From NCBI RefSeq assembly GCF_902729405.1, contig NZ_LR746496.1, positions 124,001 through 188,000 of the forward strand: a stretch of DNA of 64,000 nucleotides, written 5' to 3'. This document shows, one piece after another, positions 1-64,000 of the stretch. Each line of letters begins with the position of its first letter. Position 1 is the first letter of the stretch. The stretch is from Acididesulfobacillus acetoxydans. GTDB lineage: Bacteria > Bacillota > Desulfitobacteriia > Desulfitobacteriales > Desulfitobacteriaceae. The notes beneath the pieces were generated by a model. The model worked only from the letters and a program-made list of their open reading frames with translations. It searched no databases and had not been told where the DNA came from. Position numbers and translations under genes: made by a program.

Positions 1-841
1 AACGAAACTCCTTCAGCAAACGAAAGCCCTTGATTTCACCGGTGCGGCGGATATGAATGCGCGGCCCGGTACAAGGGTACATCGTCTCCCCCACCCGAAT
101 GTGTTCGTCATCCGCGAAACAAATAGGCAGATCCGCTTTGATCAGTTGGTGAACTCTCTGTTCCACCAGGTCCAGATCAATATCCGGTTTGAACTGAGAC
201 TCAAGGACAAAACCGTGCTTAATATCACTGTGGATCTCCGGTTTATCAAGACCCATCTCTTCCAGAATCATAGAAGTCAAATCTTCCGCACTGTGTGCCA
301 TCCGGCGATACTTAATCGACTCGAAGACGATATCGGTGATTCCTTTGGGTTCCGGTCCAAAGACCGTAGGGCGCATGACGATCACTTCCTCGCCCACCCC
401 GATCAGGACCTCCGCGTTGACGTTCAAAAAGGGATAGACCAAATCGAAATGCTCGACGACCACCCGGTGCCCTTTCATGATGGCCGCCTTAATGGCATCG
501 GCAATCATCCAGGGCTGGGTAAAAGCGGATTCGAAACGGACATCCAAGTGATAGGTATGGCAGCGGAAATGCCCCCTCTGCGCATCTTCCAGAAGAGGAA
601 GCGGACGGACATTGATCCCGTCGTCATCATTTGTCAATTCAAGACCCGGGAACATGCCCCGAATGAGCAGGGACTTTCCCGCCCCGGCATCCCCCAGAAA
701 GCCTATCAGTTTGTCTTCGGGGCTGAGGTAGCGCTGCTGCAGATTAGTTCCCAGAAAAAGCAGGCGTTTCTTTCCCCGTGGCGCAAAATAAACCGCTTGC
801 ATCAGATGCTCATGCACAAAGGTCGTGGCCAAAACTCCCAC
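1..841 (-). CDS. P-loop protein of the 'alanine-tRNA synthetase second additional domain' family (3' end outside window)
   Basis: The frame is open from a GTG at 841 to the window edge (280 codons), so the C-terminus is missing. I translated it by hand from the reverse strand. An AGGGAG ribosome binding site lies about 9 bases before the GTG. Around residue 50 there is a Walker A motif, GDAGAGKS, followed by MFPGLELTNDDDG. The sequence resembles clostridial proteins annotated as 'alanine-tRNA synthetase second additional domain-containing', which carry this P-loop but are not synthetases. Their biochemical role is unknown to me. The match rests on memory of the family, not on an alignment. 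There is no obvious operon partner: the gene upstream is a decayed permease. Confidence 0.6.
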   Translation of the reverse strand, partial: MGVLATTFVHEHLMQAVYFAPRGKKRLLFLGTNLQQRYLSPEDKLIGFLGDAGAGKSLLIRGMFPGLELTNDDDGINVRPLPLLEDAQRGHFRCHTYHLDVRFESAFTQPWMIADAIKAAIMKGHRVVVEHFDLVYPFLNVNAEVLIGVGEEVIVMRPTVFGPEPKGITDIVFESIKYRRMAHSAEDLTSMILEEMGLDKPEIHSDIKHGFVLESQFKPDIDLDLVEQRVHQLIKADLPICFADDEHIRVGETMYPCTGPRIHIRRTGEIKGFRLLKEFR

Positions 842-928
842 CTACTTTCTCCCTTATTGTAGACAGGAATTCGCGTTTTGAAAAGCGTCCCTTTCAATTT
901 TCCTTTTCATGCAAGATCCTGCGGACCT

Positions 929-1112
929 TTAAACCAATTTGCAAATTAAGCCGATTTTCCGCCGACTTAAGGCTGAGACCCCGGATGGATCCATTTTCGT
1001 GAGCAGCGGGACGAGGATCGTCGCGCCGAACGAAAACATGTTGAAAAGACAAAGGCACCGCTTTACTGAGCGGAGGGACATCTTCAATGTCATAGATCTT
1101 TTTCATCAGCAT
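929..1112 (-). pseudogene. Uracil/xanthine permease N-terminal remnant (frameshifted, truncated)
   Basis: The remnant starts with a good GAGGGGG ribosome binding site and ATG. It reads MKKIYDIEDVPPLSKAVP then SFQHVF, the typical N-terminus of nucleobase:cation symporters of the UraA/PbuX (NCS2) family. The next expected residues, FGATILVPLLTKMDPS, are present but in another frame, so about 5 bases appear deleted near 1040. The shifted frame stops at 929, before the second membrane helix of a protein that is normally about 430 residues. Only about the first 45 residues survive. It lies next to a xanthine dehydrogenase remnant, suggesting a decayed purine-use locus. An assembly collapse is an alternative to real decay. 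Confidence 0.75.
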
Positions 1113-1335
1113 TTCCAGACCCCCTCAAAAAATAACTTGGGTTCCTTCCTGCTCTTACCGGCTGTCCTTCCCCTGGCGACAGTGAACACCGTACTCAAAC
1201 CCTCATAAGCATACCCCCTTATCGCTCGCTGCCCTGCCAACAGAGCATCGGGGCCGGCGGGGAGGATCGGAGGACAACCCGGCACATCTTTGCCGGACCC
1301 CTTTTACCTCCCCGGGAAACCTTCCTAAAAACCCG
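1113..1335. other. Gene-free spacer between two decayed genes
   Basis: This spacer would be the 5' leader of the permease remnant. I looked for a purine, xanthine or guanidine riboswitch because such leaders are common before NCS2 permeases. I could not recognise conserved cores. Nothing else is supported here. Confidence 0.4.
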
Positions 1336-1818
1336 TCACCCTTCCAGGGGCTTGAAGATAAAACCGCAGTAATCTTCGCCTACCCCCTCCCGGACCACAT
1401 CGACCGCAGCGCGCACTTTCATTCCGAATTCGGGTTGATCGACCTCGAGCTGCCCGGCCACCCTGAGGCCATTCGCGAACTGCACGATGCCGAAACCGAG
1501 AGAGGGTTTCATATAGCCTTCCGGCAGGTTGTAAACTTTGGTCCAGGTGAGCAGGACTGCCTCTCCGCGCAAAGGGACCTCCGCAAAATCCCGGCTCCCG
1601 CATTTACGATAGACATAGTGGAAAGGATGATGGAGTTCTCCGCACCGCCTCCCCCAGTCCGCGAGCCCCAAAAGGCCCGTCACCACCACGGTGATATCCG
1701 CCCGGGAAATACCGAAGGCCTTGGCCATTAAATTCCGTACCGCAAAAGGAGACTGGGCCGAGGACCAAATCTTGACTTTGGGCGAATAAGGATCCGCCTG
1801 GACAATCACGACGTGCAA
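1336..1818 (-). pseudogene. Chimeric remnant: xanthine dehydrogenase Mo-subunit fragment joined to a zinc-ribbon/OB-fold (DUF35-type) protein
   Basis: The 160-codon frame is open but composite. Residues 1-46, including SPFAVRNLMAKAFGISRADI, match the molybdopterin-binding subunit of xanthine dehydrogenase/aldehyde oxidase family enzymes, which are normally over 700 residues. From about residue 70 the sequence (RKCGSRDFAEVPL, then TWTKVYNLPEGYMKPSLGFG) is that of the small DUF35 proteins, which pair a zinc ribbon with an OB-fold and accompany thiolases. A Tyr sits where the second Cys pair of the ribbon would usually start, so zinc binding is doubtful. The first codon is TTG with no clear ribosome binding site. 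I infer a deletion that fused two unrelated genes; expression as a functional protein is unlikely but not excluded. Confidence 0.6.
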
Positions 1819-1865
1819 GGCCTTATAGGATCAATGTCTCAGTGAAGAATAAGTTCAACAACGCG

Positions 1866-1904
1866 GCGTAGGGCTCACCTATATCTCACAGGTGAGCCCT
1901 ACGC
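1866..1904 (-). terminator. Strong 15-bp hairpin after aacS
   Basis: There is a perfect 15-bp inverted repeat (arms 1866-1880 and 1890-1904) with a 9-base loop, 38 bases beyond the aacS stop. No good T-run follows on either strand, so it may be a weak bidirectional terminator or a 3'-end stabiliser. Confidence 0.55.
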
Positions 1905-1941
1905 TTGACCTCATCTTCTCGCAAATTCCTTGACCGAATGC

Positions 1942-4149
1942 TTACTCCATTTGCAATTCCGGCAGATCCCGATACAATTCCAGTGCTTCCGGATTCCCTA
2001 ACGCCTCCCGGTTCAGCACCGGCTCGTTGTGGATGATATTGTAGACCGCCAGCTCCACTTTTTTACCGTTCATGGTATAAGGAATATCCGCGATTTGCAG
2101 GATCTTGGCCGGGACGTGCCGGGGTGTGGTATTTTCCCGGATAACCCTCTTGATTTTTTCTTTAAGGGCCTCAGTCAGATGCGCTTCGGGTTCCGCCAGT
2201 TTAACAAACAGGATGACCCTAATATCGTTGTCCCACTTTTGCCCGATCACCAAACTGTCCAGAACCTCAGGCAAACTCTCCACCGGCCGATAGATCTCCG
2301 CGGTTCCGATTCTCACCCCGCCGGGATTCAATGTTGCATCCGAACGCCCATAGACAATCACGCCGCCGGAATCTGTGATCTCGATGAAATCCCCATGGCG
2401 CCAGACGCCCGGATAGACGCCGAAGTACGCTTTCTCATACCTCCTCCTTTCCGGATCATTCCAGAAATAGATCGGCTGAGCGGGGAAAGGCGCACTGCAG
2501 ACCAATTCCCCTTTCTGTTCCAGCAGCGGTTTCCCCTCGGGATCATAACTCTCGACCTTCATCCCCAAACCGCGGCACTGTACTTCGCCGGCAATCACCG
2601 GCCCCGTAGGATTGCCCAGACCGAAACAGGAAACCAAATCCGTTCCCCCGGTGATGGAAGAGAGACAGAGATCCTGTTTTATCTCCCGGTAAACATAGCG
2701 GAATCCTTCCACCGGTAAGGGTGAGCCGGTGGATAAGATCATTCTCAGAGTGCTTAGGTCATAGCGGGTACCCGGCTTAACCCCGGCGTTTTCCAAGGAG
2801 GCTAAGTATTTGGCGCTCGTACCGAACACGGTAATCCCCTCATCTTGCACAAGCTGCCAGAGCACCCCCGGATCCGGATAGAACGGTGAACCGTCATACA
2901 AGACCAGCGTCGCCCCCACCCCCAGGCCGCCGACCAGCCAATTCCACATCATCCAGCTGCAGGTGGTAAAATAGAAAAAAACATCCTCCCGCCGCAAATC
3001 CGTGTGCAGCAGATGTTCCTTGCGGTGCTGAAGCAGCAACCCCCCGGCCCCGTGCACGATCCCCTTCGGCACGCCGGTCGTCCCCGAAGAGTACATGATG
3101 TAGACCGGATGGGCAAAGGGAAGCTGCGCAAACTCGATTCTGTCAATGCTTTCCGGACTCTGTTCATCCTCCGTACCCTGCGTAGTGCCTATAGTCTCTC
3201 TTCTCAGAGTACGGTTTTCATGCTCCGTACTTTCAGCACTGTTCGTACCTTTTACCTCTTCTGCCTTCTTCACGCTTCCCCAGTTCTTCACGTTCTCTGC
3301 GCCCCAAGTCCCCTCCGGGTCTGAACTCCCTCCTCTCTTCCCACGTTCTGCGCTTTCCGTACCCGCTGTATTTTCCCGACGCTTCACGCCGCCTTCCGCG
3401 AGGAAATCCGCATAAAACAACGCCTTCGGTATCTCCGCTAAAGCAGAGTTTACTTTAGAGTCTCTAAGATAAGGAACAATGATAACCTGTTCGATACTGG
3501 GAATCGCTTTGAGAAGCTCCTGCACTTTCCCCAAGGAATCATGTTCTTTCCCATTGTAATAATAGCCGTTGGCACTAAAGAGAACCTTAGGCTGAATCTG
3601 GCCGAAACGATCCAGCACCCCTTTGATGCCAAAATCCGGTGAACAGGAAGACCAGACCGCTCCGATACTGGTCGCGGCCAGCATGGCCACCACGGTCTCC
3701 ATGAGATTAGGCATAAATCCGGCCACGCGATCCCCCACCGTCACCCCTATCCGGCGCAGAGCCCGGCTCAGCCTCGCTACCTCATGATAGAGTTCCGCAT
3801 AGCTCTTACGCACTGCCTCAGTGGCTTCTCCTTTGAAGATGAGCGCAGTATGGTCATCACGAAAGCGCAGGAGGTTCTCCGCAAAGTTCAGGGTTGCTCC
3901 TGTAAACCAACGGGCATTCAACATGTCCTCTCCGTTCGTTAAGACCTCCTCATACGGTTGGGAAGCGATAAGACCCCCGAATTCCCACATGGCGGCCCAG
4001 AAAGAGGGTATCTCCGTGATGGACCACTGATACAACTCATCATAGTTCTTGAGGGCCAGAGCGAATTTAACATTGACGAATTCACGGAAACGCGTCATGT
4101 TCGCCTTCTTCACCCGCTCCCCTGATGGCTGCCACAATATCTCTTTCAT
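1942..4149 (-). CDS. aacS: Acetoacetate-CoA ligase (acetoacetyl-CoA synthetase) with a low-complexity insertion
   Basis: This enzyme activates acetoacetate to acetoacetyl-CoA with ATP through an acyl-AMP intermediate. The N-terminus (ILWQPSGERVKKANMTRF) and the AMP-binding core are typical of acetoacetyl-CoA synthetases. The nucleotide-binding motif YSSGTTGVPKG lies at about residues 353-363. The C-terminal NGKK near residue 693 holds the expected catalytic lysine. The protein is 735 residues, against about 650 for the family. The excess is a hydrophilic segment at residues 256-333, rich in Glu, Gly, Ser, Thr and Arg, inserted just before the YSSGTTG motif. Flanking domains are intact, so the enzyme is probably active. 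It appears monocistronic and could feed acetoacetate into butyrate or acetyl-CoA metabolism. Confidence 0.9.
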   Translation of the reverse strand: MKEILWQPSGERVKKANMTRFREFVNVKFALALKNYDELYQWSITEIPSFWAAMWEFGGLIASQPYEEVLTNGEDMLNARWFTGATLNFAENLLRFRDDHTALIFKGEATEAVRKSYAELYHEVARLSRALRRIGVTVGDRVAGFMPNLMETVVAMLAATSIGAVWSSCSPDFGIKGVLDRFGQIQPKVLFSANGYYYNGKEHDSLGKVQELLKAIPSIEQVIIVPYLRDSKVNSALAEIPKALFYADFLAEGGVKRRENTAGTESAERGKRGGSSDPEGTWGAENVKNWGSVKKAEEVKGTNSAESTEHENRTLRRETIGTTQGTEDEQSPESIDRIEFAQLPFAHPVYIMYSSGTTGVPKGIVHGAGGLLLQHRKEHLLHTDLRREDVFFYFTTCSWMMWNWLVGGLGVGATLVLYDGSPFYPDPGVLWQLVQDEGITVFGTSAKYLASLENAGVKPGTRYDLSTLRMILSTGSPLPVEGFRYVYREIKQDLCLSSITGGTDLVSCFGLGNPTGPVIAGEVQCRGLGMKVESYDPEGKPLLEQKGELVCSAPFPAQPIYFWNDPERRRYEKAYFGVYPGVWRHGDFIEITDSGGVIVYGRSDATLNPGGVRIGTAEIYRPVESLPEVLDSLVIGQKWDNDIRVILFVKLAEPEAHLTEALKEKIKRVIRENTTPRHVPAKILQIADIPYTMNGKKVELAVYNIIHNEPVLNREALGNPEALELYRDLPELQME

Positions 4150-4312
4150 TCCTCAACCCCCTCAGTTTGGTACTAAGAATTCAACTGTTGTAAAAATTCA
4201 GTTATCGCTCCCTGGTGCTCCACTCCCTGTGTCTCCCCCGGCTCCGTGTGTGACACAAATTGATCTGGTATAATAACACGCAAGAACCGGAACCACCAAA
4301 GGAGTTCAAAAA

Positions 4313-5875
4313 ATGACCACTTTTATTTTACCACAATCTTTCCTGGAGCGCATGTCGGCTTTGCTGGGCGCGGAGTATCCCGCTTTTGCCGCCTCCTACG
4401 AATCCCCCCGCACCAACGGACTTCGGATCAATACCCTGAAACTCACTTCCGAGGCTTTTCTGCAGCGCGGACTCTTCACCCTTGACCCCATCCCTTGGGT
4501 GAAAGACGGCTTTTACTATGACTACACCGAGCAGCTGGGGCAGCATCCTTACCACACGGCGGGGGTTTACTACCTGCAGGAGCCTTCGGCCATGGCTGCC
4601 GTCACCTATCTGGACCCCCGACCCGGTGAACGGATCCTGGACTTGGCCGCCGCACCCGGCGGGAAATCCACGCAGATCGCTTCTTTACTGCAGCAAAGAG
4701 GGCTCCTCTGGGCCAATGAAATCAACCCTTCGCGCGCCCGGGTCCTGGCTCTGAACCTAGACCGCTGGGGATCTTGCAACACGATCGTTTCCAATGAATC
4801 TCCTCAGCATTTGGCGGAACGTCTGCCCGGATATTTCGACCGTTTGCTCCTTGACGCACCCTGTTCGGGGGAAGGAATGTTCCGCAAAGACCCCTCCGCC
4901 GTGCGCGAATGGTCTCCTGAGAGTGTCCGGGCCTGCGCTCAACGCCAAACTCTGATCCTGGAGTCGGCCGCCCGTTTGCTCAAGCCCGGAGGGCGCTTGG
5001 TTTATTCCACTTGCACCTTCTCTCCCGCTGAAAACGAACAGACTATCCTCAACTTCCTGGCCAAGCATCCGGAATTCTCCCCCTTGGAACTATCTGATCC
5101 GGCACCCGATTTTATCCATTCCCCTCAGCTGCCCGGAGCGGTTCGCCTCTATCCCCATCGTCTCCGGGGAGAAGGACACTTTGTCGCTGTCCTGCGCAAA
5201 GAAGCCTCTGTGAGCACCTCTCGGCGCGATAGCCGTTCTGAAGATGCTTCCCGGTGCCAGCGACGCTCTGAGAATATCTCCTTGGGACGCCCACACTCCA
5301 CTGAATTCGCTGTTCGTGGGTCACGCCGTACGCGCTTCGACGAGTTTCCCCAAGTGTCAGATCAGAAGAAACCTGGCAATTTACCCCGTACGTCGACCCG
5401 CACGCAATCCCGCGCCGGATCTGCGCTTTCCGGTCAGGAAGCATTTTTCTCCTTTGCCGGGGCCATCTTCCCTCACGATCTCTCTGCCATCTTATCGCTT
5501 CTTCCCGGTGCATCCAACCCAAGCTCTTACCTCCACTTCGGCAGCCACCTCTACTTAAACCCCGCCCCGGAGGTCTCCCTGGAGGGACTGCATATCGTCC
5601 GGCCCGGACTCCATCTGGGCGAAGTGAAACCCGGCCGTTTTCAGCCGGGTCAAGCGCTCGCTCATACGCTGAGCCCTCAAGACGTTTCCTGTTATCTATC
5701 CCTGTCGCCGTCCGATCCGCGCCTTCGGCTGTACCTGCGTGGAGAGTCGTGGACAGAACCCGGCCCGGACGGCTGGATGCTCGTTGGGGTCGATGAGTTC
5801 CCCCTGGGCTGGGCCAAGAAAGTTGCCGGACAAATCAAAAACCACTACCCCAAAGAACTTCGAACGAATCATTAA
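4313..5875 (+). CDS. rsmF: RsmF/RsmB-family rRNA (cytosine-C5)-methyltransferase with a low-complexity insertion
   Basis: This is an S-adenosylmethionine-dependent m5C methyltransferase of the NOL1/NOP2/Sun family. The SAM-binding motif DLAAAPGGKST is at about residues 110-120. The two family cysteines are present: Cys184 in DAPCSGEGMFRKDP (release) and Cys234 in YSTCTFSPAENE (catalytic). The C-terminal part matches the RsmF C-terminal domains, ending in a PUA-like region. Residues 300-375 form an Arg/Ser-rich, low-complexity stretch between the catalytic domain and the C-terminal domain, absent in typical homologs. The ribosome binding site AAAGGAG lies about 8 bases before the ATG. The exact rRNA target cannot be told from sequence. 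The gene is divergent from aacS. Confidence 0.87.
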   Translation: MTTFILPQSFLERMSALLGAEYPAFAASYESPRTNGLRINTLKLTSEAFLQRGLFTLDPIPWVKDGFYYDYTEQLGQHPYHTAGVYYLQEPSAMAAVTYLDPRPGERILDLAAAPGGKSTQIASLLQQRGLLWANEINPSRARVLALNLDRWGSCNTIVSNESPQHLAERLPGYFDRLLLDAPCSGEGMFRKDPSAVREWSPESVRACAQRQTLILESAARLLKPGGRLVYSTCTFSPAENEQTILNFLAKHPEFSPLELSDPAPDFIHSPQLPGAVRLYPHRLRGEGHFVAVLRKEASVSTSRRDSRSEDASRCQRRSENISLGRPHSTEFAVRGSRRTRFDEFPQVSDQKKPGNLPRTSTRTQSRAGSALSGQEAFFSFAGAIFPHDLSAILSLLPGASNPSSYLHFGSHLYLNPAPEVSLEGLHIVRPGLHLGEVKPGRFQPGQALAHTLSPQDVSCYLSLSPSDPRLRLYLRGESWTEPGPDGWMLVGVDEFPLGWAKKVAGQIKNHYPKELRTNH

Positions 5876-6062
5876 GCTTATCTGGCCCCTCTGCAAGAGG
5901 GGATACCCCGTAATCTGCCGAATGGCCCGGTAGAGTGGGCGCAGAAAATACCCATCACGTGCTGATTGCTCTCTACAGCCTACCCGCGCTATACTATACT
6001 TAGGCTTGAGAAGCATTTAACTTTGAACTTAGAAAAACATTTAGATGGAGGCGGCGTAACCC

Positions 6063-6953
6063 ATGAAAAAACTTGTACGCTTTGATTGGGCGATGAAATA
6101 TATACTGCGGAACAAGGCAAACTTCGATGTATTGGAAGCTTTTTTGTCCAACTTGCTGAAAGAAAATATCACAGTCAAAGGTATCCTCGAAAGCGAAAGC
6201 AACCGGGAGCAGGAAAACCGGAAATTCAACCGGGTTGATTTAAAATGTATTGACTCCCAAGGAAGGCAAATTATCATTGAGATACAGAACCAGCGCGAAG
6301 TGGATTACCTGCAAAGAATGCTATGGGGAACATCCAAGGCCGTAGTGGAAAGCATAGAGCTTGGCAGTAATTATAGCGAAGTGGTGAAGATCATCTCCAT
6401 CAGCATCCTCTACCATACCATGCGTTTAGATGAAAAGGAAAATACCGATTTCATTTATTATGGTACCACAGAGATGGTGGGACTCCACACCAAAAAACCG
6501 CTTGCCTTGCATGGAACATCGCCGCTGGGAGTGGACCAACCCAGCATAACCCGCAAAAACGTCTTCCCGGAGTATTACATGATCTATGTCGAGAAATTTG
6601 AAGACATGATCAATGAGGACATAGACGAGTGGGTCTATTTCTTCAAACACGGGGCGATCCGGGATGACTTTAAATCCCCGGGGATTCTACTGGCAGCCAA
6701 AAAACTGGGCTACCTGATGATGGATGAAAAAGAGAGACGTGCCTATGATGACTACCTGGCTTACCTGGGCTATGAGATGGGCTTGCTGGATACAGCGAAA
6801 ACAGACGGTAGAGCGGAAGGTAGAGCGGAAGGCATGATTGAGGTTGCCGGAGAAATGATCAAGATGGGAATGACGGCAGAACAAATACAACAAGCAACTA
6901 AGCTTCCATTGACTGCCATTGAGGAATTGGCCAAGGATACAAACGGGTTCTGA
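6063..6953 (+). CDS. Rpn-family recombination-promoting nuclease / PD-(D/E)XK transposase-like protein
   Basis: The 296-residue protein matches the Rpn/YhgA-like (PD-(D/E)XK) family throughout: FDWAMKYILRNKANFDVLEAFL near the start, VDLKCIDSQGRQIIIEIQNQ carrying the likely catalytic D...E-x-Q core around residues 60-77, and a variable C-terminal tail with a duplicated GRAEGRAEG. Rpn proteins are DNases that stimulate RecA-independent recombination. No terminal inverted repeats or other transposon parts were seen, so it is probably a single-copy Rpn gene rather than an active element. An AGGCGG-type site precedes the ATG. Confidence 0.85.
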   Translation: MKKLVRFDWAMKYILRNKANFDVLEAFLSNLLKENITVKGILESESNREQENRKFNRVDLKCIDSQGRQIIIEIQNQREVDYLQRMLWGTSKAVVESIELGSNYSEVVKIISISILYHTMRLDEKENTDFIYYGTTEMVGLHTKKPLALHGTSPLGVDQPSITRKNVFPEYYMIYVEKFEDMINEDIDEWVYFFKHGAIRDDFKSPGILLAAKKLGYLMMDEKERRAYDDYLAYLGYEMGLLDTAKTDGRAEGRAEGMIEVAGEMIKMGMTAEQIQQATKLPLTAIEELAKDTNGF

Positions 6954-7121
6954 CAAAGGTATTTTTGTGGCGACACCTCAGGCTGGGAGAAAAGGGAAAC
7001 CGCCGGCGGGGTGGAGGCCTGAGTACGTGGTCTGAAAAGATTACGGTTTGGGGTATGAACCTGCATACTTGATCGCCACTGAGGCCGCACCACAACGCCG
7101 AATGTACATAAGCACCTAGAT

Positions 7122-7151
7122 TTGACGTGCAGATGTCGAATATCCTATACT
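7122..7151 (+). promoter_or_regulatory. Sigma-A-type promoter before the Uma2 gene
   Basis: TTGACG (7122-7127) is followed after 18 bases by TATACT (7146-7151). A second perfect TATAAT is at 7173-7178, but without a good -35 box. Confidence 0.5.
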
Positions 7152-7212
7152 TTCCCTTAATTCCAGATATGGTATAATATCTGCAAGGAGTTGTTTTAAG
7201 GGAGGAGAAAGC

Positions 7213-7791
7213 ATGTCCTTACCGCAAGAGCAAGGAAAATACTCTTACGCCGACTATCTCACCTGGCCGGAAGGCCAACGATGGGAGATTATTGACGGCA
7301 TCGCCTGCATGCAGGCTGCACCCTCTCCCAGGCACCAAGAAATACTTATGGAATTGTCCAAGCAAATCGCAGTCTATTTAACCGGAAAACCTTGCAAAGT
7401 CTATCCGGCCCCTTTCTCGGTGCGATTAGCGGAAAACGGCGAAGAAAAAAACGAGGACATAAAAAAAGTCGTTGAACCGGACATTACCGTGGTCTGTGAC
7501 AAAACTAAAATTGATGCCTTAGGCTGTCACGGCGCTCCCGATCTGATTGTGGAAATTCTGTCACCCTCCTCCGTGAAAATGGACAGGCTGATCAAATTCA
7601 ATACATATGAAAAAGCCGGAGTCAAGGAATATTGGCTCGTTGAACCCGAGGGAAAGCTTGTCACAGTCTTTATCCTTCAGGAGGACCTCAGATATGGCCG
7701 GCCGGAAATATATACGGACGATGACACCGTAAAAGTATCTATTTTTTCGGATCTCTCCATCGATCTAAAACCCGTATTTGAGAGTGTCTAA
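7213..7791 (+). CDS. Uma2-family (DUF820) PD-(D/E)XK endonuclease-like protein
   Basis: The 192-residue protein has the Uma2 architecture: an N-terminal YSYADYLTWPEGQRWEIIDG segment, then VEPDITVVCD around residues 92-101, PDLIVEILSPSS around 113-124, and KAGVKEYWLVEP near 140. These supply the D...E-x-L core of the restriction-endonuclease fold. The family is abundant in cyanobacteria and some Firmicutes, and its cellular role is not established. The gene is preceded by GGGAGGAG and its own promoter. It lies next to another nuclease-fold gene (Rpn), but a separate promoter indicates separate transcription. Confidence 0.85.
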   Translation: MSLPQEQGKYSYADYLTWPEGQRWEIIDGIACMQAAPSPRHQEILMELSKQIAVYLTGKPCKVYPAPFSVRLAENGEEKNEDIKKVVEPDITVVCDKTKIDALGCHGAPDLIVEILSPSSVKMDRLIKFNTYEKAGVKEYWLVEPEGKLVTVFILQEDLRYGRPEIYTDDDTVKVSIFSDLSIDLKPVFESV

Positions 7792-7807
7792 AGGCCTCGC
7801 TTAAGCC

Positions 7808-9067
7808 TTAGGTCAAAACTTTGGCCGCGCGTTCCATCAGATCACTATCCAAACTCTTGCCCGCGCCCTTCCGCATGAGCTCAAAAGCTTCACCCGGCGT
7901 CAGTGCCTTGCGGTAGGGCCGGTCTTCCGTCAGTGCCGTAAATATGTCCGCTATGGTCATGAGACGGCTGCCTGCGGATAGTTCCCCCGCCCCCAAGGCA
8001 AAGGGATAACCCGTGCCGTCCAAGCGCTCGTGATGATAAGCCGCCCACTGAACCAGCCGATTCGGGAACCCTGCCTCGCTCAACAGTCTGTACGTATAAT
8101 AGGTATGAGTTCGTATCACAGCGATCTCGGCCGGATCCAAAAATCCTTGCTTATCCAGTATCTTTCTCGGCACGGCCAACTTGCCCAAATCGTGTAAAAG
8201 CCCCGCCACTTTCATCTCATAGCAAGCCTCATCCCCCCAGCCCAATCCCCGCGCCAGCTGCAGAGCGGTTTCTGCCACTGCCTGCGAATGCCTGGAAGTA
8301 AATTCGCTCTTTTGATCGATCAGGTCGGCAAACGTTAGCGCCAAGTAATCGGTAAAGCCGGTTTCCAGCTTAGCGCCGGCGGCAAGCTCACTCCCGGGGA
8401 AAAGCACACCCAAACAAATTTGCAGCAGATCAGGCTGCTCCAGGTCCAACCAGAATGCTTCCCTCTCGGCCAGTCTCAAGAAAGCTGTCGCCGCCTCAGG
8501 ATATAACTGGCTTCCGGAAGCGCTCTGAACCCAGCGGATTACATCCTCCCGTTCTCGGCCCGTAAGCACCCCTCGCTTCAGGCGCACATCAACTCTGTCG
8601 GCCAAAGCCAGAATTCTTGCCGCTAAAGGAACTTGTTCGGCGGCTGCACCCAAGGCTCCCCACGCGGGGTCAGGAGCCTCATGATGAAAACGGACCGCCG
8701 GAGCTAAACTCTCCCCCGCAGGAAAACGTCCGACCAACCTTTCCCCCAAGAGGCAATGTTCAACCATGAGACGGGGGTCCCCGTGATAACGGCGAAAACC
8801 GCCCACCGCTCCGATGTCGTGCAAAAGCCCGGCCACTGTCACGTGCGTCAGGGCTTTCCGCGTCAAACCGAGTTCACGGCCCAAACCAAGCGCCATATAA
8901 CCCACGCGCTCACCGTGGCGTTTCCCAATCGGCAGTAGAAAGCCACGCCCAATCTCTTCATCCACAAGCGCCAAATCCAAAGCCCTAGAAAAAGCCCAAA
9001 GTCGTCGAACCTGAAAAGCCTCTTCACTCGTATTCTCAAGGCCCCTATTCTCAGTATCCATATTCAC
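7808..9067 (-). CDS. HD-GYP domain protein, putative cyclic-di-GMP phosphodiesterase with tandem HD domains
   Basis: Two HD domains are visible. The first (LLHDIGAVGGFRRYHGDP, about residues 85-100) has partly conserved metal ligands. The second is a full HD-GYP domain (LLHDLGKLAVPRKILDK near 290, then HHERLDGTGYP near 343, and DIFTALTEDRPYRK). HD-GYP enzymes usually hydrolyse c-di-GMP; no membrane segment is present, so it should be cytoplasmic. The gene is downstream of the globin-coupled sensor on the same strand, separated by a repeat-filled spacer, and the two may be cotranscribed. The only start with family-consistent length is the ATG at 9067. Confidence 0.82.
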   Translation of the reverse strand: MNMDTENRGLENTSEEAFQVRRLWAFSRALDLALVDEEIGRGFLLPIGKRHGERVGYMALGLGRELGLTRKALTHVTVAGLLHDIGAVGGFRRYHGDPRLMVEHCLLGERLVGRFPAGESLAPAVRFHHEAPDPAWGALGAAAEQVPLAARILALADRVDVRLKRGVLTGREREDVIRWVQSASGSQLYPEAATAFLRLAEREAFWLDLEQPDLLQICLGVLFPGSELAAGAKLETGFTDYLALTFADLIDQKSEFTSRHSQAVAETALQLARGLGWGDEACYEMKVAGLLHDLGKLAVPRKILDKQGFLDPAEIAVIRTHTYYTYRLLSEAGFPNRLVQWAAYHHERLDGTGYPFALGAGELSAGSRLMTIADIFTALTEDRPYRKALTPGEAFELMRKGAGKSLDSDLMERAAKVLT

Positions 9068-9092
9068 ACAATTTGCCTGGCGAAATCCATAT

Positions 9093-9304
9093 CCCCAGAA
9101 CCCATATCCTCATAATTCTTACCTTCAGAACTCATATCACGCCAGAACTCATACTCTCCGAACCCATATCCTCAGAACTCATACCCTGCGAACTCTTGCC
9201 CTCGGAACTCATATCCTCAGAACCTATACCCTCAGAACTCTTGCCATCGCAACCCATATCTTATCTTATCTTATCTCAGAATTCATGTTCTCAGATTCCA
9301 TACC
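9093..9304. repeat. Degenerate 15-bp tandem array (about 14 units)
   Basis: The unit is close to CTCAGAACTCATATC on the + strand. Units vary at 1-4 positions and one is 17 bp. The array begins directly after the stop codon of the globin-coupled sensor and ends just before the HD-GYP gene. Part of it reads as pentapeptides on the + strand, which I regard as a by-product. Confidence 0.8.
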
Positions 9305-10561
9305 TCAGTACTGTTCCGTCTCAAAACCCATTTGGGCGAGGGCAGTCGCCGAAGCGGCCACATCTTCCGAAGCGGAGCCTATCTGACCGGCCGTCACCGT
9401 CAAGGCGTCAATCTGCTCGGCAATCTCACGCACCTGCTGGATGCTGGAATTGATCGCCGACATAATCTCGCCGAAACCTGCCACCACTTCTCCCGCCTCT
9501 TGCGCGGCGGCCTGCATCGCCTGCGTGGTCTCACGAATAGCCTGGTTGACCGCTAAGGTATTTTGCTTGGTCAATGTGATCATGGAACTGATTTCGCGCA
9601 CCGATTGTTCGGAGTGATTGGCCAGCTTTTTCACTTCTTCCGCTACCACCCCGAAACCGCGCCCGCTGTCTCCCGCCCGCGCGGCTTCGATGGCCGCATT
9701 GAGAGCAAGCAGATTCGTTTGCGAAGCGATCTCTTTGATCACATCCGTGATGGAGGCGATCCGGGCCGAACTCTCGTCCAACTGAGTCATTTTCTCCCGC
9801 GTCTGCCCCGTCATTTCCGCCAGCTCCAACATCCGCTCCGAAATGCCCTGAATCTTGGCTGCTCCTTCTTTCGCCAGAGTATCCACTTTCTTGGAAAACT
9901 GCGCGGCTTCCGCCGCGTTGTTCGAGATCAGACCGGTGGCCTCATGCATCTGGGCCGCCGAAGCCGCCGTTTCCTCGGAAGAAGCCGCCAACGTCTGGCT
10001 GGCATCGTTAACCCGCTGCTGCAGAAGGGATATTTTGGCCAAGGCCGCTTCCAACTCACTTTTTTTGTCGATCTCCGACATATAGGATTGGATATAGCTG
10101 GCCATCACCACCTGCTGATCAAAACTGCGAATCCTGCTCAAAGCCGCGCTCACCTGCAGAGCTTTCTCTTTTTTTCTGCGATAAAACCGGAAAATGCGCG
10201 GCTCTATTTCGTCAAACAAAACCTGATAGGCTCCCAAGTAGTAAAACGAGGGTAAATCGGTCCGCTTATGCACTTGTCCGATCGTCACGCGCCAGGCCAT
10301 AAACTCCTCGTCTATCCGTTCCGGGAAGAGCGAAAGCAGATATTTCTTCATCGTCACCCGTAATCGCTCCACCGAAGAAAACCGGTCAATAATCGCCTTC
10401 AGACCAGGAACCGTCGTAATGTGGGCATAAAAGTTGCGCACGATCTCATCCGCTTCCTGCTCCATCAAAGGTCGGATCTCACGCACCAAGGCCAGTTCGC
10501 TTTCATTCAGCCGCAGTAATTGCAGGGATTCTTTCAAATCAAATTCTTTCAACTCCGGCAC
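9305..10561 (-). CDS. Globin-coupled methyl-accepting chemotaxis sensor (HemAT-like)
   Basis: The N-terminal 175 residues match the protoglobin/globin-sensor domain. The likely proximal haem ligand is the His in [11 protein letters not shown] near residue 112. The C-terminal part is a soluble MCP signalling domain with the conserved hairpin tip ([20 protein letters not shown], about residues 270-290), flanked by long coiled coils. No transmembrane segments are present, as in HemAT. The protein probably senses O2 or another gas and signals to CheA/CheW. An oxygen or NO avoidance role is reasonable for an anaerobe but is inference. Confidence 0.88.
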
Positions 10562-10876
10562 CCCAAGCCCCCCTCATCAGCTTCACTTTACCCCGTTCGC
10601 ATCCGGTGCCCCCTGTGGCACCCGGTATGCGCGAGCGACTTCTTAACAAGGTAGAACATTCGTGTTCGCCGGACATAATTCCTGCTATTTATCGACTTCA
10701 AGCGACTTTTTCTCGCAGTACGAATTCTACCGAACCAACGCGTCCCAAGGCAAGGCTGCTCCCTCAATTGATGCCCCCAGCCACTACGACAAAAGGCGGT
10801 TCCGAGATAACGGAACCGCCCTTGCCCGCCGGCAGCTCACACTCGACAGCTGTCCGGCAAAGATGTTAAACCGGTC
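10562..10876. other. Intergenic region between the glutamate operon and the globin-coupled sensor
   Basis: The region holds the terminator of the fumarase operon at its right end and, presumably, the promoter of the sensor gene at its left. GAACA-N4-TGTTC at 10654-10667 is a short palindrome that could be an operator. No gene was seen. Confidence 0.4.
10791..10820 (-). terminator. Rho-independent terminator closing the glutamate-catabolism operon
   Basis: A 10-bp perfect stem (10795-10804 with 10811-10820) has a 6-base loop and is followed on the minus strand by TTTT. It lies 57 bases after the fumarase beta stop codon. Confidence 0.8.
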
Positions 10877-11434
10877 TTAGGCCCTCCGGTACTGCGCTTT
10901 GCCGGTCTCATAAAGGTTGTTTCCCTCACTGTCAATAATCACCATGGCCGGGAAATCCTTCACAATCAAGCGCCTCACTGCCTCCGGACCCAGCTCCGGA
11001 TAAGCGATGACCTCCGCGGCCACGATGCATTTGGCGATGAGTGCCCCGGCCCCGCCAATCGCGCCGAAATAAACGGCTCCATGTTTCTTCATCGCCTCAA
11101 TAACCTCTGCCGAACGCAGCCCCTTGCCGATCATTCCCGTCAAACCAAGAGCCAGGAGGGTGGGAGAGTAAGCATCCATCCGGCCGCTCGTCGTCGGTCC
11201 GGCGGAGCCGATCACCTGACCCGGCTTAGCCGGAGTGGGCCCGACAAAATAAATTATTTGATCCTTTACGTCAAAAGGCAAAGCCTCACCCCGGGACAAT
11301 GCCTCCACCATTTTCTTGTGGGCGGCATCCCTGGCCGTATAAACCACTCCGTTGATCAAAACATTGTCACCGGCTTTCAGGCCCGCTACCATTTCGTGCG
11401 TCAACGGGGTTTCAATCCGCTTAATTTCAGCCAT
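10877..11434 (-). CDS. Class I fumarate hydratase-family beta subunit, possible mesaconase
   Basis: The 185-residue protein matches the C-terminal (beta) subunit of two-subunit, iron-sulfur fumarases and tartrate dehydratases. Landmarks are DNVLINGVVYTARDAAHKK, YFVGPTPAKPGQVIGSAGPT and GAIGGAGALIAKCI. It overlaps the alpha subunit stop by one base, so the pair is translationally coupled. Established knowledge: in organisms with the methylaspartate pathway, a class I fumarase acts as mesaconase, hydrating mesaconate to citramalate. Its position at the end of a glutamate mutase/methylaspartase operon makes that role likely here, though fumarate hydration is not excluded. Confidence 0.87.
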   Translation of the reverse strand: MAEIKRIETPLTHEMVAGLKAGDNVLINGVVYTARDAAHKKMVEALSRGEALPFDVKDQIIYFVGPTPAKPGQVIGSAGPTTSGRMDAYSPTLLALGLTGMIGKGLRSAEVIEAMKKHGAVYFGAIGGAGALIAKCIVAAEVIAYPELGPEAVRRLIVKDFPAMVIIDSEGNNLYETGKAQYRRA

Positions 11435-12291
11435 TACGCTTCCCTCCCTTCCAGAGTGACCCCTTTATGCCGCGTCGAGTGGCAGCCGATATTGACGGCC
11501 ATCGGCATTCCGGCAATATGAGTGGGGTAGACCTCTAAGTTCACAGCCAAAGCCGTCGTCGTCCCACCGAAACCCTGAGGGCCGATGCCCAGTTTATTGA
11601 TCCGTTCGAGCAACTCTGCCTCAATCTTGGCCAACCGCTCCTCCGGATGATGCTCTCCGACCGGACGCAAAAGCGCTTTTTTGGCCAGGAGGGCCGCTTT
11701 CTCCATCGTGCCTCCGACACCGACCCCGACGATGATCGGCGGGCAGGGATTGCCTCCGGCTTTATCCACCGTATCCACCACGAACTGCAAAACCCCTTCC
11801 AAACCGTCCGAAGGCTTGCCCATCTTGAGGGCGCTCATGTTCTCGCTCCCCGCACCCTTCGGCGCAACCACCAGGCGGATTCTGTCCCCGGCGACAATAT
11901 TATAATGGATAACAGCCGGAGTATTGTCTCCGGTGTTGACCCGGTCAAAGGGGTCTTTGACCACGGATTTGCGCAGATAGCCTTTTTCATAGCCGCGCCG
12001 CACCCCTTCATTCAGCGCATCCGTCAGAGCACCTCCGACGACATGGAGATCCTGCCCCACCTCGACAAATACGACCGTCATCCCGGTGTCCTGGCACATG
12101 GGTACCCGTTCATCATGCGCCACTTGAGCATTTTCGATCAGGCGATCCAAGACTTCCTTCCCCAGTGGGGACGCTTCACTCTCCCGGGCCCGCCGGAAAC
12201 TGGCCATGATGTCCTCGCCGAGATCATAGTTAGCTTCAAGACAGAGCTGCTCCAGGGCCTCAACAATGCGATCCACATGAATCTCTTTCAC
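11434..12291 (-). CDS. Class I fumarate hydratase-family alpha subunit, possible mesaconase
   Basis: The 285-residue protein matches the alpha subunit of two-subunit, oxygen-sensitive hydratases. Three conserved cysteines are suited to bind a [4Fe-4S] cluster: in VPMCQDTGM near residue 63, in [14 protein letters not shown] near 187, and in [10 protein letters not shown] near 273. The active site forms with the beta subunit encoded immediately downstream. In this operon it is expected to process mesaconate made by methylaspartate ammonia-lyase. The 156-base spacer to the upstream activase gene contains no clear terminator, so cotranscription is likely. Confidence 0.88.
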
Positions 12292-12447
12292 GCTTTTTTC
12301 CCTCCCGTGTTCGTAGTTCGATATCCGCAGTTCGATACCTGTACCTCGGTACTTATACTCTGCCGGCTCTGATCCGTGCCCCCTTCGCTGTCCCGGGACC
12401 GGCGTCCGCGGTTCCCTCCCCGCTTCAACCTGCCGGAGATCGCAGCC

Positions 12448-13239
12448 TCAGACTTCGGGGTAAAGACAACAACCGATGGCTCCGTTAAATTGAGGCTCCG
12501 CCGGCACGGTCACTTCCCTGCCGGACCCGTCGGCCAAGAGCTTGCGCACCGCCTGATTATAAGCGACCCCGCCGGTGAAAACCAACTTTTCACCCGGAAA
12601 GGAACGGAGTAAAGGAAGAATGCGCCTGACGATCGTGGCGTTGACTCCGGCGGCCAGTTTGCAAAGCGGCCGGCCCTCGACGATCTTGCCGATGAGTTCA
12701 CTTTCGCCGAAAACGGCGCAGGTGGAATTGAGTTCCACCGGATCTTCTGCATGCCGGCCCAACTCCTCCAGACTCATGCCGAGGACATGGGCCATATTTT
12801 CCAGATAACGGCCGGAAGAAGCCGCGCACTTGTCATTCGTTTGAAAATCCACCATCTTGCCTTTACGCACCTGGATAATTTTGCTGTCCTGGCCGCCCAA
12901 ATCCACCAGGGTGAAATCCCTCAGCCCACTTTGATACATCGCCCCTAGGACGTGTGCTTTTAACTCCGGTATCGCCTCCCCGCCGGCCAATTCCAAAGTG
13001 TTACGCCCATAGCCGGTCGACACCAAGGTCTGGACCGATTCCAGGCCCAGGCGGGCAAAATCCACGCTGAGCTTGTCCCCTTCTTTGCGCCCGTAATTCC
13101 GGTAAAAAGCGATGGTGTCAACGCGCTCGAGACGCAAAATCCGGCCCAATCCTTCTCCTATTCCCCGCTCGGCCAGGGCAATCTTGACACTCCGACTGCC
13201 CAGGTCGACCCCGCAAATCAATTCCGCCAGAGCAATCAC
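12448..13239 (-). CDS. 2-hydroxyacyl-CoA dehydratase activase (BadF/BcrD/HgdC-type ATPase)
   Basis: The protein is an ASKHA-fold ATPase: ICGVDLGSRSVKIAL (phosphate 1), LVDLGGQDSKII (phosphate 2) and a C-terminal FTGGVAYNQAV. Two cysteines match those that hold the intersubunit [4Fe-4S] cluster of HgdC: NDKCAASSGRYLE and NSTCAVFGESE. Such proteins hydrolyse ATP to inject a low-potential electron into their partner dehydratase or reductase. The open frame extends back to a TTG at 13428, but homologs begin close to the ICGVDLG segment, so I chose the GTG at 13239; the ribosome binding site is weak and the start is uncertain. The partner is the gene just upstream. Confidence 0.85.
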   Translation of the reverse strand: MIALAELICGVDLGSRSVKIALAERGIGEGLGRILRLERVDTIAFYRNYGRKEGDKLSVDFARLGLESVQTLVSTGYGRNTLELAGGEAIPELKAHVLGAMYQSGLRDFTLVDLGGQDSKIIQVRKGKMVDFQTNDKCAASSGRYLENMAHVLGMSLEELGRHAEDPVELNSTCAVFGESELIGKIVEGRPLCKLAAGVNATIVRRILPLLRSFPGEKLVFTGGVAYNQAVRKLLADGSGREVTVPAEPQFNGAIGCCLYPEV

Positions 13240-13428
13240 CCCCGCAACTTTTATACACCCCCGCCGCAGCCGGGGAAAACAACTTTCAGCCCCCGCGCCA
13301 ATGCCCTGCGCACCCATGGGCGCAGGGGCCGGAATCATACGACCGCTAACCCAAGTCAGCCCTGCGCTGCGGCTAAGCCGGCGGAATTCACGCGCCAAGG
13401 AACCCTCTGCAACCCGGTGAAGCCGCAA

Positions 13429-14436
13429 TTACTCCCTCAGCATGTCCAAAAAGGATTCCAGGCGCATCTTGCTCCTGGCGTCAAGGCCCGTCGGATTCTC
13501 CCCTTCCAGACTGAGAACCGGGTAAGGCAGCTTCCTGCGGATGATCAGATCCTCAATCTGGCGATAGCAAAAACTCTGGGTATAGTGAACAATTCCGTCC
13601 AGGTCCCGCCTTTCCGCCTCTCTCAGGATATCTGCCAGCCGCTCGAAAACGGAATACGGATAAGTGTAGAGGCGATACTGTTCCACGATGTCCCGGGTGG
13701 CAAAAGGCATCGTAAACTGCCGTTGCACTTCGTTGTAGACGACTCTGGCTCCCCGGCTTGCCAGAAAATCGTACAAATCCGTAAAAATCGGCGGCACACC
13801 GACGAAGCCCAGCCTGATCTCCTTTTTGCCCCGCAGCCGGCCCTCGCGCCCCGGCTGCGGCTCCCTGCGGCGCGCTTCGGCGATGAATTTTTCCATCTCG
13901 GCGCCAAATCCCTCGGGATCCCCGTTAAAATCCGAACAGGAAACCTGGAACAGATGGTTTTCCAGGCCGCTCACCTTGTTTTCCTGCCAGGTTAAGCGGT
14001 CGATTTCCCAAGCTGAAGCCCGGAGTAGATCTAATCGCTCCTTTTCCCGTCGGACGGCCTCCCACGAGGTCCCCAGGGCCTCGATTAGTTTCTCGATCTG
14101 CAGGCGCAGCATGTCTTGGTCCCGATCGTAGGGAAAAGCAAAAGGCAAAATCTGCAGACCCTCCAGAGCCCAGGTTTCCATCAAGGCGTGCGTGTTGCTG
14201 CAATCCCCTTGGGTAACGGCGATAATCCTGCGGATATCGGGATGGTGGAGAGCCGTCGAATAAAGTCCTTTGATCCAGCCGCAGACACTGCGCGGATAGC
14301 CGGCCAATTCCGCCTCCTCCACCCGCTTCATGGCATCCAGGCCGGTAATAAAGATGTTATTTAAGTCAACAGGAGTCTCCCCCGCCGCATAGATGACTTC
14401 CATGGGGACCGTCGTGGTCAGGCCAATCTTACCCAT
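13429..14436 (-). CDS. 2-hydroxyacyl-CoA dehydratase D-component-like protein (HgdB/YjiM family)
   Basis: The 335-residue protein belongs to the HgdB/BcrC/YjiM superfamily. It has only four cysteines; three in family-conserved places (SVCGWIKG, QGDCSNTH, QSFCYRQIED) could carry one [4Fe-4S] cluster with an open site. A GGAG site before the ATG at 14436 fixes the start, 2 bases after the mal stop. The partner activase follows. Only one large subunit is encoded, unlike the heterodimeric 2-hydroxyglutaryl-CoA dehydratase, so this resembles single-component YjiM-type proteins or reductases. Its substrate is unknown; the operon suggests a C5 acid or its CoA ester, which is inference. Confidence 0.82.
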   Translation of the reverse strand: MGKIGLTTTVPMEVIYAAGETPVDLNNIFITGLDAMKRVEEAELAGYPRSVCGWIKGLYSTALHHPDIRRIIAVTQGDCSNTHALMETWALEGLQILPFAFPYDRDQDMLRLQIEKLIEALGTSWEAVRREKERLDLLRASAWEIDRLTWQENKVSGLENHLFQVSCSDFNGDPEGFGAEMEKFIAEARRREPQPGREGRLRGKKEIRLGFVGVPPIFTDLYDFLASRGARVVYNEVQRQFTMPFATRDIVEQYRLYTYPYSVFERLADILREAERRDLDGIVHYTQSFCYRQIEDLIIRRKLPYPVLSLEGENPTGLDARSKMRLESFLDMLRE

Positions 14437-14438
14437 GA

Positions 14439-15716
14439 TCAGCTCCAAAAAGCCCTTTGCCGGTGCGTCTTCTTGCTTTCCTTCGCCCGCAAAACCGCCA
14501 GGGTCCGATTCATCTCGTTATGGACAATCATATACCCTTCATCCACACCCATCCCGGGTTTGGCCAACATTTGATCCGGACGTGCCGCCAGGGCAACGTG
14601 CACCGCCACCCGCCCGCCGCAATCCGTCTCATTGCATGAGCCTCCCACATAAGCGCCAATGCCCCGTTTCTTGGCGTAAAGGACCGCTTCGATCGTGTTT
14701 TGAATCCCACCCAGATCCGGAGTTTTGATCTGCACCATGTCGGCCGCTCCGGCATCGACAAATTCGACAATATCCTCATAGGTGTTGCACCACTCGTCCG
14801 CTACGATTTCCACCTTGATCCCCTTCGCCCGCAGGGCTGAGCGCAAAGCCTTGAGGGCTTCCAGCTGCCCCTCTTTGCTCCCTGCGTCCATGGGACCCTC
14901 GATACGCAAATCGAACGGATCGGCCGCCTTTTCCAACTCGCCCAGATAGTTCGCCATCTTGTCCGTGTCCTCGCCGAAAGCCAGGCCTATCGTCCCGTAT
15001 ACATCAATATGGAGCGTGGGATGGTAATGCCGGTCTCCCAAAGTCACGATGCGCTTTTTCAGCCATTCCACATACTCCAGCAGGAGTTCCCCGTTTCGCC
15101 CCAATTTGCTTTCCACATTATTGATCAAAGCGTGAGGCAAAACCCCGGCCCGTTTAATGATGGCTTTGTCCGCATTTTCATAGCGCTCATCCCCCGTTTG
15201 GGTGAAGATCGGCACCGGCTCCAAAATCAGGGGCAAATTGTACTCTTGCGCGATGATCTCCGTCATCGTCAGGCGTTTGGCTTTGGCCACGCCGTCCAAA
15301 ATGGCCTGGCTCACCCCGTAACGAATAGCGGTATGGTAGCGTCCTCCACGGGACCGGGTCAGCTCTTCTGTCATCTTGGTCAAACGCCGAAAAGAATCCA
15401 GATCCTGCCCCACCAATTTGGGCCGGATCTCTTCCAAAATGACCGGGATGAAATCCTCAGCCAGAAACAGGGGATCCCTCCCTCCTGTTCCGGAATATTG
15501 TACGGCGGCACAGTCCCCATAAGCAATCTGCCCGTCTTCCAAGACGAGAATGACCGAAATCGACTCCCCGCGCTGGCGTACCGCCGTAAACCCCTCAGTT
15601 AAAGGCTCTCCGGTATAAGCAAATCCGTCATGAGCCGCCCCGGCCTTAATCGCCTGTTGGTCGTCAAAATAGAACCCCGTCAGCCCGGGTGCCGCCAGCA
15701 CATCCACTATCTTCAT
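14439..15716 (-). CDS. mal: Methylaspartate ammonia-lyase
   Basis: This enolase-superfamily enzyme eliminates ammonia from (2S,3S)-3-methylaspartate to give mesaconate. The N-terminus MKIVDVLAAPGLTGFYFDDQ, the barrel segments LHIDVYGTIG and RIEGPMDAG, and DMVQIKTPDLGGIQNT holding the catalytic Lys near residue 325 are all typical. The length is 425 residues, against about 413 for the family. A GGGAGGA site 6 bases upstream favours the ATG at 15716 over the earlier GTG of the open frame. It acts directly after glutamate mutase, whose genes lie upstream in the same operon. Confidence 0.95.
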   Translation of the reverse strand: MKIVDVLAAPGLTGFYFDDQQAIKAGAAHDGFAYTGEPLTEGFTAVRQRGESISVILVLEDGQIAYGDCAAVQYSGTGGRDPLFLAEDFIPVILEEIRPKLVGQDLDSFRRLTKMTEELTRSRGGRYHTAIRYGVSQAILDGVAKAKRLTMTEIIAQEYNLPLILEPVPIFTQTGDERYENADKAIIKRAGVLPHALINNVESKLGRNGELLLEYVEWLKKRIVTLGDRHYHPTLHIDVYGTIGLAFGEDTDKMANYLGELEKAADPFDLRIEGPMDAGSKEGQLEALKALRSALRAKGIKVEIVADEWCNTYEDIVEFVDAGAADMVQIKTPDLGGIQNTIEAVLYAKKRGIGAYVGGSCNETDCGGRVAVHVALAARPDQMLAKPGMGVDEGYMIVHNEMNRTLAVLRAKESKKTHRQRAFWS

Positions 15717-15809
15717 ACTAAATCCTCCCACCGTTCAATTCAAGGAACTTCAATTATATAGAAACTAGACAAGCCATAGGCTGAAACAATGCTCGAACCG
15801 CAAGGAGCG

Positions 15810-15986
15810 AACCCCGATGACCCAACCATGATGATCCAACCACAATGATCGAATCACGATGATCGAACCGCGATGATCGAACCACGAACATCGAACCACG
15901 AACATCGAACTGCGAACATCCAACCACGAACATCGAACTGCGAACATCGAACTGCGAACATCGAACTGCGAACATCGAACTGCGGG
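15810..15986. repeat. 14-bp tandem array (12 full units plus a partial one)
   Basis: The unit is close to AACTGCGAACATCG, with AACCACGAACATCG variants; units near glmE are nearly identical and those near mal are more diverged. The array starts immediately after the glmE stop codon (minus strand) and ends about 90 bases before mal. Because 14 is not a multiple of 3, all three frames read as a 14-residue repeat, which explains the spurious open frames over it. Confidence 0.9.
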
Positions 15987-17441
15987 CTACCCTCTCGGTC
16001 GGCCGACGAGCATCCCTTTACCGATAGCGTAAATGTCGTCGATAACCATCTGGAAGGAGGGATCCCTGCCTTCGTCCCGCCCCCTGCGGGCGATGCGTTC
16101 TTGATGAAAATCCCTGATCTCTCTGTCAAAAGGCAGGCAGCCGAAATCGAGGATCCTTACCGCACCTGTCGTATCCCGCGCCGGCAAAATTTTCCCCACA
16201 TTAAACCGGCTGGGAGCAAACGGCACGTCGATTACACCGGCCTGAAAAGCCCGCACACTTCCCACAGCCATATCCCCTTCACCCAGTTCCAGAACTTTGT
16301 CCAGAATAAGGCGGGTCTCCCTTAGAATCATCTTTTCTTCCAGAGTCAGTTCCTCCGTCTGCGGCAGGGTTTGATCCCTGAGCATGTTCAAGACCTGTTT
16401 TGTCGTCCGCAGGCCCGCGGCATTTGCTTCCTTCGTCGGAATACCCAAGGCCTCATGCGGGGTCTTCACGATCACCTTGGTCGCTTTACCCAGAGCCGCG
16501 GCCACCGCTCCCCAGGAGATAACCCCGTACGCTTTGGCTTCATCCTGCGGGAACCCACCCATCCACTGATGGAACACAGTCGTAATCATCACCTCGGGAT
16601 AACCCAGCTTTTTCAAGTACTCTTGCGCCAAAAGCGGCAGAGTATGCAGGGCCGCCACATCCTGAATCAAGTTTCCGCACTGCCCGTAGCCCAAGCTCAG
16701 ACTCTTTACTCCCTGGGCTACCGCGAGCACCGCTTCGATGACTCCTACCGCATGGGAGATCGAGGGAGGGACCAGCGTGCCGGTCAACGGCCCAAACGGT
16801 TCGCGGTTAATCCGAACCCCATTTTCCTCATAAAGCCCGACGAGTCGATCCACATATTGCCAGTACTTAATCGTATTCTCCACGGGGACATCTTTAGCAT
16901 AGGGAATATTGTAAGAAATCGAACCACCCTCGAAATCTGTAAAACCCCCGGCCAAAGTCACTTCCGCCAGCAAGCGGGCATCCGGAGTCCCGTGGCGCAC
17001 CTGAACCGGTACCCCGACGCTTTCCACAACCCGGCGGCAAGCCATCACACCATGGTTGACCGCAGGAAACCCGTTCAGCATCGAGCGGCCGATGCTCCGG
17101 CTTTCCTCAATTCCCCCCTGGGCCTCTTTATAGCGGTTTTGCCGGGTATAAGAGTCGATAGTCGTAGGCAGGAGGTCCGCTCCTCCCTCATCCTGCAGGT
17201 AACGAAGGAGCTCGATGTGTTCGCTGATCAGGGCCACTCCGGCCCGGGGCTGAGCATAAGTCACGCCTTTCGCTTTGCCCTGCGCCAACTTTGCCGCCAT
17301 AACCTTGGCGGCGGGCAGTTCTTTCTGATAAGCGACCGCCTCGTCAAAATCCACTTCTTTGCCCGTCGGCCAGGCGGTCAGCACCTCTTGCCGCTGACGC
17401 CCGAACTCCTCCGGATCCATCTGTTTAACCGACAACTCCAT
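15987..17441 (-). CDS. glmE: Methylaspartate (glutamate) mutase, epsilon subunit
   Basis: GlmE is the catalytic barrel subunit of the B12-dependent mutase that converts L-glutamate to (2S,3S)-3-methylaspartate. The 484-residue length fits the family (about 483). Diagnostic stretches include [36 protein letters not shown] and [10 protein letters not shown], which line the substrate pocket and the cobalamin face in known structures. A GGAGG site precedes the ATG, which lies within the end of glmL (17-base overlap), so translation is coupled. It works with GlmS, encoded two genes upstream. Confidence 0.96.
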
Positions 17442-18834
17442 CCGTTTTCCCTCCTACAAGCTTAACCAAGTATTTTTTCATCATACGCAGGGCCGTTCCG
17501 GGAGCGATTTCCCGCAACAAGCCCATAGCTGCCAGGATATATTCTCCATCCAGGTAAAACGCCGGGTCCTGCGGCTTAAGAACCCCCGCCTGCAGCGGGT
17601 CGAAGAGGGCCCCCCGCAGAATCTCCAGAGGCCGGGAATGGTACAAGAGCACCCCGCCCGTTCCAATCACCGCCGGGAGCTGTGTCAAATCCTTGCCGTG
17701 CTGCAAGTAGGTGGCACCGAAAGGAGTGTAGACAACTTCCAGCGTGCCGGCGTGCCTTTCCACCGCCAGCTCAACCGCCAGGCGGCCCATCGCGATATCA
17801 AAATCCCTCTCTTCATCCGTTGCGGGCAGCCGCCAGGGCTCCTTGGCGCAGAGTTCCAAGCGCTCCCGCACTTTCTCCTCCGGCCAGCCCAGGTTTCCCG
17901 CCAGGCGCTTACCCGCCGCCTCGCCAAGGGCCGGGGCGCTGTAGCGCATGCCCAGGTCCCCTTCTACCGTCCGTTTAGCAAAAGGTTCCGGCAGCCCTTT
18001 CAGCATGACCCCCGCTTTACTGGGCTCTCCCTTGGCCAGAGAATGGACATCCGTGGTCGCGCCACCCACATCCACAACCAAGAGTTCACCCAACCCCTCC
18101 TCTTCGCCTTCCCCTTGGGCCAACAGCTCCGCGGCCGACAAGACGGCGGCGGGGGTGGGCATCAGCACTCTTTCCATAAATTCTTCCGCTTTATCGAGTC
18201 CTTTGGCCTGGACGATATTTTGCAGGAAGACTTCCCGAATGGCCGAGCGGGCGGATTCCACGGACAACACATTGAGCTCGGGCATGACGTTTCCCGCCAC
18301 CACCACCGGGGCATGGCGCCGGCCCAGGATCTCCGCCGCCTCGCGGGCCACCACCTTGTTACCGGCCACCACCACCGGCAGACTCAGGGGCAGCCGGCTT
18401 AAATGCTCCGCATTTTTCAGGAGAATCTCTTTATTTCCCCCGTCCGTTCCTCCCGCTAAGAGCAGAAGGTCCGGGCGCAGAGAAACAATCTCCTCCAAAT
18501 CATCCGGGGAAAGTTCATAACTGAACACTCGCAAGACCCTGGCCCCGGCACCCAAAGCCGCCCGGCGCGCCGCTTCTGCCGTCAGTTCCTTGACCAGGCC
18601 GCTGGCGACCATTTTCAGTCCACCCGCCGCACTGCTGCAAGCGAGCTTGCGCACGAAATTCCAGCCGCCTTCCGGCTCGGGAATCTGGGCCAGAGCCTCG
18701 TTCAGCCCATCCATAATATTTCCCGCAATCGTCGTTCCGGCCTTAGCCGTCCCTACGATTCTTTCCTCCGCCAAGTCCACGACCGTCACTTTTGTATATG
18801 TGCTGCCAAAATCGACTAATAACACCGCCTGCAT
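17425..18834 (-). CDS. glmL: Glutamate mutase-associated ASKHA ATPase MutL/GlmL
   Basis: The 469-residue protein has the MutL signature: [18 protein letters not shown] at the N-terminus (phosphate 1), [16 protein letters not shown] near residue 125, and [13 protein letters not shown] near 255. It sits between glmS and glmE, the usual order for this cluster. The family is thought to be a chaperone or reactivase of the mutase, by analogy with other ASKHA reactivases; this has not been shown for every member. The open frame begins 65 codons earlier, but that stretch is repeat-derived; the ATG at 18834 with GGTGAGG upstream matches homologs. Confidence 0.92.
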
Positions 18835-18851
18835 ATCCTCACCCCCACAAT

Positions 18852-18900
18852 CGAAGTCCGTGGTCCGAAATCCGAAGTCCGATGCCCGAAGTCCGATGCC
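18852..18900. repeat. Short 14-bp repeats between glmS and glmL
   Basis: CGAAGTCCGATGCC occurs twice in tandem, with a related 14-bp unit and a 7-bp half unit beside them. The period is the same as in the arrays at 15810 and 20495, but the unit sequence differs. Confidence 0.7.
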
Positions 18901-18952
18901 CTCTGTTCGGAGAGTATCAGACAGCGGCCGGACACCCGCAGCCGTTTTCCCC

Positions 18953-19375
18953 TCAGGCGAGCCCCAGATCGCGCCGCAGATCCGCGATGGGTTCTTCCGG
19001 CATGGTGCCCGGCGGGTAAACCCTGTCAAAACCCATTTTGCGGAACAGTTTCTCTACCGGGCCGAAGTCCTGTTTCCCCACGACCAAATTGCCGCCCACG
19101 TAGAGAAGTATGTCGCCGATTCCCGCTTCCTGGCATTTTTCCCGCATTCCCCGGCAATCCATCTCTCCGTGCCCATACAGAGAAGAAACGAGAATCGCCG
19201 CGGCGCTCGTCTCAATCGCGGCCTGAATAAATTCCTCCTGGGAGGCCATCACGCCGATGTTCACCACCTTAAAACCGGCTTGTGTAAAAGCATAATCCAA
19301 GATCCGGTTGCCAACCGCATGCACATCCGCCCCGATAACTCCCAGAACCAATGTTTTTCGTTCTCTTCCTTCCAT
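18953..19375 (-). CDS. glmS: Methylaspartate (glutamate) mutase, sigma subunit (cobalamin-binding)
   Basis: The 140-residue protein is the B12-binding subunit of glutamate mutase. [12 protein letters not shown] carries the D-x-H-x-x-G motif whose His is the lower axial ligand of cobalt. Other family marks are [23 protein letters not shown] and [14 protein letters not shown] chose the ATG at 19375, with AAAGGAG 12 bases upstream, over a GTG ten codons earlier that has no site. No cobalamin riboswitch was recognised upstream. Confidence 0.95.
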
Positions 19376-19560
19376 AATCTCGAAAGACTCCTTTCCGGCC
19401 TTCACCGGTCTCTTTTTCAGATGACTCGCGCCAAGTCGGCTTCGCCCTCAAGCAGGGGATGTATCGCCCCTCCCCTAACGACCCGAAACCGCGCTTGTAA
19501 GTATTTCTTTTCCACACCCCACGGATGCATCGCTCCTTGCTTAAGCACCTAAAACAAATC

Positions 19561-20445
19561 TCACTCCGTCCAAGGAGCATAACGCACATCCCCGATGGAC
19601 TCCTTAAGGAGCGTATTGCCGACCCGGCGAAAAAGATCCGGATCTCCGCTCACAAAATAACGCACTTTCCAACCCGGTTTGGCCGCCGGCTGCCCGTAGT
19701 CGCGCTCGTCCAGGCGGCGCAAAACCCTTTTTAGTTCCGCGACGACGCCCTGAGCCGGATCTACCAATTTCACCGTATCTCCCAGGATCTCCCCGATGAC
19801 CGGCGCCAGAAACGGGTAATGGGTACATCCGAGGATCAAAGTGTCCACCCCGGTTTCCTTCAGGGAAGCCAGATAAGTACGGGCAATGCCCCGGGCCTCC
19901 GCGGAACCTGCCAGGCCCGCCTCGACAAGCGGGACAAATAGGGGACAGGCCTGAGCCTTACTCAAAGCAATGGCGTGCTCTCCGTTTTGCCAGGCTTCAA
20001 CCAGTCGGCGGTCTTTGGGCACGACCCCGCGGGCCAAAACCTGGCTGATTGCAGCCGAGTAAGCGCGGCTGCGCACTGTGGCTTCCGTCGCGATCAACCC
20101 GATTTGTCCCCGCCGGGTTGCCTCAACGGCCAAGCGCGCCCCCGGTTCAATCATGCCGATAATCGGAATATCAAAACGTTCTCTGAGCCAAGGCAAAGCT
20201 GTGGATGAGCTGGTATTGCAGGCCACCACGATGCCCTCCGCCCCTTGTCCGATCAGAAACGTGACGATTTCTTCTCCGAACCGAATCAACTCATCCTTGG
20301 GGCGGTTGCCGTAAGGAACTCGGGCCGTATCTCCGAAATAGACAATTCGCACCTCGGGTATTTGAGCCTGAATTTCTTTCATCACCGTCAGCCCGCCCAC
20401 TCCCGAATCAAACACCCCGATTATATGCCGCCTTGTCAACGTCAT
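19561..20445 (-). CDS. murI: Glutamate racemase
   Basis: MurI interconverts L- and D-glutamate; the D form is needed for peptidoglycan. The two catalytic cysteines are seen in VACNTSSSTAL (near residue 76) and LGCTHYPFLAP (near 187), and the N-terminal IGVFDSGVGGLTVMKEI is typical. The length is 294 residues. Placed just upstream of glmS in the same orientation, it may also let the cell ferment D-glutamate by converting it to the L form used by glutamate mutase. That second role is inference from context. Confidence 0.94.
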   Translation of the reverse strand: MTLTRRHIIGVFDSGVGGLTVMKEIQAQIPEVRIVYFGDTARVPYGNRPKDELIRFGEEIVTFLIGQGAEGIVVACNTSSSTALPWLRERFDIPIIGMIEPGARLAVEATRRGQIGLIATEATVRSRAYSAAISQVLARGVVPKDRRLVEAWQNGEHAIALSKAQACPLFVPLVEAGLAGSAEARGIARTYLASLKETGVDTLILGCTHYPFLAPVIGEILGDTVKLVDPAQGVVAELKRVLRRLDERDYGQPAAKPGWKVRYFVSGDPDLFRRVGNTLLKESIGDVRYAPWTE

Positions 20446-20494
20446 GGTCCACGCCCTTTCACACCCTATATCTCGGGCCTCTCCCCGTCTTTCT

Positions 20495-20594
20495 CACTTT
20501 GTACTTCTTACTCAGTATTTCCCACTCAGTATTTCTCACTCTGCCTTCCCCGCTCAGTATTTCCCACTCTCTATTCCCACTCTGTGTTTGCCGG
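20495..20594. repeat. 14-bp tandem array (about 7 units) between gntR and murI
   Basis: The unit is close to CACTCAGTATTTCC and is degenerate. A second looser repetition (CCTCGGGCC-like) occupies 20660-20720. Together they fill most of the 293-base spacer; no promoter or riboswitch was recognised in it. Confidence 0.75.
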
Positions 20595-20738
20595 TGCTGT
20601 CGGATAATCGGGGTCTCTCGGCGTTTGCGCGGCTGCAGCGGTTTAGCGAACTATTGCGCGCCTTGGGCTTACCCTTCGCCTCGGGCCTTACCTCTCACCT
20701 CGGGCCCCTTCCTCCCTGCTTCTCACCTTGAACCCCGT

Positions 20739-21716
20739 TCACGGGCCTGCCCCGGGCACTGCCTCCGGCCGCTTCAGCTTCAGTTCTAAAAGGGCGCCCC
20801 GCAGTAAATTGAGGGAACCCTCGTCAGGCTCAAAGCGGTATTCGATGAGTTCCATGTTCCCCGGCAGGACTTGTTCAACCGCGCCCCGCCAAGCGGGTGC
20901 GACAATAGCCGCGCCGCACTCCCGCAAGGTTCGCTCCATCTCGCCTTTTTCGGGCCGCGTCAGATGGACCAATTCCGGATGCAACCCCGCCTCACTCAAA
21001 GATTCCTTCACTTTCCCGGCAAAAACCACACTCTCCGTAATCAACGCGACCTTCATGCCCGACGGCAGCCTGGCCACTCTCACCACCGTCTCCATCCTCG
21101 GCCGCAAGGACACCCCCAGGAAAGGAACACTCGACCCTCCCAACAAGGACTTGACCTCAGCTAAGTGACTCGACCCCGTGACTATCATATCCATAGACGC
21201 CAAGCGCTCCCGGACTCTCTGGCTTTCCCTCAGTTCCACCAGAGAGAGGGGCAGGAGAGTCACTCCGCGCCCCAGGTTCCAGCGGGCATCTCCGAGTTGC
21301 TCAGGATTGCACTCGATAAACGCCACCTTAAGCCACCCCAATAGTTCCTTCTTTTCCATCCCCCGTACATAGACGAAAGAGACAAAATCGTCAAGGGAAA
21401 AGCCGAGCCCCACCGCTTCTTCCATCGCCATATCAATAATACGCAGGACTTTCTCTTTGCGCCCTTCCCGTTGAATCAGCAATGAAGTGTCCGCCACAAA
21501 AGTCCCCTTGCCCTGGGCCGACGCCAGCAGACCCTCTCTCTCCAATTCCCGGTAGGCCTGGCTGACCGTGTTGCGGCTGACCGCCAATTCCGCAGCCAGT
21601 TCCCGCTCCGTGGGCAGTTTGATTCCCGCCCGCCAAATGTCCTGAGCGATGCGCTTGCGAATCTGCTCTTTGAGTTGAACATAATAGGGAATGCCGCTGT
21701 GCCGATCGAGCTCCAT
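20739..21716 (-). CDS. GntR-family transcriptional regulator, likely of the glutamate operon
   Basis: The N-terminal 75 residues form a winged helix of the GntR type: MELDRHSGIPYYVQLKEQI, LPTERELAAELAVSRNTVSQ and YRELEREGLLASAQGKGTF. The remaining 250 residues are an effector-binding region that I could not assign; it looks neither like an FCD nor a clear UTRA domain. Start: ATG at 21716 with GGGGTGA upstream, rather than the frame's first codon at 21860. It is the first gene of the run gntR-murI-glmSLE-mal, so control of that operon and of itself is a reasonable inference. Confidence 0.85.
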   Translation of the reverse strand: MELDRHSGIPYYVQLKEQIRKRIAQDIWRAGIKLPTERELAAELAVSRNTVSQAYRELEREGLLASAQGKGTFVADTSLLIQREGRKEKVLRIIDMAMEEAVGLGFSLDDFVSFVYVRGMEKKELLGWLKVAFIECNPEQLGDARWNLGRGVTLLPLSLVELRESQRVRERLASMDMIVTGSSHLAEVKSLLGGSSVPFLGVSLRPRMETVVRVARLPSGMKVALITESVVFAGKVKESLSEAGLHPELVHLTRPEKGEMERTLRECGAAIVAPAWRGAVEQVLPGNMELIEYRFEPDEGSLNLLRGALLELKLKRPEAVPGAGP

Positions 21717-21882
21717 CAAATCACCCCAAGAACCTGCATTGGCGCTAATGGCCTGGTTGATTAGTCCATTTGCTATAGTGTATTCCACCTCGGGCCTAAA
21801 ATATCCTGCTTTTCCCGACAAAAATTTTTTGTTTATCTGCCGCCGGGGAGTCTCCGGCAACTCCCCGCTACAAATCCGGGGT

Positions 21883-21910
21883 AAAAAAAAGCGCGCCTTC
21901 GAGGCGCGTT
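21883..21910 (-). terminator. Terminator after the MacB permease gene
   Basis: A CGCGCC/GGCGCG stem with a 5-base loop is followed on the minus strand by eight T's. A T-rich tract on the other side may also let it stop + strand transcripts. Confidence 0.85.
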
Positions 21911-21916
21911 TTCTTT

Positions 21917-23137
21917 TTACTCATATCTCAAAGCCTCGATCGGATCCATGCCTGCGGCTTTCCTGGCCGGAAAAACACCGAAGACAATGCCGATGGCCGC
22001 CGAAAAACCGAACGCCAGGAGAATGGAACCCGGCGAAATCGTGGCCGTCATCTTCAGGGCTTTTCCCACCAGATGGGAACCCGCCCAGCCCAGGAGGATA
22101 CCTATCCCCCCGCCCAAGATGCTCAAGACCACGGCCTCAATGAGAAATTGCATCATGATGTCCCTGCCTTTGGCCCCGATCGCTTTCCGGATCCCGATTT
22201 CCCGCGTGCGCTCCGTCACGGACACCAGCATAATATTCATGATCCCGATCCCGCCGACCAAGAGGGAGATGCCCGCGATTCCGCCCAGAAGCATGGTCAT
22301 TGTTTGGGTAACCCCCTGCATCGTGGCCAGGATATCCGCCTGGTTCATGACCGAGAAATCGTCCGGCTGTCCGCTCACAAGGTGGTGCGCCCGCTCCAGG
22401 GCGGCGGTCACCTCATCCTGGGCCGCCTGCATCATACTCGCACTGCTGGCCTCCACAAAAATCTGCCGCACATACTTGTTCCCGATCAGGAGATCCTGAG
22501 CCGTAGTGATCGGCACATAGATCATGTCGTCGTTGTTCATAAATCCTGAGGAGCCCTGGCTGACCGTGACCCCGATCACCTGAAACGGCACATTGTTGAG
22601 CTTGATGATCTTCCCGATCACAGGCGCGTTCGGGTCGCCGAATACATTCTCCACAACCGTCGGCCCCAGAACCGCGACCCTGGCGTAAGTATCGACATCT
22701 TTTGGCGACAAAAACCGCCCGCTGTTGATGGTTACGTTACGAATCCGGGCATAATCCGCTGTTGTCCCGGTCACCGTCGTCGAGGTATTTCCCCCGCCGA
22801 AGACCACTTGGACATTCCTCCCTGTGGCGGGTGCCACAGCCTCCACCGCCGGACCCGCGGCTGCCACTTTCGGCACATCCGCCATGGTCAGGGTGTTGCC
22901 GCTGCCAAAACCGCCCCTCACTCCCCCGCTGTTCGACTGGCCGGGAGTGATAATGAGGAGATTCGAACCCAGCCCCTGAATCCGGGAAGTGATCTGGGCG
23001 GACGCTCCGTTGCCGATGGCCACCATGGCAATCACCGCCCCCACCCCGATAATAATCCCGAGCATCGTCAACATAGAACGCAGTTTATTGGCCAAGAGCG
23101 CCCGAATAGAAACCCGGATCGATTCCAGGAAATTCAC
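21917..23137 (-). CDS. ABC transporter permease, MacB/FtsX family
   Basis: The 406-residue protein has the MacB layout: an N-terminal membrane helix (LRSMLTMLGIIIGVGAVIAM), a large extracytoplasmic domain (about residues 45-275), and three C-terminal helices with RTREIGIRKAIGAKGRDIM between them. It starts 4 bases inside the ATPase gene's end (ATGA overlap), so the two are coupled. With the ATPase and the MacA-like adaptor it should form an efflux or lipoprotein/peptide export complex, controlled by the two-component system of the same operon. Confidence 0.9.
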   Translation of the reverse strand: MNFLESIRVSIRALLANKLRSMLTMLGIIIGVGAVIAMVAIGNGASAQITSRIQGLGSNLLIITPGQSNSGGVRGGFGSGNTLTMADVPKVAAAGPAVEAVAPATGRNVQVVFGGGNTSTTVTGTTADYARIRNVTINSGRFLSPKDVDTYARVAVLGPTVVENVFGDPNAPVIGKIIKLNNVPFQVIGVTVSQGSSGFMNNDDMIYVPITTAQDLLIGNKYVRQIFVEASSASMMQAAQDEVTAALERAHHLVSGQPDDFSVMNQADILATMQGVTQTMTMLLGGIAGISLLVGGIGIMNIMLVSVTERTREIGIRKAIGAKGRDIMMQFLIEAVVLSILGGGIGILLGWAGSHLVGKALKMTATISPGSILLAFGFSAAIGIVFGVFPARKAAGMDPIEALRYE

Positions 23138-23877
23138 GATGCCACCTCTTTCTTCTCCGCCGCTTCGTCTGCCTCTGAGCGCGGATTGGCCAGCCGGGGA
23201 TTGGCTACCGCCTCATCGCCCTCTATGTGTCCATCCCGGAAACGCACGATGCGCCTCGTGTATTCCGCAATATCCGGCTCATGAGTCACGATGAGGATAG
23301 TATTCCCTTCAGAATGCAATTTCTGGAAGATGGCCATGACTTCCTCACTGGATTTGCTGTCCAGGTTCCCGGTCGGCTCGTCCGCCAGAATAATGGCCGG
23401 CCGCGTGACCAGCGCCCGGGCAATCGCCACTCTCTGCTGCTGTCCCCCGGACAATTCCTTCGGCTTATGGTGAACCCGTTGCCCCAACCCGACTGCCGCC
23501 AAGGCCTGAAGGGCCCGTTCTTTGCGTTCCCTGGCACCGACCCCCGCGTAAAGCAGAGGAAGCTCCACATTCTCTATCGCGGTGGTGCGGGGCAGTAAGT
23601 TAAACCCCTGAAAGACAAAACCGATTTTCCGGTTGCGGATAACGGCCAGCTGATTGCCAGAGGCCTTGGAAACATCCGTCCCGTCCAAAATGTATTCCCC
23701 CGTGCTCGGAGTATCCAGGCAGCCCAGGATGTTCATCATCGTGGACTTTCCCGACCCGGACGGACCCATGATGGAGACAAATTCACCTTCATCCACATGC
23801 AGATCCACTCCGCCCAAGGCGGTGACACGAATATCGCCCGTGGCGTAGACCTTCTTAATTTCGCGCAGATCAATCAT
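23134..23877 (-). CDS. ABC transporter ATP-binding protein, MacB/LolD family
   Basis: The 247-residue ATPase contains Walker [10 protein letters not shown] (residues 40-48), the signature [15 protein letters not shown] (about 143-157) and Walker [12 protein letters not shown] (about 164-174). The early [18 protein letters not shown] is typical of MacB/LolD ATPases. AAAGGAG before the ATG at 23877 sets the start; the 56 extra codons of the open frame are not family-like. Upstream is a 230-base spacer after macA. The C-terminal tail (residues 228-247) is charged and variable. Confidence 0.92.
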
Positions 23878-24107
23878 GCCCCGCTGCTCCTTTCTCCGGA
23901 TCTCAACAACCCGAAACGTCTCGCACCCTCTTTTTTTCAGCCTGACCGACTTGAGAGCGGTCACTTGCCGCCTTTTCGTCAGATCTCGGCCGAACGGGTG
24001 TGTCCAAGCGCGACCCCCGCTCCTATACGCAAAGGCACCTCCCACTACCCTGTTTCGATGGGGGCAGGCTCAGCCTGCGGCCGTCATTGTCCAACGGACA
24101 AACGAAT

Positions 24108-25715
24108 TCACCCGCCGTGGCTCGCCCGGCCCAAGGCACCCATAGCCCGGCCCGGATTATTGTTCTTATTGGGGCCCTGGAACGCCTTGGCCGGCGCCCC
24201 GCCCGCAGACTGGACCCCCAGTACGACCTGCTGACCCACGTTGAGCCCGCTCTTGATTTCAACGTTCGTGCCGTCGTCCAGCCCCGTCACCACTCGAACA
24301 AAGTGTACATTGGCATTTGCATAGACGCCGCCGGGTTTTGCCCCGTTACCGCCCGCGTTTGAACCGCCGGCAATCGTCCCCCGGTTGCCGCTGCCAGCGG
24401 ACGAGCCGGTCTTTCTCCATTTAGCCGCCTTCCTTTGGCCCGCGGCCTCTCCGCCCGCGGCCGCGCCGGGTACCAGCACGCCTGTATCCGCCCCCGAACC
24501 ATGAATAGCCGCGCTGGGAACGGTCAGGACATTTTTCGCCTGAGCCAGCACGATGTCGACATTCGCATTCATCCCTGCTTTGAGAACGCTATTGGGTGTG
24601 TCAACCAGGACAGTGACATCATATGTCGTCACATTCTGGACCACGGTTCCCTGCACCGCAATCTGGGAAACCGTGCCGGAAATGTTGAGATTCGGGTAGG
24701 AGTCCAAGGTGATATTCGCTTTTTGCCCGACTTTGACCTTGGAAATATCCGCCTGATCCACGGAAGTGTCGATTTCAAGATCCTTGGGATCCGTGGCTAA
24801 AGTCATGATCGTGGTGCTGGAACCCACCGACTGGTTCGTGCTGGCACCCACCGAAGCCGCCACGTCTGTGATCAGTCCATCGGCCGGGGCGGTCAGCGTC
24901 GCGTCCGCCAGGTTGGTCTGGGCGGTCGAGAGAGCGGCCTGGGCCTGGAGCACTGAAGCCTGGGCGGCGAGCACATCCGCCGAAGGGGCACCCTTATCCT
25001 GAGTGGCCTGGCTTTCCGCCTGAGCCAGATCCGCCTGGGCAGAGGCATAAGCGGCTTGAGCCTGAGTCAAAACCTGGGCAGCGCCCCCGTTCTGCTGCTG
25101 TTTGGCCGTGGTTAAAGCCGCTTGAGCTTGGGTCAGCGCCTGCTGGGCCGCTTGTACGGCTGAGGCGTCCCCGTTCTGTTTGGCCATGGCGATCGCCAAA
25201 CTGTTGCTGGCGGCCGTGACATTCTCCGTCGCCAGATTGACCTGATTAGCCAGATAAGCCGGAGCCGCATCGTGTTCAGCCGTAACCAAAGACTGCTGAG
25301 CCGTAGTCACTTCCTGCTGAGCCTTGGCTACGGCCGCCAGATCGGTAGCATTCACACCGGTCAGGGTCTGCTGCAATTTCGCCTGAGCTGCCGCCAAATT
25401 GGCCTCTTGCTGATTCACGGCGAGCTGCAAATCCGTGGGGTCAATCTGAGCCAGAACCTGTCCCTGTTTCACCATATCCCCTGCCTGCACATCGATAGCT
25501 GTGAGCTTACCGGCCTGCTGAAAGGACAAAGGAGTGGTCTGCAGAAACTTCACCGTTCCGGTCGCCGTAATGACCTCCGTCACATCCCCCATTTTCGCCG
25601 GTGCGGTAATGAGCGGAACAGCTGCCGGTTTCGCCGTAAAATGGCGGTATCCCCAATAGCCTCCCCCAACCACCAGCACGGACAAAACTCCGATGGTCAC
25701 CCACTTTTTGTTCAT
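24108..25715 (-). CDS. MacA/HlyD-type periplasmic adaptor (membrane fusion protein)
   Basis: After an N-terminal signal-anchor (KKWVTIGVLSVLVVGGGYWGY) come a barrel/lipoyl half (GDVTEVITATGTV; GDMVKQGQVLAQID), a long Ala/Gln-rich coiled-coil hairpin (about residues 85-270), the second lipoyl half (ATLTAPADGLITDV) and beta-barrel domains. The C-terminal region is interrupted near residues 420-480 by a Gly/Ala-rich low-complexity segment before VRVVTGLDDGTNVEI resumes. The start at 25715 has AGGAG about 10 bases upstream. It should link the MacB-type permease to export across the thick Gram-positive wall. Confidence 0.88.
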   Translation of the reverse strand: MNKKWVTIGVLSVLVVGGGYWGYRHFTAKPAAVPLITAPAKMGDVTEVITATGTVKFLQTTPLSFQQAGKLTAIDVQAGDMVKQGQVLAQIDPTDLQLAVNQQEANLAAAQAKLQQTLTGVNATDLAAVAKAQQEVTTAQQSLVTAEHDAAPAYLANQVNLATENVTAASNSLAIAMAKQNGDASAVQAAQQALTQAQAALTTAKQQQNGGAAQVLTQAQAAYASAQADLAQAESQATQDKGAPSADVLAAQASVLQAQAALSTAQTNLADATLTAPADGLITDVAASVGASTNQSVGSSTTIMTLATDPKDLEIDTSVDQADISKVKVGQKANITLDSYPNLNISGTVSQIAVQGTVVQNVTTYDVTVLVDTPNSVLKAGMNANVDIVLAQAKNVLTVPSAAIHGSGADTGVLVPGAAAGGEAAGQRKAAKWRKTGSSAGSGNRGTIAGGSNAGGNGAKPGGVYANANVHFVRVVTGLDDGTNVEIKSGLNVGQQVVLGVQSAGGAPAKAFQGPNKNNNPGRAMGALGRASHGG

Positions 25716-25735
25716 CTTCTTTCTGCTCCTTTTTC

Positions 25736-27325
25736 TCATTGTTGGCGGGTCAAACCGCCCCCCGGCCGTCTCCCGGCCGCGCGCTCTGAACTCGGCGAAA
25801 CTCCGCCGGCCGGCAGCCAAACCGCAAAAGTCGTTCCCTCGTTAACACGGCTGGCCACCCGAATCATCCCGCCGTGGGCCTGGACAAATTCCCAGGCGAT
25901 CGCCAAACCCAGCCCGGTGCGCCCGGTCTCCCGCTCGCGCGCTTTGTCCACCCGGTAAAAGCGGTCGAAAATGTGGTCCAGTTCCTCGGGGGGAATTCCC
26001 TCACCGGTATCCACGACCTCCACCTTAGCCCATTCCCTGACACCGGGAGCTTGCGTTTCACGTTCAGAGGTCCGCGCAGGCACGCCTTTATGAGCCGCAG
26101 ATTGTCTTCTCTCCTGTTCAGGCGACGCGTTCAAAGCGTCACGGTGTTCTCCCCCGTAATTGCGTTTCTCTTCACCCACTGGCGCGGAAACCGTGCTGAG
26201 ACACAGATAAATCGCCCCTCCTGCCGGAGTATGCAAAAGAGCATTGCCCACGAGGTTAACAAAGACCTGGGTCAGACGGTCGGGGTCCGCAGTGAGCGCG
26301 GGGGCCCAGCCCTCAATCCCCGCCGTAATCTTTCTTTCTTGAAATTCGATGGCAAAACGTTCTAAAATACGTTCCAGCAGTACTTTGAGATCCACCTCCC
26401 GGCGGTTCAGAGGGAGCTTGCCGGCCTCGGCCAGGGTCAGCTGCTGCAGATCCTGCACCAAGCGAATCAACCGCAAAGTTTCATCCTGAATCGGCAGCAG
26501 CACTTCCGGAGTGGATGGCAGCACTCCCTCCTGAATGGATTCCAGCTTCCCCAGAATCACGGCCAACGGGGTGCGCAGCTCATGAGCAATATCCGCCACC
26601 ATGTTACGCCTCACCTCTTCATTGCGGGCCAGCCTTGCCGTCATACCGTTAAAAGCCCCGGTTAAGAGCGCGATATCGTCCCTGCCCTGTACCTCCAAGC
26701 GGGAGTTCAAATCTCCCTGTCCGACCTGTTTCACCGCCTCCGTCAGGCGTCTGAGCGGACCTGTCAGACGGCGGGTAATAAAGACCCCCAGGCCCAACGC
26801 CGCCAGAGTCGTGACCACAAGCCCCACCAGCATCGCCCGAAAAACGGAAGCCGCAATGCGCTTCGCCACAAACGCGTCCCGGTCAATCAGTCCCTGGTCG
26901 AACCAGTAGTACCCCACCGTCTTGCCCTGAACCTGAATCGGATGCCACTGGAAAGGTATGCGCCGGGACAGAGGGGGCGCCAACTGGTAAACGGATCTGC
27001 CGACATCCTGAGGCCGAAAACTGACCACGACCTTTCTCCGGGCATCAAAGAGCAGCAAATGTTCATTGTCCTTGCCCATCAACCAATCCTGGTGCGGATC
27101 CGCGATGATCCGGCTGACATAACTTTGAACTCCGTTCCAGGAACCTTCCTGCTCGTAATAATAAGTCAGCAGGCGTTCCCATTGCTGGCTGTAGCTCTGC
27201 CCGATATATTGAACCGCATGCCCCAAAAGGGATTGCATCGACCACAAAGAAATCCCTCCGAAAATGAGGGACAAGAAGATCACCAACCCCACCAAAGCAA
27301 AAAGAAACTTCCGCCTCAAAGTCAT
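25736..27325 (-). CDS. Membrane sensor histidine kinase (HAMP, HisKA, HATPase) with a low-complexity insertion
   Basis: Two membrane helices (about residues 7-28 and 155-178) flank an extracellular sensor region. HAMP follows, then the HisKA motif DIAHELRTPLAVILGKLES with the phosphorylated His, the N box near VNLVGNALLHTPAGG, and G boxes DTGEGIPPEELDHIF and TGLGLAIAWEF. A hydrophilic segment of about 50 residues (from EEKRNYGGEHRD to ETQAPGVREW) sits between the N box and the first G box, where family members have a short loop; whether it affects ATP binding is unknown. The start at 27325 has GAGG 10 bases upstream. The cognate regulator is the preceding gene. Confidence 0.9.
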   Translation of the reverse strand: MTLRRKFLFALVGLVIFLSLIFGGISLWSMQSLLGHAVQYIGQSYSQQWERLLTYYYEQEGSWNGVQSYVSRIIADPHQDWLMGKDNEHLLLFDARRKVVVSFRPQDVGRSVYQLAPPLSRRIPFQWHPIQVQGKTVGYYWFDQGLIDRDAFVAKRIAASVFRAMLVGLVVTTLAALGLGVFITRRLTGPLRRLTEAVKQVGQGDLNSRLEVQGRDDIALLTGAFNGMTARLARNEEVRRNMVADIAHELRTPLAVILGKLESIQEGVLPSTPEVLLPIQDETLRLIRLVQDLQQLTLAEAGKLPLNRREVDLKVLLERILERFAIEFQERKITAGIEGWAPALTADPDRLTQVFVNLVGNALLHTPAGGAIYLCLSTVSAPVGEEKRNYGGEHRDALNASPEQERRQSAAHKGVPARTSERETQAPGVREWAKVEVVDTGEGIPPEELDHIFDRFYRVDKARERETGRTGLGLAIAWEFVQAHGGMIRVASRVNEGTTFAVWLPAGGVSPSSERAAGRRPGGGLTRQQ

Positions 27326-27444
27326 AACATTCGCCTCAAACCCACCAGACTCGAACCCCAACTCCAACGTATTTCGGGGTGACCGGATTCCGCGCGCCTC
27401 ACAGCCGCACCCTAGGCCTCAAAGCCGCGCCCTCCGCCCTAAAC

Positions 27445-28134
27445 TCACTGCATCTCTCCGAAACGGTAACCCACACCGAAAACCGTCTGGACATAGACCG
27501 GGTCTCCCGCATTGTCTTCGATCTTCTTACGCAGGTTGGAAACATGGGTATCTATAGAACGCTCATAATACATGTACTCCTCCCCCATTGCCTGCCGCAG
27601 AAGTTGCAGACGGCTGTAAACCGTTCCCGGCCGGGAAGCGAGGAGATACAAAATTTTAAACTCCGTCGGCGTCAGAAAAACCTCTTGCCCCTTTTTCCAA
27701 ATACGATGGCTGCCCGGATCGATCGTCAGTTCCCCGCGGTTAATACTGGAAGAACCCTCATCCCGCACTCCGGAGGCCCTGCGCAGCACAGTCTTAACCC
27801 TGGCCAACAGTTCCCTGAGGCTGAAAGGCTTGACAATATAATCATCCGCCCCGAACTCCAATCCCAGAACTCGATCGATCTCCTCGGATTTCGCCGTAAG
27901 CATGATAATAGGGACGCTGCTCTCTTCCCGCAGTTCCTTGCATATGTCCAACCCGCTTTTGCCCGGAAGCATCCAATCCAAGAGGACCAAGTCCGGCTTT
28001 TCCGCCCGGATCAGCCTCAGGCCGTCCAAACCGTTAGCCTCCGTCAGCACGCGAAAGTCTTCCCTCTGCAGGTAATCCCGCACCAGAGCTGAGATTTCCG
28101 GTTCGTCGTCGACAAACACAATCGTAGTGGACAT
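27445..28134 (-). CDS. OmpR-family response regulator of the MacAB operon
   Basis: The receiver domain shows the acidic pair in FVDDEPEIS, the phospho-acceptor Asp in LVLLDWMLPGKSG (near residue 55), and the Lys in GADDYIVKPFSLREL. A winged-helix DNA-binding domain follows (VFLTPTEFKILYLLASRPG; YERSIDTHVSNLRKKI). It is the first gene of the run regulator-kinase-macA-ATPase-permease and probably activates it. The 120-base gap to the kinase gene holds a low-complexity sequence. Confidence 0.93.
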   Translation of the reverse strand: MSTTIVFVDDEPEISALVRDYLQREDFRVLTEANGLDGLRLIRAEKPDLVLLDWMLPGKSGLDICKELREESSVPIIMLTAKSEEIDRVLGLEFGADDYIVKPFSLRELLARVKTVLRRASGVRDEGSSSINRGELTIDPGSHRIWKKGQEVFLTPTEFKILYLLASRPGTVYSRLQLLRQAMGEEYMYYERSIDTHVSNLRKKIEDNAGDPVYVQTVFGVGYRFGEMQ

Positions 28135-28311
28135 TGCGTTCGCTCCTAATATAAATAATATTGCCCTTAATTCCTAAGGGTAGACGAGTCTGGCGTTTCT
28201 GAGCCCGCTCCGAATATCGTTTCGTAAGGGACTGCCGTTAGTATATCAGGTCATAATAAAGGATATTTGACGAAGTTATCAAGATCTTCTGAAGACCTGC
28301 AGCCAGTGAAA

Positions 28312-28338
28312 AACCCACCGGGCTCACACCGGTGGGTT
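28312..28338 (-). terminator. Terminator after the MarR gene
   Basis: A 9-bp stem (28312-28320 with 28330-28338) around a 9-base loop has T-runs on both sides. It separates marR from the MacAB operon promoter region. Confidence 0.8.
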
Positions 28339-28365
28339 TTGGATAACAGTTCACCTTTTCCGTTT

Positions 28366-28830
28366 TCAGGAAGACACTTCTCCCCTCGCGTCCACAGATT
28401 CCATCCGTTCCGCTAAAACCTGCAAAAATTGAAGCACTTTGGGCTGCTCTTCCTCGGGGTATTCTTGCAGAACCTCCCGGAGAAACTGGCAACGCTCGCT
28501 GATTACCGCATCCACGATTTCCTCTCCTTTGGGCAGGAGATTCATGCGCACAACCCTGCGGTCATTGGTATCCCGCACTCTCTCCACCAACCCGGCCCGT
28601 TCCATGCGGTCGGCAAGATCGGTTGCGGTGCTGCAGGCGGTAAACAGATGTTTGCAAAGTTCACCCATTGTCAGGGAGCCGAACTCCTGCAGGGTAAGCA
28701 AAGCGTTGAACTGTGGCGTCGAGACTCCCATGCCGGTCAGGATCGAGCGGCCATGCCGGTACATCACGGTATTTGACTGCCGGATCTTTTCCTCAACCTG
28801 CTTGACAAATAGAATATCCGCATCTACCAA
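28366..28830 (-). CDS. MarR-family transcriptional regulator
   Basis: The 154-residue protein has the MarR winged helix: QFNALLTLQEFGSLTMGELC (helices 2-3), STATDLADRMERAGLVERV (recognition helix and wing entry) and DTNDRRVVRMNLLPKG (wing). The start codon is TTG at 28830, chosen because AGGAGG lies 9 bases upstream. It lies directly upstream of the MacAB operon on the same strand but is cut off by a terminator, so it may regulate that exporter or itself. The ligand is unknown. Confidence 0.88.
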   Translation of the reverse strand: MVDADILFVKQVEEKIRQSNTVMYRHGRSILTGMGVSTPQFNALLTLQEFGSLTMGELCKHLFTACSTATDLADRMERAGLVERVRDTNDRRVVRMNLLPKGEEIVDAVISERCQFLREVLQEYPEEEQPKVLQFLQVLAERMESVDARGEVSS

Positions 28831-28992
28831 GTTTCGGGCCCTCCTTCAGAAAAAATCGCTCTTCGGTTTACGGAATTTTCACCTTAAATGTTGACCTTAT
28901 TGTACTATACGCACTCAGTTCTTGTAAATGAGAAAAAAGGATTTTCGCTCGTTTGGGCGAAATATTTAAAAAACAGGTCCTGCACAAACGGC

Positions 28993-29019
28993 AAAAAAAC
29001 GGCCGCCGATGGCGTCCGT
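28993..29019 (-). terminator. Terminator after the GerMN lipoprotein gene
   Basis: A 9-bp stem with one imperfect pair (28999-29007 with 29011-29019) has a tight 3-base loop and is followed by seven T's on the minus strand. Confidence 0.75.
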
Positions 29020-29108
29020 TCTGACCGGCATTTTGACCGGCGTCCGAAGAAACCGTTCTAAAGAAGAAGGATTGTGTTTCCCAAAGCTCCGGCCGGCACT
29101 GTGATCAC

Positions 29109-30032
29109 CTACGTAGAACTTGCCGGCGTCGAAAAGAGGTTGAGTGCGCTCGGCGAAAGATTCGACTGCCCGCTGTTTCCGGCACCTGAGCCGGCGCCAC
29201 CCGCTCCGTTTAAGCCGCTGCCGCCTGCTCCGTTTGAACCGCCGCTGCCGCCCTGGCTGCTCGGGCTTCCCGCACCACTCATACCGCCGCCGGAACCGCC
29301 CGTACCGGTCATAGCGCTGCCCATACCGCCTGCGCCGCTCATAGTGCTGCCGCTCATGCTCCCCGCCTTGTCACCGGGATTGGTCTGCCCGGAAGGAGGA
29401 GAACTTGAATTTGAAGCGGAGCCGGGTTTCACTAAGCTCCCATTGAACTTCAGGTCAGAAGTTGAAACATTTCCTAAGCTGCCCAACGGCTTGCCTTCAA
29501 CCCACACTTGAACATCCTGAATGCTGGGAAACTGGGTCAAGGTGTCGGCGAGGGCATAGAGCGTGACCTCCGGAGTCACCTTGGCGAAAGAACTCTTAAA
29601 TGCCCTGTTAAAATCCACAATGGCGCACCCGTTTTTAATCGCGATATCCTTTAGGGCCGTACCGGGCGGGGCTGCCGCCTGACTCCCGCCTCCCTGTGCT
29701 CCGGGACCTTTTAACCACTGGTTAACCGTTTCCCGAGCCATACTCAAGGTATTCGGAACCGTGCGTTCTTCTTTAACCAGGTATCTCCCGGATGTGTCCG
29801 CAAAATACAACACAATATTTTTTCCGGCCCCGACCGCTGCGGGAGTCTGCGAAACCGTCCCCGTCGTTCCCCCGCCGCCCGCTCCGCCGAGGACGCCGGC
29901 GGAGTCTCCGCCTCTTTGCAGCATCGTGTCAAGGGTGCTGCAGCCGCTGATCAATAAGGCGCTTAGGGCCACAACCCACAGTCCGCAGATCCCTTTCCTG
30001 TACAAAGACCGTTGTGGATGATCTTTTTTCAT
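29109..30032 (-). CDS. GerMN-domain lipoprotein (sporulation/germination, GerM-like)
   Basis: The N-terminus is a lipoprotein signal (VVALSALLISGC, lipobox Cys near 31). A GerMN domain occupies about residues 72-190 (IVLYFADTSGRYLVKEER; CAIVDFNRAFKSSF; FPSIQDVQVWVEG), as in the spore germination and sporulation protein GerM. The last 100 residues are almost only Gly, Ser and Ala and look like a disordered, repeat-derived tail. An AGGAGGC site precedes the ATG. The gene is divergent from the LytTR regulator and belongs to the sporulation-rich part of the window. Confidence 0.85.
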   Translation of the reverse strand: MKKDHPQRSLYRKGICGLWVVALSALLISGCSTLDTMLQRGGDSAGVLGGAGGGGTTGTVSQTPAAVGAGKNIVLYFADTSGRYLVKEERTVPNTLSMARETVNQWLKGPGAQGGGSQAAAPPGTALKDIAIKNGCAIVDFNRAFKSSFAKVTPEVTLYALADTLTQFPSIQDVQVWVEGKPLGSLGNVSTSDLKFNGSLVKPGSASNSSSPPSGQTNPGDKAGSMSGSTMSGAGGMGSAMTGTGGSGGGMSGAGSPSSQGGSGGSNGAGGSGLNGAGGAGSGAGNSGQSNLSPSALNLFSTPASST

Positions 30033-30208
30033 TTATCCTGCCTCCTAACGTGAACCTCTTCTGGATCATATGCTTTGTCCCGGAATTTAGTACAACCAAT
30101 CTAAACCCAAAGAAACACCGGCTTGTGTTGCACGCCAAGAGGATTTCGCGCCCATATGTCAAAATAGTATGAAGAGAAGAAAAAGGAGTATGAGGAGAGG
30201 GATGCCAC

Positions 30209-30967
30209 TTGAAACTGCGCGCGCTAATCGTCGATGATGAATCCCCGGCCCGCAAAGAACTGCGCTTTCTGCTTCAGGCTTTCGAAGACGTACAAATCGT
30301 CGGGGAAGCTGCCAATGCGATCGAAGCCCTGGAACTTATTCACAATGTCGAGTACTCTGTCATTTTTCTCGATATTGACATGCCGGGGATCAACGGCATC
30401 GAAATGGCCCATCAGCTTAGAGATCAGCCCAACTCGCCGGCGGTCATTTTCACGACGGCGCACGAAGAATACGCCTTTGACGCCTTCAGCGTTCACGCCC
30501 TGGATTATCTCTTAAAACCCATAAGTCCCAAACGTTTGGATGAAGCGCTGGAGAAAGTCCGGGAGAAGGAAAAAACCGCGGTGGTCAGCCACCAAACCGT
30601 ACCAAAAAATGAAAGCGGCTCCCCGGCCAAACCCCTGGAGGTTATTCCCGTCGATCAACGGGGAAAAACCATCCTCCTGCGCCCGGACGAAATCGTGTAC
30701 ATTTACACGGACAAAGACAATGTCTGCGTTAAAACCCACAAGGAATCCTACTTGACGCGCTTCACCCTGCGTGACCTGGAGAGCCGTTTAAATCCCAACC
30801 AATTCTTCCGCTCCCACCGCTGCTATCTTGTCAACATTCAACGCATGCGCGAGCTCATTCCTTATTTTAACGGGACCTACACCGTCGTCGTCGACGACGC
30901 CGAGCGGAGCGAAATTCCCGTCAGCCGCACCCAATCCCGAAAACTTAAAGAAATTCTGGGACTTTGA
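30209..30967 (+). CDS. LytTR-family (LytR/AlgR) response regulator
   Basis: The receiver domain (LRALIVDDESPARKEL; VIFLDIDMPGINGIE with the acceptor Asp near residue 54; LDYLLKPISPKRLDE) is joined to a LytTR DNA-binding domain (VIPVDQRGKTILLRPDEIVY; FFRSHRCYLVNIQRM). The total is 252 residues. The start codon is TTG with GGAGAGGG upstream. No sensor kinase lies beside it. Its last 23 bases overlap the end of the convergent spoIIR gene. LytTR regulators often control cell wall, autolysin or carbohydrate genes; the target here is unknown. Confidence 0.9.
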   Translation: MKLRALIVDDESPARKELRFLLQAFEDVQIVGEAANAIEALELIHNVEYSVIFLDIDMPGINGIEMAHQLRDQPNSPAVIFTTAHEEYAFDAFSVHALDYLLKPISPKRLDEALEKVREKEKTAVVSHQTVPKNESGSPAKPLEVIPVDQRGKTILLRPDEIVYIYTDKDNVCVKTHKESYLTRFTLRDLESRLNPNQFFRSHRCYLVNIQRMRELIPYFNGTYTVVVDDAERSEIPVSRTQSRKLKEILGL

Positions 30968-32159
30968 CGCAAAGCTTTTTGAACATCTCCCAAAACCAGA
31001 ACTTAACGATAGGGCGTCCTTGCGACGGCATGTCCTGCCCTTCTGACGGACCGGCCGAACCGGCGGGCGCCCGTATTCCCCGCGCATCCGACCCTGCGCC
31101 TGCAGCCGCGTCTTGCGCCGCACCCGGGGCAGTCGCCCCCCGTGCTTGCTCAGCCTCCCACACGTTCAGAGCGGCGGGCGCCGCTTTGCCCTGAGCATCC
31201 TGCACCGCGCCTGCACGAGCCGCGTCCTGCAGCGCGGCCGCGGCAGCCGCATCCTGTGCCGGCCCGGCCCCCCACAAGTCCTGACCGTCGACCGCATCCT
31301 GTCCCCCGGCTGCGTTCTCTGCGCCGGTCCCCGATTCCGCTCCCTTTGTGGTCACACCCCCTCGTCCCGGTATATTCTCCTGTCCCTCCGTATTCCCCCG
31401 TCCCGCTGTATTGCTCTGTCCGTCCGCCTTCCCCTCGCGGGCTCTTTCCTTGGCGAGGGCTTTGTCCACACTGCGCTCAACCCCGGGACTTTCCGGCTTG
31501 ATAGGAATACCCGGCTTTCCGTCGACCTGAACCGCGGTGGAATAGTTAATATCGACAAAGCATAAGGGAGGAAACAGGACGCACCACCAATTGGCACCCT
31601 GCGCGCGCCCGATCAGGATCCGGACGGCTTGGTAACGGCCCGCCGGCAAGACCAGTGAGCCGTATGATTTCGTCGGAAAATCGGCAGGCCCGAACTTGGC
31701 CTTGACCGGGTAATTCTTGCCCCACGCCTTCACCACTCCCTCCGCGATAGCTTGCATCTCCGGCAGGGCCTGCTCAAGCATGACGCGGGATGCCGCCAGG
31801 GAATGGGACTTGGCCAGCTCCGGCCCGACCTTCTTTAAAATGGCGTCTCGGACAGCCCTTTTCAGGGCTTGATCATAGTCGCTGTCCGAGTTGGCAACCA
31901 CGTGAAACCGAATCATTTGATCCGCCGGAAGCGTTTTAACCTGCTGCTCCAAGCGATTAAACTCCGCAGCCTCAGCCCCGGGAACAGCGGTTACGCGGGC
32001 CGGGGCCCGCAGCGCCCGGAGCGCACTCCCGCACAAGACCAGGACCAACACAATACCCAAAACCGCCGGGCCTAACCAACGTCCTTCGTGAACTCCCGTC
32101 CCTTTCGCTCCCTTTGTTCCGGCGGGATTTTTTTGTCCGCACTTTATCGCCCTTTCCAT
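30945..32159 (-). CDS. spoIIR: Stage II sporulation protein R with a long low-complexity insertion
   Basis: SpoIIR is the forespore-made signal that triggers SpoIIGA to process pro-sigma-E in the mother cell. After a signal/membrane segment (LGPAVLGIVLVLVLCGSAL) the conserved domain is clear: QMIRFHVVANSDSDYDQALK, VRDAILKKVGPEL, YPVKAKFGPADFPTKSYG, LPAGRYQAVRILIG and NWWCVLFPPLCFVD. The short conserved tail (VKFWFWEMFKKL) is at the very end. About 140 Ala/Gly/Gln/Asp-rich residues lie between the core and this tail, making 404 residues against roughly 200-250 usually. The ATG at 32159 has AGGAG 8 bases upstream; the frame's earlier part is not family-like. The gene marks the organism as a spore former. 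Confidence 0.9.
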   Translation of the reverse strand: MERAIKCGQKNPAGTKGAKGTGVHEGRWLGPAVLGIVLVLVLCGSALRALRAPARVTAVPGAEAAEFNRLEQQVKTLPADQMIRFHVVANSDSDYDQALKRAVRDAILKKVGPELAKSHSLAASRVMLEQALPEMQAIAEGVVKAWGKNYPVKAKFGPADFPTKSYGSLVLPAGRYQAVRILIGRAQGANWWCVLFPPLCFVDINYSTAVQVDGKPGIPIKPESPGVERSVDKALAKERAREGKADGQSNTAGRGNTEGQENIPGRGGVTTKGAESGTGAENAAGGQDAVDGQDLWGAGPAQDAAAAAALQDAARAGAVQDAQGKAAPAALNVWEAEQARGATAPGAAQDAAAGAGSDARGIRAPAGSAGPSEGQDMPSQGRPIVKFWFWEMFKKLCVKVPEFL

Positions 32160-32468
32160 CGCGTTTCTCCTCGTACTCTGAAAAATTCCCCGTGATTCCA
32201 AGAACCTCAGCCCTTTGTCGCCGGCTCCGCAGAGATAGTCCGACCGGCTGTTTCTTCGTGCTTCACCCGTTTCACCCGTTGATCCCCTGTTGACAGTTTT
32301 GCCCGTTCTATGTTCTTTTAAACACAAGCGCAGCTTAAATAACCTAAAGACAAAGCCACAAGCGGCACAAACTGCCGAATTATTCCTCTTCAATGCGGTT
32401 CTCCCCCCTCCTAAAACCCCATATACTCTCTGCAGGAGATATGGACCCTCCGGAGGAGGAGAGAACCT

Positions 32469-33209
32469 ATGGCAAATTTCGGCGGAATCCTCTGGATCAG
32501 CACCGTCGCGGGGCTGGCCACAACCCTGGGCAGCGTGCTGGTCCTCCTCTTCGGACACCCCCAGGAAAAAACCTTAGCCACCCTGCTGGCCGGTGCCGGC
32601 GGGGTAATGCTCTCGGTGGTCACCGTCGATCTTCTGCCCTCAGCCTGGAAGATCGGACCCCCGAGCCAAATGGCCGCCGGTCTCATCGCGGGCCTCTTCT
32701 TCATGTACTTGGCTGATCGGCGCCTCAATACCCCCTCCGGTACTCTTCCCTTAACCCGGCGGCAAAGGCTCAAACGCGTAGGACTCCTGGTCGCCGCCGG
32801 AATCGCCTTGCATGACTTACCCGAAGGAATGGCTATCGCGGTGGGCCGGGAAACTTCGCACGACCTGGGGTTTCTCATCGCTTTCGCCATCACCCTGCAC
32901 AATCTGCCGGAAGGAATGGCGACCGCCACTCCCTTAAAGATGGCAAACATCCGCCCCTGGAAAATTCTCCTTCTCAATCTCGGAATTGCCGTCTTTACGC
33001 CTTTGGGTGCCGTCATCGGGCTGTTCGCCCTCACTGCCGTGCAAAACTCCCTCGCTTTTTTCCTGGCCTTGGCCGCCGGAGCCATGGCCTTCTTGGTCGT
33101 GGGCGAAATGTGGCCCCTGGCACGCGAACGCCATCCCCACTACGCCCTCCTGGGCTTGACCCTGGGATATATCTTATTTTCGCTCGTAAGCGTTTTTTAC
33201 CCCCACTAA
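32469..33209 (+). CDS. ZIP-family divalent metal transporter
   Basis: The 246-residue membrane protein has about eight helices. The ZIP metal-binding motifs are in helix 4 (ALHDLPEGMAIAVG) and helix 5 (TLHNLPEGMATATP). It likely moves zinc or another divalent metal into the cytoplasm. A GGAGGAGGAG tract precedes the ATG. The gene is divergent from spoIIR and appears monocistronic. Confidence 0.9.
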   Translation: MANFGGILWISTVAGLATTLGSVLVLLFGHPQEKTLATLLAGAGGVMLSVVTVDLLPSAWKIGPPSQMAAGLIAGLFFMYLADRRLNTPSGTLPLTRRQRLKRVGLLVAAGIALHDLPEGMAIAVGRETSHDLGFLIAFAITLHNLPEGMATATPLKMANIRPWKILLLNLGIAVFTPLGAVIGLFALTAVQNSLAFFLALAAGAMAFLVVGEMWPLARERHPHYALLGLTLGYILFSLVSVFYPH

Positions 33210-33548
33210 TCCGGCTCACTGCCCCGTCTTTCCCCTCCCTGCCGGCGCCGCGCCGGTGCGGCATCGGGAGCGGCCCCTGACCCCTCATCCCCGCCTTGCG
33301 GCCCAGACCTCTGACCAAGAGGCTTGGCCGCATGCCCCCGGCTTTACCCGGCTTGAGCCATGGGGAGATTCAGCCCTGGTTTCCGCCCCCGGCCCCTGTT
33401 CCCCCGGTCTCCGATCCCTGACCCCTGTTCCCCCGGCCTCCGCTCCGCTTCTGACCCCCGGCCTCCGATCCCCGGCCTCTTGTAACGGCACCTCTCGACC
33501 CGTTTCCGCATAAGTTGTAACTGAGGAAAAAAGGGAGGTGCCCCAAGA
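33210..33548. other. Spacer with C-rich degenerate repeats and one copy of a dispersed repeat
   Basis: From 33375 to 33485 the sequence is a loose repetition of CCCCCGGCCTCCGATCCC- and TGACCCCTGTT-like blocks. Bases 33312-33372 closely resemble 42769-42819 (a dispersed repeat). No gene was recognised. Confidence 0.55.
33312..33372. repeat. Dispersed intergenic repeat, copy 1
   Basis: The copy runs TGACCAAGAGGCTTGGCCGC then ATGCCCCCGGCTTTA, and after an 11-base extra block CCATGGGGAGATTCA. It matches the copy at 42769-42819 at most positions apart from the extra block. No protein homology was recognised in it. Confidence 0.6.
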
Positions 33549-34025
33549 ATGAGCTACATTGACAAAGCCAGGGAATTGGGCGAAGCCTTGGCCCAAACAC
33601 CGGAAATCCAGAGCATAAAGGCGGCGGAGGCCGCCATTCTTGCCGATCCCGAAACCCGGGAGGCTTTCGCCAAGTACCAGGAAAAAGAAAAGCAACTGGT
33701 GGCCGCCCAAATGATCACTAAAGTGGTTCCCGAAAAAGATGCCTTGGCTCTGATCGATCTCAAGATTCGTCTTATGAACAAATACCCGCTGATAAAATCG
33801 TTCTTTGCCCAACAACAAAAATACGAAAAGATGATGGCCATGGTTAATCTGACCCTGACCACGGCCATTCACGGCATGCCCAGCGCCCAAGATCTTCCCT
33901 TACCCGAAGAGCTGAAAAATGCCGCCCAACACCTCCTCGATAACATCGCGGGCGGACACAAAATGCCGGCCATGGACGTCCCGTCTGACTTCAAACTCCC
34001 CCAAGGATTTAAGCTTCCCGGCTAG
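33549..34025 (+). CDS. YlbF/YmcA-family protein
   Basis: The 158-residue, mostly helical protein has the YlbF-type domain (SYIDKARELGEALAQTPEI; ADPETREAFAKYQEKEKQL) in its first 110 residues. In Bacillus, YlbF with YmcA and YaaT forms a complex that affects RNase Y, biofilm, competence and sporulation. The C-terminal tail, ending in PQGFKLPG, is not part of the domain. The gene is preceded by GGGAGGTG and followed by a terminator, so it is monocistronic. Confidence 0.78.
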   Translation: MSYIDKARELGEALAQTPEIQSIKAAEAAILADPETREAFAKYQEKEKQLVAAQMITKVVPEKDALALIDLKIRLMNKYPLIKSFFAQQQKYEKMMAMVNLTLTTAIHGMPSAQDLPLPEELKNAAQHLLDNIAGGHKMPAMDVPSDFKLPQGFKLPG

Positions 34026-34068
34026 AAACACTCGTCCCGCCTTGCCCCGTCCCGCCTCGGCACTGAAA

Positions 34069-34098
34069 AGAGATGGCTCACGCAACTGAGCCATCTCT
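34069..34098 (+). terminator. Terminator after the YlbF-family gene
   Basis: A perfect 12-bp stem (34069-34080 with 34087-34098) has a 6-base loop and is followed by a T-rich tract. The next 130 bases are pyrimidine-rich degenerate repeats of TCTGTCTTTC type. Confidence 0.8.
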
Positions 34099-34238
34099 CT
34101 TGTTCTTTCGCTGCTCTCTGGTTCTTCCCGTGCTCTCGCATTCCTTCAGTGCCCTCCGTTATTTCTGACCTGTCTCGTTTCTCTGTCCCCCTGTTTTTCT
34201 GTCTCCCTGTCTTTCTGTCTTTTCTCTCCTTGGACGTT

Positions 34239-35597
34239 TCATTTGGTTCCGGAGGGCCGTGGCGGGTAATACCCCGGGGGCGGAAATCCCTGGGGCGCTA
34301 TTCCTTCCCCGACGCCCAACCCGTCGCCCCCTGCCGGGGAACCATTTGCCGCCGCGGCCGCAATCCCGGCACCCGCCGGCACACCGGCCGCGGCCCCTGC
34401 CAAAGCACCTGCTCCGGCGGCTGCACCCGCTCCCAACATAGCGCCTGGACCCCCGGGCAAAGCCTCCGGCACAGGAGAGACGACCGCTTCCGGCACATAC
34501 GTTTCCGGCCCGGGAACCGGTACTTTGCCACCGCCCCCGAACAGCCCGCTGATCTTACCCCAAAGGGAACCTGCGGCATTTCTGAAAGGTTTCACAAAAG
34601 TAGCGGGTCCCGTCGCCTCCTTGACTTTGAGTATGATCGGCCCACGGGGTGCTTGACCCAGATACTGCGGGTTTTCCACAGAAACCACCACCCGCTCATA
34701 GGGAGCCAGCGGAACCGGGCTGTTGAATTGGGCGCGGTAAACCCCGTTTCCCACCGGTGCCATTACCCCGGCCAAAAAGCCCGTCTGTCCTTTCTTGTCT
34801 ACAAGATAAGTGGCATAGACCGGCCCCTTGCCCCCGGGTGAACCTCCGCTCTGAAAAACATTGGGCGGAGGCAGATTGGCTACCATAAGAAAGGTGTTAT
34901 CCGGGGAGATGGTCGCCACGCCATTTCCCATGATCCCTTCAGCCGCCGCCTGGAGAACGAGCTGACGCATCTGGGGCATCCCCCCGAATCCTCCGTCGCT
35001 GCCCAAAAATGAAAACGGTCCTTTTCCCATCTTGCCACTTCCCGACGACGTGTTTGTTCCCTGCCAATTGCCCGGCACCCCCGGGCTGCCTTCCTGAGAG
35101 TTCCCCATCAAGGGCCCGGCAGATCCCGGAGCGGAATATCCTTGAGACGCCTGAGGGGGATAACCTGGAGGGGGATAACCTTGAGAAGGATAACCTTGAG
35201 ACGGGTAACCTTGAGACGGGTAACCTTGAGACGGGTAACCCTGAGAAGGGTAACCTCGGGAAGGATAGCCTTGAGAAGGATAACCCTGAGGAGAGCCGCT
35301 CGGATAGCCCTGCGGCAGGCCGCCCGGATAACCCCCCGGCGTTTGTGCCGGGAAAGGGTAACCCTGATAACCCGACCCGGGCTCCGTTCTTTTCGCCCCG
35401 ATGAATCCTCCCCGCAGGTTCCGGATCTGGCCGTCTTTCTGAAAAAAACCACTGCCCTTTAACCCAGACCCTAGAGTATTGCGAATGGCCCCGGGCGACG
35501 GGCCCATACCCGGCGGCGGTGCGGGCGGTTGGGCCGGAAATCCCGGCTGCCCCATGAAAGCGTTCTCCTCGTTGGGCCCCTGTCGGCCGAATTTCAT
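34239..35597 (-). CDS. Unknown repeat-rich protein with Gly-Tyr-Pro pentapeptide repeats
   Basis: The 452-residue protein is Pro/Gly-rich at its ends. Residues 95-155 are mostly QGYPS/GYPPQ pentapeptides encoded by a 15-bp tandem repeat (about 35140-35320). The central part (about residues 205-340; [38 protein letters not shown]) looks folded and faintly recalls the C-terminal domain of RskA-type anti-sigma factors, but I would not assign it. The last 90 residues are Ala/Gly/Pro-rich. No signal peptide or membrane helix is seen. The composition recalls spore coat or surface proteins, and sporulation genes are near; both points are weak. Confidence 0.6.
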
Positions 35598-35844
35598 ATG
35601 CTTCCCTTCTTTCTGACCGCTAAAGCCCCCTGACCAAAAACCTGTATTATAATGTATGTTAAAAATCGCCAGAAGTTCAACCGGGCACTCCGGTCAACAC
35701 GTCCGACGCGGCCTGCCCCGGCGACCCCGCCTCCCATGCCTCAAACCCGTCAGCGCCTTCCCGCCGCCATAAACCATCGATGTGCACCCCAAACTTTGGC
35801 CATAACCCGCCATCGCCCCGACCGCGCGTCACCACACCCGAACC

Positions 35845-35898
35845 ATAGGCCTACACCTTACTGTAGGCCTACACCTTACTATAGGCCTACACCTTAAA
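35845..35898. repeat. Three tandem copies of an 18-bp unit
   Basis: The unit ATAGGCCTACACCTTACT is repeated three times with 1-3 mismatches, directly before the terminator hairpin of the cortex hydrolase gene. Confidence 0.85.
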
Positions 35899-35940
35899 AC
35901 CCGTCTTTTCCCCCAAAACAAGGCGGGGAAAAACGGGTTT
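35897..35940 (-). terminator. Terminator after the LysM/SleB hydrolase gene
   Basis: An extended hairpin (AAACCCGT with ACGGGTTT plus an inner C-run/G-run pairing) is followed by TTTT on the minus strand, 72 bases after the stop codon. Confidence 0.7.
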
Positions 35941-36011
35941 CTTCATTCACTGCACGCTAACCCACTGACCTCCATCGAAGGCCTCATGCAAGCAACCTTT
36001 CCATATGCCGT

Positions 36012-37025
36012 TCAAATGCTGAAGACGTGGTTCCCGATCTGTGTAACAACCGGCCTGCTTTTGATCCAGTGATCCGTCGCCAACCTGGGATTGTAATAGT
36101 AGAGTGCCCCATGTGTGGGGTCCTCCCCGGCCAGCGCGGCCTCGGCCGCTTTGTAAGCCATGGCGTCCGGTTTAAGAAGAATCTGGTGATCGGCCACCGA
36201 GGTAAAAGCCCCCGGCTGAAAGATCACGCCCCGAATCGTTTTGGGAAAGTGCGGGTCTTTGAGGCGATTCAGAACTACGGCTCCCACCGCCACCTGCCCT
36301 TCAAAATCTTCCCCTCGGGCCTCCGCATAGATCACTCGCGCCAACAGATCGACATCCGACTGACTGTAGGTCGGTTCGTCTTCCCCGCGTGAGACGGGAA
36401 TAGAACTTTCCGCCGTTAAAGTCAAAAGATTTATCGCCCCGCCGCTCCCGGATGTAACTCCCGGTTGACGCGGCCCGGGGCCTGAAACCTGCTCTTTCCC
36501 GGAATTTCCGGCTGCCGCCCGCCGTTGATCCTTGCCTTTGGCTGCAATGCCCGCAGTCACAACCCCTTGCGCGATTGAGGCCGCGGCCGTGGCCTTTGCG
36601 CTTTCGGCCTTGTCTGTCATCCAGACGTTAACCACCTGCACTTTGCCCACAGACGGGTCGAAGGACTCGGAATACACCGGAACCCACAGCGTCTGCCCTG
36701 CCTCAATCTCACTCGGCTCGCACAGCCCGTTTAAAGCATCCATCTCCTTCACAGTCGTCCCATACTCCCGGGCCAAACTCCAGATGGTTTCCCCCCGGCC
36801 CACCGTCACCCTGTGCACCGGACTTGAACTGCCTAACTTAAGCGGTACCGGGCCCGTCCCCGCCGGACAGTTCCCGTTCGCTTTCTCTCCTTGTGGCGGC
36901 AAACTGCCGGACCCTCTTCCCGAACACTCCTGTCCTTGGGCCGGAAAAACGGAAGTCTGGAGTAAAAACAAGACGATCACCCCGCACAGAAACGCCGCGG
37001 ATTTCCGACTTCGTCGGTGTGGCAA
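36012..37025 (-). CDS. Secreted LysM-SleB cell wall hydrolase (spore cortex-lytic enzyme family)
   Basis: The order is signal peptide (AFLCGVIVLFLLQTSVFPAQG), one LysM domain (VHRVTVGRGETIWSLAREYG, about residues 75-120), an Ala/Gly-rich linker, and a C-terminal hydrolase-2 (SleB) domain (VDLLARVIYAEARGEDFEGQ; VAVGAVVLNRL; GALYYYNP). SleB-type enzymes cleave spore cortex peptidoglycan as lytic transglycosylases; the Glu in YAEARGE is the likely catalytic residue. I chose the TTG at 37025, 4 bases after AGAGGTGA; an earlier TTG (37043) is possible. The gene is divergent from cooS. Confidence 0.88.
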   Translation of the reverse strand: MPHRRSRKSAAFLCGVIVLFLLQTSVFPAQGQECSGRGSGSLPPQGEKANGNCPAGTGPVPLKLGSSSPVHRVTVGRGETIWSLAREYGTTVKEMDALNGLCEPSEIEAGQTLWVPVYSESFDPSVGKVQVVNVWMTDKAESAKATAAASIAQGVVTAGIAAKGKDQRRAAAGNSGKEQVSGPGPRQPGVTSGSGGAINLLTLTAESSIPVSRGEDEPTYSQSDVDLLARVIYAEARGEDFEGQVAVGAVVLNRLKDPHFPKTIRGVIFQPGAFTSVADHQILLKPDAMAYKAAEAALAGEDPTHGALYYYNPRLATDHWIKSRPVVTQIGNHVFSI

Positions 37026-37158
37026 AAAAATCACCTCTCGCAATACAGACTGGAACCAGCCCTTTCTGAGGCCGTTTTTCGGCCTTTTTCGGGTAGTTCC
37101 TAGTCTTTCCCAGAATAGGCGATTCTAAACTTTCGGGTCATTCCCTCAGCCCCACCGA

Positions 37159-37192
37159 TGGTTAATGTGCATAGAACCCCGTATAATGCACA
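37159..37192 (+). promoter_or_regulatory. Candidate cooS promoter with an overlapping inverted repeat
   Basis: A perfect TATAAT (37182-37187) has a weak -35 box (TGGTTA, 37159-37164) 17 bases upstream. TGTGCAT (37166-37172) and ATGCACA (37186-37192) form a 7-bp inverted repeat spaced by 13 bases that overlaps the -10 box, as an operator would. Confidence 0.45.
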
Positions 37193-37235
37193 AACTTTTT
37201 TCGGAGCCAGCCCGTCAGCCCTAATAGCATTTTCA

Positions 37236-37320
37236 TGGCGAAGGGTGGAGTCTACCCCCGCCGAAGCTGAGTACAGGGAACCACTCCCACTTGTGAACGT
37301 GGGGGTCTCACGGCTGGATG
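37236..37320 (+). other. Structured leader element before cooS (possible RNA or IS200/IS605-like end)
   Basis: Nested complementarity is visible: GGGT/ACCC (37243-37246, 37254-37257), AGC-TGAG with CTCA-CG-GCT (37265-37271 with 37307-37315), and an inner CCCAC/GTGGG hairpin (37286-37290 with 37299-37303). The inner hairpin followed by GGTCTCACGG resembles the right-end hairpins of IS200/IS605 elements, but no tnpA or tnpB gene lies nearby. It could equally be a regulatory RNA in the cooS leader. The pairing was found by eye. Confidence 0.4.
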
Positions 37321-37350
37321 AATGAATGACGCGGGGGTGAACTGTCTGTC

Positions 37351-39264
37351 ATGAGTGAAACTATCCGGGAAAAAACCGAGGGGCGAGTCAGTTATCATGA
37401 CTCGGTCGAGGAAATGTTGGTCAGGATCCGGGCCGACGGGATGTCCAATGTTTTTGACCGCTACGCGGCCATGGAAAAAATCCGCTGCAAGTTCTGCCTG
37501 GAAGGCTTGAGCTGCCAGCAGTGCTCGAACGGACCCTGCCGCCTCAACCTCAAAGGCGCACAGGACAAAGGAGTTTGCGGCATCGGACCGGACGCTATGG
37601 CCATGCGCAAACTCCTTTTGCAAAACATCATGGGCGCGGGTACTTACAGTCATCACGCCTACGAAGCCTTTCGCACCCTCAGGGCCACCGGGGAAGGCAA
37701 GACCCCATTTCAAATTAAAGATGTAAACAAGCTGCGCTGGCTATGCGAAAAGCTTGGCATCGCCTCAGATCAGGACACCAACCGCCTGGCCGTTCAGTTG
37801 GCCGATTTACTTAACACCCAAATGAATATAGGTGCCGACGAGCCGAATCTTATGGTAGAGACTTTTGCGCCCAAAAAAAGAATACCGGTCTGGCGGAACT
37901 TAAACATCTATCCCGCCGGAACGGTACACGAAGAGCAAAACTGCGTCGCCGGCTGTCTGACCAATGTGGACGGCAACCACGTCTCCCTGGCTCTCAAAGC
38001 CTTGCGCCTGGGCCTGGCCACCATTTACAACAGTCAAATCGGCCTGGAAATGGTGCAGGACATCCTTTTCGGCACGCCGGCACCCCATGAAGTTAATGTC
38101 GATTTGGGTATCATGGATCCGGATTATGTCAACATCGTCTTCAACGGTCACCAGCCCTGGGCCGGCGCTCTCACGATCGAGAAAGCCAGAGACCCTCAGG
38201 TGCAGCAGCGTGCCCGAGCCGCCGGAGCCAAGGGCCTGCACGTCGTGGGCTCTATCGAAACCGGCCAGGAACTTCTCCAGCGCTTTGCGGTGGACGACGT
38301 CTTCACCGGCCTCACCGGCAACTGGCTGGCCATCGAGCCCCTCCTGGCCACGGGCACCGTGGACGTCCTGGCCATGGAAGAGAATTGCTCTCCCCCGGCC
38401 ATCGACATGTATGCGGAGAAGTACCAGGTCACGTTAGCAGCCATCAGCACGATCATCGATCTGCCCGGCCTCCGGCACAAAATTCCTTACAACCCGTCCC
38501 AGGTCAACGCCATGTCAGAGCGCCTGATCGATTTGGCCCTGGAGAATTTCAAAAAACGGAGAACCAGCGTTACCCCCCAAGTTCCCCGTCACACGCAAAA
38601 AGCCATAGCCGGCTTTTCCACCGAGGCTGTTCTGGGAGCGCTGGGCGACAAACTTGATCCCCTTGTCGACGTGATCGCCGCCGGTAAAATTAAAGGAGTC
38701 GTCGCCCTGGCTAACTGTTCCACCCTTCGCAACGGGCCCCAGGACTGGAATACCGTCAACCTGACCCGGCGGCTCATACAAAAAGACATCCTGGTTGTGG
38801 CCGGCGGCTGCGGCAACCATGCCCTGGAAGTGGCCGGACTCTGCAGCCTGGACGCAGTTAACCAGGCAGGGCCGGGTCTGAGCGAAGTGTGCCGGGCCCT
38901 GAAGATCCCCCCTGTCCTCAGCTTCGGCACCTGCACCGACACCGGCCGGATCTCCATGCTGGTCACCGCCCTCGCCGACCACCTGGATGTGGACATCCCC
39001 CAACTGCCCATAGCCGTCACCGCTCCCGAATGGATGGAACAAAAAGCCACAATTGACGGAGTCTTCGCGGTCGCCTACGGCGCCTACACCCACCTTTCTC
39101 CTACTCCTTTTGTCACCGGAGCTCCCCAACTGGTGAAACTCCTGACCGAGGACGTCGAGGGGCTGACCGGCGGCAAGATCGCCCTGGGAGACGATCCGGA
39201 AGAAGTGGCAGGGAATATTGAAGCCCACATTCTGGCCAAGAGAAAAGGCTTGGGACTTAAGTGA
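37351..39264 (+). CDS. cooS: CooS-family protein with a non-canonical C-cluster (deviant anaerobic CO dehydrogenase homolog)
   Basis: The 637-residue protein aligns over its full length with Ni,Fe CO dehydrogenases. B-cluster cysteines are present (55, 58, 63, 76). Of the C-cluster ligands I find His267 and Cys346, Cys456, Cys487 and Cys528. At the place of the remaining ligand (Cys295 in Carboxydothermus CooS-II, within VGICCTGNE) this protein reads VGSIETGQE, with Glu303. One D-cluster cysteine is also replaced (Ser54), while an extra Cys49 is present. Known: CooS-V of C. hydrogenoformans lacks a C-cluster cysteine, holds an Fe/S/O hybrid cluster and does not oxidise CO. This gene may be of that kind. 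No cooC, cooF or acetyl-CoA synthase genes are adjacent; a terminator follows. Confidence 0.88.
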   Translation: MSETIREKTEGRVSYHDSVEEMLVRIRADGMSNVFDRYAAMEKIRCKFCLEGLSCQQCSNGPCRLNLKGAQDKGVCGIGPDAMAMRKLLLQNIMGAGTYSHHAYEAFRTLRATGEGKTPFQIKDVNKLRWLCEKLGIASDQDTNRLAVQLADLLNTQMNIGADEPNLMVETFAPKKRIPVWRNLNIYPAGTVHEEQNCVAGCLTNVDGNHVSLALKALRLGLATIYNSQIGLEMVQDILFGTPAPHEVNVDLGIMDPDYVNIVFNGHQPWAGALTIEKARDPQVQQRARAAGAKGLHVVGSIETGQELLQRFAVDDVFTGLTGNWLAIEPLLATGTVDVLAMEENCSPPAIDMYAEKYQVTLAAISTIIDLPGLRHKIPYNPSQVNAMSERLIDLALENFKKRRTSVTPQVPRHTQKAIAGFSTEAVLGALGDKLDPLVDVIAAGKIKGVVALANCSTLRNGPQDWNTVNLTRRLIQKDILVVAGGCGNHALEVAGLCSLDAVNQAGPGLSEVCRALKIPPVLSFGTCTDTGRISMLVTALADHLDVDIPQLPIAVTAPEWMEQKATIDGVFAVAYGAYTHLSPTPFVTGAPQLVKLLTEDVEGLTGGKIALGDDPEEVAGNIEAHILAKRKGLGLK

Positions 39265-39303
39265 AAACCACTGCCGACGCCAACCCACTGCCAACGCCCA
39301 AAG

Positions 39304-39338
39304 GGTCCCGGAGAATTCTCCGGGACCGTGCCTTTTTG
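39304..39338 (+). terminator. Terminator after cooS
   Basis: A perfect 24-base palindrome (39304-39327, minimal AATT loop) is followed after five bases by TTTTT, 40 bases beyond the stop codon. Confidence 0.8.
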
Positions 39339-39491
39339 CCCTTCTTCCCCGCAGCTCCGGTACATTTCCGGCTGCCTGGTGGCAACGCGCGGCTCTGCGC
39401 TACCCGCTCATTTTCTTCCTCTTCCTTCCTCTGCCAAGGCCGTATCCCGGGCATAGGGTCTCTTCTGAAAAACTCGCCCGCTGACACCGCT

Positions 39492-40061
39492 TCAGCCGGA
39501 AATACCCTTCCCCGTTGTTCCGGGGGAAGAAAAGCTCCGCAATGAACGAAACACCAACCAGAACGCGCCGAGGTCGATCAGAACATCTCCCACACTGAAA
39601 AGCCACCTGCCTAAACCCGGCAGCGTCAGGTAAAAACGATCCGCAAGCGCTGTAAGACGCGTGCCGGCCGACATCAGCCCGTGAATTCCCACGCCTCTCG
39701 CCAGGCTGGCGATATCCCCAGGCGGTAAAGCCCAGGGAGCTACCGGCATCAAACCCCCGTTCAAAGCGATAACCAGACCGTTAAGGAAAACTCCCGCCGC
39801 CAAAACGCGCACACCGGGCAAGGACCGGTTAACCCAGGTAAAGGCCAGCAGCAGAACATAAGACAAAACGTGCAGAAGCGGGCCAACCCAGCGGGGCCCA
39901 ATCCCCGACCCTCTTGCCGCCATCCAGGAGAGGACAGCCTGCAAAAAAAGCGCTCCCAGGACCAGCCAGGCACCGCGCAATTGCAAATAACTTAGGTTTT
40001 TTAATTTTCCCCCGGCCAATAAGCCCGCGGCAACCGCTAAGATCAAGGCTCCAATCAGCAT
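39492..40061 (-). CDS. DUF5317-family integral membrane protein
   Basis: The 189-residue protein has about five hydrophobic helices (LIGALILAVAAGLLAGGKL; LVLGALFLQAVLSW; VLSYVLLLAF; and others) and the DUF5317 marks LNGLVIALNGGLMPVAPWAL and FYLTLPGLGRWLFSVGDVLI. The function of this family is unknown. GGGGGTG lies about 5 bases before the ATG. It is downstream of a membrane HD-GYP gene on the same strand (74-base gap) and may be cotranscribed with it. Confidence 0.75.
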   Translation of the reverse strand: MLIGALILAVAAGLLAGGKLKNLSYLQLRGAWLVLGALFLQAVLSWMAARGSGIGPRWVGPLLHVLSYVLLLAFTWVNRSLPGVRVLAAGVFLNGLVIALNGGLMPVAPWALPPGDIASLARGVGIHGLMSAGTRLTALADRFYLTLPGLGRWLFSVGDVLIDLGAFWLVFRSLRSFSSPGTTGKGISG

Positions 40062-40135
40062 AGCACACCCCCGGACACTTCAATTCGGCCGCAGGCTACC
40101 GCCATGTCAACGGAGCCCGCTGCCGAGAACAAAGA

Positions 40136-41425
40136 CTAGGTTTGTTGCATCTCGCCCAGCGCACATTTCTTCACCCGGGCACATTTCTCCTCTTCCCCAA
40201 GTATCTTAATCAGAATCGCAACCAAGCGCGGATCGAGTTGGGTTCCCGCCACATGGCGCAGTTCCGTAATGGCTTCGTCGCGCGATTTTCCCTTGCGATA
40301 ACTGCGATTCGAGGTAATGGCATCAAAAGAATCGGCCACTGCGATGATACGCGATTCCAACGGTATCGCCTCGCCAACTAACCTGTCCGGGTAGCCCGAA
40401 CCGTCATAGTGCTCATGGTGATGGCGAATGACTAATCCCACATCGAACAGGAAGGTGATCTTCTTAACAATACTCTCGCCCACCACGGGATGGCTCTGCA
40501 CCTCCTGCCACTCATCATCGGTGAGCCGTCCGGGTTTATTCAGAACCTGCTCGCTCACCCCGATCTTACCCACATCGTGCAGAACCGCCGCGTATTTGAT
40601 AAACTCCGTCCTCTCCTCCGACAAGCCCAACGCTTCCGCCATGCGCGCCGAAAGGTCCGCCACCCGGCCCGAATGCCCGCTCGTGTAGGCATCCTTCGCT
40701 TCCAGCGCCTGCACCAAGGCCTCCACCGTATCCAGGTAGTTCTGACGCATGTCCATGTAGAGACGGAAGGAATGACGGGAAATTAAAAGTGGAAGCACTA
40801 GTAGAATAAGGCCCAAAACCCCGTAGTTCTGATAGACAAGAGCCACAAGCAAACCCAGCGGTGCCAGGGTCAGAAAGTTTGGTACGGCCCAGCGGATATT
40901 GCTGGACCAAATGGCTTTGGAAGACTTTCCTTGCAGTAAACCCAAAGCAACAGTGACGATTGCTATGTTCACAAGCATGTGAGCTAACGTTGCGATTACG
41001 TAAACTCCAACCGAAAACGGCGTTAGCCGAAAAGCCCTCAATCCACTCAACAGAACAACCAGAAGCCCGGCAGTAGACGACACAACAAACTGAGCGGCAT
41101 TGAAGACACGCTTGTATAGAGGATCACCTTTAACCTCTTTGCCGAACACTAGAAGCCCGGCAACTGCTGCTACGACGCACACTACTCCGTCCGGAAAGGA
41201 GACCGTCGCTGCGAAAAACATTGCATAAGTAACCGTCACAAAGCCGCCCTTGGGCAGGGGGACTGGCAAGGACTCGCTGAGGACTGCCAAGCTTGCAAAG
41301 ACGATTAGGTTCCGCACATTCGGCCAGTTCCAAGGTGTCTTCCATACAGCCAAGGCCAAAATGAGCAGCGCCGTAACAACCATAAATCTGAACAAAGGCA
41401 AAAATGGTTTGGGCATACTTTTCAT
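40136..41425 (-). CDS. Membrane-bound HD-GYP protein, putative cyclic-di-GMP phosphodiesterase
   Basis: The N-terminal 215 residues hold about seven membrane helices of a MASE-type sensor. The C-terminal half is a canonical HD-GYP domain: SGHSGRVADLSARMAEAL, AAVLHDVGKIGVSEQVLNKP with the HD pair, HHEHYDGSGYPDRL with the GYP motif, and ADSFDAITSNRSYRKGKS. It should hydrolyse c-di-GMP in response to a membrane signal. It is a single-domain HD-GYP with full ligands, unlike the tandem-HD protein at 7808. A tiny ORF lies 39 bases upstream. Confidence 0.88.
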   Translation of the reverse strand: MKSMPKPFLPLFRFMVVTALLILALAVWKTPWNWPNVRNLIVFASLAVLSESLPVPLPKGGFVTVTYAMFFAATVSFPDGVVCVVAAVAGLLVFGKEVKGDPLYKRVFNAAQFVVSSTAGLLVVLLSGLRAFRLTPFSVGVYVIATLAHMLVNIAIVTVALGLLQGKSSKAIWSSNIRWAVPNFLTLAPLGLLVALVYQNYGVLGLILLVLPLLISRHSFRLYMDMRQNYLDTVEALVQALEAKDAYTSGHSGRVADLSARMAEALGLSEERTEFIKYAAVLHDVGKIGVSEQVLNKPGRLTDDEWQEVQSHPVVGESIVKKITFLFDVGLVIRHHHEHYDGSGYPDRLVGEAIPLESRIIAVADSFDAITSNRSYRKGKSRDEAITELRHVAGTQLDPRLVAILIKILGEEEKCARVKKCALGEMQQT

Positions 41426-41464
41426 AATCGTACCCCCGAAAATATATGGCCGACCTCTTAAATA

Positions 41465-41542
41465 TTAGATCCTGAATTCAGCCCCGCCAACGAGCACCAG
41501 AGTAAGGATGACAGTAAGAACTTTAAATAACTTGCTGTTCAT
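41465..41542 (-). CDS. Small hydrophobic peptide (25 residues) upstream of the HD-GYP gene
   Basis: The ORF encodes MNSKLFKVLTVILTLVLVGG then AEFRI and a TAA. It is preceded by a consensus AGGAGG with 8-base spacing, one of the strongest sites in the window, and by an AT-rich promoter-like region. The product is one short hydrophobic helix with a basic N-terminus. It could be a leader peptide, a membrane microprotein acting on the HD-GYP sensor, or a precursor of a secreted signal. There is no homolog that I recognise. Confidence 0.45.
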   Translation of the reverse strand: MNSKLFKVLTVILTLVLVGGAEFRI

Positions 41543-41684
41543 GCGGCAAACCTCCTATTTCTTTTTAATAAAATAGTACCAGGTTTAACCGCTTCGCTCG
41601 TTTTTCGCTTCGCTCGCTTTTAATTCTAGAGCCAAAACAGAAATCTACATTAAGACGGGTCGGCCAAAATCAGCAACAACTACA

Positions 41685-42329
41685 CTATGGTTTTCCCAGG
41701 AAAAACACTTTCCGGTTGACCGCATCCAGCGTGGCTTTGACGACCGCCTCGCGGTCGTCGCTCCGGACCAGGGCACAGCCTACCAAGGAATCTTCGCCCC
41801 CCGGCCCGACCACGGTCACCGCCACCTGAGCCACTTTATGTTTGGCCAGGGGAGTGATAGCCACATCTTCCGGAACCAAGATATACGTACCGGAACTCAA
41901 CGGGCTGAGAGCTTTCACCGTGGCCTCCACCAGGAGGCGGAATTTGTTTTGAGCCGAAGAAAAACCTTCGGTACTGCCCTCCAAAAGGCGCTCTCCGACC
42001 TGAAGCTCGACCGTGGCCTGGGCTTGACCACGCACTGTGCGCAACGACACTCCGACCAGTTTCGGCCGTTTCCATCTCTGCGGTTCGGGCTCCTCTTCTT
42101 CCTCCCCGACCTGAGCCACGCTGACTTTCTTGTGGTCGATTTCCAAACCGAACTGAGCCGCCAGGACGGATTCCACATCACGCACGATCTGCTTGGGGCT
42201 GCGTTCCGGCCCTGCCAAGACATGAACTTCTTCAATTGCGCCGCTTTCATTCAGTCTAATCCGTACCGCCGCTACCGACTTAATTTGCCTTAATGCCTGT
42301 TCATATACCGCGACAGAACCTTCCGCCAT
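41685..42329 (-). CDS. Conserved hypothetical protein
   Basis: The 214-residue soluble protein has an N-terminal part (AVYEQALRQIKSVAAVRIRL; GPERSPKQIVRDVESVLAAQ; FGLEIDHKKVSVAQV) resembling an alpha/beta ligand-binding or ACT-like fold, an acidic linker (GEEEEEPEPQ), and a C-terminal domain repeating a similar pattern (GVSLRTVRGQAQATVELQVG; SLVGCALVRSDDREAVVKAT). Both halves look like beta-strand-rich small domains. I do not recognise a function. GGGGG precedes the ATG. No partner gene is close. Confidence 0.6.
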   Translation of the reverse strand: MAEGSVAVYEQALRQIKSVAAVRIRLNESGAIEEVHVLAGPERSPKQIVRDVESVLAAQFGLEIDHKKVSVAQVGEEEEEPEPQRWKRPKLVGVSLRTVRGQAQATVELQVGERLLEGSTEGFSSAQNKFRLLVEATVKALSPLSSGTYILVPEDVAITPLAKHKVAQVAVTVVGPGGEDSLVGCALVRSDDREAVVKATLDAVNRKVFFLGKP

Positions 42330-42723
42330 AATGTACCCCCTGCCACCCAGTTTGCCCTCACATCCGTCAATACCCCCGCCCTGTTGCGGCCTCCGCCTGT
42401 CCTATTCAGCGCGTATAAGTCTCCCGCATTAGAGTTCTAGCAAAAGCAGAGATTGCGACAGCTCTTTATTTCTGATAAGAAAACCTGCGTCAGCCTTGAT
42501 TCAACGGGCTTCAGGACAATTAGAGATACCATTCGACATGAAGGTAAGATCTTCCTCCAAGATTTTACCCCATCCCAAAAATTTATCCATGTTTTCCGAA
42601 AGATCTTCCGCGGGAACACCCACAGTGCAATCCACTCGCTCTTACCCGATCGCGAATACTTTCATCCTCTGTCAGCGCCGCCTGGCGGCTTGGGAATCAG
42701 ATAGGCAAAAGAAACCCGAGCAG

Positions 42724-42747
42724 CAAAAAAACCGGCCTATCGCCGGT
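42724..42747 (-). terminator. Terminator after the aldehyde dehydrogenase gene
   Basis: ACCGGC/GCCGGT (42731-42736 with 42742-42747) around a 5-base loop is followed by a run of seven T's on the minus strand. Confidence 0.75.
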
Positions 42748-42768
42748 ATATCAAGGGCCATTTTCCTG

Positions 42769-42819
42769 TGACCAAGGGGCTTAGCCGCATGCCTCTGGAT
42801 TTAGCCATAGGGAGATTTA
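42769..42819. repeat. Dispersed intergenic repeat, copy 2
   Basis: TGACCAAGGGGCTTAGCCGC followed by ATGCCTCTGGATTTA and CCATAGGGAGATTTA. It matches the copy at 33312-33372 except for an 11-base block absent here. Confidence 0.6.
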
Positions 42820-42854
42820 ATGATCCGGTTCTCCTTTTGAACTTTTTTACGGTC

Positions 42855-42929
42855 ACCCTCACCGCCCATACTCTCACCGTCCATACTCCCACCGCCTATA
42901 CCCTCACCATGCCCGCCCTCACCGTCCGT
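42855..42929. repeat. 15-bp tandem array (5 units) beginning at the aldehyde dehydrogenase stop codon
   Basis: The unit is close to ACTCTCACCGTCCAT. The first unit (minus strand) overlaps the last codons and the TGA of the aldehyde dehydrogenase gene. Confidence 0.8.
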
Positions 42930-44433
42930 AAAGAAACCTTATCAGCCGTTCCAACCAAATCCGCTTCTTTTCCGTATAGGGGTACCACTGCAACTCGCTC
43001 TTGAGCGGGTAATACCCTTCGTTGCGGTGGCGCGTTTGCGTAAAGTCACGTAAGCCCTCGGCGGCATGCGTCCGCCCCAGGCCGCTTTCCTTGTACCCTC
43101 CCCAAGGAGTCGCCGCCAGCCCGTAGGTATAGATTAGATCGTTGATCCAGACCGTTCCCGCTTCCAAGCGGCCGGCCACTGCCCGGGCCTGCCTGCGGTT
43201 TTGTGACCACACGCTGGCCGAGAGGGCATAGCGACTGTCGTTGGCCAAGGCGATCCCTTCTTCCGCCGAATCCACCACGGCGATGGGCAGAAGCGGCCCA
43301 AATGTTTCCTCCCGCCAGACCGCCGCCCCGGGCGGCACGTTGACAAGCACGGTGGGCGGATAAAAATACCCCGGCAAATCCGAGCGCGGTTCACCACCGC
43401 AGAGGACCTTCCCTCCCAAAGCGAGAGCCTCCTCAACCTGTGCTTGGACTTTCCGCCGCTGGGTTTCGTTAATCAAAGGCCCGATGTCCACCGGCTTAGC
43501 CACGACCTCTCCCCCGGGTGCGCGCTCCAGAGGACTCCCCTGACGCAACCGCCCAGCCTTCGCCACCACTTTGGCGATGAATTCCTCCGCCACCGCACGT
43601 TCCACATAGCAGCGTTCCACCGAAGCGCATACCTGCCCGGCATTGGTAAAAGCCCCCCAAACCGCCCCATTGGCCGCTCGCTCCAGGTTGGCGTCTTTCA
43701 GGACGAGCATCGGATCCTTTCCCCCCAATTCCAGGGTGAGAGGGATCAAAGCCTGCGCCGCCGCACCCATAACTTTCTTCCCCGTCGCCACGCTCCCCGT
43801 GAACACGATCTTGTCAGGCCCCGCGGACACCAATGCTTCCCCGCGCGAACCCTCGCCCGTAATCAGTTGCAGGAGATCCGGCTCCAACCCGGCCTCGCCA
43901 AATACCTCCACCAAGCGCCGACCACTCAGCGGCGTTAGCTCGGACGGCTTGAGCAGGACTGCGTTTCCCGCAATCAGAGCGGCCGTCACCTGGGTGAACG
44001 GAATGCCGAAGGGATAGTTCCAAGGCGAAATAATCCCGACAACTCCCAGCGGAATATGCTCGAGGATGCTCCGTTTGTGGACAAACCACCCCAAGCCCAG
44101 GCGTTCCGGCCTCAGAATCCGCTCCGCCTCTTTTTCCAGGAAGCGGATCATGTCCAAGGCGGGAATCAACTCCACCGTCAGGGACTCCGGATAGGGCTTG
44201 CCTGTTTCCCAGCTCACCAAGCGGGCGATCTCCTCTTTTCGCGTAAGCAGCTCGGCGCGCAGCCGGGGCAGGAAGCGCAGGCGTTCCGCCAAAGCCCGCT
44301 TTTCCCAAACCCTCTGGGCCGCCCCGGCCTTAGCCAGCATCCCGGGAATTGCCGGGATCTCCGTCAGCGGCAGCGAACCGACGACCTCACCGGTCGCCGG
44401 GGAATAACTGCGGAGAATCGTTCCATTAGGCAT
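42919..44433 (-). CDS. NAD(P)-dependent aldehyde dehydrogenase
   Basis: The 504-residue protein is a full-length ALDH-superfamily enzyme. Visible are the Asn motif IISPWNYPFGIPFTQV, the cofactor loop FTGSVATGKKVM, the catalytic Glu in LELGGKDPMLVL, the nucleophilic Cys in NAGQVCASVERCYV, and ETFGPLLPI. It resembles the succinate-semialdehyde/coniferyl aldehyde branch, but the substrate cannot be told. C-terminal GGYKESGLGRTHAAEGLRDF is typical. The last codons run into a 15-bp repeat array. It lies downstream of oppF on the same strand after 238 bases, probably as a separate unit. Confidence 0.92.
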   Translation of the reverse strand: MPNGTILRSYSPATGEVVGSLPLTEIPAIPGMLAKAGAAQRVWEKRALAERLRFLPRLRAELLTRKEEIARLVSWETGKPYPESLTVELIPALDMIRFLEKEAERILRPERLGLGWFVHKRSILEHIPLGVVGIISPWNYPFGIPFTQVTAALIAGNAVLLKPSELTPLSGRRLVEVFGEAGLEPDLLQLITGEGSRGEALVSAGPDKIVFTGSVATGKKVMGAAAQALIPLTLELGGKDPMLVLKDANLERAANGAVWGAFTNAGQVCASVERCYVERAVAEEFIAKVVAKAGRLRQGSPLERAPGGEVVAKPVDIGPLINETQRRKVQAQVEEALALGGKVLCGGEPRSDLPGYFYPPTVLVNVPPGAAVWREETFGPLLPIAVVDSAEEGIALANDSRYALSASVWSQNRRQARAVAGRLEAGTVWINDLIYTYGLAATPWGGYKESGLGRTHAAEGLRDFTQTRHRNEGYYPLKSELQWYPYTEKKRIWLERLIRFLYGR

Positions 44434-44671
44434 GATGCAACCCCCCCGTATAGTGTACCCCCACCAACCCGAGGTCCGTTACCCCGAAGTACTGGCTGGT
44501 AATAACCCCGCAGGAATGATCCCATCCCCCGACCCGAGGCCGGTTACCCCGACATCAGCCGTGTGAACTCGGTCCGGAAGCGGGCAGAAAGGCACCCTCT
44601 CCTAGCCGGATCCATGTCCGTGCGCTCGAGGACAGGAACTTCGAAACAATCCATCTAACCCCACCGTCTCC

Positions 44672-45664
44672 TCACCCCAAGGGAAAATGGCAGGCAACCC
44701 GGTGGTCCCCCTCGCTGCTCCGCAACAGCGGTTCTTCTTCCCGGCATAGCGCTTGGGCATACGGGCAACGCGGATGAAACCGGCAGCCGGGCGGCGGATT
44801 GGCCGGTGAAGGCACATCTCCTTGCAAGATAAGCCGCTTGCTCCTCTTGGCCCGGTCCGGCCGCGGAATCGCGGAGAGCAGAGCCAAGGTATAGGGATGC
44901 AAAGGATGGCTGTACAACTCATCCGTTGGACTGATCTCAACCAGTTTTCCCAAATACATAACCCCAACGCGATCCGAGATGTGGCGCACGACATTGAGTC
45001 CGTGGGAAATAAACAAATAGGTTAGCCCCAGTTCTCTTTGCAACCTCATAAACAGGTTGATGATTTGAGATTGCACCGAAACGTCTAAAGCAGAGACCGC
45101 CTCATCGGCCACCACGAATTTGGGATGCAAGGCCATGGCCCTGGCTACGCCAACCCGTTGTCTCTGCCCGCCGGAAAATTCATGGGGATAACTGTTGCGG
45201 CGGGCGGGGTCCAAACCGACCAGGCGCATCAACTCGACCACTTTCTCGTCGATCTCCCGTTTGTTGACTCGCTCATGTACCCGAAAAGGCTCGCCTATAA
45301 TATCCTTGATCGGCAGGCGGGGATTTAAGGAACCGAAAGGGTCTTGGAAAATTATTTGCAACTCTCGCCTCAAATGGCGCATCTCTTTCATCTGCAGCTT
45401 GGTCAGATCCCGGCCATTATAGAGGACCCGCCCCGCGGTGGCCCTTTGTAAATTGAGCACCACCCTGCCCAAAGTCGACTTTCCGCAGCCTGATTCGCCC
45501 ACAAGTCCAAAAGTTTCCCCGGGGAATATCCCGAAAGAGAGATCATCCACGGCCTGTACATAACCGGCCGTCCGATTCAGCACTCCTTTCTTAATCGGAA
45601 AATACTTTTTCACGCCGGACGTTTCAAGCAAATATTGTTCGCTGGCAAGTTCCGGGGCATTCAT
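44672..45664 (-). CDS. oppF: Oligopeptide/dipeptide ABC transporter ATPase (OppF)
   Basis: The 330-residue ATPase has Walker A GESGCGKST, signature FSGGQRQRVGVARAM, Walker B FVVADEAVSALD, and the OppF-type C-terminal zinc/iron-sulfur-like region RFHPRCPYAQALCREEEPLL. It overlaps the oppD stop by 4 bases (ATGA). With OppD it powers the OppBC channel. Confidence 0.93.
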   Translation of the reverse strand: MNAPELASEQYLLETSGVKKYFPIKKGVLNRTAGYVQAVDDLSFGIFPGETFGLVGESGCGKSTLGRVVLNLQRATAGRVLYNGRDLTKLQMKEMRHLRRELQIIFQDPFGSLNPRLPIKDIIGEPFRVHERVNKREIDEKVVELMRLVGLDPARRNSYPHEFSGGQRQRVGVARAMALHPKFVVADEAVSALDVSVQSQIINLFMRLQRELGLTYLFISHGLNVVRHISDRVGVMYLGKLVEISPTDELYSHPLHPYTLALLSAIPRPDRAKRSKRLILQGDVPSPANPPPGCRFHPRCPYAQALCREEEPLLRSSEGDHRVACHFPLG

Positions 45665-46722
45665 AGGGTCCTCACCTCTTTTCCGCCGTTGACTTCGCCT
45701 TGATTCATATCAGCCGGCAGGTCGGGGCTCCGCTTCTCCGCCCTTTCCGCACCTTCACTCAACCAACATTTTACCACATGCCCCGAACCCAGATCATGTG
45801 GAACCGGTTCTTCCAGCCGGCACTTTTCCCGGGCCGGCACACAGCGCGGGTGAAAACGACATCCTTGCGGAAGCTGCGCCAGACTCGGAATATTCCCGGG
45901 AATCGCATATAGATCCTTTCCCCTTTCCGATTCATAACCGGGGATCGACTTTAAGAGCCCAAGCGTATAGGGATGGCAAGGATGACTAAATACCTGCTCA
46001 ACGGTCCCCTCTTCCACTATCACCCCCGCGTACATCACCGCAATTTGATCGGCCACTTCAGCGGCCACTCCCATATCATGCGTAATCAGCAAAATTGCCA
46101 TATTCAGTTCCGCCTTCAATTGACGTAATAAGTCTAGAATCTGGGCCTGGACCGTGACATCGAGAGCCGTGGTCGGCTCATCGGCTATGAGCACTTCCGG
46201 TTTGCAGACCAAAGCCATGGCAATGACCACCCGCTGACACATCCCTCCCGACAATTCATGGGGATACTGCCTGGCCCTCACCTCGGGTGCCGGAATGCCC
46301 ACCAGCCGCAGCATCTCAATAGCATCCTGCCACGCCTCTTTCTTACCTTTCTTTTGATGCAGCATCACGGCTTCCGCGATTTGGTCCCCCACCGTAAAGA
46401 CCGGATTCAGAGCAGACATCGGCTCTTGAAAAATCATTGCCAGCTTATAGCCACGAAGCTTAATCATCTCTTCCTGGGATTTCTGCACAAGATCTTCACC
46501 GTGAAAGAAAATTTCCCCACTGAGAATATCACCGCCATCATAGTCTATCAGCCGCATGATTGACAGAGAGGTCACACTTTTGCCACTGCCGGATTCCCCC
46601 ACCAGACAGAAAGTCTTCCCCTCTTCCATCTTCAATGACACTCGGTCAACCGCTTTTAGAATCCCTTGCTCGGCCGGAAAGCCAACGGTTAAGTCTTTAA
46701 TTTCCAGCAACGATACACTCAA
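45661..46722 (-). CDS. oppD: Oligopeptide/dipeptide ABC transporter ATPase (OppD)
   Basis: Walker [19 protein letters not shown], signature [15 protein letters not shown], Walker [18 protein letters not shown] and the Opp-type C-terminus ([20 protein letters not shown]) are all clear. The start is a TTG at 46722 whose last two bases form the TGA of oppC; AGGAGGTG lies 5-7 bases upstream, while an earlier GTG falls inside that site. The length is 353 residues. Confidence 0.93.
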
Positions 46723-47675
46723 TGGCCCCACCTCCTTCGGGGACGACGCACTTTCCGCCGCGGATCAATGGCACTCTGTATCCCATCGCCAATGAAATTC
46801 ACGGCCAAGACGACGACCAAAATACACAATCCCGGATAGACGGCCTGAAGCGGATCCGTCAGCATGTAGGCCTGAGCATTGCTGAGCATTTGCCCCCAAC
46901 TGGTCTGAGGGGGTTGGATGCCCAGTCCCAAGAAAGAGAGCGCGGCCTCACTCAAAATGGCCCCGCCAATCATTAAGGTTGCATTGACGATGATAGGAGC
47001 CGTGGCATTCCGGATCATATGGTAGGTAATAATCCTCCAGTCGGAGGTTCCGAGCGCTTTCGCCGCTTCAACATACTCCGTCTCCCTTAACTGGAGGAAA
47101 GTGCCCCGTACCAACCGGGCTACCCCCATCCAGCTGGTGAGGGCCAGAATGCAGATCAGCAGGACAAAACTGGAACCGAAAATCGCCAGCATGAGAATGT
47201 TGAGAAAGAGAAGGGGTACGGAGTTAAGAACGTCCACCATCCGCATAAAGAAGGTATCGACAAATCCTCCGAAATAACCCGACACGGCTCCAATCAGCGT
47301 GCCGATAAAAACCGAGACGAAAGCGACACTGAAACCGACCAGCAGAGAGACCTGACTGCTGTAGAGCAAACGGGAAAAAATGTCGCGTCCTAACTCGTCT
47401 GTCCCCAGAATGTGGGCACCGCTGCCAAACGGCAGATTGGATGTGAGCAAATCAATCCTCGCCGGATCGAAGGGAGCGATGAACCGGGCGAACAAAGCGA
47501 CGATGACAAAGAAAAGCAAGACAACCAGCCCGGCAACGGCAAACGGATTGCGCAAGAACCGCCTCCAGGCCATCCCGCCCAAACTCATCACCCGCGGCGC
47601 GGGCTCTGGGCCGGGATTCCCGCCCGGCAATGAATTTCCCGACAGCGGGCTCTCCCCTATCGGAATCCCACTCAT
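46719..47675 (-). CDS. oppC: Oligopeptide/dipeptide ABC transporter permease (OppC)
   Basis: The 318-residue permease has an OppC N-terminal segment (MAWRRFLRNPFAVAGLVVLL), about six helices, and the EAA loop EAAKALGTSDWRIITYHMIRN that docks the ATPases. HILGTDELGRDIFSRLLYSSQ is family-typical. It overlaps oppB by 4 bases (ATGA), so translation is coupled. Confidence 0.94.
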   Translation of the reverse strand: MSGIPIGESPLSGNSLPGGNPGPEPAPRVMSLGGMAWRRFLRNPFAVAGLVVLLFFVIVALFARFIAPFDPARIDLLTSNLPFGSGAHILGTDELGRDIFSRLLYSSQVSLLVGFSVAFVSVFIGTLIGAVSGYFGGFVDTFFMRMVDVLNSVPLLFLNILMLAIFGSSFVLLICILALTSWMGVARLVRGTFLQLRETEYVEAAKALGTSDWRIITYHMIRNATAPIIVNATLMIGGAILSEAALSFLGLGIQPPQTSWGQMLSNAQAYMLTDPLQAVYPGLCILVVVLAVNFIGDGIQSAIDPRRKVRRPRRRWGH

Positions 47676-48643
47676 GCTGCTCGACCCCCCCGTCCGGCCA
47701 GTTGAACCCGTGGATCCACAACGGCATAAAGGATGTCCGCCAGCAAATTACCCAAAATTACAATCACAGCTGTGAGCAGGGTAATGGCCATCAAGACGGA
47801 GTACTCCCTGGCCATAGCCATCTCAACAAAAAGACGGCCCATGCCGGGCCAGTTAAAGACACTTTCCGTCAAAGCTGCCCCTCCCACCAAAATAGGTAAA
47901 TCCAAACCCAGAACGGTAATGATCGGAATCAGGGCGTTACGCAAAGCATGGCGAAAAACAACACGTCTCTCCGGCATGCCTTTGGCCCGGGCCGTACGAA
48001 TATAGTCTTGAAACAAAACCTCCAGCATACTGGAGCGGGAGTATTTCACATAGGCAGCTAAGAAGCCCAAAGTCAAGACCGTGACCGGCAGCACCAGATG
48101 AGGCAGCAAGTTCAGGATATTTCTCGCCTGTCCCATCGTATACATATCAGACAAAGGCAACCAATTCAGCTTAAGCGAGAACAGCTCTTGGAGTAAAATA
48201 CCGAACCAGAAGGTCGGCATGGCAAAACCCAAATAAGAAATCACCGCGGCACTCTGATCGGAAAGGCCGTATTCACGCGTGCTATTGTAAATTCCCCAAG
48301 GAATCGCAATCACCAAGGAAAGAAACCAGGCAACTCCCATCAGAATCAAAGTATTCCCAACAGTGGGCCAGAGAATTTTGCCTACGGGAATATGGTTTTT
48401 AAAAGTATAGCCGAAATTTCCCTGCAGTAAATCTCCCAGCCACCTCACATACTGGATCGGAATCGGCTGATCCAGCCCCAAATTATGCGCCTGTACTTTA
48501 GCGGCTTCCTGGGACAGACCCGGAGTCAGATAGATCCGCACCGGACCACCCGGTGCGGAATGAATGAGAGCAAAGGTAACCAAAGAGACCAAAAATAAGA
48601 CCAGCACAGACTGCAAGAGCCGCCTAAGGAAATACTCTCTCAA
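47672..48643 (-). CDS. oppB: Oligopeptide/dipeptide ABC transporter permease (OppB)
   Basis: The 323-residue permease starts with MREYFLRRLLQSVLVLFLVS, typical of OppB/DppB, and contains the EAA-type loop RTARAKGMPERRVVFRHALRN and the C-terminal NLLADILYAVVDPRV. An AGGAG site precedes the ATG. A 12-bp hairpin separates it from oppA, which may lower expression of the membrane and ATPase genes relative to the binding protein. Confidence 0.94.
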   Translation of the reverse strand: MREYFLRRLLQSVLVLFLVSLVTFALIHSAPGGPVRIYLTPGLSQEAAKVQAHNLGLDQPIPIQYVRWLGDLLQGNFGYTFKNHIPVGKILWPTVGNTLILMGVAWFLSLVIAIPWGIYNSTREYGLSDQSAAVISYLGFAMPTFWFGILLQELFSLKLNWLPLSDMYTMGQARNILNLLPHLVLPVTVLTLGFLAAYVKYSRSSMLEVLFQDYIRTARAKGMPERRVVFRHALRNALIPIITVLGLDLPILVGGAALTESVFNWPGMGRLFVEMAMAREYSVLMAITLLTAVIVILGNLLADILYAVVDPRVQLAGRGGRAA

Positions 48644-48662
48644 TTTCCGATTCTCCTTTCGT

Positions 48663-48693
48663 GAGGGAAAGGGACTTTCCGTCCCTTTCCCTC
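48663..48693 (-). terminator. Hairpin between oppA and oppB
   Basis: A perfect 12-bp stem (48663-48674 with 48682-48693) has a 7-base loop and no T-run on the minus strand. It is better read as a transcript-stabilising or partial attenuation element than a full terminator. Confidence 0.55.
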
Positions 48694-48784
48694 TCTTACC
48701 CTCACGGGATTTAACCCGGCCTTAACGGGTCTGCGGCCGCATCCGCATGCTGCCGCAACTCAGCAAACCAATCCTCCGCCCGTT

Positions 48785-50473
48785 TTACTTGCCGGTAACC
48801 CACCAGTTCTGAATATGATAAAAATACCCTTCAGCCAAAGAGGGGGCCGGCCGGTCTTTGTGCTCAAAATGTACCCTTGGGCCCAGTCCTTCCGGTGTAC
48901 CATACTGATACAGGAAGACGTAAGGAAGATCGGTCGAGATTTCCTTGGCAATCTCGGCATAAATCTTTTTGCGCTCGTTCTGGTCATTAGTTGAATAACC
49001 TTTTACCCATAAAGCATCGAGCGTGGGATTTTTGTACCAAATATTGTTTTGCCCAGCCGGCGGGAAATACTTGGAACTAAAAATGCTTTCCTGGTCGGGA
49101 TCCGGGTTTGTCAGGGACCAAGCCAATAACAGCGCTTGGAACTTGCCGGGATTCACGTTCTGATCAATCCAGGAAGAGAAATCAATCGCCTTTGGCTTGA
49201 CCTCGATCCCGACATTCTTCAGTTCCTGCTGAATCACAACGGCTACCGCTTCACGGCGGCTGTTTCCGGCGTTAAACTGGAGTTCAAACGAGAAACGATG
49301 CCCGTCTTTGCGCAGAATCCCATCCGGGCCCGGCGTCCACCCGTCCTCTTTCAACAGTTCCTTGGCTTTATTGGGATCATAAGGATAATTGACCGCCGCC
49401 GAACCGGGATCAGCCCATGATCCGGGCAGGAAAAGTGAGTTCATGATTCTGCCCGTCCCTTTCAGGATATCATTGACCATCCCTTGGCGATTAAGCGCAT
49501 AAGCGATGGCCTGACGGGTTTTCTGTCCCAGGAAGGGGTCAAAATTCCCCGGGAAGTTTTGCGGTTTAAAATTAAAGGCCAAGTATTCGTATAGCGGGCC
49601 CGGTGCCAGAATCACACGGATATCCTTCCTTTGCTTGACAGCACTTAAGGCGGTCACCGGGAGACCCGTGTTCAGATCAACATCCCCTTTGATCAGGGCT
49701 TGTACTTCTGTATTTTGATCGGCATAGATTTTATAGATAATCTTTTGAATATGCGGCTTGGGGCCCCAATAATCGGGATCCCGTGTGAAGGACAAATACT
49801 GCTTCTCTTTCCATTCCGACCATTTCCACGGTCCGTCCGTTACGGTCTTAGCCGGATCCTTGCCATAGGCATTGTTTTGTAACTCTTTTGGTTTTACGTC
49901 TTTCAATATGTGATACGGTACAACCGCCGCATTCAGATAGTATTTAAATGGAGCGTAAACTTGTTTGAGTGTGATCCGGACGGTATGTTCGTTCACCTTC
50001 TTGACGGAAGCCACTTTATCATACCCGGAAATCCCCGGTGAACCCACTTCCGGATTACGGATGGTGTTGATCGTGTAGATCAGATCATCAGCCGTTACCG
50101 GCTGGCCGTCGCTCCATTTAGCCGTGTCTTTAAGTGTGACCGTGTATGTTTTTCCGTCGGCACTGATCTTCGGCAGCTCTTTCGCCAATGACCAGGGTTC
50201 CACCACAAGGTTTCCTTGCCGGTCCAGATCATAAACGTTCGCAAATAAGAAAGTCGCTGCATCTTGGGATGCCGTATCTTGGATAAACAGCGGGTTGAGC
50301 GTAACAATGTCAGAAAAACTGGAAACCGTCAGCGTTCCCCCGTCCACCGGTTGCGTATTGGCATTTGCCTTACTGACAGTGTTTGCAGTGGGTGCAGATG
50401 AACATCCTGACAACAGCAAGCCCACAGTCAGCAAAGCCACTAAGACTGAAAACCATTTTCGGCAGAATTTCAT
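48785..50473 (-). CDS. oppA: Oligopeptide-binding lipoprotein (OppA, solute-binding family 5)
   Basis: The signal sequence ends in LLTVGLLLSGC (lipobox, Cys near residue 22). The mature part shows family-5 marks: GGTLTVSSFSDIVTLNPLF, YTVTLKDTAKWSDGQPVTADD and RQAIAYALNRQGMVNDIL. The total is 562 residues. GGGAGGGGG 9 bases before the ATG at 50473 fixes the start; the earlier 32 codons of the frame are spurious. It delivers peptides to OppBCDF. Whether it prefers glutamate- or pyroglutamate-containing peptides cannot be told. Confidence 0.93.
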   Translation of the reverse strand: MKFCRKWFSVLVALLTVGLLLSGCSSAPTANTVSKANANTQPVDGGTLTVSSFSDIVTLNPLFIQDTASQDAATFLFANVYDLDRQGNLVVEPWSLAKELPKISADGKTYTVTLKDTAKWSDGQPVTADDLIYTINTIRNPEVGSPGISGYDKVASVKKVNEHTVRITLKQVYAPFKYYLNAAVVPYHILKDVKPKELQNNAYGKDPAKTVTDGPWKWSEWKEKQYLSFTRDPDYWGPKPHIQKIIYKIYADQNTEVQALIKGDVDLNTGLPVTALSAVKQRKDIRVILAPGPLYEYLAFNFKPQNFPGNFDPFLGQKTRQAIAYALNRQGMVNDILKGTGRIMNSLFLPGSWADPGSAAVNYPYDPNKAKELLKEDGWTPGPDGILRKDGHRFSFELQFNAGNSRREAVAVVIQQELKNVGIEVKPKAIDFSSWIDQNVNPGKFQALLLAWSLTNPDPDQESIFSSKYFPPAGQNNIWYKNPTLDALWVKGYSTNDQNERKKIYAEIAKEISTDLPYVFLYQYGTPEGLGPRVHFEHKDRPAPSLAEGYFYHIQNWWVTGK

Positions 50474-50848
50474 TACCGATTCCCCCTCCCTATAATCATA
50501 GATAATCAAGGACATTCCGGACCATAATCCCACATCGATGAAGTTGGGTGCACCGCCGTGCCTATTCATCTTTAGTTGAGCAAGTCTCTTCGCCTCCTCC
50601 GGCTAATTTTTTCCATTAATCACAATATATCTATATCTTCAGCCCACCGGTTTTAATACACCTTCTTTCGGATATTCAGAGATCTAAAGTTCTTCAAAGC
50701 AAATTGGAGTTCGAGCTGCCCCCTATTCCGGGGACCCAGCTGCCTGCCGGCTGGAAACTTCCTCTGTCTGACAGGGCAAAGAAAAGACTCCGGAGAACTT
50801 TTCCTCTCCGGAGCCTCAAATACCGGCCAAGACCGGTTTTAAGTCCGC
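50474..50848. other. Intergenic region between gnd and oppA
   Basis: It contains the gnd terminator at its right end as transcribed (50781-50813) and must hold the opp promoter. The 120 bases before oppA are AT-rich (50600-50700), but I could not settle on one promoter. Confidence 0.4.
50781..50813 (-). terminator. Terminator after gnd
   Basis: A 9-bp stem (50788-50796 with 50805-50813) and an 8-base loop are followed on the minus strand by TCTTTTC. Confidence 0.75.
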
Positions 50849-52285
50849 TCAATTATTTCCCGCGCCTTGAACCTCATCCTGCCAGACGACGTGGAATTTC
50901 CCCGGCCGGTCCGTCCGCTCAAACATATGCGCTCCGAAATAATCCCTCTGGGCCTGAATCAGGTTGGCCGGCAGGTCGGCTGTCCGATATCCGTCGAAAT
51001 AATCGAGGGAAGAGCTCAGGGCAGGCGTGGCAATCCCGAGTTCTTTGGCGCTGGCGACAACCCGGCGCCAACCCGCCTGGGCCCGGTTCAGTCTCTCTCT
51101 GAAAAATGGATCCAGCATTAGATTGACCAGACCCGGGCTTTTTCCATAGGCCTCAGCGATCCGATCGAGAAACCCGGCCCTGATAATACAGCCGCTCCGC
51201 CAGACGAGTGCCGCCCGGCTCAAGTCTAACTCCCAGCCGTAGGCCTGCCCAGCCGCCCTGAGCAGGGCAAAACCTTGGGCATATGAACAGATCTTCGCGG
51301 CATAAAGAGCGTCCCGCAGGGCTGCCAGGAATTTCTCCTTGTCCCCCGCGTAACGCGGGTTCGGCCCGGGGAACGCCCGTGCCGCTTCGACGCGTTCTGC
51401 TTTGAGAGCGGACAGGCCGCGGGCATAGACCGCCTCTGTAATCGTCGGGGCAGGCACTCCCAACTCTAAAGCACTTTGGCAGGTCCATTTGCCAGTACCT
51501 TTCTGCTCAGCTTGATCCCGGATCATCTCCACCAGAGGCCGCCCGCTCTCCTCATCCGGGCGCGCCAGAATCTCCGCTGTAATCTCGATGAGAAATGACT
51601 CCAGTTCTCCCTCATTCCAAGTCCGGAAAACCTCAGCCATCTCCTCGGCCTCCAGCCCCACAGCCGCCTTCAGCAAATGATAACTTTCGGCAATGAGCTG
51701 CATGTCCGCATACTCAATCCCATTGTGTATCATCTTAACATAATGCCCCGCCCCGTCCGGGCCGAAATAAAAGGCGCAAGGAGTCCCGGCCGCGCGGGCC
51801 GCGATCCTGTTAAAAAGTCCGGCCAACTCGCGGTAAGCCTCTTCGTTGCCCCCGATCATAATACTGGGCCCGTTCAAAGCCCCTTCCTCGCCTCCGCTCA
51901 CCCCCACGCCCAGGAAAAGGACGCCCGCTTGAGCCAGCCTGGCGTTGCGCCGCCGCGTATCTTCAAAATGAGAATTGCCGCAGTCCAGAAGAATATCCCC
52001 CGCCTCCAGGTGGGGAAGAAGCTGCCCGATGATCTCGTCCACCGGCCGGCCCGCTTTGACCATGAGCATGATTTTGCGCGGCCTGCGCAGGAGACCCGTA
52101 AGTTCGGGCAGAGAATAAGCCGCCGCCAGAGCCTTGCCTCGGGCCCTGCCGGCCAAGAAACGGGTCGTTTTCTCACCGGTGCGGTTGAATACAGCCACAG
52201 AAAAACCCTGCCTCTCAATATTCAGCGCCAGATTCTCCCCCATGACAGCCAGTCCGACCAGCCCTATGTCACTGTAAGCTTCCAT
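50849..52285 (-). CDS. gnd: 6-phosphogluconate dehydrogenase (decarboxylating)
   Basis: The 478-residue enzyme oxidises 6-phosphogluconate to ribulose 5-phosphate, CO2 and reduced nucleotide. The N-terminal Rossmann motif GLVGLAVMGENLALNIERQG, the NRTGEKT loop, GVGVSGGEEGALNGPSIM, the catalytic Lys region HYVKMIHNGIEYADMQLI and the C-terminal RDYFGAHMFERTD are all present. GAGGCAAGG precedes the ATG. NRT after the second strand is the usual NADP-type loop, so NADP is likely. The gene is monocistronic. Confidence 0.96.
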   Translation of the reverse strand: MEAYSDIGLVGLAVMGENLALNIERQGFSVAVFNRTGEKTTRFLAGRARGKALAAAYSLPELTGLLRRPRKIMLMVKAGRPVDEIIGQLLPHLEAGDILLDCGNSHFEDTRRRNARLAQAGVLFLGVGVSGGEEGALNGPSIMIGGNEEAYRELAGLFNRIAARAAGTPCAFYFGPDGAGHYVKMIHNGIEYADMQLIAESYHLLKAAVGLEAEEMAEVFRTWNEGELESFLIEITAEILARPDEESGRPLVEMIRDQAEQKGTGKWTCQSALELGVPAPTITEAVYARGLSALKAERVEAARAFPGPNPRYAGDKEKFLAALRDALYAAKICSYAQGFALLRAAGQAYGWELDLSRAALVWRSGCIIRAGFLDRIAEAYGKSPGLVNLMLDPFFRERLNRAQAGWRRVVASAKELGIATPALSSSLDYFDGYRTADLPANLIQAQRDYFGAHMFERTDRPGKFHVVWQDEVQGAGNN

Positions 52286-52805
52286 CGTTTCCTTGCCTCC
52301 GCGTTCTTGCTGACTTCAGCGTGAAATCTACGCTTCACAGTCCCTATTATCACCGAGTCCGCTCCCGCTATTCCTTTTGATTCCCGAAACTCGCCGCGAC
52401 TGCCGGGGAAACACGTGTCATCTTTAACCCGCCGGAGGGAAGGTACACGAAAGCTTATTCTGACCCTCCCGTCAGTGAAGTGAGAGGACTCCCGGCTGCT
52501 TCCCGGGAACGTGAAACAGGCAATGTATGCCCCATGAAACATCTTGCCGTCTTAGGGCCCAATATATTTGTCTAGGGAACGGTGCCGGTGATTTTGTGAA
52601 AAGTTCTCCAAACTATGGTATAATAGGCTCATGGCTGACCAAGAGGTCGACATGTTTGGTGCTGGCTGCTTGATTTCCCTACCGTCGCGAAACATATGAA
52701 GATAGATTAGTCAGACTATGCTGAATCGATTGCCATCCGCCTGATTCATCAATTGTGGGCAAAGGCCGTCTCCGCTCAAAGGCGGCAGCAGAAAGGGGAC
52801 ATGAA
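52286..52805. other. Divergent intergenic region with the MFS gene promoter
   Basis: The 520-base region between gnd and the MFS gene contains a good + strand promoter (52595-52624) and a leader of about 175 bases. I saw no convincing gene or riboswitch. The part next to gnd (52300-52550) is non-repetitive. Confidence 0.45.
52595..52624 (+). promoter_or_regulatory. Sigma-A-type promoter of the MFS gene
   Basis: TTGTGA (52595-52600) and TATAAT (52619-52624) are spaced by 18 bases. Confidence 0.6.
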
Positions 52806-54209
52806 ATGACAGCTAAACCCGTCAACAAATGGTCGGTACTCGCTTCCGTCTTGATCGGAACCGTCATGGGACCCATCGATGCCAGTGTCGTCTACATCGC
52901 TCTGCCCGCCATGTCCAAATTCTTTAAGGTAGCTCCGGCCACCATGAGCTGGGTCTCCATGGCCTATCTTCTGGTCATGGCCAGCTTCCTTCTCAGTTTC
53001 GGCCGTTTGGGAGACCTGATGGGCTTCAAAAAACTGTTTTTGGCCGGCTTGCTCTTTTTCGTGGCGACTTCCGCCCTGTGCGGCTTCGCTCCCACTTTGG
53101 GGGCCCTCATCGCCTTACGGGCCCTGCAGGCGGTTGGTGCCGGTATGGCCATGTCCATGTCCACCGCCATCATCACGGCCGTCTTCCCTCCGCAGGAACG
53201 GGGCAGAGCGCTTGGCTTGTACGCGATGATCATCGCTTTAGGGCTGGCGGCGGGACCCAGTCTGGGCGGCTTCCTGGTAAGCAGCGTGGGTTGGCGGGCC
53301 ATTTTCTTCGTCAACGTGCCCATCGGCATCATTGCCTTTTTTTGGTGCTTCGCCGTCCTGCCCGCCATCCCCGGCCAGGGACGCCGGCCCTTTGACTGGC
53401 AGGGAGCGCTTTTGGCCTTCATCGGCCTCGGTACTCTGCTCCTCTTCGTCAACTGGACAAGCGCCAGGGGCTGGGTCTGGTCCACCATCCTAGTCGGCCT
53501 CGTCGCCCTGGTTTCTCTTTACACGTTCATCAGGCTGGAACATAAACTGTCCGAACCCATGCTCGACCTCACCCTGTTTCACAGCCGGGTTTTCTCCGCG
53601 GCCAACGCGGCAGCCCTCTTCAACTTTTTGACCCAATACGTCATCGTCTTTGTGACTCCTTTTCTCCTCCAGCGGGCGCTCCACTTCCCCGCGGCCCGGG
53701 CCGGAGAAATCATGACGGCCTTTCCGCTCACCGTTCTCATCGTTGCCCCCCTGTCCGGCGCCTTCTCGGACAAAGTGGGCCAGAGATGGCTGGCCTTCGC
53801 CGGTTCGGCGCTTTGCACCCTGGCCGCAGCCTTACTGGCCGTTTCCAGCAGCGGCGCCACCGCCTGGAAAGTGGGGCTCTGTCTCAGCGCCTTTGGGCTG
53901 GGCACCGGCATTTTCCAATCACCCAATAACAGCGCCGTCATGGGATCCGTACCCCGCTCCCGGCTCGGAATCGCGGGCAGCGTCCTGGCCACTACCCGCA
54001 ATGTAGGCATGGTCCTCGGTATTGTCACGGCCGGGGCTATTCTCAACACTGCCTCCCTCCCGCACGGGATCCCGACAGCGGGCGCCTGGAGCACCCCATA
54101 TCTATCAGGTTTAACCGGCGCCTATCTGGCCGCCGCCATAGCTTCCGTCCTGGCCACTCTGATCACCGTGCTGGCCCATGAGGCGAGTCCGAAGCAAGGG
54201 CAAGTTTAG
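52806..54209 (+). CDS. MFS multidrug exporter, EmrB/QacA (DHA2, 14-helix) family
   Basis: The 467-residue membrane protein has motif D1/A features of DHA2 drug:proton antiporters: DASVVYIALPAMSKFF in helix 1, SFGRLGDLMGFKKLFLAG in loop 2-3, and MSTAIITAVFPPQERGRALG after helix 4. It likely exports drugs or other small molecules. The ATG at 52806 has AAAGGGGA upstream; the earlier 17 codons are not family-like. The last 47 bases overlap the 3' end of the convergent mechanosensitive channel gene. Confidence 0.9.
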   Translation: MTAKPVNKWSVLASVLIGTVMGPIDASVVYIALPAMSKFFKVAPATMSWVSMAYLLVMASFLLSFGRLGDLMGFKKLFLAGLLFFVATSALCGFAPTLGALIALRALQAVGAGMAMSMSTAIITAVFPPQERGRALGLYAMIIALGLAAGPSLGGFLVSSVGWRAIFFVNVPIGIIAFFWCFAVLPAIPGQGRRPFDWQGALLAFIGLGTLLLFVNWTSARGWVWSTILVGLVALVSLYTFIRLEHKLSEPMLDLTLFHSRVFSAANAAALFNFLTQYVIVFVTPFLLQRALHFPAARAGEIMTAFPLTVLIVAPLSGAFSDKVGQRWLAFAGSALCTLAAALLAVSSSGATAWKVGLCLSAFGLGTGIFQSPNNSAVMGSVPRSRLGIAGSVLATTRNVGMVLGIVTAGAILNTASLPHGIPTAGAWSTPYLSGLTGAYLAAAIASVLATLITVLAHEASPKQGQV

Positions 54210-55434
54210 GGTCCGTGCCCGGTCGCAACTCCTGAATGATCCGGACGGCGAGCGCCAAGACCCGATCGCGTACCATCTCCTCCTTGTCCCGGGAGTGGAC
54301 GTTGACCGCAACGGAATAGGCGGTCGGGTAGACATCGGCAAAAGTAACCTCAACGGCTGAAGAGACGGGCTCCGAAGTCGTCCCCGAAGCCACCCCCGAA
54401 GCTGCTCCCGGAACTACTCCCGAAGTTACCCCCGAAGCCACCCCCGGAGCCATCCCCGAAGCTGCTCCCGGAACTACTCCCGAAGTTACCCCCGAAGCCA
54501 CCCCCGAAGCCACCCCCGAAGCCACCCCCGGAGCCATCCCCGAAGTTACCCCCGAAGCCACTCCCGAAGCTACTCCCGAAGCTGCTCCCGAAGCCACTCC
54601 CTCGTTTTTTCCTATCCATCCCTCGCCGGCCGCAAACTCCGCTTCCAACCGGCGCCTTAATTCTTCCATAAAACGTACCGAATCTACTTCTAAAGCGACA
54701 TCAAAACGCAAATGCACGCGGTGTGCCCCTTCATGAGTCCGGTTTTCCAAAAAGGACTGGGCAATGATTCCATTGGGAATGAGCTGAGGATAGCCGTCCC
54801 GGTTGAGAATTTCCGTGTACATCAAGTTAATGTCTTCAACCCGGCCATAGTAAGCCGGCCGGGTGGCCTCATGGGGAAAACTGGGCATCAGCAGGGGAAA
54901 CTGCCAGGCGACAATCCCAATGTAATCCCCGATGCGGAAGGGCCGGACAAAGATCAGCCAAATTCCCCCGATAATATTGGCAAAAATCGTCTGCCCCGCC
55001 AAACCGATGATTACCGTCAGAAACGTGCCCCCGAAAATGACGCTGGGCACCCCAACCCCGAAGGCCGTCAAGACAGCCACAGTGATGACCGTAAAGAGAA
55101 GGAGCCGGGTCAGGTAACGCACCATCGTGGACCTCTGGGGCCCCAGTTTTTCGACCGGGAAACGGAAAAGCCCCCGCTCCAAGAGATGAGAAATGATGGC
55201 CCCGATGATGAGCACCAAGACCGCTTTGATCATATGGATCCATTGCACCGGAATGCGGTGGAGCATTCCGCTGCGGGAATCAAGAAAGACAGAAATGACA
55301 ACCCCTATGACGACGAGCAAGCCCATCCAGATGAGCGTGTACCGCCAGCGCCGGACTCCCTTGGGCGCGGTTCGGTTGGCTTCGGTTCCCCCAGCCGATA
55401 CTCCCCGGGACGAAGTCTTATCCAATCTGCGCAT
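54163..55434 (-). CDS. MscS-family mechanosensitive channel with a tandem-repeat insertion
   Basis: Two or three N-terminal helices (LIWMGLLVVIGVVISVFLDS; AVLVLIIGAIISHLLERGLF; LLLFTVITVAVLTAFGVGVP) lead into the MscS core (GLAGQTIFANIIGGIWLIFV; PFRIGDYIGI; VEDINLMYTEI; IPNGIIAQSFLENRT). In the cytoplasmic C-terminal domain, after WIGKNEGVAS, nineteen tetrapeptides (GVAS, GVTS, GVVP, GMAP, GAAS) encoded by a 12-bp repeat interrupt the fold before VEVTFADVYPTAYSV resumes. The channel core is intact, so it probably still works as an osmotic safety valve. Its 3' end overlaps the MFS gene. Confidence 0.88.
   Translation of the reverse strand: MRRLDKTSSRGVSAGGTEANRTAPKGVRRWRYTLIWMGLLVVIGVVISVFLDSRSGMLHRIPVQWIHMIKAVLVLIIGAIISHLLERGLFRFPVEKLGPQRSTMVRYLTRLLLFTVITVAVLTAFGVGVPSVIFGGTFLTVIIGLAGQTIFANIIGGIWLIFVRPFRIGDYIGIVAWQFPLLMPSFPHEATRPAYYGRVEDINLMYTEILNRDGYPQLIPNGIIAQSFLENRTHEGAHRVHLRFDVALEVDSVRFMEELRRRLEAEFAAGEGWIGKNEGVASGAASGVASGVASGVTSGMAPGVASGVASGVASGVTSGVVPGAASGMAPGVASGVTSGVVPGAASGVASGTTSEPVSSAVEVTFADVYPTAYSVAVNVHSRDKEEMVRDRVLALAVRIIQELRPGTDPKLALASDSPHGPAR
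54373..54600. repeat. 12-bp in-frame tandem array (19 units) inside the MscS gene
   Basis: The unit is close to CGAAGCCACCCC on the + strand. The array spans exactly 228 bp, and higher-order copies (blocks with GVVPGAASGMAPGVASGVTS-like order) are visible, as expected from slippage or unequal exchange. Confidence 0.9.
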
Positions 55435-55660
55435 TCTTTTCCCCCCACGGGTACCTTCAGGCCCCCTTTTCCAAGTTATTATATACTCGTGCTCTCGGCA
55501 TTTAAAGCCCTGAAGCGCCGCATAACACTCCCCTGCGGTTGAAGCCCCCGCACGTCCGGCCGACGCCGCCCGGCTCTAACCGACCCGGGACATTCAGGCA
55601 AGCTGCTTAATGCGGTTCCGGTTCCCGGGCTGCCACGAATTAAAGGCCCGCCGGGGAACC

Positions 55661-56503
55661 TTAACCTTTCGGGGGGAGGAGGATGTCCGCCTCGCCGGCG
55701 GCGTGTACGGTTTCCGCAGCCGCCAGTTCCAGGGCCCGGACCACTACCTCCAGGCACATCGTGGGCTGCCCGGAGTTTTTGCAGCCCTGTTCGGGAAGGT
55801 ACGGTATATGAATAAAACCGGCCGGTATTATCCGGCCCTCTTCGGCCAGATAATGCAACAGGCCGTAGAGCACATGGTTACAGACAAAAGTCCCCGCGCT
55901 GTTGGAGACGGAAGCGGGAATTCCGGCGGTTCGCAGAGCCTCCACAATTCGTTTGAGCGGAAGTGTGGCCCAGTAAGCGGCCGGACCGCCCCGGACCACA
56001 GGCACATCCACAGGCTGCTGCCCCGCGTTGTCCGGAATCCGAGCATCATCGACATTGATCCCTATCCGTTCCACTGTGATGTCCGGCCTGCCTCCCGCTT
56101 GCCCCACACAGATAACCGCCGCCGGGTTCTCCTCCTCGACAGCCTTTTTCAGGGCCTCAAGTGAGCGGCCGAACACCGTCGGCAATTGTCTGACGACGAT
56201 TTGCCAACCGTTTTTGCCACCCTCTACCTCTCCATAGCCGGGATCTCCCACAGCCGGCGTCGCCCAGCTGGCATCTCTGGCCTCGGGACCGCGTTGGACC
56301 GCATGCTCTTTCCCGGGATCCCGACCCTCCGCACTTTCCCCGGCAGGATCTCCTTCGGCAGGATATTCTCCGCCGGGATCTCCTCCGTTCGCGACCACTG
56401 TGTTCAAATACTTTCCGTCCAGGATCCGAACCGCTTCCCAAGACGGATTGGTCTCATCTCCCCCAAACGGATCGAATCCCGTAAGCAAGAGCTTCCCGAT
56501 CAT
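55661..56503 (-). CDS. pcp: Pyroglutamyl-peptidase I with a low-complexity insertion
   Basis: Pcp removes N-terminal pyroglutamate from peptides. The cysteine-peptidase triad is visible: Glu in DITVERIGIN, Cys in SNSAGTFVCNHVLYG and His in AGFIHIPYLPEQ. GKLLLTGFDPFGGDETNPSW is the typical N-terminus. Between GKYL and WQIVVRQLPTVFGRS about 60 Gly/Asp/Glu/Pro-rich residues are inserted, making 280 residues against about 215. I chose the ATG at 56503 because AAAGGAG is 10 bases upstream; the earlier ATG is too close to it. The gene is followed upstream by pxpA, so released 5-oxoproline can be used. Confidence 0.92.
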   Translation of the reverse strand: MIGKLLLTGFDPFGGDETNPSWEAVRILDGKYLNTVVANGGDPGGEYPAEGDPAGESAEGRDPGKEHAVQRGPEARDASWATPAVGDPGYGEVEGGKNGWQIVVRQLPTVFGRSLEALKKAVEEENPAAVICVGQAGGRPDITVERIGINVDDARIPDNAGQQPVDVPVVRGGPAAYWATLPLKRIVEALRTAGIPASVSNSAGTFVCNHVLYGLLHYLAEEGRIIPAGFIHIPYLPEQGCKNSGQPTMCLEVVVRALELAAAETVHAAGEADILLPPKG

Positions 56504-56623
56504 CTTCTTCATACTCCTTTCCCATCAAGCCTGCTGCCGGCTGCCTAACGGCCAAATCAGGTTCACTTACAGATTCACTCGCAGGTTATGACTATTCAGG
56601 GTGTCGGACTGAACCCGAACTGC

Positions 56624-57376
56624 CTACCAAGCCTTGACCGTAATCCCGGCTGTCCGGAGAACCTCCCTAATAGCTTGGGCCGCGCTCAGGGCTCCGGGTT
56701 CATCCCCGTGCAAACAGATCGTTTCCACCTTAAGGGCTATAGTCTGCCCGGTAATGCTCCGCACCTTCCCGCTCTTCACCATGCCTGCAACCCGCCGGGC
56801 GATCTCCTCCGGATCGTGAAGCATCGCTCCGGGCTGGCCGCGGGACACCAAAGTTCCGTCCTCATTGTAATTCCTATCGGCAAAAACTTCCGAGACCGTG
56901 GCCAAGCCCGCTTCCGCTCCCGCTTCAATCAGGCGGCTCCCGGACGGGCCGAAAAGGCGCAGGGCCGGAGAGAAGTCCCGCACCGCCGCAGCCACCGCCG
57001 CGGCAATCTCCGGGTCAACCGCCGCCCGGTTATAGAGAGCGCCATGGGGTTTCACGTGCCTCAGGACCAAGCCTTCCCCCTTGGCCAGGGCAGCCAGCGC
57101 CCCAATCTGATATAAAACCAGATCATAGACCTCGGCCGGCGCATAGCCGAGCCAGCGCCGCCCGAAGCCCTGCAAATCCGGCAGGCCCGGATGCGCCCCC
57201 AACGCCGCCCCACCCGCGGCCGCGAGCCTAATCGTCCGGTGCATGACGCTGAAGTCCCCCGCGTGAAAACCGCAAGCGATATTGGCAGAGCTTACCAGCC
57301 GCAGAATTTCCTCGTCGCGGCCGACTTTAAACATCCCAAAACTCTCACCCAGGTCACTGTTTAGATCGACATGCAT
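56624..57376 (-). CDS. pxpA: 5-oxoprolinase subunit A (LamB/YcsF family)
   Basis: PxpA with PxpB and PxpC cleaves 5-oxoproline to glutamate using ATP. The 250-residue protein matches the family end to end: HVDLNSDLGESFGMFKVGRD, SSANIACGFHAGDFSVMHRT, GAHPGLPDLQGFGRRWLGY and VKPHGALYN. It is separated from pxpB and pxpC, which lie about 5.7 kb away on the same strand, and sits directly upstream of pcp (120-base gap) in a likely two-gene unit. Together they connect peptide-derived pyroglutamate to the glutamate pathway. Confidence 0.94.
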   Translation of the reverse strand: MHVDLNSDLGESFGMFKVGRDEEILRLVSSANIACGFHAGDFSVMHRTIRLAAAGGAALGAHPGLPDLQGFGRRWLGYAPAEVYDLVLYQIGALAALAKGEGLVLRHVKPHGALYNRAAVDPEIAAAVAAAVRDFSPALRLFGPSGSRLIEAGAEAGLATVSEVFADRNYNEDGTLVSRGQPGAMLHDPEEIARRVAGMVKSGKVRSITGQTIALKVETICLHGDEPGALSAAQAIREVLRTAGITVKAW

Positions 57377-57827
57377 TCTCTCTTCACCTCTTCCTTGTAT
57401 TTCTCCTATCTCTGACCTCTGTCTCCTCCCGCTCTCCTCCGCCTCTCGCCTTCCTTTGTCTCTCGCCTTCCTCCGTCTCTCGCTTTCCTCCGTCTCTCGC
57501 TTTCTCCTGTCTCTCGCCTTCCTCTGTCTCTTGCTTTCCTCTGTCTCTTGCTTTCCTCCGTCTTTCGCCTTCCTCCGTCTCTCGCCTTCCTCTGTCTCTT
57601 GCTTTCCTCCGTCTTTCGCCTTCCTCTGTCTCTCGCTTTTCGTGTGCCTTTTGCCTTGGTCGCCTGCCTTTCTCTCCCCTGCTTCTCTTTGCCCTTTCTT
57701 CTGTCCTTCTCTCTACTCCGGTTCTTCCGCCGCTTCCAAGTCTCTTTAGCTCGTAATTCGCCGAAGTCCGGTGAATTCCTCTTGCAGCGTTAGGAAACTT
57801 CCACCCAATCGTTCGAATCCTCGGAAT
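57377..57827. other. Spacer filled by a pyrimidine-rich repeat array
   Basis: Apart from the 17-bp array (57432-57635), the remainder is also C/T-rich on the + strand up to about 57740. No gene was recognised. The promoter of pxpA-pcp, if separate, should be near 57380-57430. Confidence 0.5.
57432..57635. repeat. 17-bp tandem array (12 units), nearly all pyrimidine on the + strand
   Basis: The unit is close to CCTTCCTCCGTCTCTCG. Units differ by 0-4 bases. Only the G's break the polypyrimidine character. The purine strand is the coding-side strand of pxpA. Confidence 0.9.
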
Positions 57828-58058
57828 TCAGCGAATACGAACACTCATTTTCTGCAGCGCCGGCTCCGGTAGAGCCAGCGGGCCCGGGCAAAAACCCGGG
57901 CCGCCCTGTACGCCGTGAAAAACATACGTTGCAAAAACACGTTGCGCTTTATTAGTGCTTGCCGATCCCATAAACAGACCCACGCCAATGGTTCCCCCGA
58001 GTGCAATCAGCTCTATATGCCGTGCCTTGAGACCCCGGGTTAACTGCCTCTCTTCCAT
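57828..58058 (-). pseudogene. Amino acid permease N-terminal remnant
   Basis: [20 protein letters not shown] followed by [15 protein letters not shown] is the classic N-terminus of amino acid permeases of the APC superfamily (AAT family, such as LysP or GABA permease), normally about 460 residues with 12 helices. After residue 35 the sequence diverges into an unrelated tail and stops. Only the first helix remains. It sits 16 bases after threonine dehydratase on the same strand and was probably its cotranscribed importer before a deletion. Confidence 0.8.
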
Positions 58059-58074
58059 ATTAACACTCTCTTTC

Positions 58075-59283
58075 TCAGCGCATGTCTACGCTATAATGCC
58101 GTTCTTCCATCAGCTTTCTGATCTTGGCAATCTGTTCTTCGTTCGCGGTTTCCAATTCCAGCTCCACCCGGCAGCTGCCTAACGCCACATCCCTGCTTTC
58201 CCGGCTGTGCGTCACCGCCAAGACGTTGGCATTCGCGTCCGCGATTAATTTTAACAGTTGCCACAGTTCTCCGGGCTTGTCCGAAATCACGGTATCAAAA
58301 AACACCTTGCGTCCGGACTTAACCAATCCCTTGTTAATAATGCGCGTCACCGTATTGACATCAATATTGCCGCCGCTGATTAAAGCCGCTATCTTACGAT
58401 GTTTGTAGGCGGGAAAACTGCTCAAGACGGCGGCAATGCTCACCGCGCCCGCACCTTCGGCCACAGTCTTGACTCGTTCCAGCAACAGCAAAATCGCCCG
58501 CGCGATTTCTTCTTCATCGACCGTCACGATCTCATCCACATAATGCTGACAGAGCTCAAAAGTCAGGGCCCCCGGGGTTTTGACCGCGATACCGTCGGCG
58601 ATGGTCGGAATTCCGTCAACCGTCACGACCTGCTTTTGGGCCATGGCTTGTGCCATAGAAGGCATGTTCTTGGTTTGCACGCCAATGACTTTGATACTCG
58701 GCTTCATTTCTTTCAGAGCCACGGCTATTCCGGAGATAAGGCCGCCGCCGCCGATGGGTACCACCACCGCTTCAACATCCGGCAAATCCTCCAGCAGTTC
58801 CAAGGCAATCGTTCCCTGACCCGCGATGACCAAAGGATCGTCAAACGGGTGCACAAACGTGGCATTCTCTTCTTTCTGAATGCGCCGGGCTTCCGCATAG
58901 GCGTCGTCATAAACATCACCGTGCAAGACTACTTTTGCTCCGTATCCTTGCGTCGCAATCACCTTTGATAAGGGAGCATGCTTCGGCATCACAATGGTAG
59001 ACTTGATACCGAAAGTGGTTGCGGCCAAAGCGACCCCCTGAGCATGATTACCGGCGGAAGACGCGATGACTCCGTTTTCCTTATCCTGCTCGCTTAAATT
59101 CGCGACTTTGTTATAGGCCCCCCGCACTTTGAAAGAGCCTGTGCGCTGCAGGTTTTCCATCTTGAGGTAAACCTCATTCCCGCTCATCTCGCTGAGAATA
59201 TTACTATACGACAGTCCTGTTCTGGAAATCACTCCATCCAAAGTCGCACGGGCTTTTTTGATCTCTTCAACTGTGACTTGCAC
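58075..59283 (-). CDS. ilvA: Threonine ammonia-lyase (catabolic type)
   Basis: This PLP enzyme converts threonine to 2-oxobutyrate and ammonia, and may also act on serine. [18 protein letters not shown] carries the PLP Lys near residue 52; [13 protein letters not shown] and the Gly-rich PLP phosphate loop [19 protein letters not shown] follow. A single C-terminal ACT domain ([20 protein letters not shown]) is present. The length, 402 residues, fits the short form. It is cotranscribed with ridA and with a permease remnant, and the YheO-like regulator upstream may control the set; tdcB is an alternative symbol. Confidence 0.93.
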
Positions 59284-59299
59284 TTTATCACATCCTCGC

Positions 59300-59683
59300 T
59301 TATTTTTGGCGCCAGGCGATGACTTCTATTTCGACTAAAGCCCCTTTGGGCAGGCTGGCAACTCCGATACAGGAGCGAACCGGCAAAGTATTCGTAAAGT
59401 AGGTTGCATAGACTTCGTTGACGGCGGCGAAATCATCCATATTGACGATAAAAATAGTGGTTTTAACCACATCCCCAAAATCCAAACCCGCAGCCAGAAG
59501 CACCTGTTTTAAATTTTCCATGACCTGTTTCGTCTGGGCTTTAATGCCCCCTGCGACAAACACCCCCGTCTCGGGATCAAGGGGAATTTGGCCTGACGTT
59601 AGAAGATACTCTCCCGCTTTGATCGCCTGGGAATAGGGACCGACGGCTTTCGGGGCCTTAGAGGTTTTGATTGCTTCGTTCAT
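59300..59683 (-). CDS. ridA: RidA-family enamine/imine deaminase
   Basis: RidA hydrolyses reactive 2-aminoacrylate/2-aminocrotonate released by threonine/serine dehydratases, which fits its place directly upstream of that gene. The 127-residue protein has KAPKAVGPYSQAIKAGEYLL, LTSGQIPLDPETG, and the conserved Arg in LPVRSCIGVASLPKGALVEI. The ATG at 59683 has GGAG 8 bases upstream and is preferred over the earlier start codons in the frame. Confidence 0.93.
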   Translation of the reverse strand: MNEAIKTSKAPKAVGPYSQAIKAGEYLLTSGQIPLDPETGVFVAGGIKAQTKQVMENLKQVLLAAGLDFGDVVKTTIFIVNMDDFAAVNEVYATYFTNTLPVRSCIGVASLPKGALVEIEVIAWRQK

Positions 59684-59853
59684 TTCCATTTCTCCTTCTG
59701 CGTCTATTTGTACCACGCCTCTGTCTGTAACATACATTTATGCGCAATCAGGCTGTCCACGACGAGCGGCCTTTGGCTTAGGACCTTTCAATCAAGGACG
59801 TCCTGAGTGGTACCGAAAAGAGTAAACATCCTGCTAGACTGAACTGTAGTGTT

Positions 59854-60759
59854 TCACTTCGATGTCAGATACCTGTAAATCGTGCTCTCCGATGTTCTTA
59901 AGGCCTTAGCCACTTTCGCGATTGAACCTTTGATCTTGAAAATACCGCTTTCCCGCAGTTGGCGCACAACGGCGCTTTTTTCCTCAGTGGACATTCTTTC
60001 CCCGGGAACCTTATACTTGGCCATGACCTTTTTTACCGCCTCATTAACCACGTAGTCCAAGGACGTGCTCAACAGCTCTGCGACCTCTTCTTTAGGGTCG
60101 TCTCGGGCGTATGCCCGTTCGTCTGCCTGGGCCTCTGCTTGAACGTTTTCCTCAGCGTCTGCTTTGGTATCTATTCCGGAATCTATTCCGGCATCTGCTT
60201 TGGTGTCTGCTTTAGCTTTTCCTTGAACTTTGTCTTTAGCCCTTCCTTGAACTTTTTCTTTGGCTTTTTCTTGAACGTCCTCTTGAACGCCTTCTTTTCC
60301 CCGCGCCCGCCTGTCTCCTTCGCCCTCCCCTCCGGGGCCAATACCCATTCCGTAACCGGCCACTGCCTCAAGGGGAAGCCGGGATGGCATTCTCGTAATC
60401 GGATGATCCGGGGAATCCAAAATATTGACACACAGCATCCCTATCAGTTCCCCCTTATCATCTTTAATGTAATAAGTCGAGGATATCAGCTTCTTGCCGT
60501 CTGCCGTACGGCTGCGATAATTGACAATGGCATTCTGCCGCAAATAAGCTTTATTTTCCAGAAGCTTAAGGCCTAAATCCGTCAAAGGACATCCCAGATA
60601 GCGACCGCTGATATATCCGTTGCGAATGGCAATCACGGAGTTCTCAACATCCACGATGTCATGCAGCAGTACTTCGCAATGTGAACCTATAATGTCCGCG
60701 ATAAAATCTACGAGTGGGATATACAAATTCAATAACCGTTTATAGTTCATCACATTCAC
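59854..60759 (-). CDS. YheO/DauR-like transcriptional regulator with a low-complexity insertion
   Basis: The N-terminal 125 residues match the YheO-like PAS domain (LVDFIADIIGSHCEVLLHDI; SVIAIRNGYISGRYLGCPLT; STYYIKDDKGELIGMLCVNI). The C-terminal 65 residues match the DauR-type helix-turn-helix (KSAVVRQLRESGIFKIKGSI; VAKALRTSESTIYRYL). Between them lie about 85 residues rich in Lys, Ala, Glu and Asp, replacing a short linker. Such regulators often control amino acid catabolism genes. Lying directly upstream of ridA-threonine dehydratase, this one probably regulates them. Confidence 0.85.
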   Translation of the reverse strand: MNVMNYKRLLNLYIPLVDFIADIIGSHCEVLLHDIVDVENSVIAIRNGYISGRYLGCPLTDLGLKLLENKAYLRQNAIVNYRSRTADGKKLISSTYYIKDDKGELIGMLCVNILDSPDHPITRMPSRLPLEAVAGYGMGIGPGGEGEGDRRARGKEGVQEDVQEKAKEKVQGRAKDKVQGKAKADTKADAGIDSGIDTKADAEENVQAEAQADERAYARDDPKEEVAELLSTSLDYVVNEAVKKVMAKYKVPGERMSTEEKSAVVRQLRESGIFKIKGSIAKVAKALRTSESTIYRYLTSK

Positions 60760-60922
60760 CCTCTTTTTTCGGTTCTTGCTTGTCCGTCGATTCCCCTGAT
60801 CTCTCTGCTCTTCGTCTAATAGTTAATTCTCCATTTACGAGTAAATTCCTCCTACGGTAATAATTTTTTATTATTTGCAGGGAAAGCATTTGCCCCTACC
60901 CAGGACCGATAGAAAAAGGCGG

Positions 60923-60954
60923 GACAAAAAAGAAGACACTTCAAGCAAAGTGCC
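60923..60954 (-). terminator. Terminator after vapC
   Basis: A 7-bp stem with one G-T pair (60935-60941 with 60948-60954) is followed by TTCTTTTTTG on the minus strand, 29 bases beyond the vapC stop. Confidence 0.7.
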
Positions 60955-60982
60955 TTGTTCGCGCGTGTGTCTTATCTATCGC

Positions 60983-61405
60983 TTATAAATCAGAAGGCTT
61001 ATTTTCACTCACCCAATTTTCAACCTCAAGGCCCTCCACTCGCTCAAACTCACGCACGTTATTGGTGACGACAATAAGTCCCTTAGCCTTCGCATGAGCT
61101 GCAATCAACATATCCATAGCCCCAATCGGAATCCCTCGTCGCCTCAGCGCTGCGCAAATTTTCCCATACTCTGCGGCCGCTTCATGATCAAACGGTAAAA
61201 TGTCCGTAATGGACAAAAATTGATTTAACGCAAGTGCGTTTCTTTCGGGATATGCGCTTGCTTCTACGCCGTGCATGAGTTCCGCCAGGGTAATTGCTGA
61301 AATGGCAACGCCGTCACCCATGTTCGAATGAAGAGTGATGAGCACATTTTCCGGTTTTTTCTTTATGAGATACACACAAATATTGGTATCGAGCATGTAT
61401 TTCAT
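60983..61405 (-). CDS. vapC: PIN-domain toxin VapC
   Basis: The 140-residue protein is a PIN-fold ribonuclease: MKYMLDTNICVYLIKKKPEN holds the first acidic residue (Asp6), TLAELMHGVEAS the Glu near 42, and IPIGAMDMLIAAHAK and NNVREFERVEGL the later acidic/Asn positions. It overlaps the vapB stop by 4 bases (ATGA), as is usual for toxin-antitoxin pairs. VapC toxins cut tRNA or rRNA; the target is unknown. Confidence 0.9.
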   Translation of the reverse strand: MKYMLDTNICVYLIKKKPENVLITLHSNMGDGVAISAITLAELMHGVEASAYPERNALALNQFLSITDILPFDHEAAAEYGKICAALRRRGIPIGAMDMLIAAHAKAKGLIVVTNNVREFERVEGLEVENWVSENKPSDL

Positions 61406-61632
61406 AAAGTCTCCCTCTGCACCTGAACACCCCCATCACGTTCTTCCGCAAAGAAGTCATCAGTGAAACTGTTCAGTCCCTGAAGAAAGGTTTCCCATAC
61501 ACGCTCTTTTGGAAACAGCATAACAGTATTACCCACTTTTTGAATATAGACTTCGCTGCCCGAAAAACGATATTCTTTCGGCAGCCGGACAGCTTGGCTC
61601 TGCCCATTAATAAATAATTTTGCAGTTTCCAC
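61402..61632 (-). CDS. vapB: AbrB/VapB-type antitoxin
   Basis: The 76-residue protein begins VETAKLFINGQSQAVRLPKE, the SpoVT-AbrB-fold DNA-binding domain of VapB antitoxins, followed by FSGSEVYIQKVGNTVMLFP. The acidic C-terminal tail should bind VapC. The GTG start at 61632 has GAGGTGA 6 bases upstream; the frame extends further back through the promoter but that part is not plausible protein. A palindromic operator lies just upstream. Confidence 0.87.
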   Translation of the reverse strand: METAKLFINGQSQAVRLPKEYRFSGSEVYIQKVGNTVMLFPKERVWETFLQGLNSFTDDFFAEERDGGVQVQRETL

Positions 61633-61648
61633 CTGTATCACCTCACTT

Positions 61649-61674
61649 ATAGTATATATCTTAGTATATACTAT
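61649..61674 (-). promoter_or_regulatory. Candidate VapB operator
   Basis: ATAGTATA (61649-61656) and TATACTAT (61667-61674) form an 8-bp inverted repeat spaced by 10 bases, 17 bases upstream of the vapB start and rich in TATA, so it may overlap the -10 box. Autoregulation by VapBC is usual. Confidence 0.6.
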
Positions 61675-61824
61675 CATCAAGCCGTCTATGCAAGACGCAT
61701 AACGACTATCCACAATAACTTATCCGCCTTGTCGTGTGCCCAGTAATTTTCGCCGTTTTTGCCTTTGAGTCAGCCCGCCTTCGCCTTCCGCTCCGACTGC
61801 CTCCTTTACCACCTCTGACTTCCT

Positions 61825-62392
61825 TACCAGTGCCCTCCCAGGGCCAGGAAATACATAAAGCAGATGTTGGCTGCCAACAGAATCAGAGCGGTCGGAATCT
61901 GAGCTTTGATCACTTGATATTTGTCCGGCAAGTCCAAGAGGGCGGCCGGCACAATATTGAAATTAGCAGCCATCGGCGTCATCAGCGTCCCAGTGTATCG
62001 GCCGCTCCCTCCGCCATGGGAGCAATCAGCGGCCGCACCATTTGGGCGTGCCCGCCCAGGCTCGTCAAACCGAGAGCCGAGGTGAGTTCGCGCAAGAAGA
62101 GATAGAGAATGAGGATCCTGCCCGTCGTCGCGACTCTTACCTTAGAGACTAGATTCTCGGCTTGCTCTTTCAACCCGTAACGCTCCGTCAGACCGATCAC
62201 CGGCAGAATCAGAATAAATAAAGACATGTAACGATTGACCACAAACGAGGTGCCGAACTGGGTAAGGATCTTGTCAAGGGGCAGGCGGGCAATTAATCCG
62301 GTCACCAGCCCAGCCACCGTCACCACCAGGAGCGGGTTGATCCTGAGGACAAACCCCACCACGACCACCAAAACGCCAATCAACGACCACAT
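61825..62392 (-). pseudogene. Deletion fusion of DUF969 and DUF979 transporter genes
   Basis: The first 130 residues from the ATG at 62392 (AAAGGAG upstream) match DUF969 membrane proteins (LIGVLVVVVGFVLRINPLLV; LGGHAQMVRPLIAPMAEGAA). At about 61988 the frame breaks, and a different frame continues with TLMTPMAANFNIVPAALLDL then ILLAANICFMYFLALGGHW and a stop at 61825, the C-terminus of DUF979 proteins. The end of DUF969 and most of DUF979 are missing. DUF969/DUF979 are adjacent membrane proteins commonly found with pcp and 5-oxoprolinase genes and thought to transport 5-oxoproline. Here the pair overlaps pxpC and is probably inactive, unless this is an assembly error. Confidence 0.78.
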
Positions 62393-63312
62393 ATGAAGGT
62401 CTCCTTTCCCCATAATGAAAGTGAGCGCAGGAACTTAGCCTGCTTTTCTTTTAACTCTTGCGCCTCCGCCAGGCTGATTGCGCGGAAGCGAACGATCTGC
62501 CCGGGGGGCAGCTGTCCGACTTTGGCCAGGTCTGCCGTGACCAGAGCCGCAATCACCGGGTACCCGCCCGTCGTCTGCCGGTCGACACCGAGAATGATCG
62601 GCTCGCCGTCGGGGGGAACCTGAATGGCCCCGGTGACCAAGGCATCGGAAATCAGATTTCCGGCCGAGCGCGCTTTGACGGCCTCCCCCGCCAGGCGGCA
62701 ACCCATCCGGTTGCTGCGCGGCGTCACCGTATAATCCGAAGCGAGAAAGCGTTCCCACTCCTCCGCGGGAAAAAATGCGGCATGTAGCCCTCTCAGCACC
62801 CGCAGTTCTGCCTTATCCGCCAAAACCGGCCGCAGAGAAGGCAGCAACCGGCGGGAAATATGCTTTTCCTCGCAGGGATGACCGCGTAAAATGTCGCCTC
62901 GCCGCAAAGCCCTTCCTTCCTTGCCGCCCAAAGAGGCGGGCAGATAGGTCGAACGGCTGCCCAGCACCACGGGGACCTCGATTCCGCCGTGCACGCCCAA
63001 ATAAACCCGGCAGCCCCGCGAGATTCCACCGACATCGAGCATATCGCCCGGACTGAGAGCCAGGCTTTGCCAAGGGGCGACCCTCTGACCGTTGAGGAAA
63101 TACTCTCCCTCCCCGCCCCCGAGGGCGACCACCGAGGGGGCCAGACAGCGCGCTTTGACCCCGGCCAAGGTCATCTCCACTGCCGCCGCACCCGCCGGAT
63201 TGCCCAAAAGAGCGTTCGTCACCTGTAAACTCCACGGATCCATGGCACCGGCCGGGGGAATGCCAAAGCGCCCATACCCCGGCCGGCCGAGGTCCTGAAT
63301 ACTCGACTGCAC
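62380..63312 (-). CDS. pxpC: 5-oxoprolinase subunit C (biotin-dependent carboxyltransferase-like)
   Basis: The 310-residue protein matches PxpC: SSIQDLGRPGYGRFGIPPAG, GAMDPWSLQVTNALLGNP and ILGVDRQTTGGYPVIAAL. Family members start about eight residues earlier; upstream in frame the sequence reads LLEIIRPG with no ATG, GTG or TTG after the pxpB stop, so translation may begin at a CTG near 63336 or at the GTG at 63312 given here. It overlaps the start of the DUF969 remnant. Confidence 0.9.
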   Translation of the reverse strand: MQSSIQDLGRPGYGRFGIPPAGAMDPWSLQVTNALLGNPAGAAAVEMTLAGVKARCLAPSVVALGGGEGEYFLNGQRVAPWQSLALSPGDMLDVGGISRGCRVYLGVHGGIEVPVVLGSRSTYLPASLGGKEGRALRRGDILRGHPCEEKHISRRLLPSLRPVLADKAELRVLRGLHAAFFPAEEWERFLASDYTVTPRSNRMGCRLAGEAVKARSAGNLISDALVTGAIQVPPDGEPIILGVDRQTTGGYPVIAALVTADLAKVGQLPPGQIVRFRAISLAEAQELKEKQAKFLRSLSLWGKETFICGR

Positions 63313-63338
63313 CCCGGGCCGGATAATTTCCAGCAGAT

Positions 63339-64000
63339 CTATTTCTTCTTGCCCTTGTTTTTGCCCGATAATTGTGAATACTCCTCCTTCCCCACCGCTA
63401 TAAACCGGATGCGATCCCCGCTTTGCAAAAGAGTCGGAGGGTCCCCCGCGGGATCAAACAAGCGCAGGGGTGTCCGCCCGATAATCTGCCACCCCCCCGG
63501 CGACGCCAAAGGGTAAATGCCCGTCTGCGAACCGGCAATGCCGACAGACCCCCGGGCCACTTCCGCTCGCGGCGTCGCCAGCCGGGGAGTGGCCAACCGC
63601 AGCGGTAAACCGCCCAAATAAGGGAAACCCGGCATGAAGCCCAGCATGTGCACCAGGTATTCCGTCCCCGTGTGCAGAGCAATGACCTGACCGGTTGTCA
63701 GGCCGTGATAACCTGCCACATACTCAAGATCCGGACCGTACTCCCCCCCGTAACACACCGGAATCTCCGCCACTCTCCCCCGGCCGGCCCCGGCCTCCGC
63801 CAATGCCTGCTCAAACGCCCCTCCTTGCTCCGCCAGCCAACGCGCGACCTCAGATCCATCCGCCCCCGAACGGATGAACAGGGTGACGGCCAGGTAGCCC
63901 GGAATCAGTTCTCCGATCCGTTCATCCGACTTCGCTTCCATCCAGGCAGCGAAGGCCCGGACCCGGTGAAAGACTGCCTCATTCACTTCCGAACCCAACT
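63339..64000 (-). CDS. pxpB: 5-oxoprolinase subunit B (5' end outside window)
   Basis: The visible 220 residues match PxpB (allophanate hydrolase subunit 1-like): EIPVCYGGEYGPDLEYVAGY, YLVHMLGFMPGFPYLGGLPL, SVGIAGSQTGIYPLASPGGW and IIGRTPLRLFDP. The frame is still open at the window edge, where family members have about 15 more N-terminal residues, so the start lies just outside. The C-terminal Lys-rich tail is variable. It is encoded directly before pxpC. Confidence 0.92.
   Translation of the reverse strand, partial: LGSEVNEAVFHRVRAFAAWMEAKSDERIGELIPGYLAVTLFIRSGADGSEVARWLAEQGGAFEQALAEAGAGRGRVAEIPVCYGGEYGPDLEYVAGYHGLTTGQVIALHTGTEYLVHMLGFMPGFPYLGGLPLRLATPRLATPRAEVARGSVGIAGSQTGIYPLASPGGWQIIGRTPLRLFDPAGDPPTLLQSGDRIRFIAVGKEEYSQLSGKNKGKKK

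Follow-up and report, generated by a model that had tools for sequence, protein, structure and literature searches.

We analysed a 64,000-nucleotide stretch of the Acididesulfobacillus acetoxydans genome (contig NZ_LR746496.1, positions 124,001 to 188,000 of the forward strand), referred to below as the window. It carries a genuine and complete open reading frame for a homolog of the CO dehydrogenase (CODH) CooS, and the features at and around this gene are collected in Table 1. The protein matched PF03063, and the Pfam scan found no output domain in it. With 862 bits against the NCBIfam model TIGR01702 (cut-off 478), standard annotation would call it a CO dehydrogenase, as an earlier note on this DNA had anticipated; the HCP family model TIGR01703 gave 48.5 bits, below its cut-off of 360.8. 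The divergent neighbour (36012-37043, minus strand) encodes a LysM and Cell Wall Hydrolase (SleB-like) protein, which fell under the curated cut-off for the spore cortex-lytic enzyme SleB. Downstream of the gene, the stem-loop suggests a single-gene unit, although such matches in the region were no more numerous than in shuffled sequence. Upstream of the start codon lies a dispersed repeat with hairpins, which is present once in the window and whose core CCACTCCCACTTGTAGAAGTGGGAGTCTCACG occurs in other copies. Rfam gave no match in the window, the repeat included; the repeat has the appearance of a small mobile element or an RNA element.

Table 1. Features of the cooS-V-type locus in the window
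Feature	Position	Strand	Basis
CooS-V-type CODH homolog (clade D, structural group D-1), 637 aa	37351..39264	+	PDB 7b7q identity, PF03063, TIGR01702
Type III D-cluster motif codons, C46-X2-C49-X5-C55	37486..37515	+	alignment; definition in PMC6344411
Glu303 codon, at the CODH-II Cys295 position; matches CooS-V Glu295, a hybrid-cluster ligand	38257..38259	+	alignment, invariance
Glu563 codon; equals hybrid-cluster ligand Glu556 of CooS-V	39037..39039	+	alignment
Sigma-F/G type promoter-like site GCATA-N14-GCACAAACT	37169..37196	+	one mismatch to GYWTA-N14/15-GGNNANANT; relatives conserve the site
Dispersed repeat, about 80-90 bp, between promoter-like site and start codon	37236..37325	+	at least 40 genome copies
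Terminator-like stem-loop downstream of the gene	39304..39327	+	such matches in the region not above shuffle count
spoIIR domain	31548-31922	-	perfect sigma-F type site 32323-32295 (-)

The protein was aligned with CooS-V of Carboxydothermus hydrogenoformans (CooS-V Ch, PDB 7b7q) and with two canonical CODHs (L002, L003) and one HCP (L001) of the same genome. The earlier note had read by eye that a glutamate stands where a C-cluster cysteine, Cys295, belongs. The alignment confirmed this: the window protein has VGSIETGQE where canonical CODHs have AGICCSGNE or VGICCTGNE, and the C295 position is occupied by Glu303, not by a cysteine. The other C-cluster ligands (His267, Cys346, Cys456, Cys487 and Cys528) are retained as claimed, and the replacement of a D-cluster cysteine by Ser54 and the extra Cys49 were both read correctly. 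A Ni,Fe CODH has a full C-cluster set of five cysteines and one histidine together with an acid-base catalyst histidine; here the set is broken by Glu303, and Tyr99 stands in place of the catalyst. We identified further changes that had escaped the first reading: Tyr99 takes the place of the acid-base His, Asn345 that of a Gln, and Glu563 that of a His which the genome's two canonical CODHs both have. At these three positions, all invariant among relatives, the window protein sides with HCP and not with CODH. Glu303 was invariant in 82/82 close relatives and in 29/29 sequences of a deeper set, which excludes a sequencing accident or chance. The cluster ligands were likewise all invariant in the 82 sequences and in the 29, which include newly fetched relatives (59-84% identity), and the acid-base Lys565 was as fully conserved. 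An AlphaFold model of the protein was of only moderate quality (mean pLDDT 72, with the N-terminus and residues 557-589 poor), and the active-site geometry was therefore left unread.

The closest protein of known structure is CooS-V Ch, which shares 58% identity with the window protein over 626 aa. It was the best PDB sequence match at 832 bits, the next CODH reaching 418 bits, and a fold search with the predicted structure returned the CooS-V entries 7b9a and 7b7q as top matches. All hybrid-cluster positions correspond between the window protein and CooS-V (His267/His259, Glu303/Glu295, Asn345/Asn337, Cys346/Cys338, Cys456/Cys449, Cys487/Cys480, Cys528/Cys521 and Glu563/Glu556), as do the B-cluster cysteines (Cys55, 58, 63 and 76 with Cys47, 50, 55 and 68). 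In a tree of 44 sequences, the window protein fell into one clade with CooS-V and 37 relatives, and four true CODHs stood apart in a group of their own at 100/99; the outgroup comprised only these four CODHs and one HCP on a long branch, and the root serves for drawing only. Structural group D-1 was defined by Inoue et al. through the same set of features (PMC6344411), and the window protein shows every one of them: Glu303 at the first C-cluster Cys, the type III D-cluster Cys46-X2-Cys49-X5-Cys55, Tyr99 at the acid-base His, Lys565 retained, Glu563 two residues ahead of that Lys, and placement with CooS-V in the tree. In the protein itself, nothing sets it apart from the group. The window protein is thus a CooS-V ortholog of clade D, structural group D-1. 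CooS-V, which the earlier note had offered as a precedent, turned out to be the ortholog itself by identity, ligand set, clade and best structure match. The altered motif, by contrast, is not the peculiarity it had been taken for: it is part of how group D-1 has been defined in print and is common to hundreds of genes, so that the Glu303 deviation is already known and explained, and the protein is a further CooS-V rather than a novel type.

CooS-V Ch and the window protein share all hybrid-cluster, B-cluster and D-cluster ligands and a stand-alone gene, and differ in the host organism. According to PMC9311411, CooS-V Ch holds an Fe/S/O hybrid cluster and no Ni, neither CO oxidation nor CO2 reduction was found, and hydroxylamine was reduced slowly (0.13 per second), with no NO reduction detectable above background; the C295E variant of CODH-II was Ni-deficient and did not oxidise CO. 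HCP also resembles the window protein, in that its active-site His, Glu, Asn-Cys, three Cys, Glu, Lys and Tyr correspond. However, the window protein has a CODH scaffold with a bridging D-cluster and lies on the CODH side of the phylogeny.

We further studied the distribution of this type of gene. At least 499 relatives, near or distant, came out of a scan with one genome per species. The top 80, at 73-85% identity, belong to Desulfosporosinus, many Clostridium species and other Clostridia. One relative, in a record named Calditrichales bacterium MX18-03, is 81% identical to the window gene's product and falls inside the Clostridia group of the tree; this is either a mislabelled record or a recent transfer. 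Around the window gene, none of cooC, cooF and acs was present among the ORFs listed or the Pfam-scanned neighbours, in line with the earlier note; such genes are located elsewhere in the same genome. There, a Crp-like regulator, a CooF-like protein, a CODH and an NAD(P)/FAD oxidoreductase stand in a row (G000:C1:1269551-1274260), and a CooC-like gene precedes the second CODH. The neighbourhoods of the 80 relatives contained no conserved partner gene, the most frequent clusters being found in at most 12 loci, and no conserved regulator adjoined the gene. Moreover, in eight host genomes the other prismane-family genes were only of hcp length (frames of 534-591 or 599 aa, assigned to HCP by length), and two draft genomes, 94 and 92% complete, had no other prismane-family member. 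The presence of a cooS-V-type gene in genomes without another CODH argues for a role independent of a working CODH and of CO metabolism.

The upstream sequences of the 80 loci revealed a recurrent element, first seen as [AG]CATA and [AG]AACTT separated by 18-19 bases. This exact pattern occurred in 28/81 loci against 0.5 expected from Markov-sampled sequence, nearly always about 60 bases ahead of the start codon. Other lineages carried variants such as GTATA-N14-GGACAAAAT and GCATA-N14-GGGTAAAAACT-like sequences, which led us to liken the element to the B. subtilis forespore consensus. That consensus is GYATA-N15-GGNNANANT. With at most two mismatches to GYATA-N14/15-GGNNANANT and a position of -76 to -54, the element was found in 49/78 relatives, a count to be read in view of their kinship and of start codons that were in part selected on their ribosome-site scores. 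We settled on the consensus once this first set had been viewed, and the sets described next were tested afterwards. Among 27 newly fetched relatives of the same phylum, two or three of which share a genus with first-set loci, 16 had the element under the same limits, whereas shuffles gave a mean of 1.25 and a maximum of 4/27 in 300 runs, and nine other positions gave 0-3. The count was highest at a spacing of 14-15, and taking one value per family left 11/19. Neighbour genes of the 80 loci had the element in 71/792 cases. With W accepted as the third base of the -35 part, the element preceded 2/20 hcp genes and 1/20 canonical CODH genes of D-1 genomes, both as in shuffles, which sets cooS-V-type genes apart from hcp. 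On these results, a promoter element of the forespore type, GYWTA-N14/15-GGNNANANT, is common among cooS-V-type relatives and stands at a constant distance ahead of the start codon; about a third of the relatives are without it. The available parts of the published accounts of group D-1 hold no mention of such a promoter.

The consensus was calibrated on spoIIR of the same genomes. This gene is a known sigma-F target, expressed in the forespore of C. difficile. Of 19 D-1 genomes, 17 had a spoIIR site with at most one mismatch, again with W allowed (shuffles 3.4), and perfect sites were present in seven, with 0.1 expected. The bipartite promoter is thus common to spoIIR and cooS-V-type genes, forespore expression being known for the former in C. 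difficile and predicted for the latter. The curated SigF cut-off was passed in 23/24 D-1 genomes, including the window's own (G000:C1:3000794, 325 bits), the remaining one scoring 318 against 321 bits. SigB passed its curated cut-off in 0/24 of these host genomes; among the controls, B. subtilis was presumably the single positive. Within one phylum, spoIIR was present in 44/45 genomes with a relative, against 164/205 (p 0.002), but this is weak support for the forespore reading, as most of the phylum sporulates, kinship links the genomes, and five of the 45, at 51-52% identity, may fall outside D-1. In the window, 5.4 kb separate spoIIR from the cooS-V-type gene, and in another genome (G078) the two are also close, about 1.7 kb apart on the same strand. 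SASP and gpr upstreams showed the element only slightly above controls, and a whole-genome scan with the strict element stayed within the level of its reversed control and thus gave no basis for a wider regulon. A similar element, TACATAWWT-N-GAAAACTT (CACATA in one copy), precedes homologous aminopeptidase genes in five Desulfosporosinus genomes (L104, L109, L126, L130 and L137, at about 1501-1531), that of L109 being M18 by Pfam; the C. difficile sigma-F list includes an aminopeptidase, CD3595. Two more distant relatives (L082 and L083, upstream of 8001) had no element and shared another stretch, ATATCTGACATACTAACCTTGAATC, which possibly reflects another promoter type or simply close kinship.

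Upstream of the window gene, the promoter-like site was the only match with at most two mismatches in the 307-bp intergenic region. Given 11 matches with at most one mismatch on the plus strand of the 64-kb window, about 0.05 would be expected there. The site ends 155 bases before the start codon, compared with about 30-35 in the relatives, because the repeat intervenes.

Based on the above results, we consider it likely that the window protein is a CooS-V ortholog with a hybrid cluster, that it does not oxidise CO but acts as a slow reductase, and that its gene is transcribed in the forespore under sigma-F or sigma-G in spore-forming Firmicutes. By its ligands, the protein is expected to form homodimers bridged by a [2Fe-2S] D-cluster (Cys46, Cys49). 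It would further contain a [4Fe-4S] B-cluster at Cys55, Cys58, Cys63 and Cys76 and, where a CODH has its Ni,Fe C-cluster, an Fe/S/O hybrid cluster with His267, Glu303, Cys346, Cys456, Cys487, Cys528 and Glu563 as ligands. We infer this cofactor, and with it the lack of CO activity, from the shared ligand set. Electrons passing through the D- and B-clusters would reduce the hybrid cluster and thereby open the substrate channel. The redox-gated channel of CooS-V (PMC9311411) makes a reductase the most likely function, although the analogy is with one enzyme of very low activity, and the substrate may be a small oxidised molecule such as an N-O, peroxide or sulfur species. The earlier note had proposed a non-CO role such as nitrogen-oxide or hydroxylamine reduction; this interpretation is supported as a whole, but its nitrogen-oxide or hydroxylamine part is weak in view of the activities of CooS-V Ch. 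The upstream sequence suggests that the gene would be transcribed alone, from a promoter of either the sigma-F or the sigma-G kind, in the forespore, where the protein might, by conjecture, remove reactive nitrogen, oxygen or sulfur species or be stored for outgrowth. The broader reading, in which Firmicute CooS-V-type proteins are developmental forespore enzymes under sigma-F or sigma-G and a CODH scaffold has become a spore-compartment reductase, is one towards which we lean with some reserve.

A different setting for the same chemistry would be vegetative growth, with the protein as an HCP-like reductase against nitrosative or oxidative stress and the upstream element as a binding site or a promoter unrelated to sporulation. 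SigB promoters are similar to SigF promoters. In favour of this setting are also the hybrid cluster of CooS-V Ch and its slow turnover of hydroxylamine (PMC9311411), the strong tendency of clade D to co-occur with HCP (PMC13056359), and the control by C. difficile SigB of a different cooS, CD0174, along with stress genes (PMC7494833). We set CD0174 aside as a precedent, since its context, an operon with two putative oxidoreductases, places it probably in another clade, and since none of the 24 host genomes had SigB above its cut-off. Against a stress role also stand the undetected NO reduction and the element itself, which is missing before the hcp genes of D-1 genomes and identical to that of spoIIR. 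We therefore regard vegetative stress reduction as unlikely.

From co-occurrence, PMC13056359 suggests that clade D proteins sense redox state or a gas, or have a regulatory task, and the redox-dependent restructuring of the cluster (PMC9311411) would suit such a protein. Without a conserved adjoining regulator or an output domain, and with cluster ligands and Lys565 so strictly kept, a non-enzymatic role appears improbable. By far the least credible reading is the annotated function itself, a genuine Ni,Fe CO dehydrogenase, if perhaps a slow one. The TIGR01702 score favours it, and PMC6344411 refers to genetic work on M. acetivorans as suggesting that D-1 enzymes are involved in oxidising CO, but the invariant Glu at Cys295, the Tyr at the acid-base His, the findings on CooS-V Ch and the CODH-II variant, and the genomes in which no other CODH exists all oppose it.

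The reading as a hybrid-cluster reductase of the forespore also agrees with a genetic observation: deletion of the clade D gene in the acetogen C. autoethanogenum had hardly any phenotype, as cited in PMC13056359. Both this result and the solitary position of the gene agree with forespore expression, and so slight an effect of the deletion would make sense if the gene served sporulation alone. Members of the family are also cited from archaea that do not sporulate, Methanosarcina acetivorans and Archaeoglobus; forespore use would thus be a Firmicute trait and not the founding function. CooS-V-type proteins are widespread among Clostridia under the annotation of CO dehydrogenase, and their occurrence in genomes that have no other CODH sets the type apart from CO metabolism. 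To this the upstream region adds a specific hypothesis for the family, expression in the forespore of spore-forming Firmicutes, and the promoter, if true, indicates where and when a CooS-V-type enzyme should be studied.
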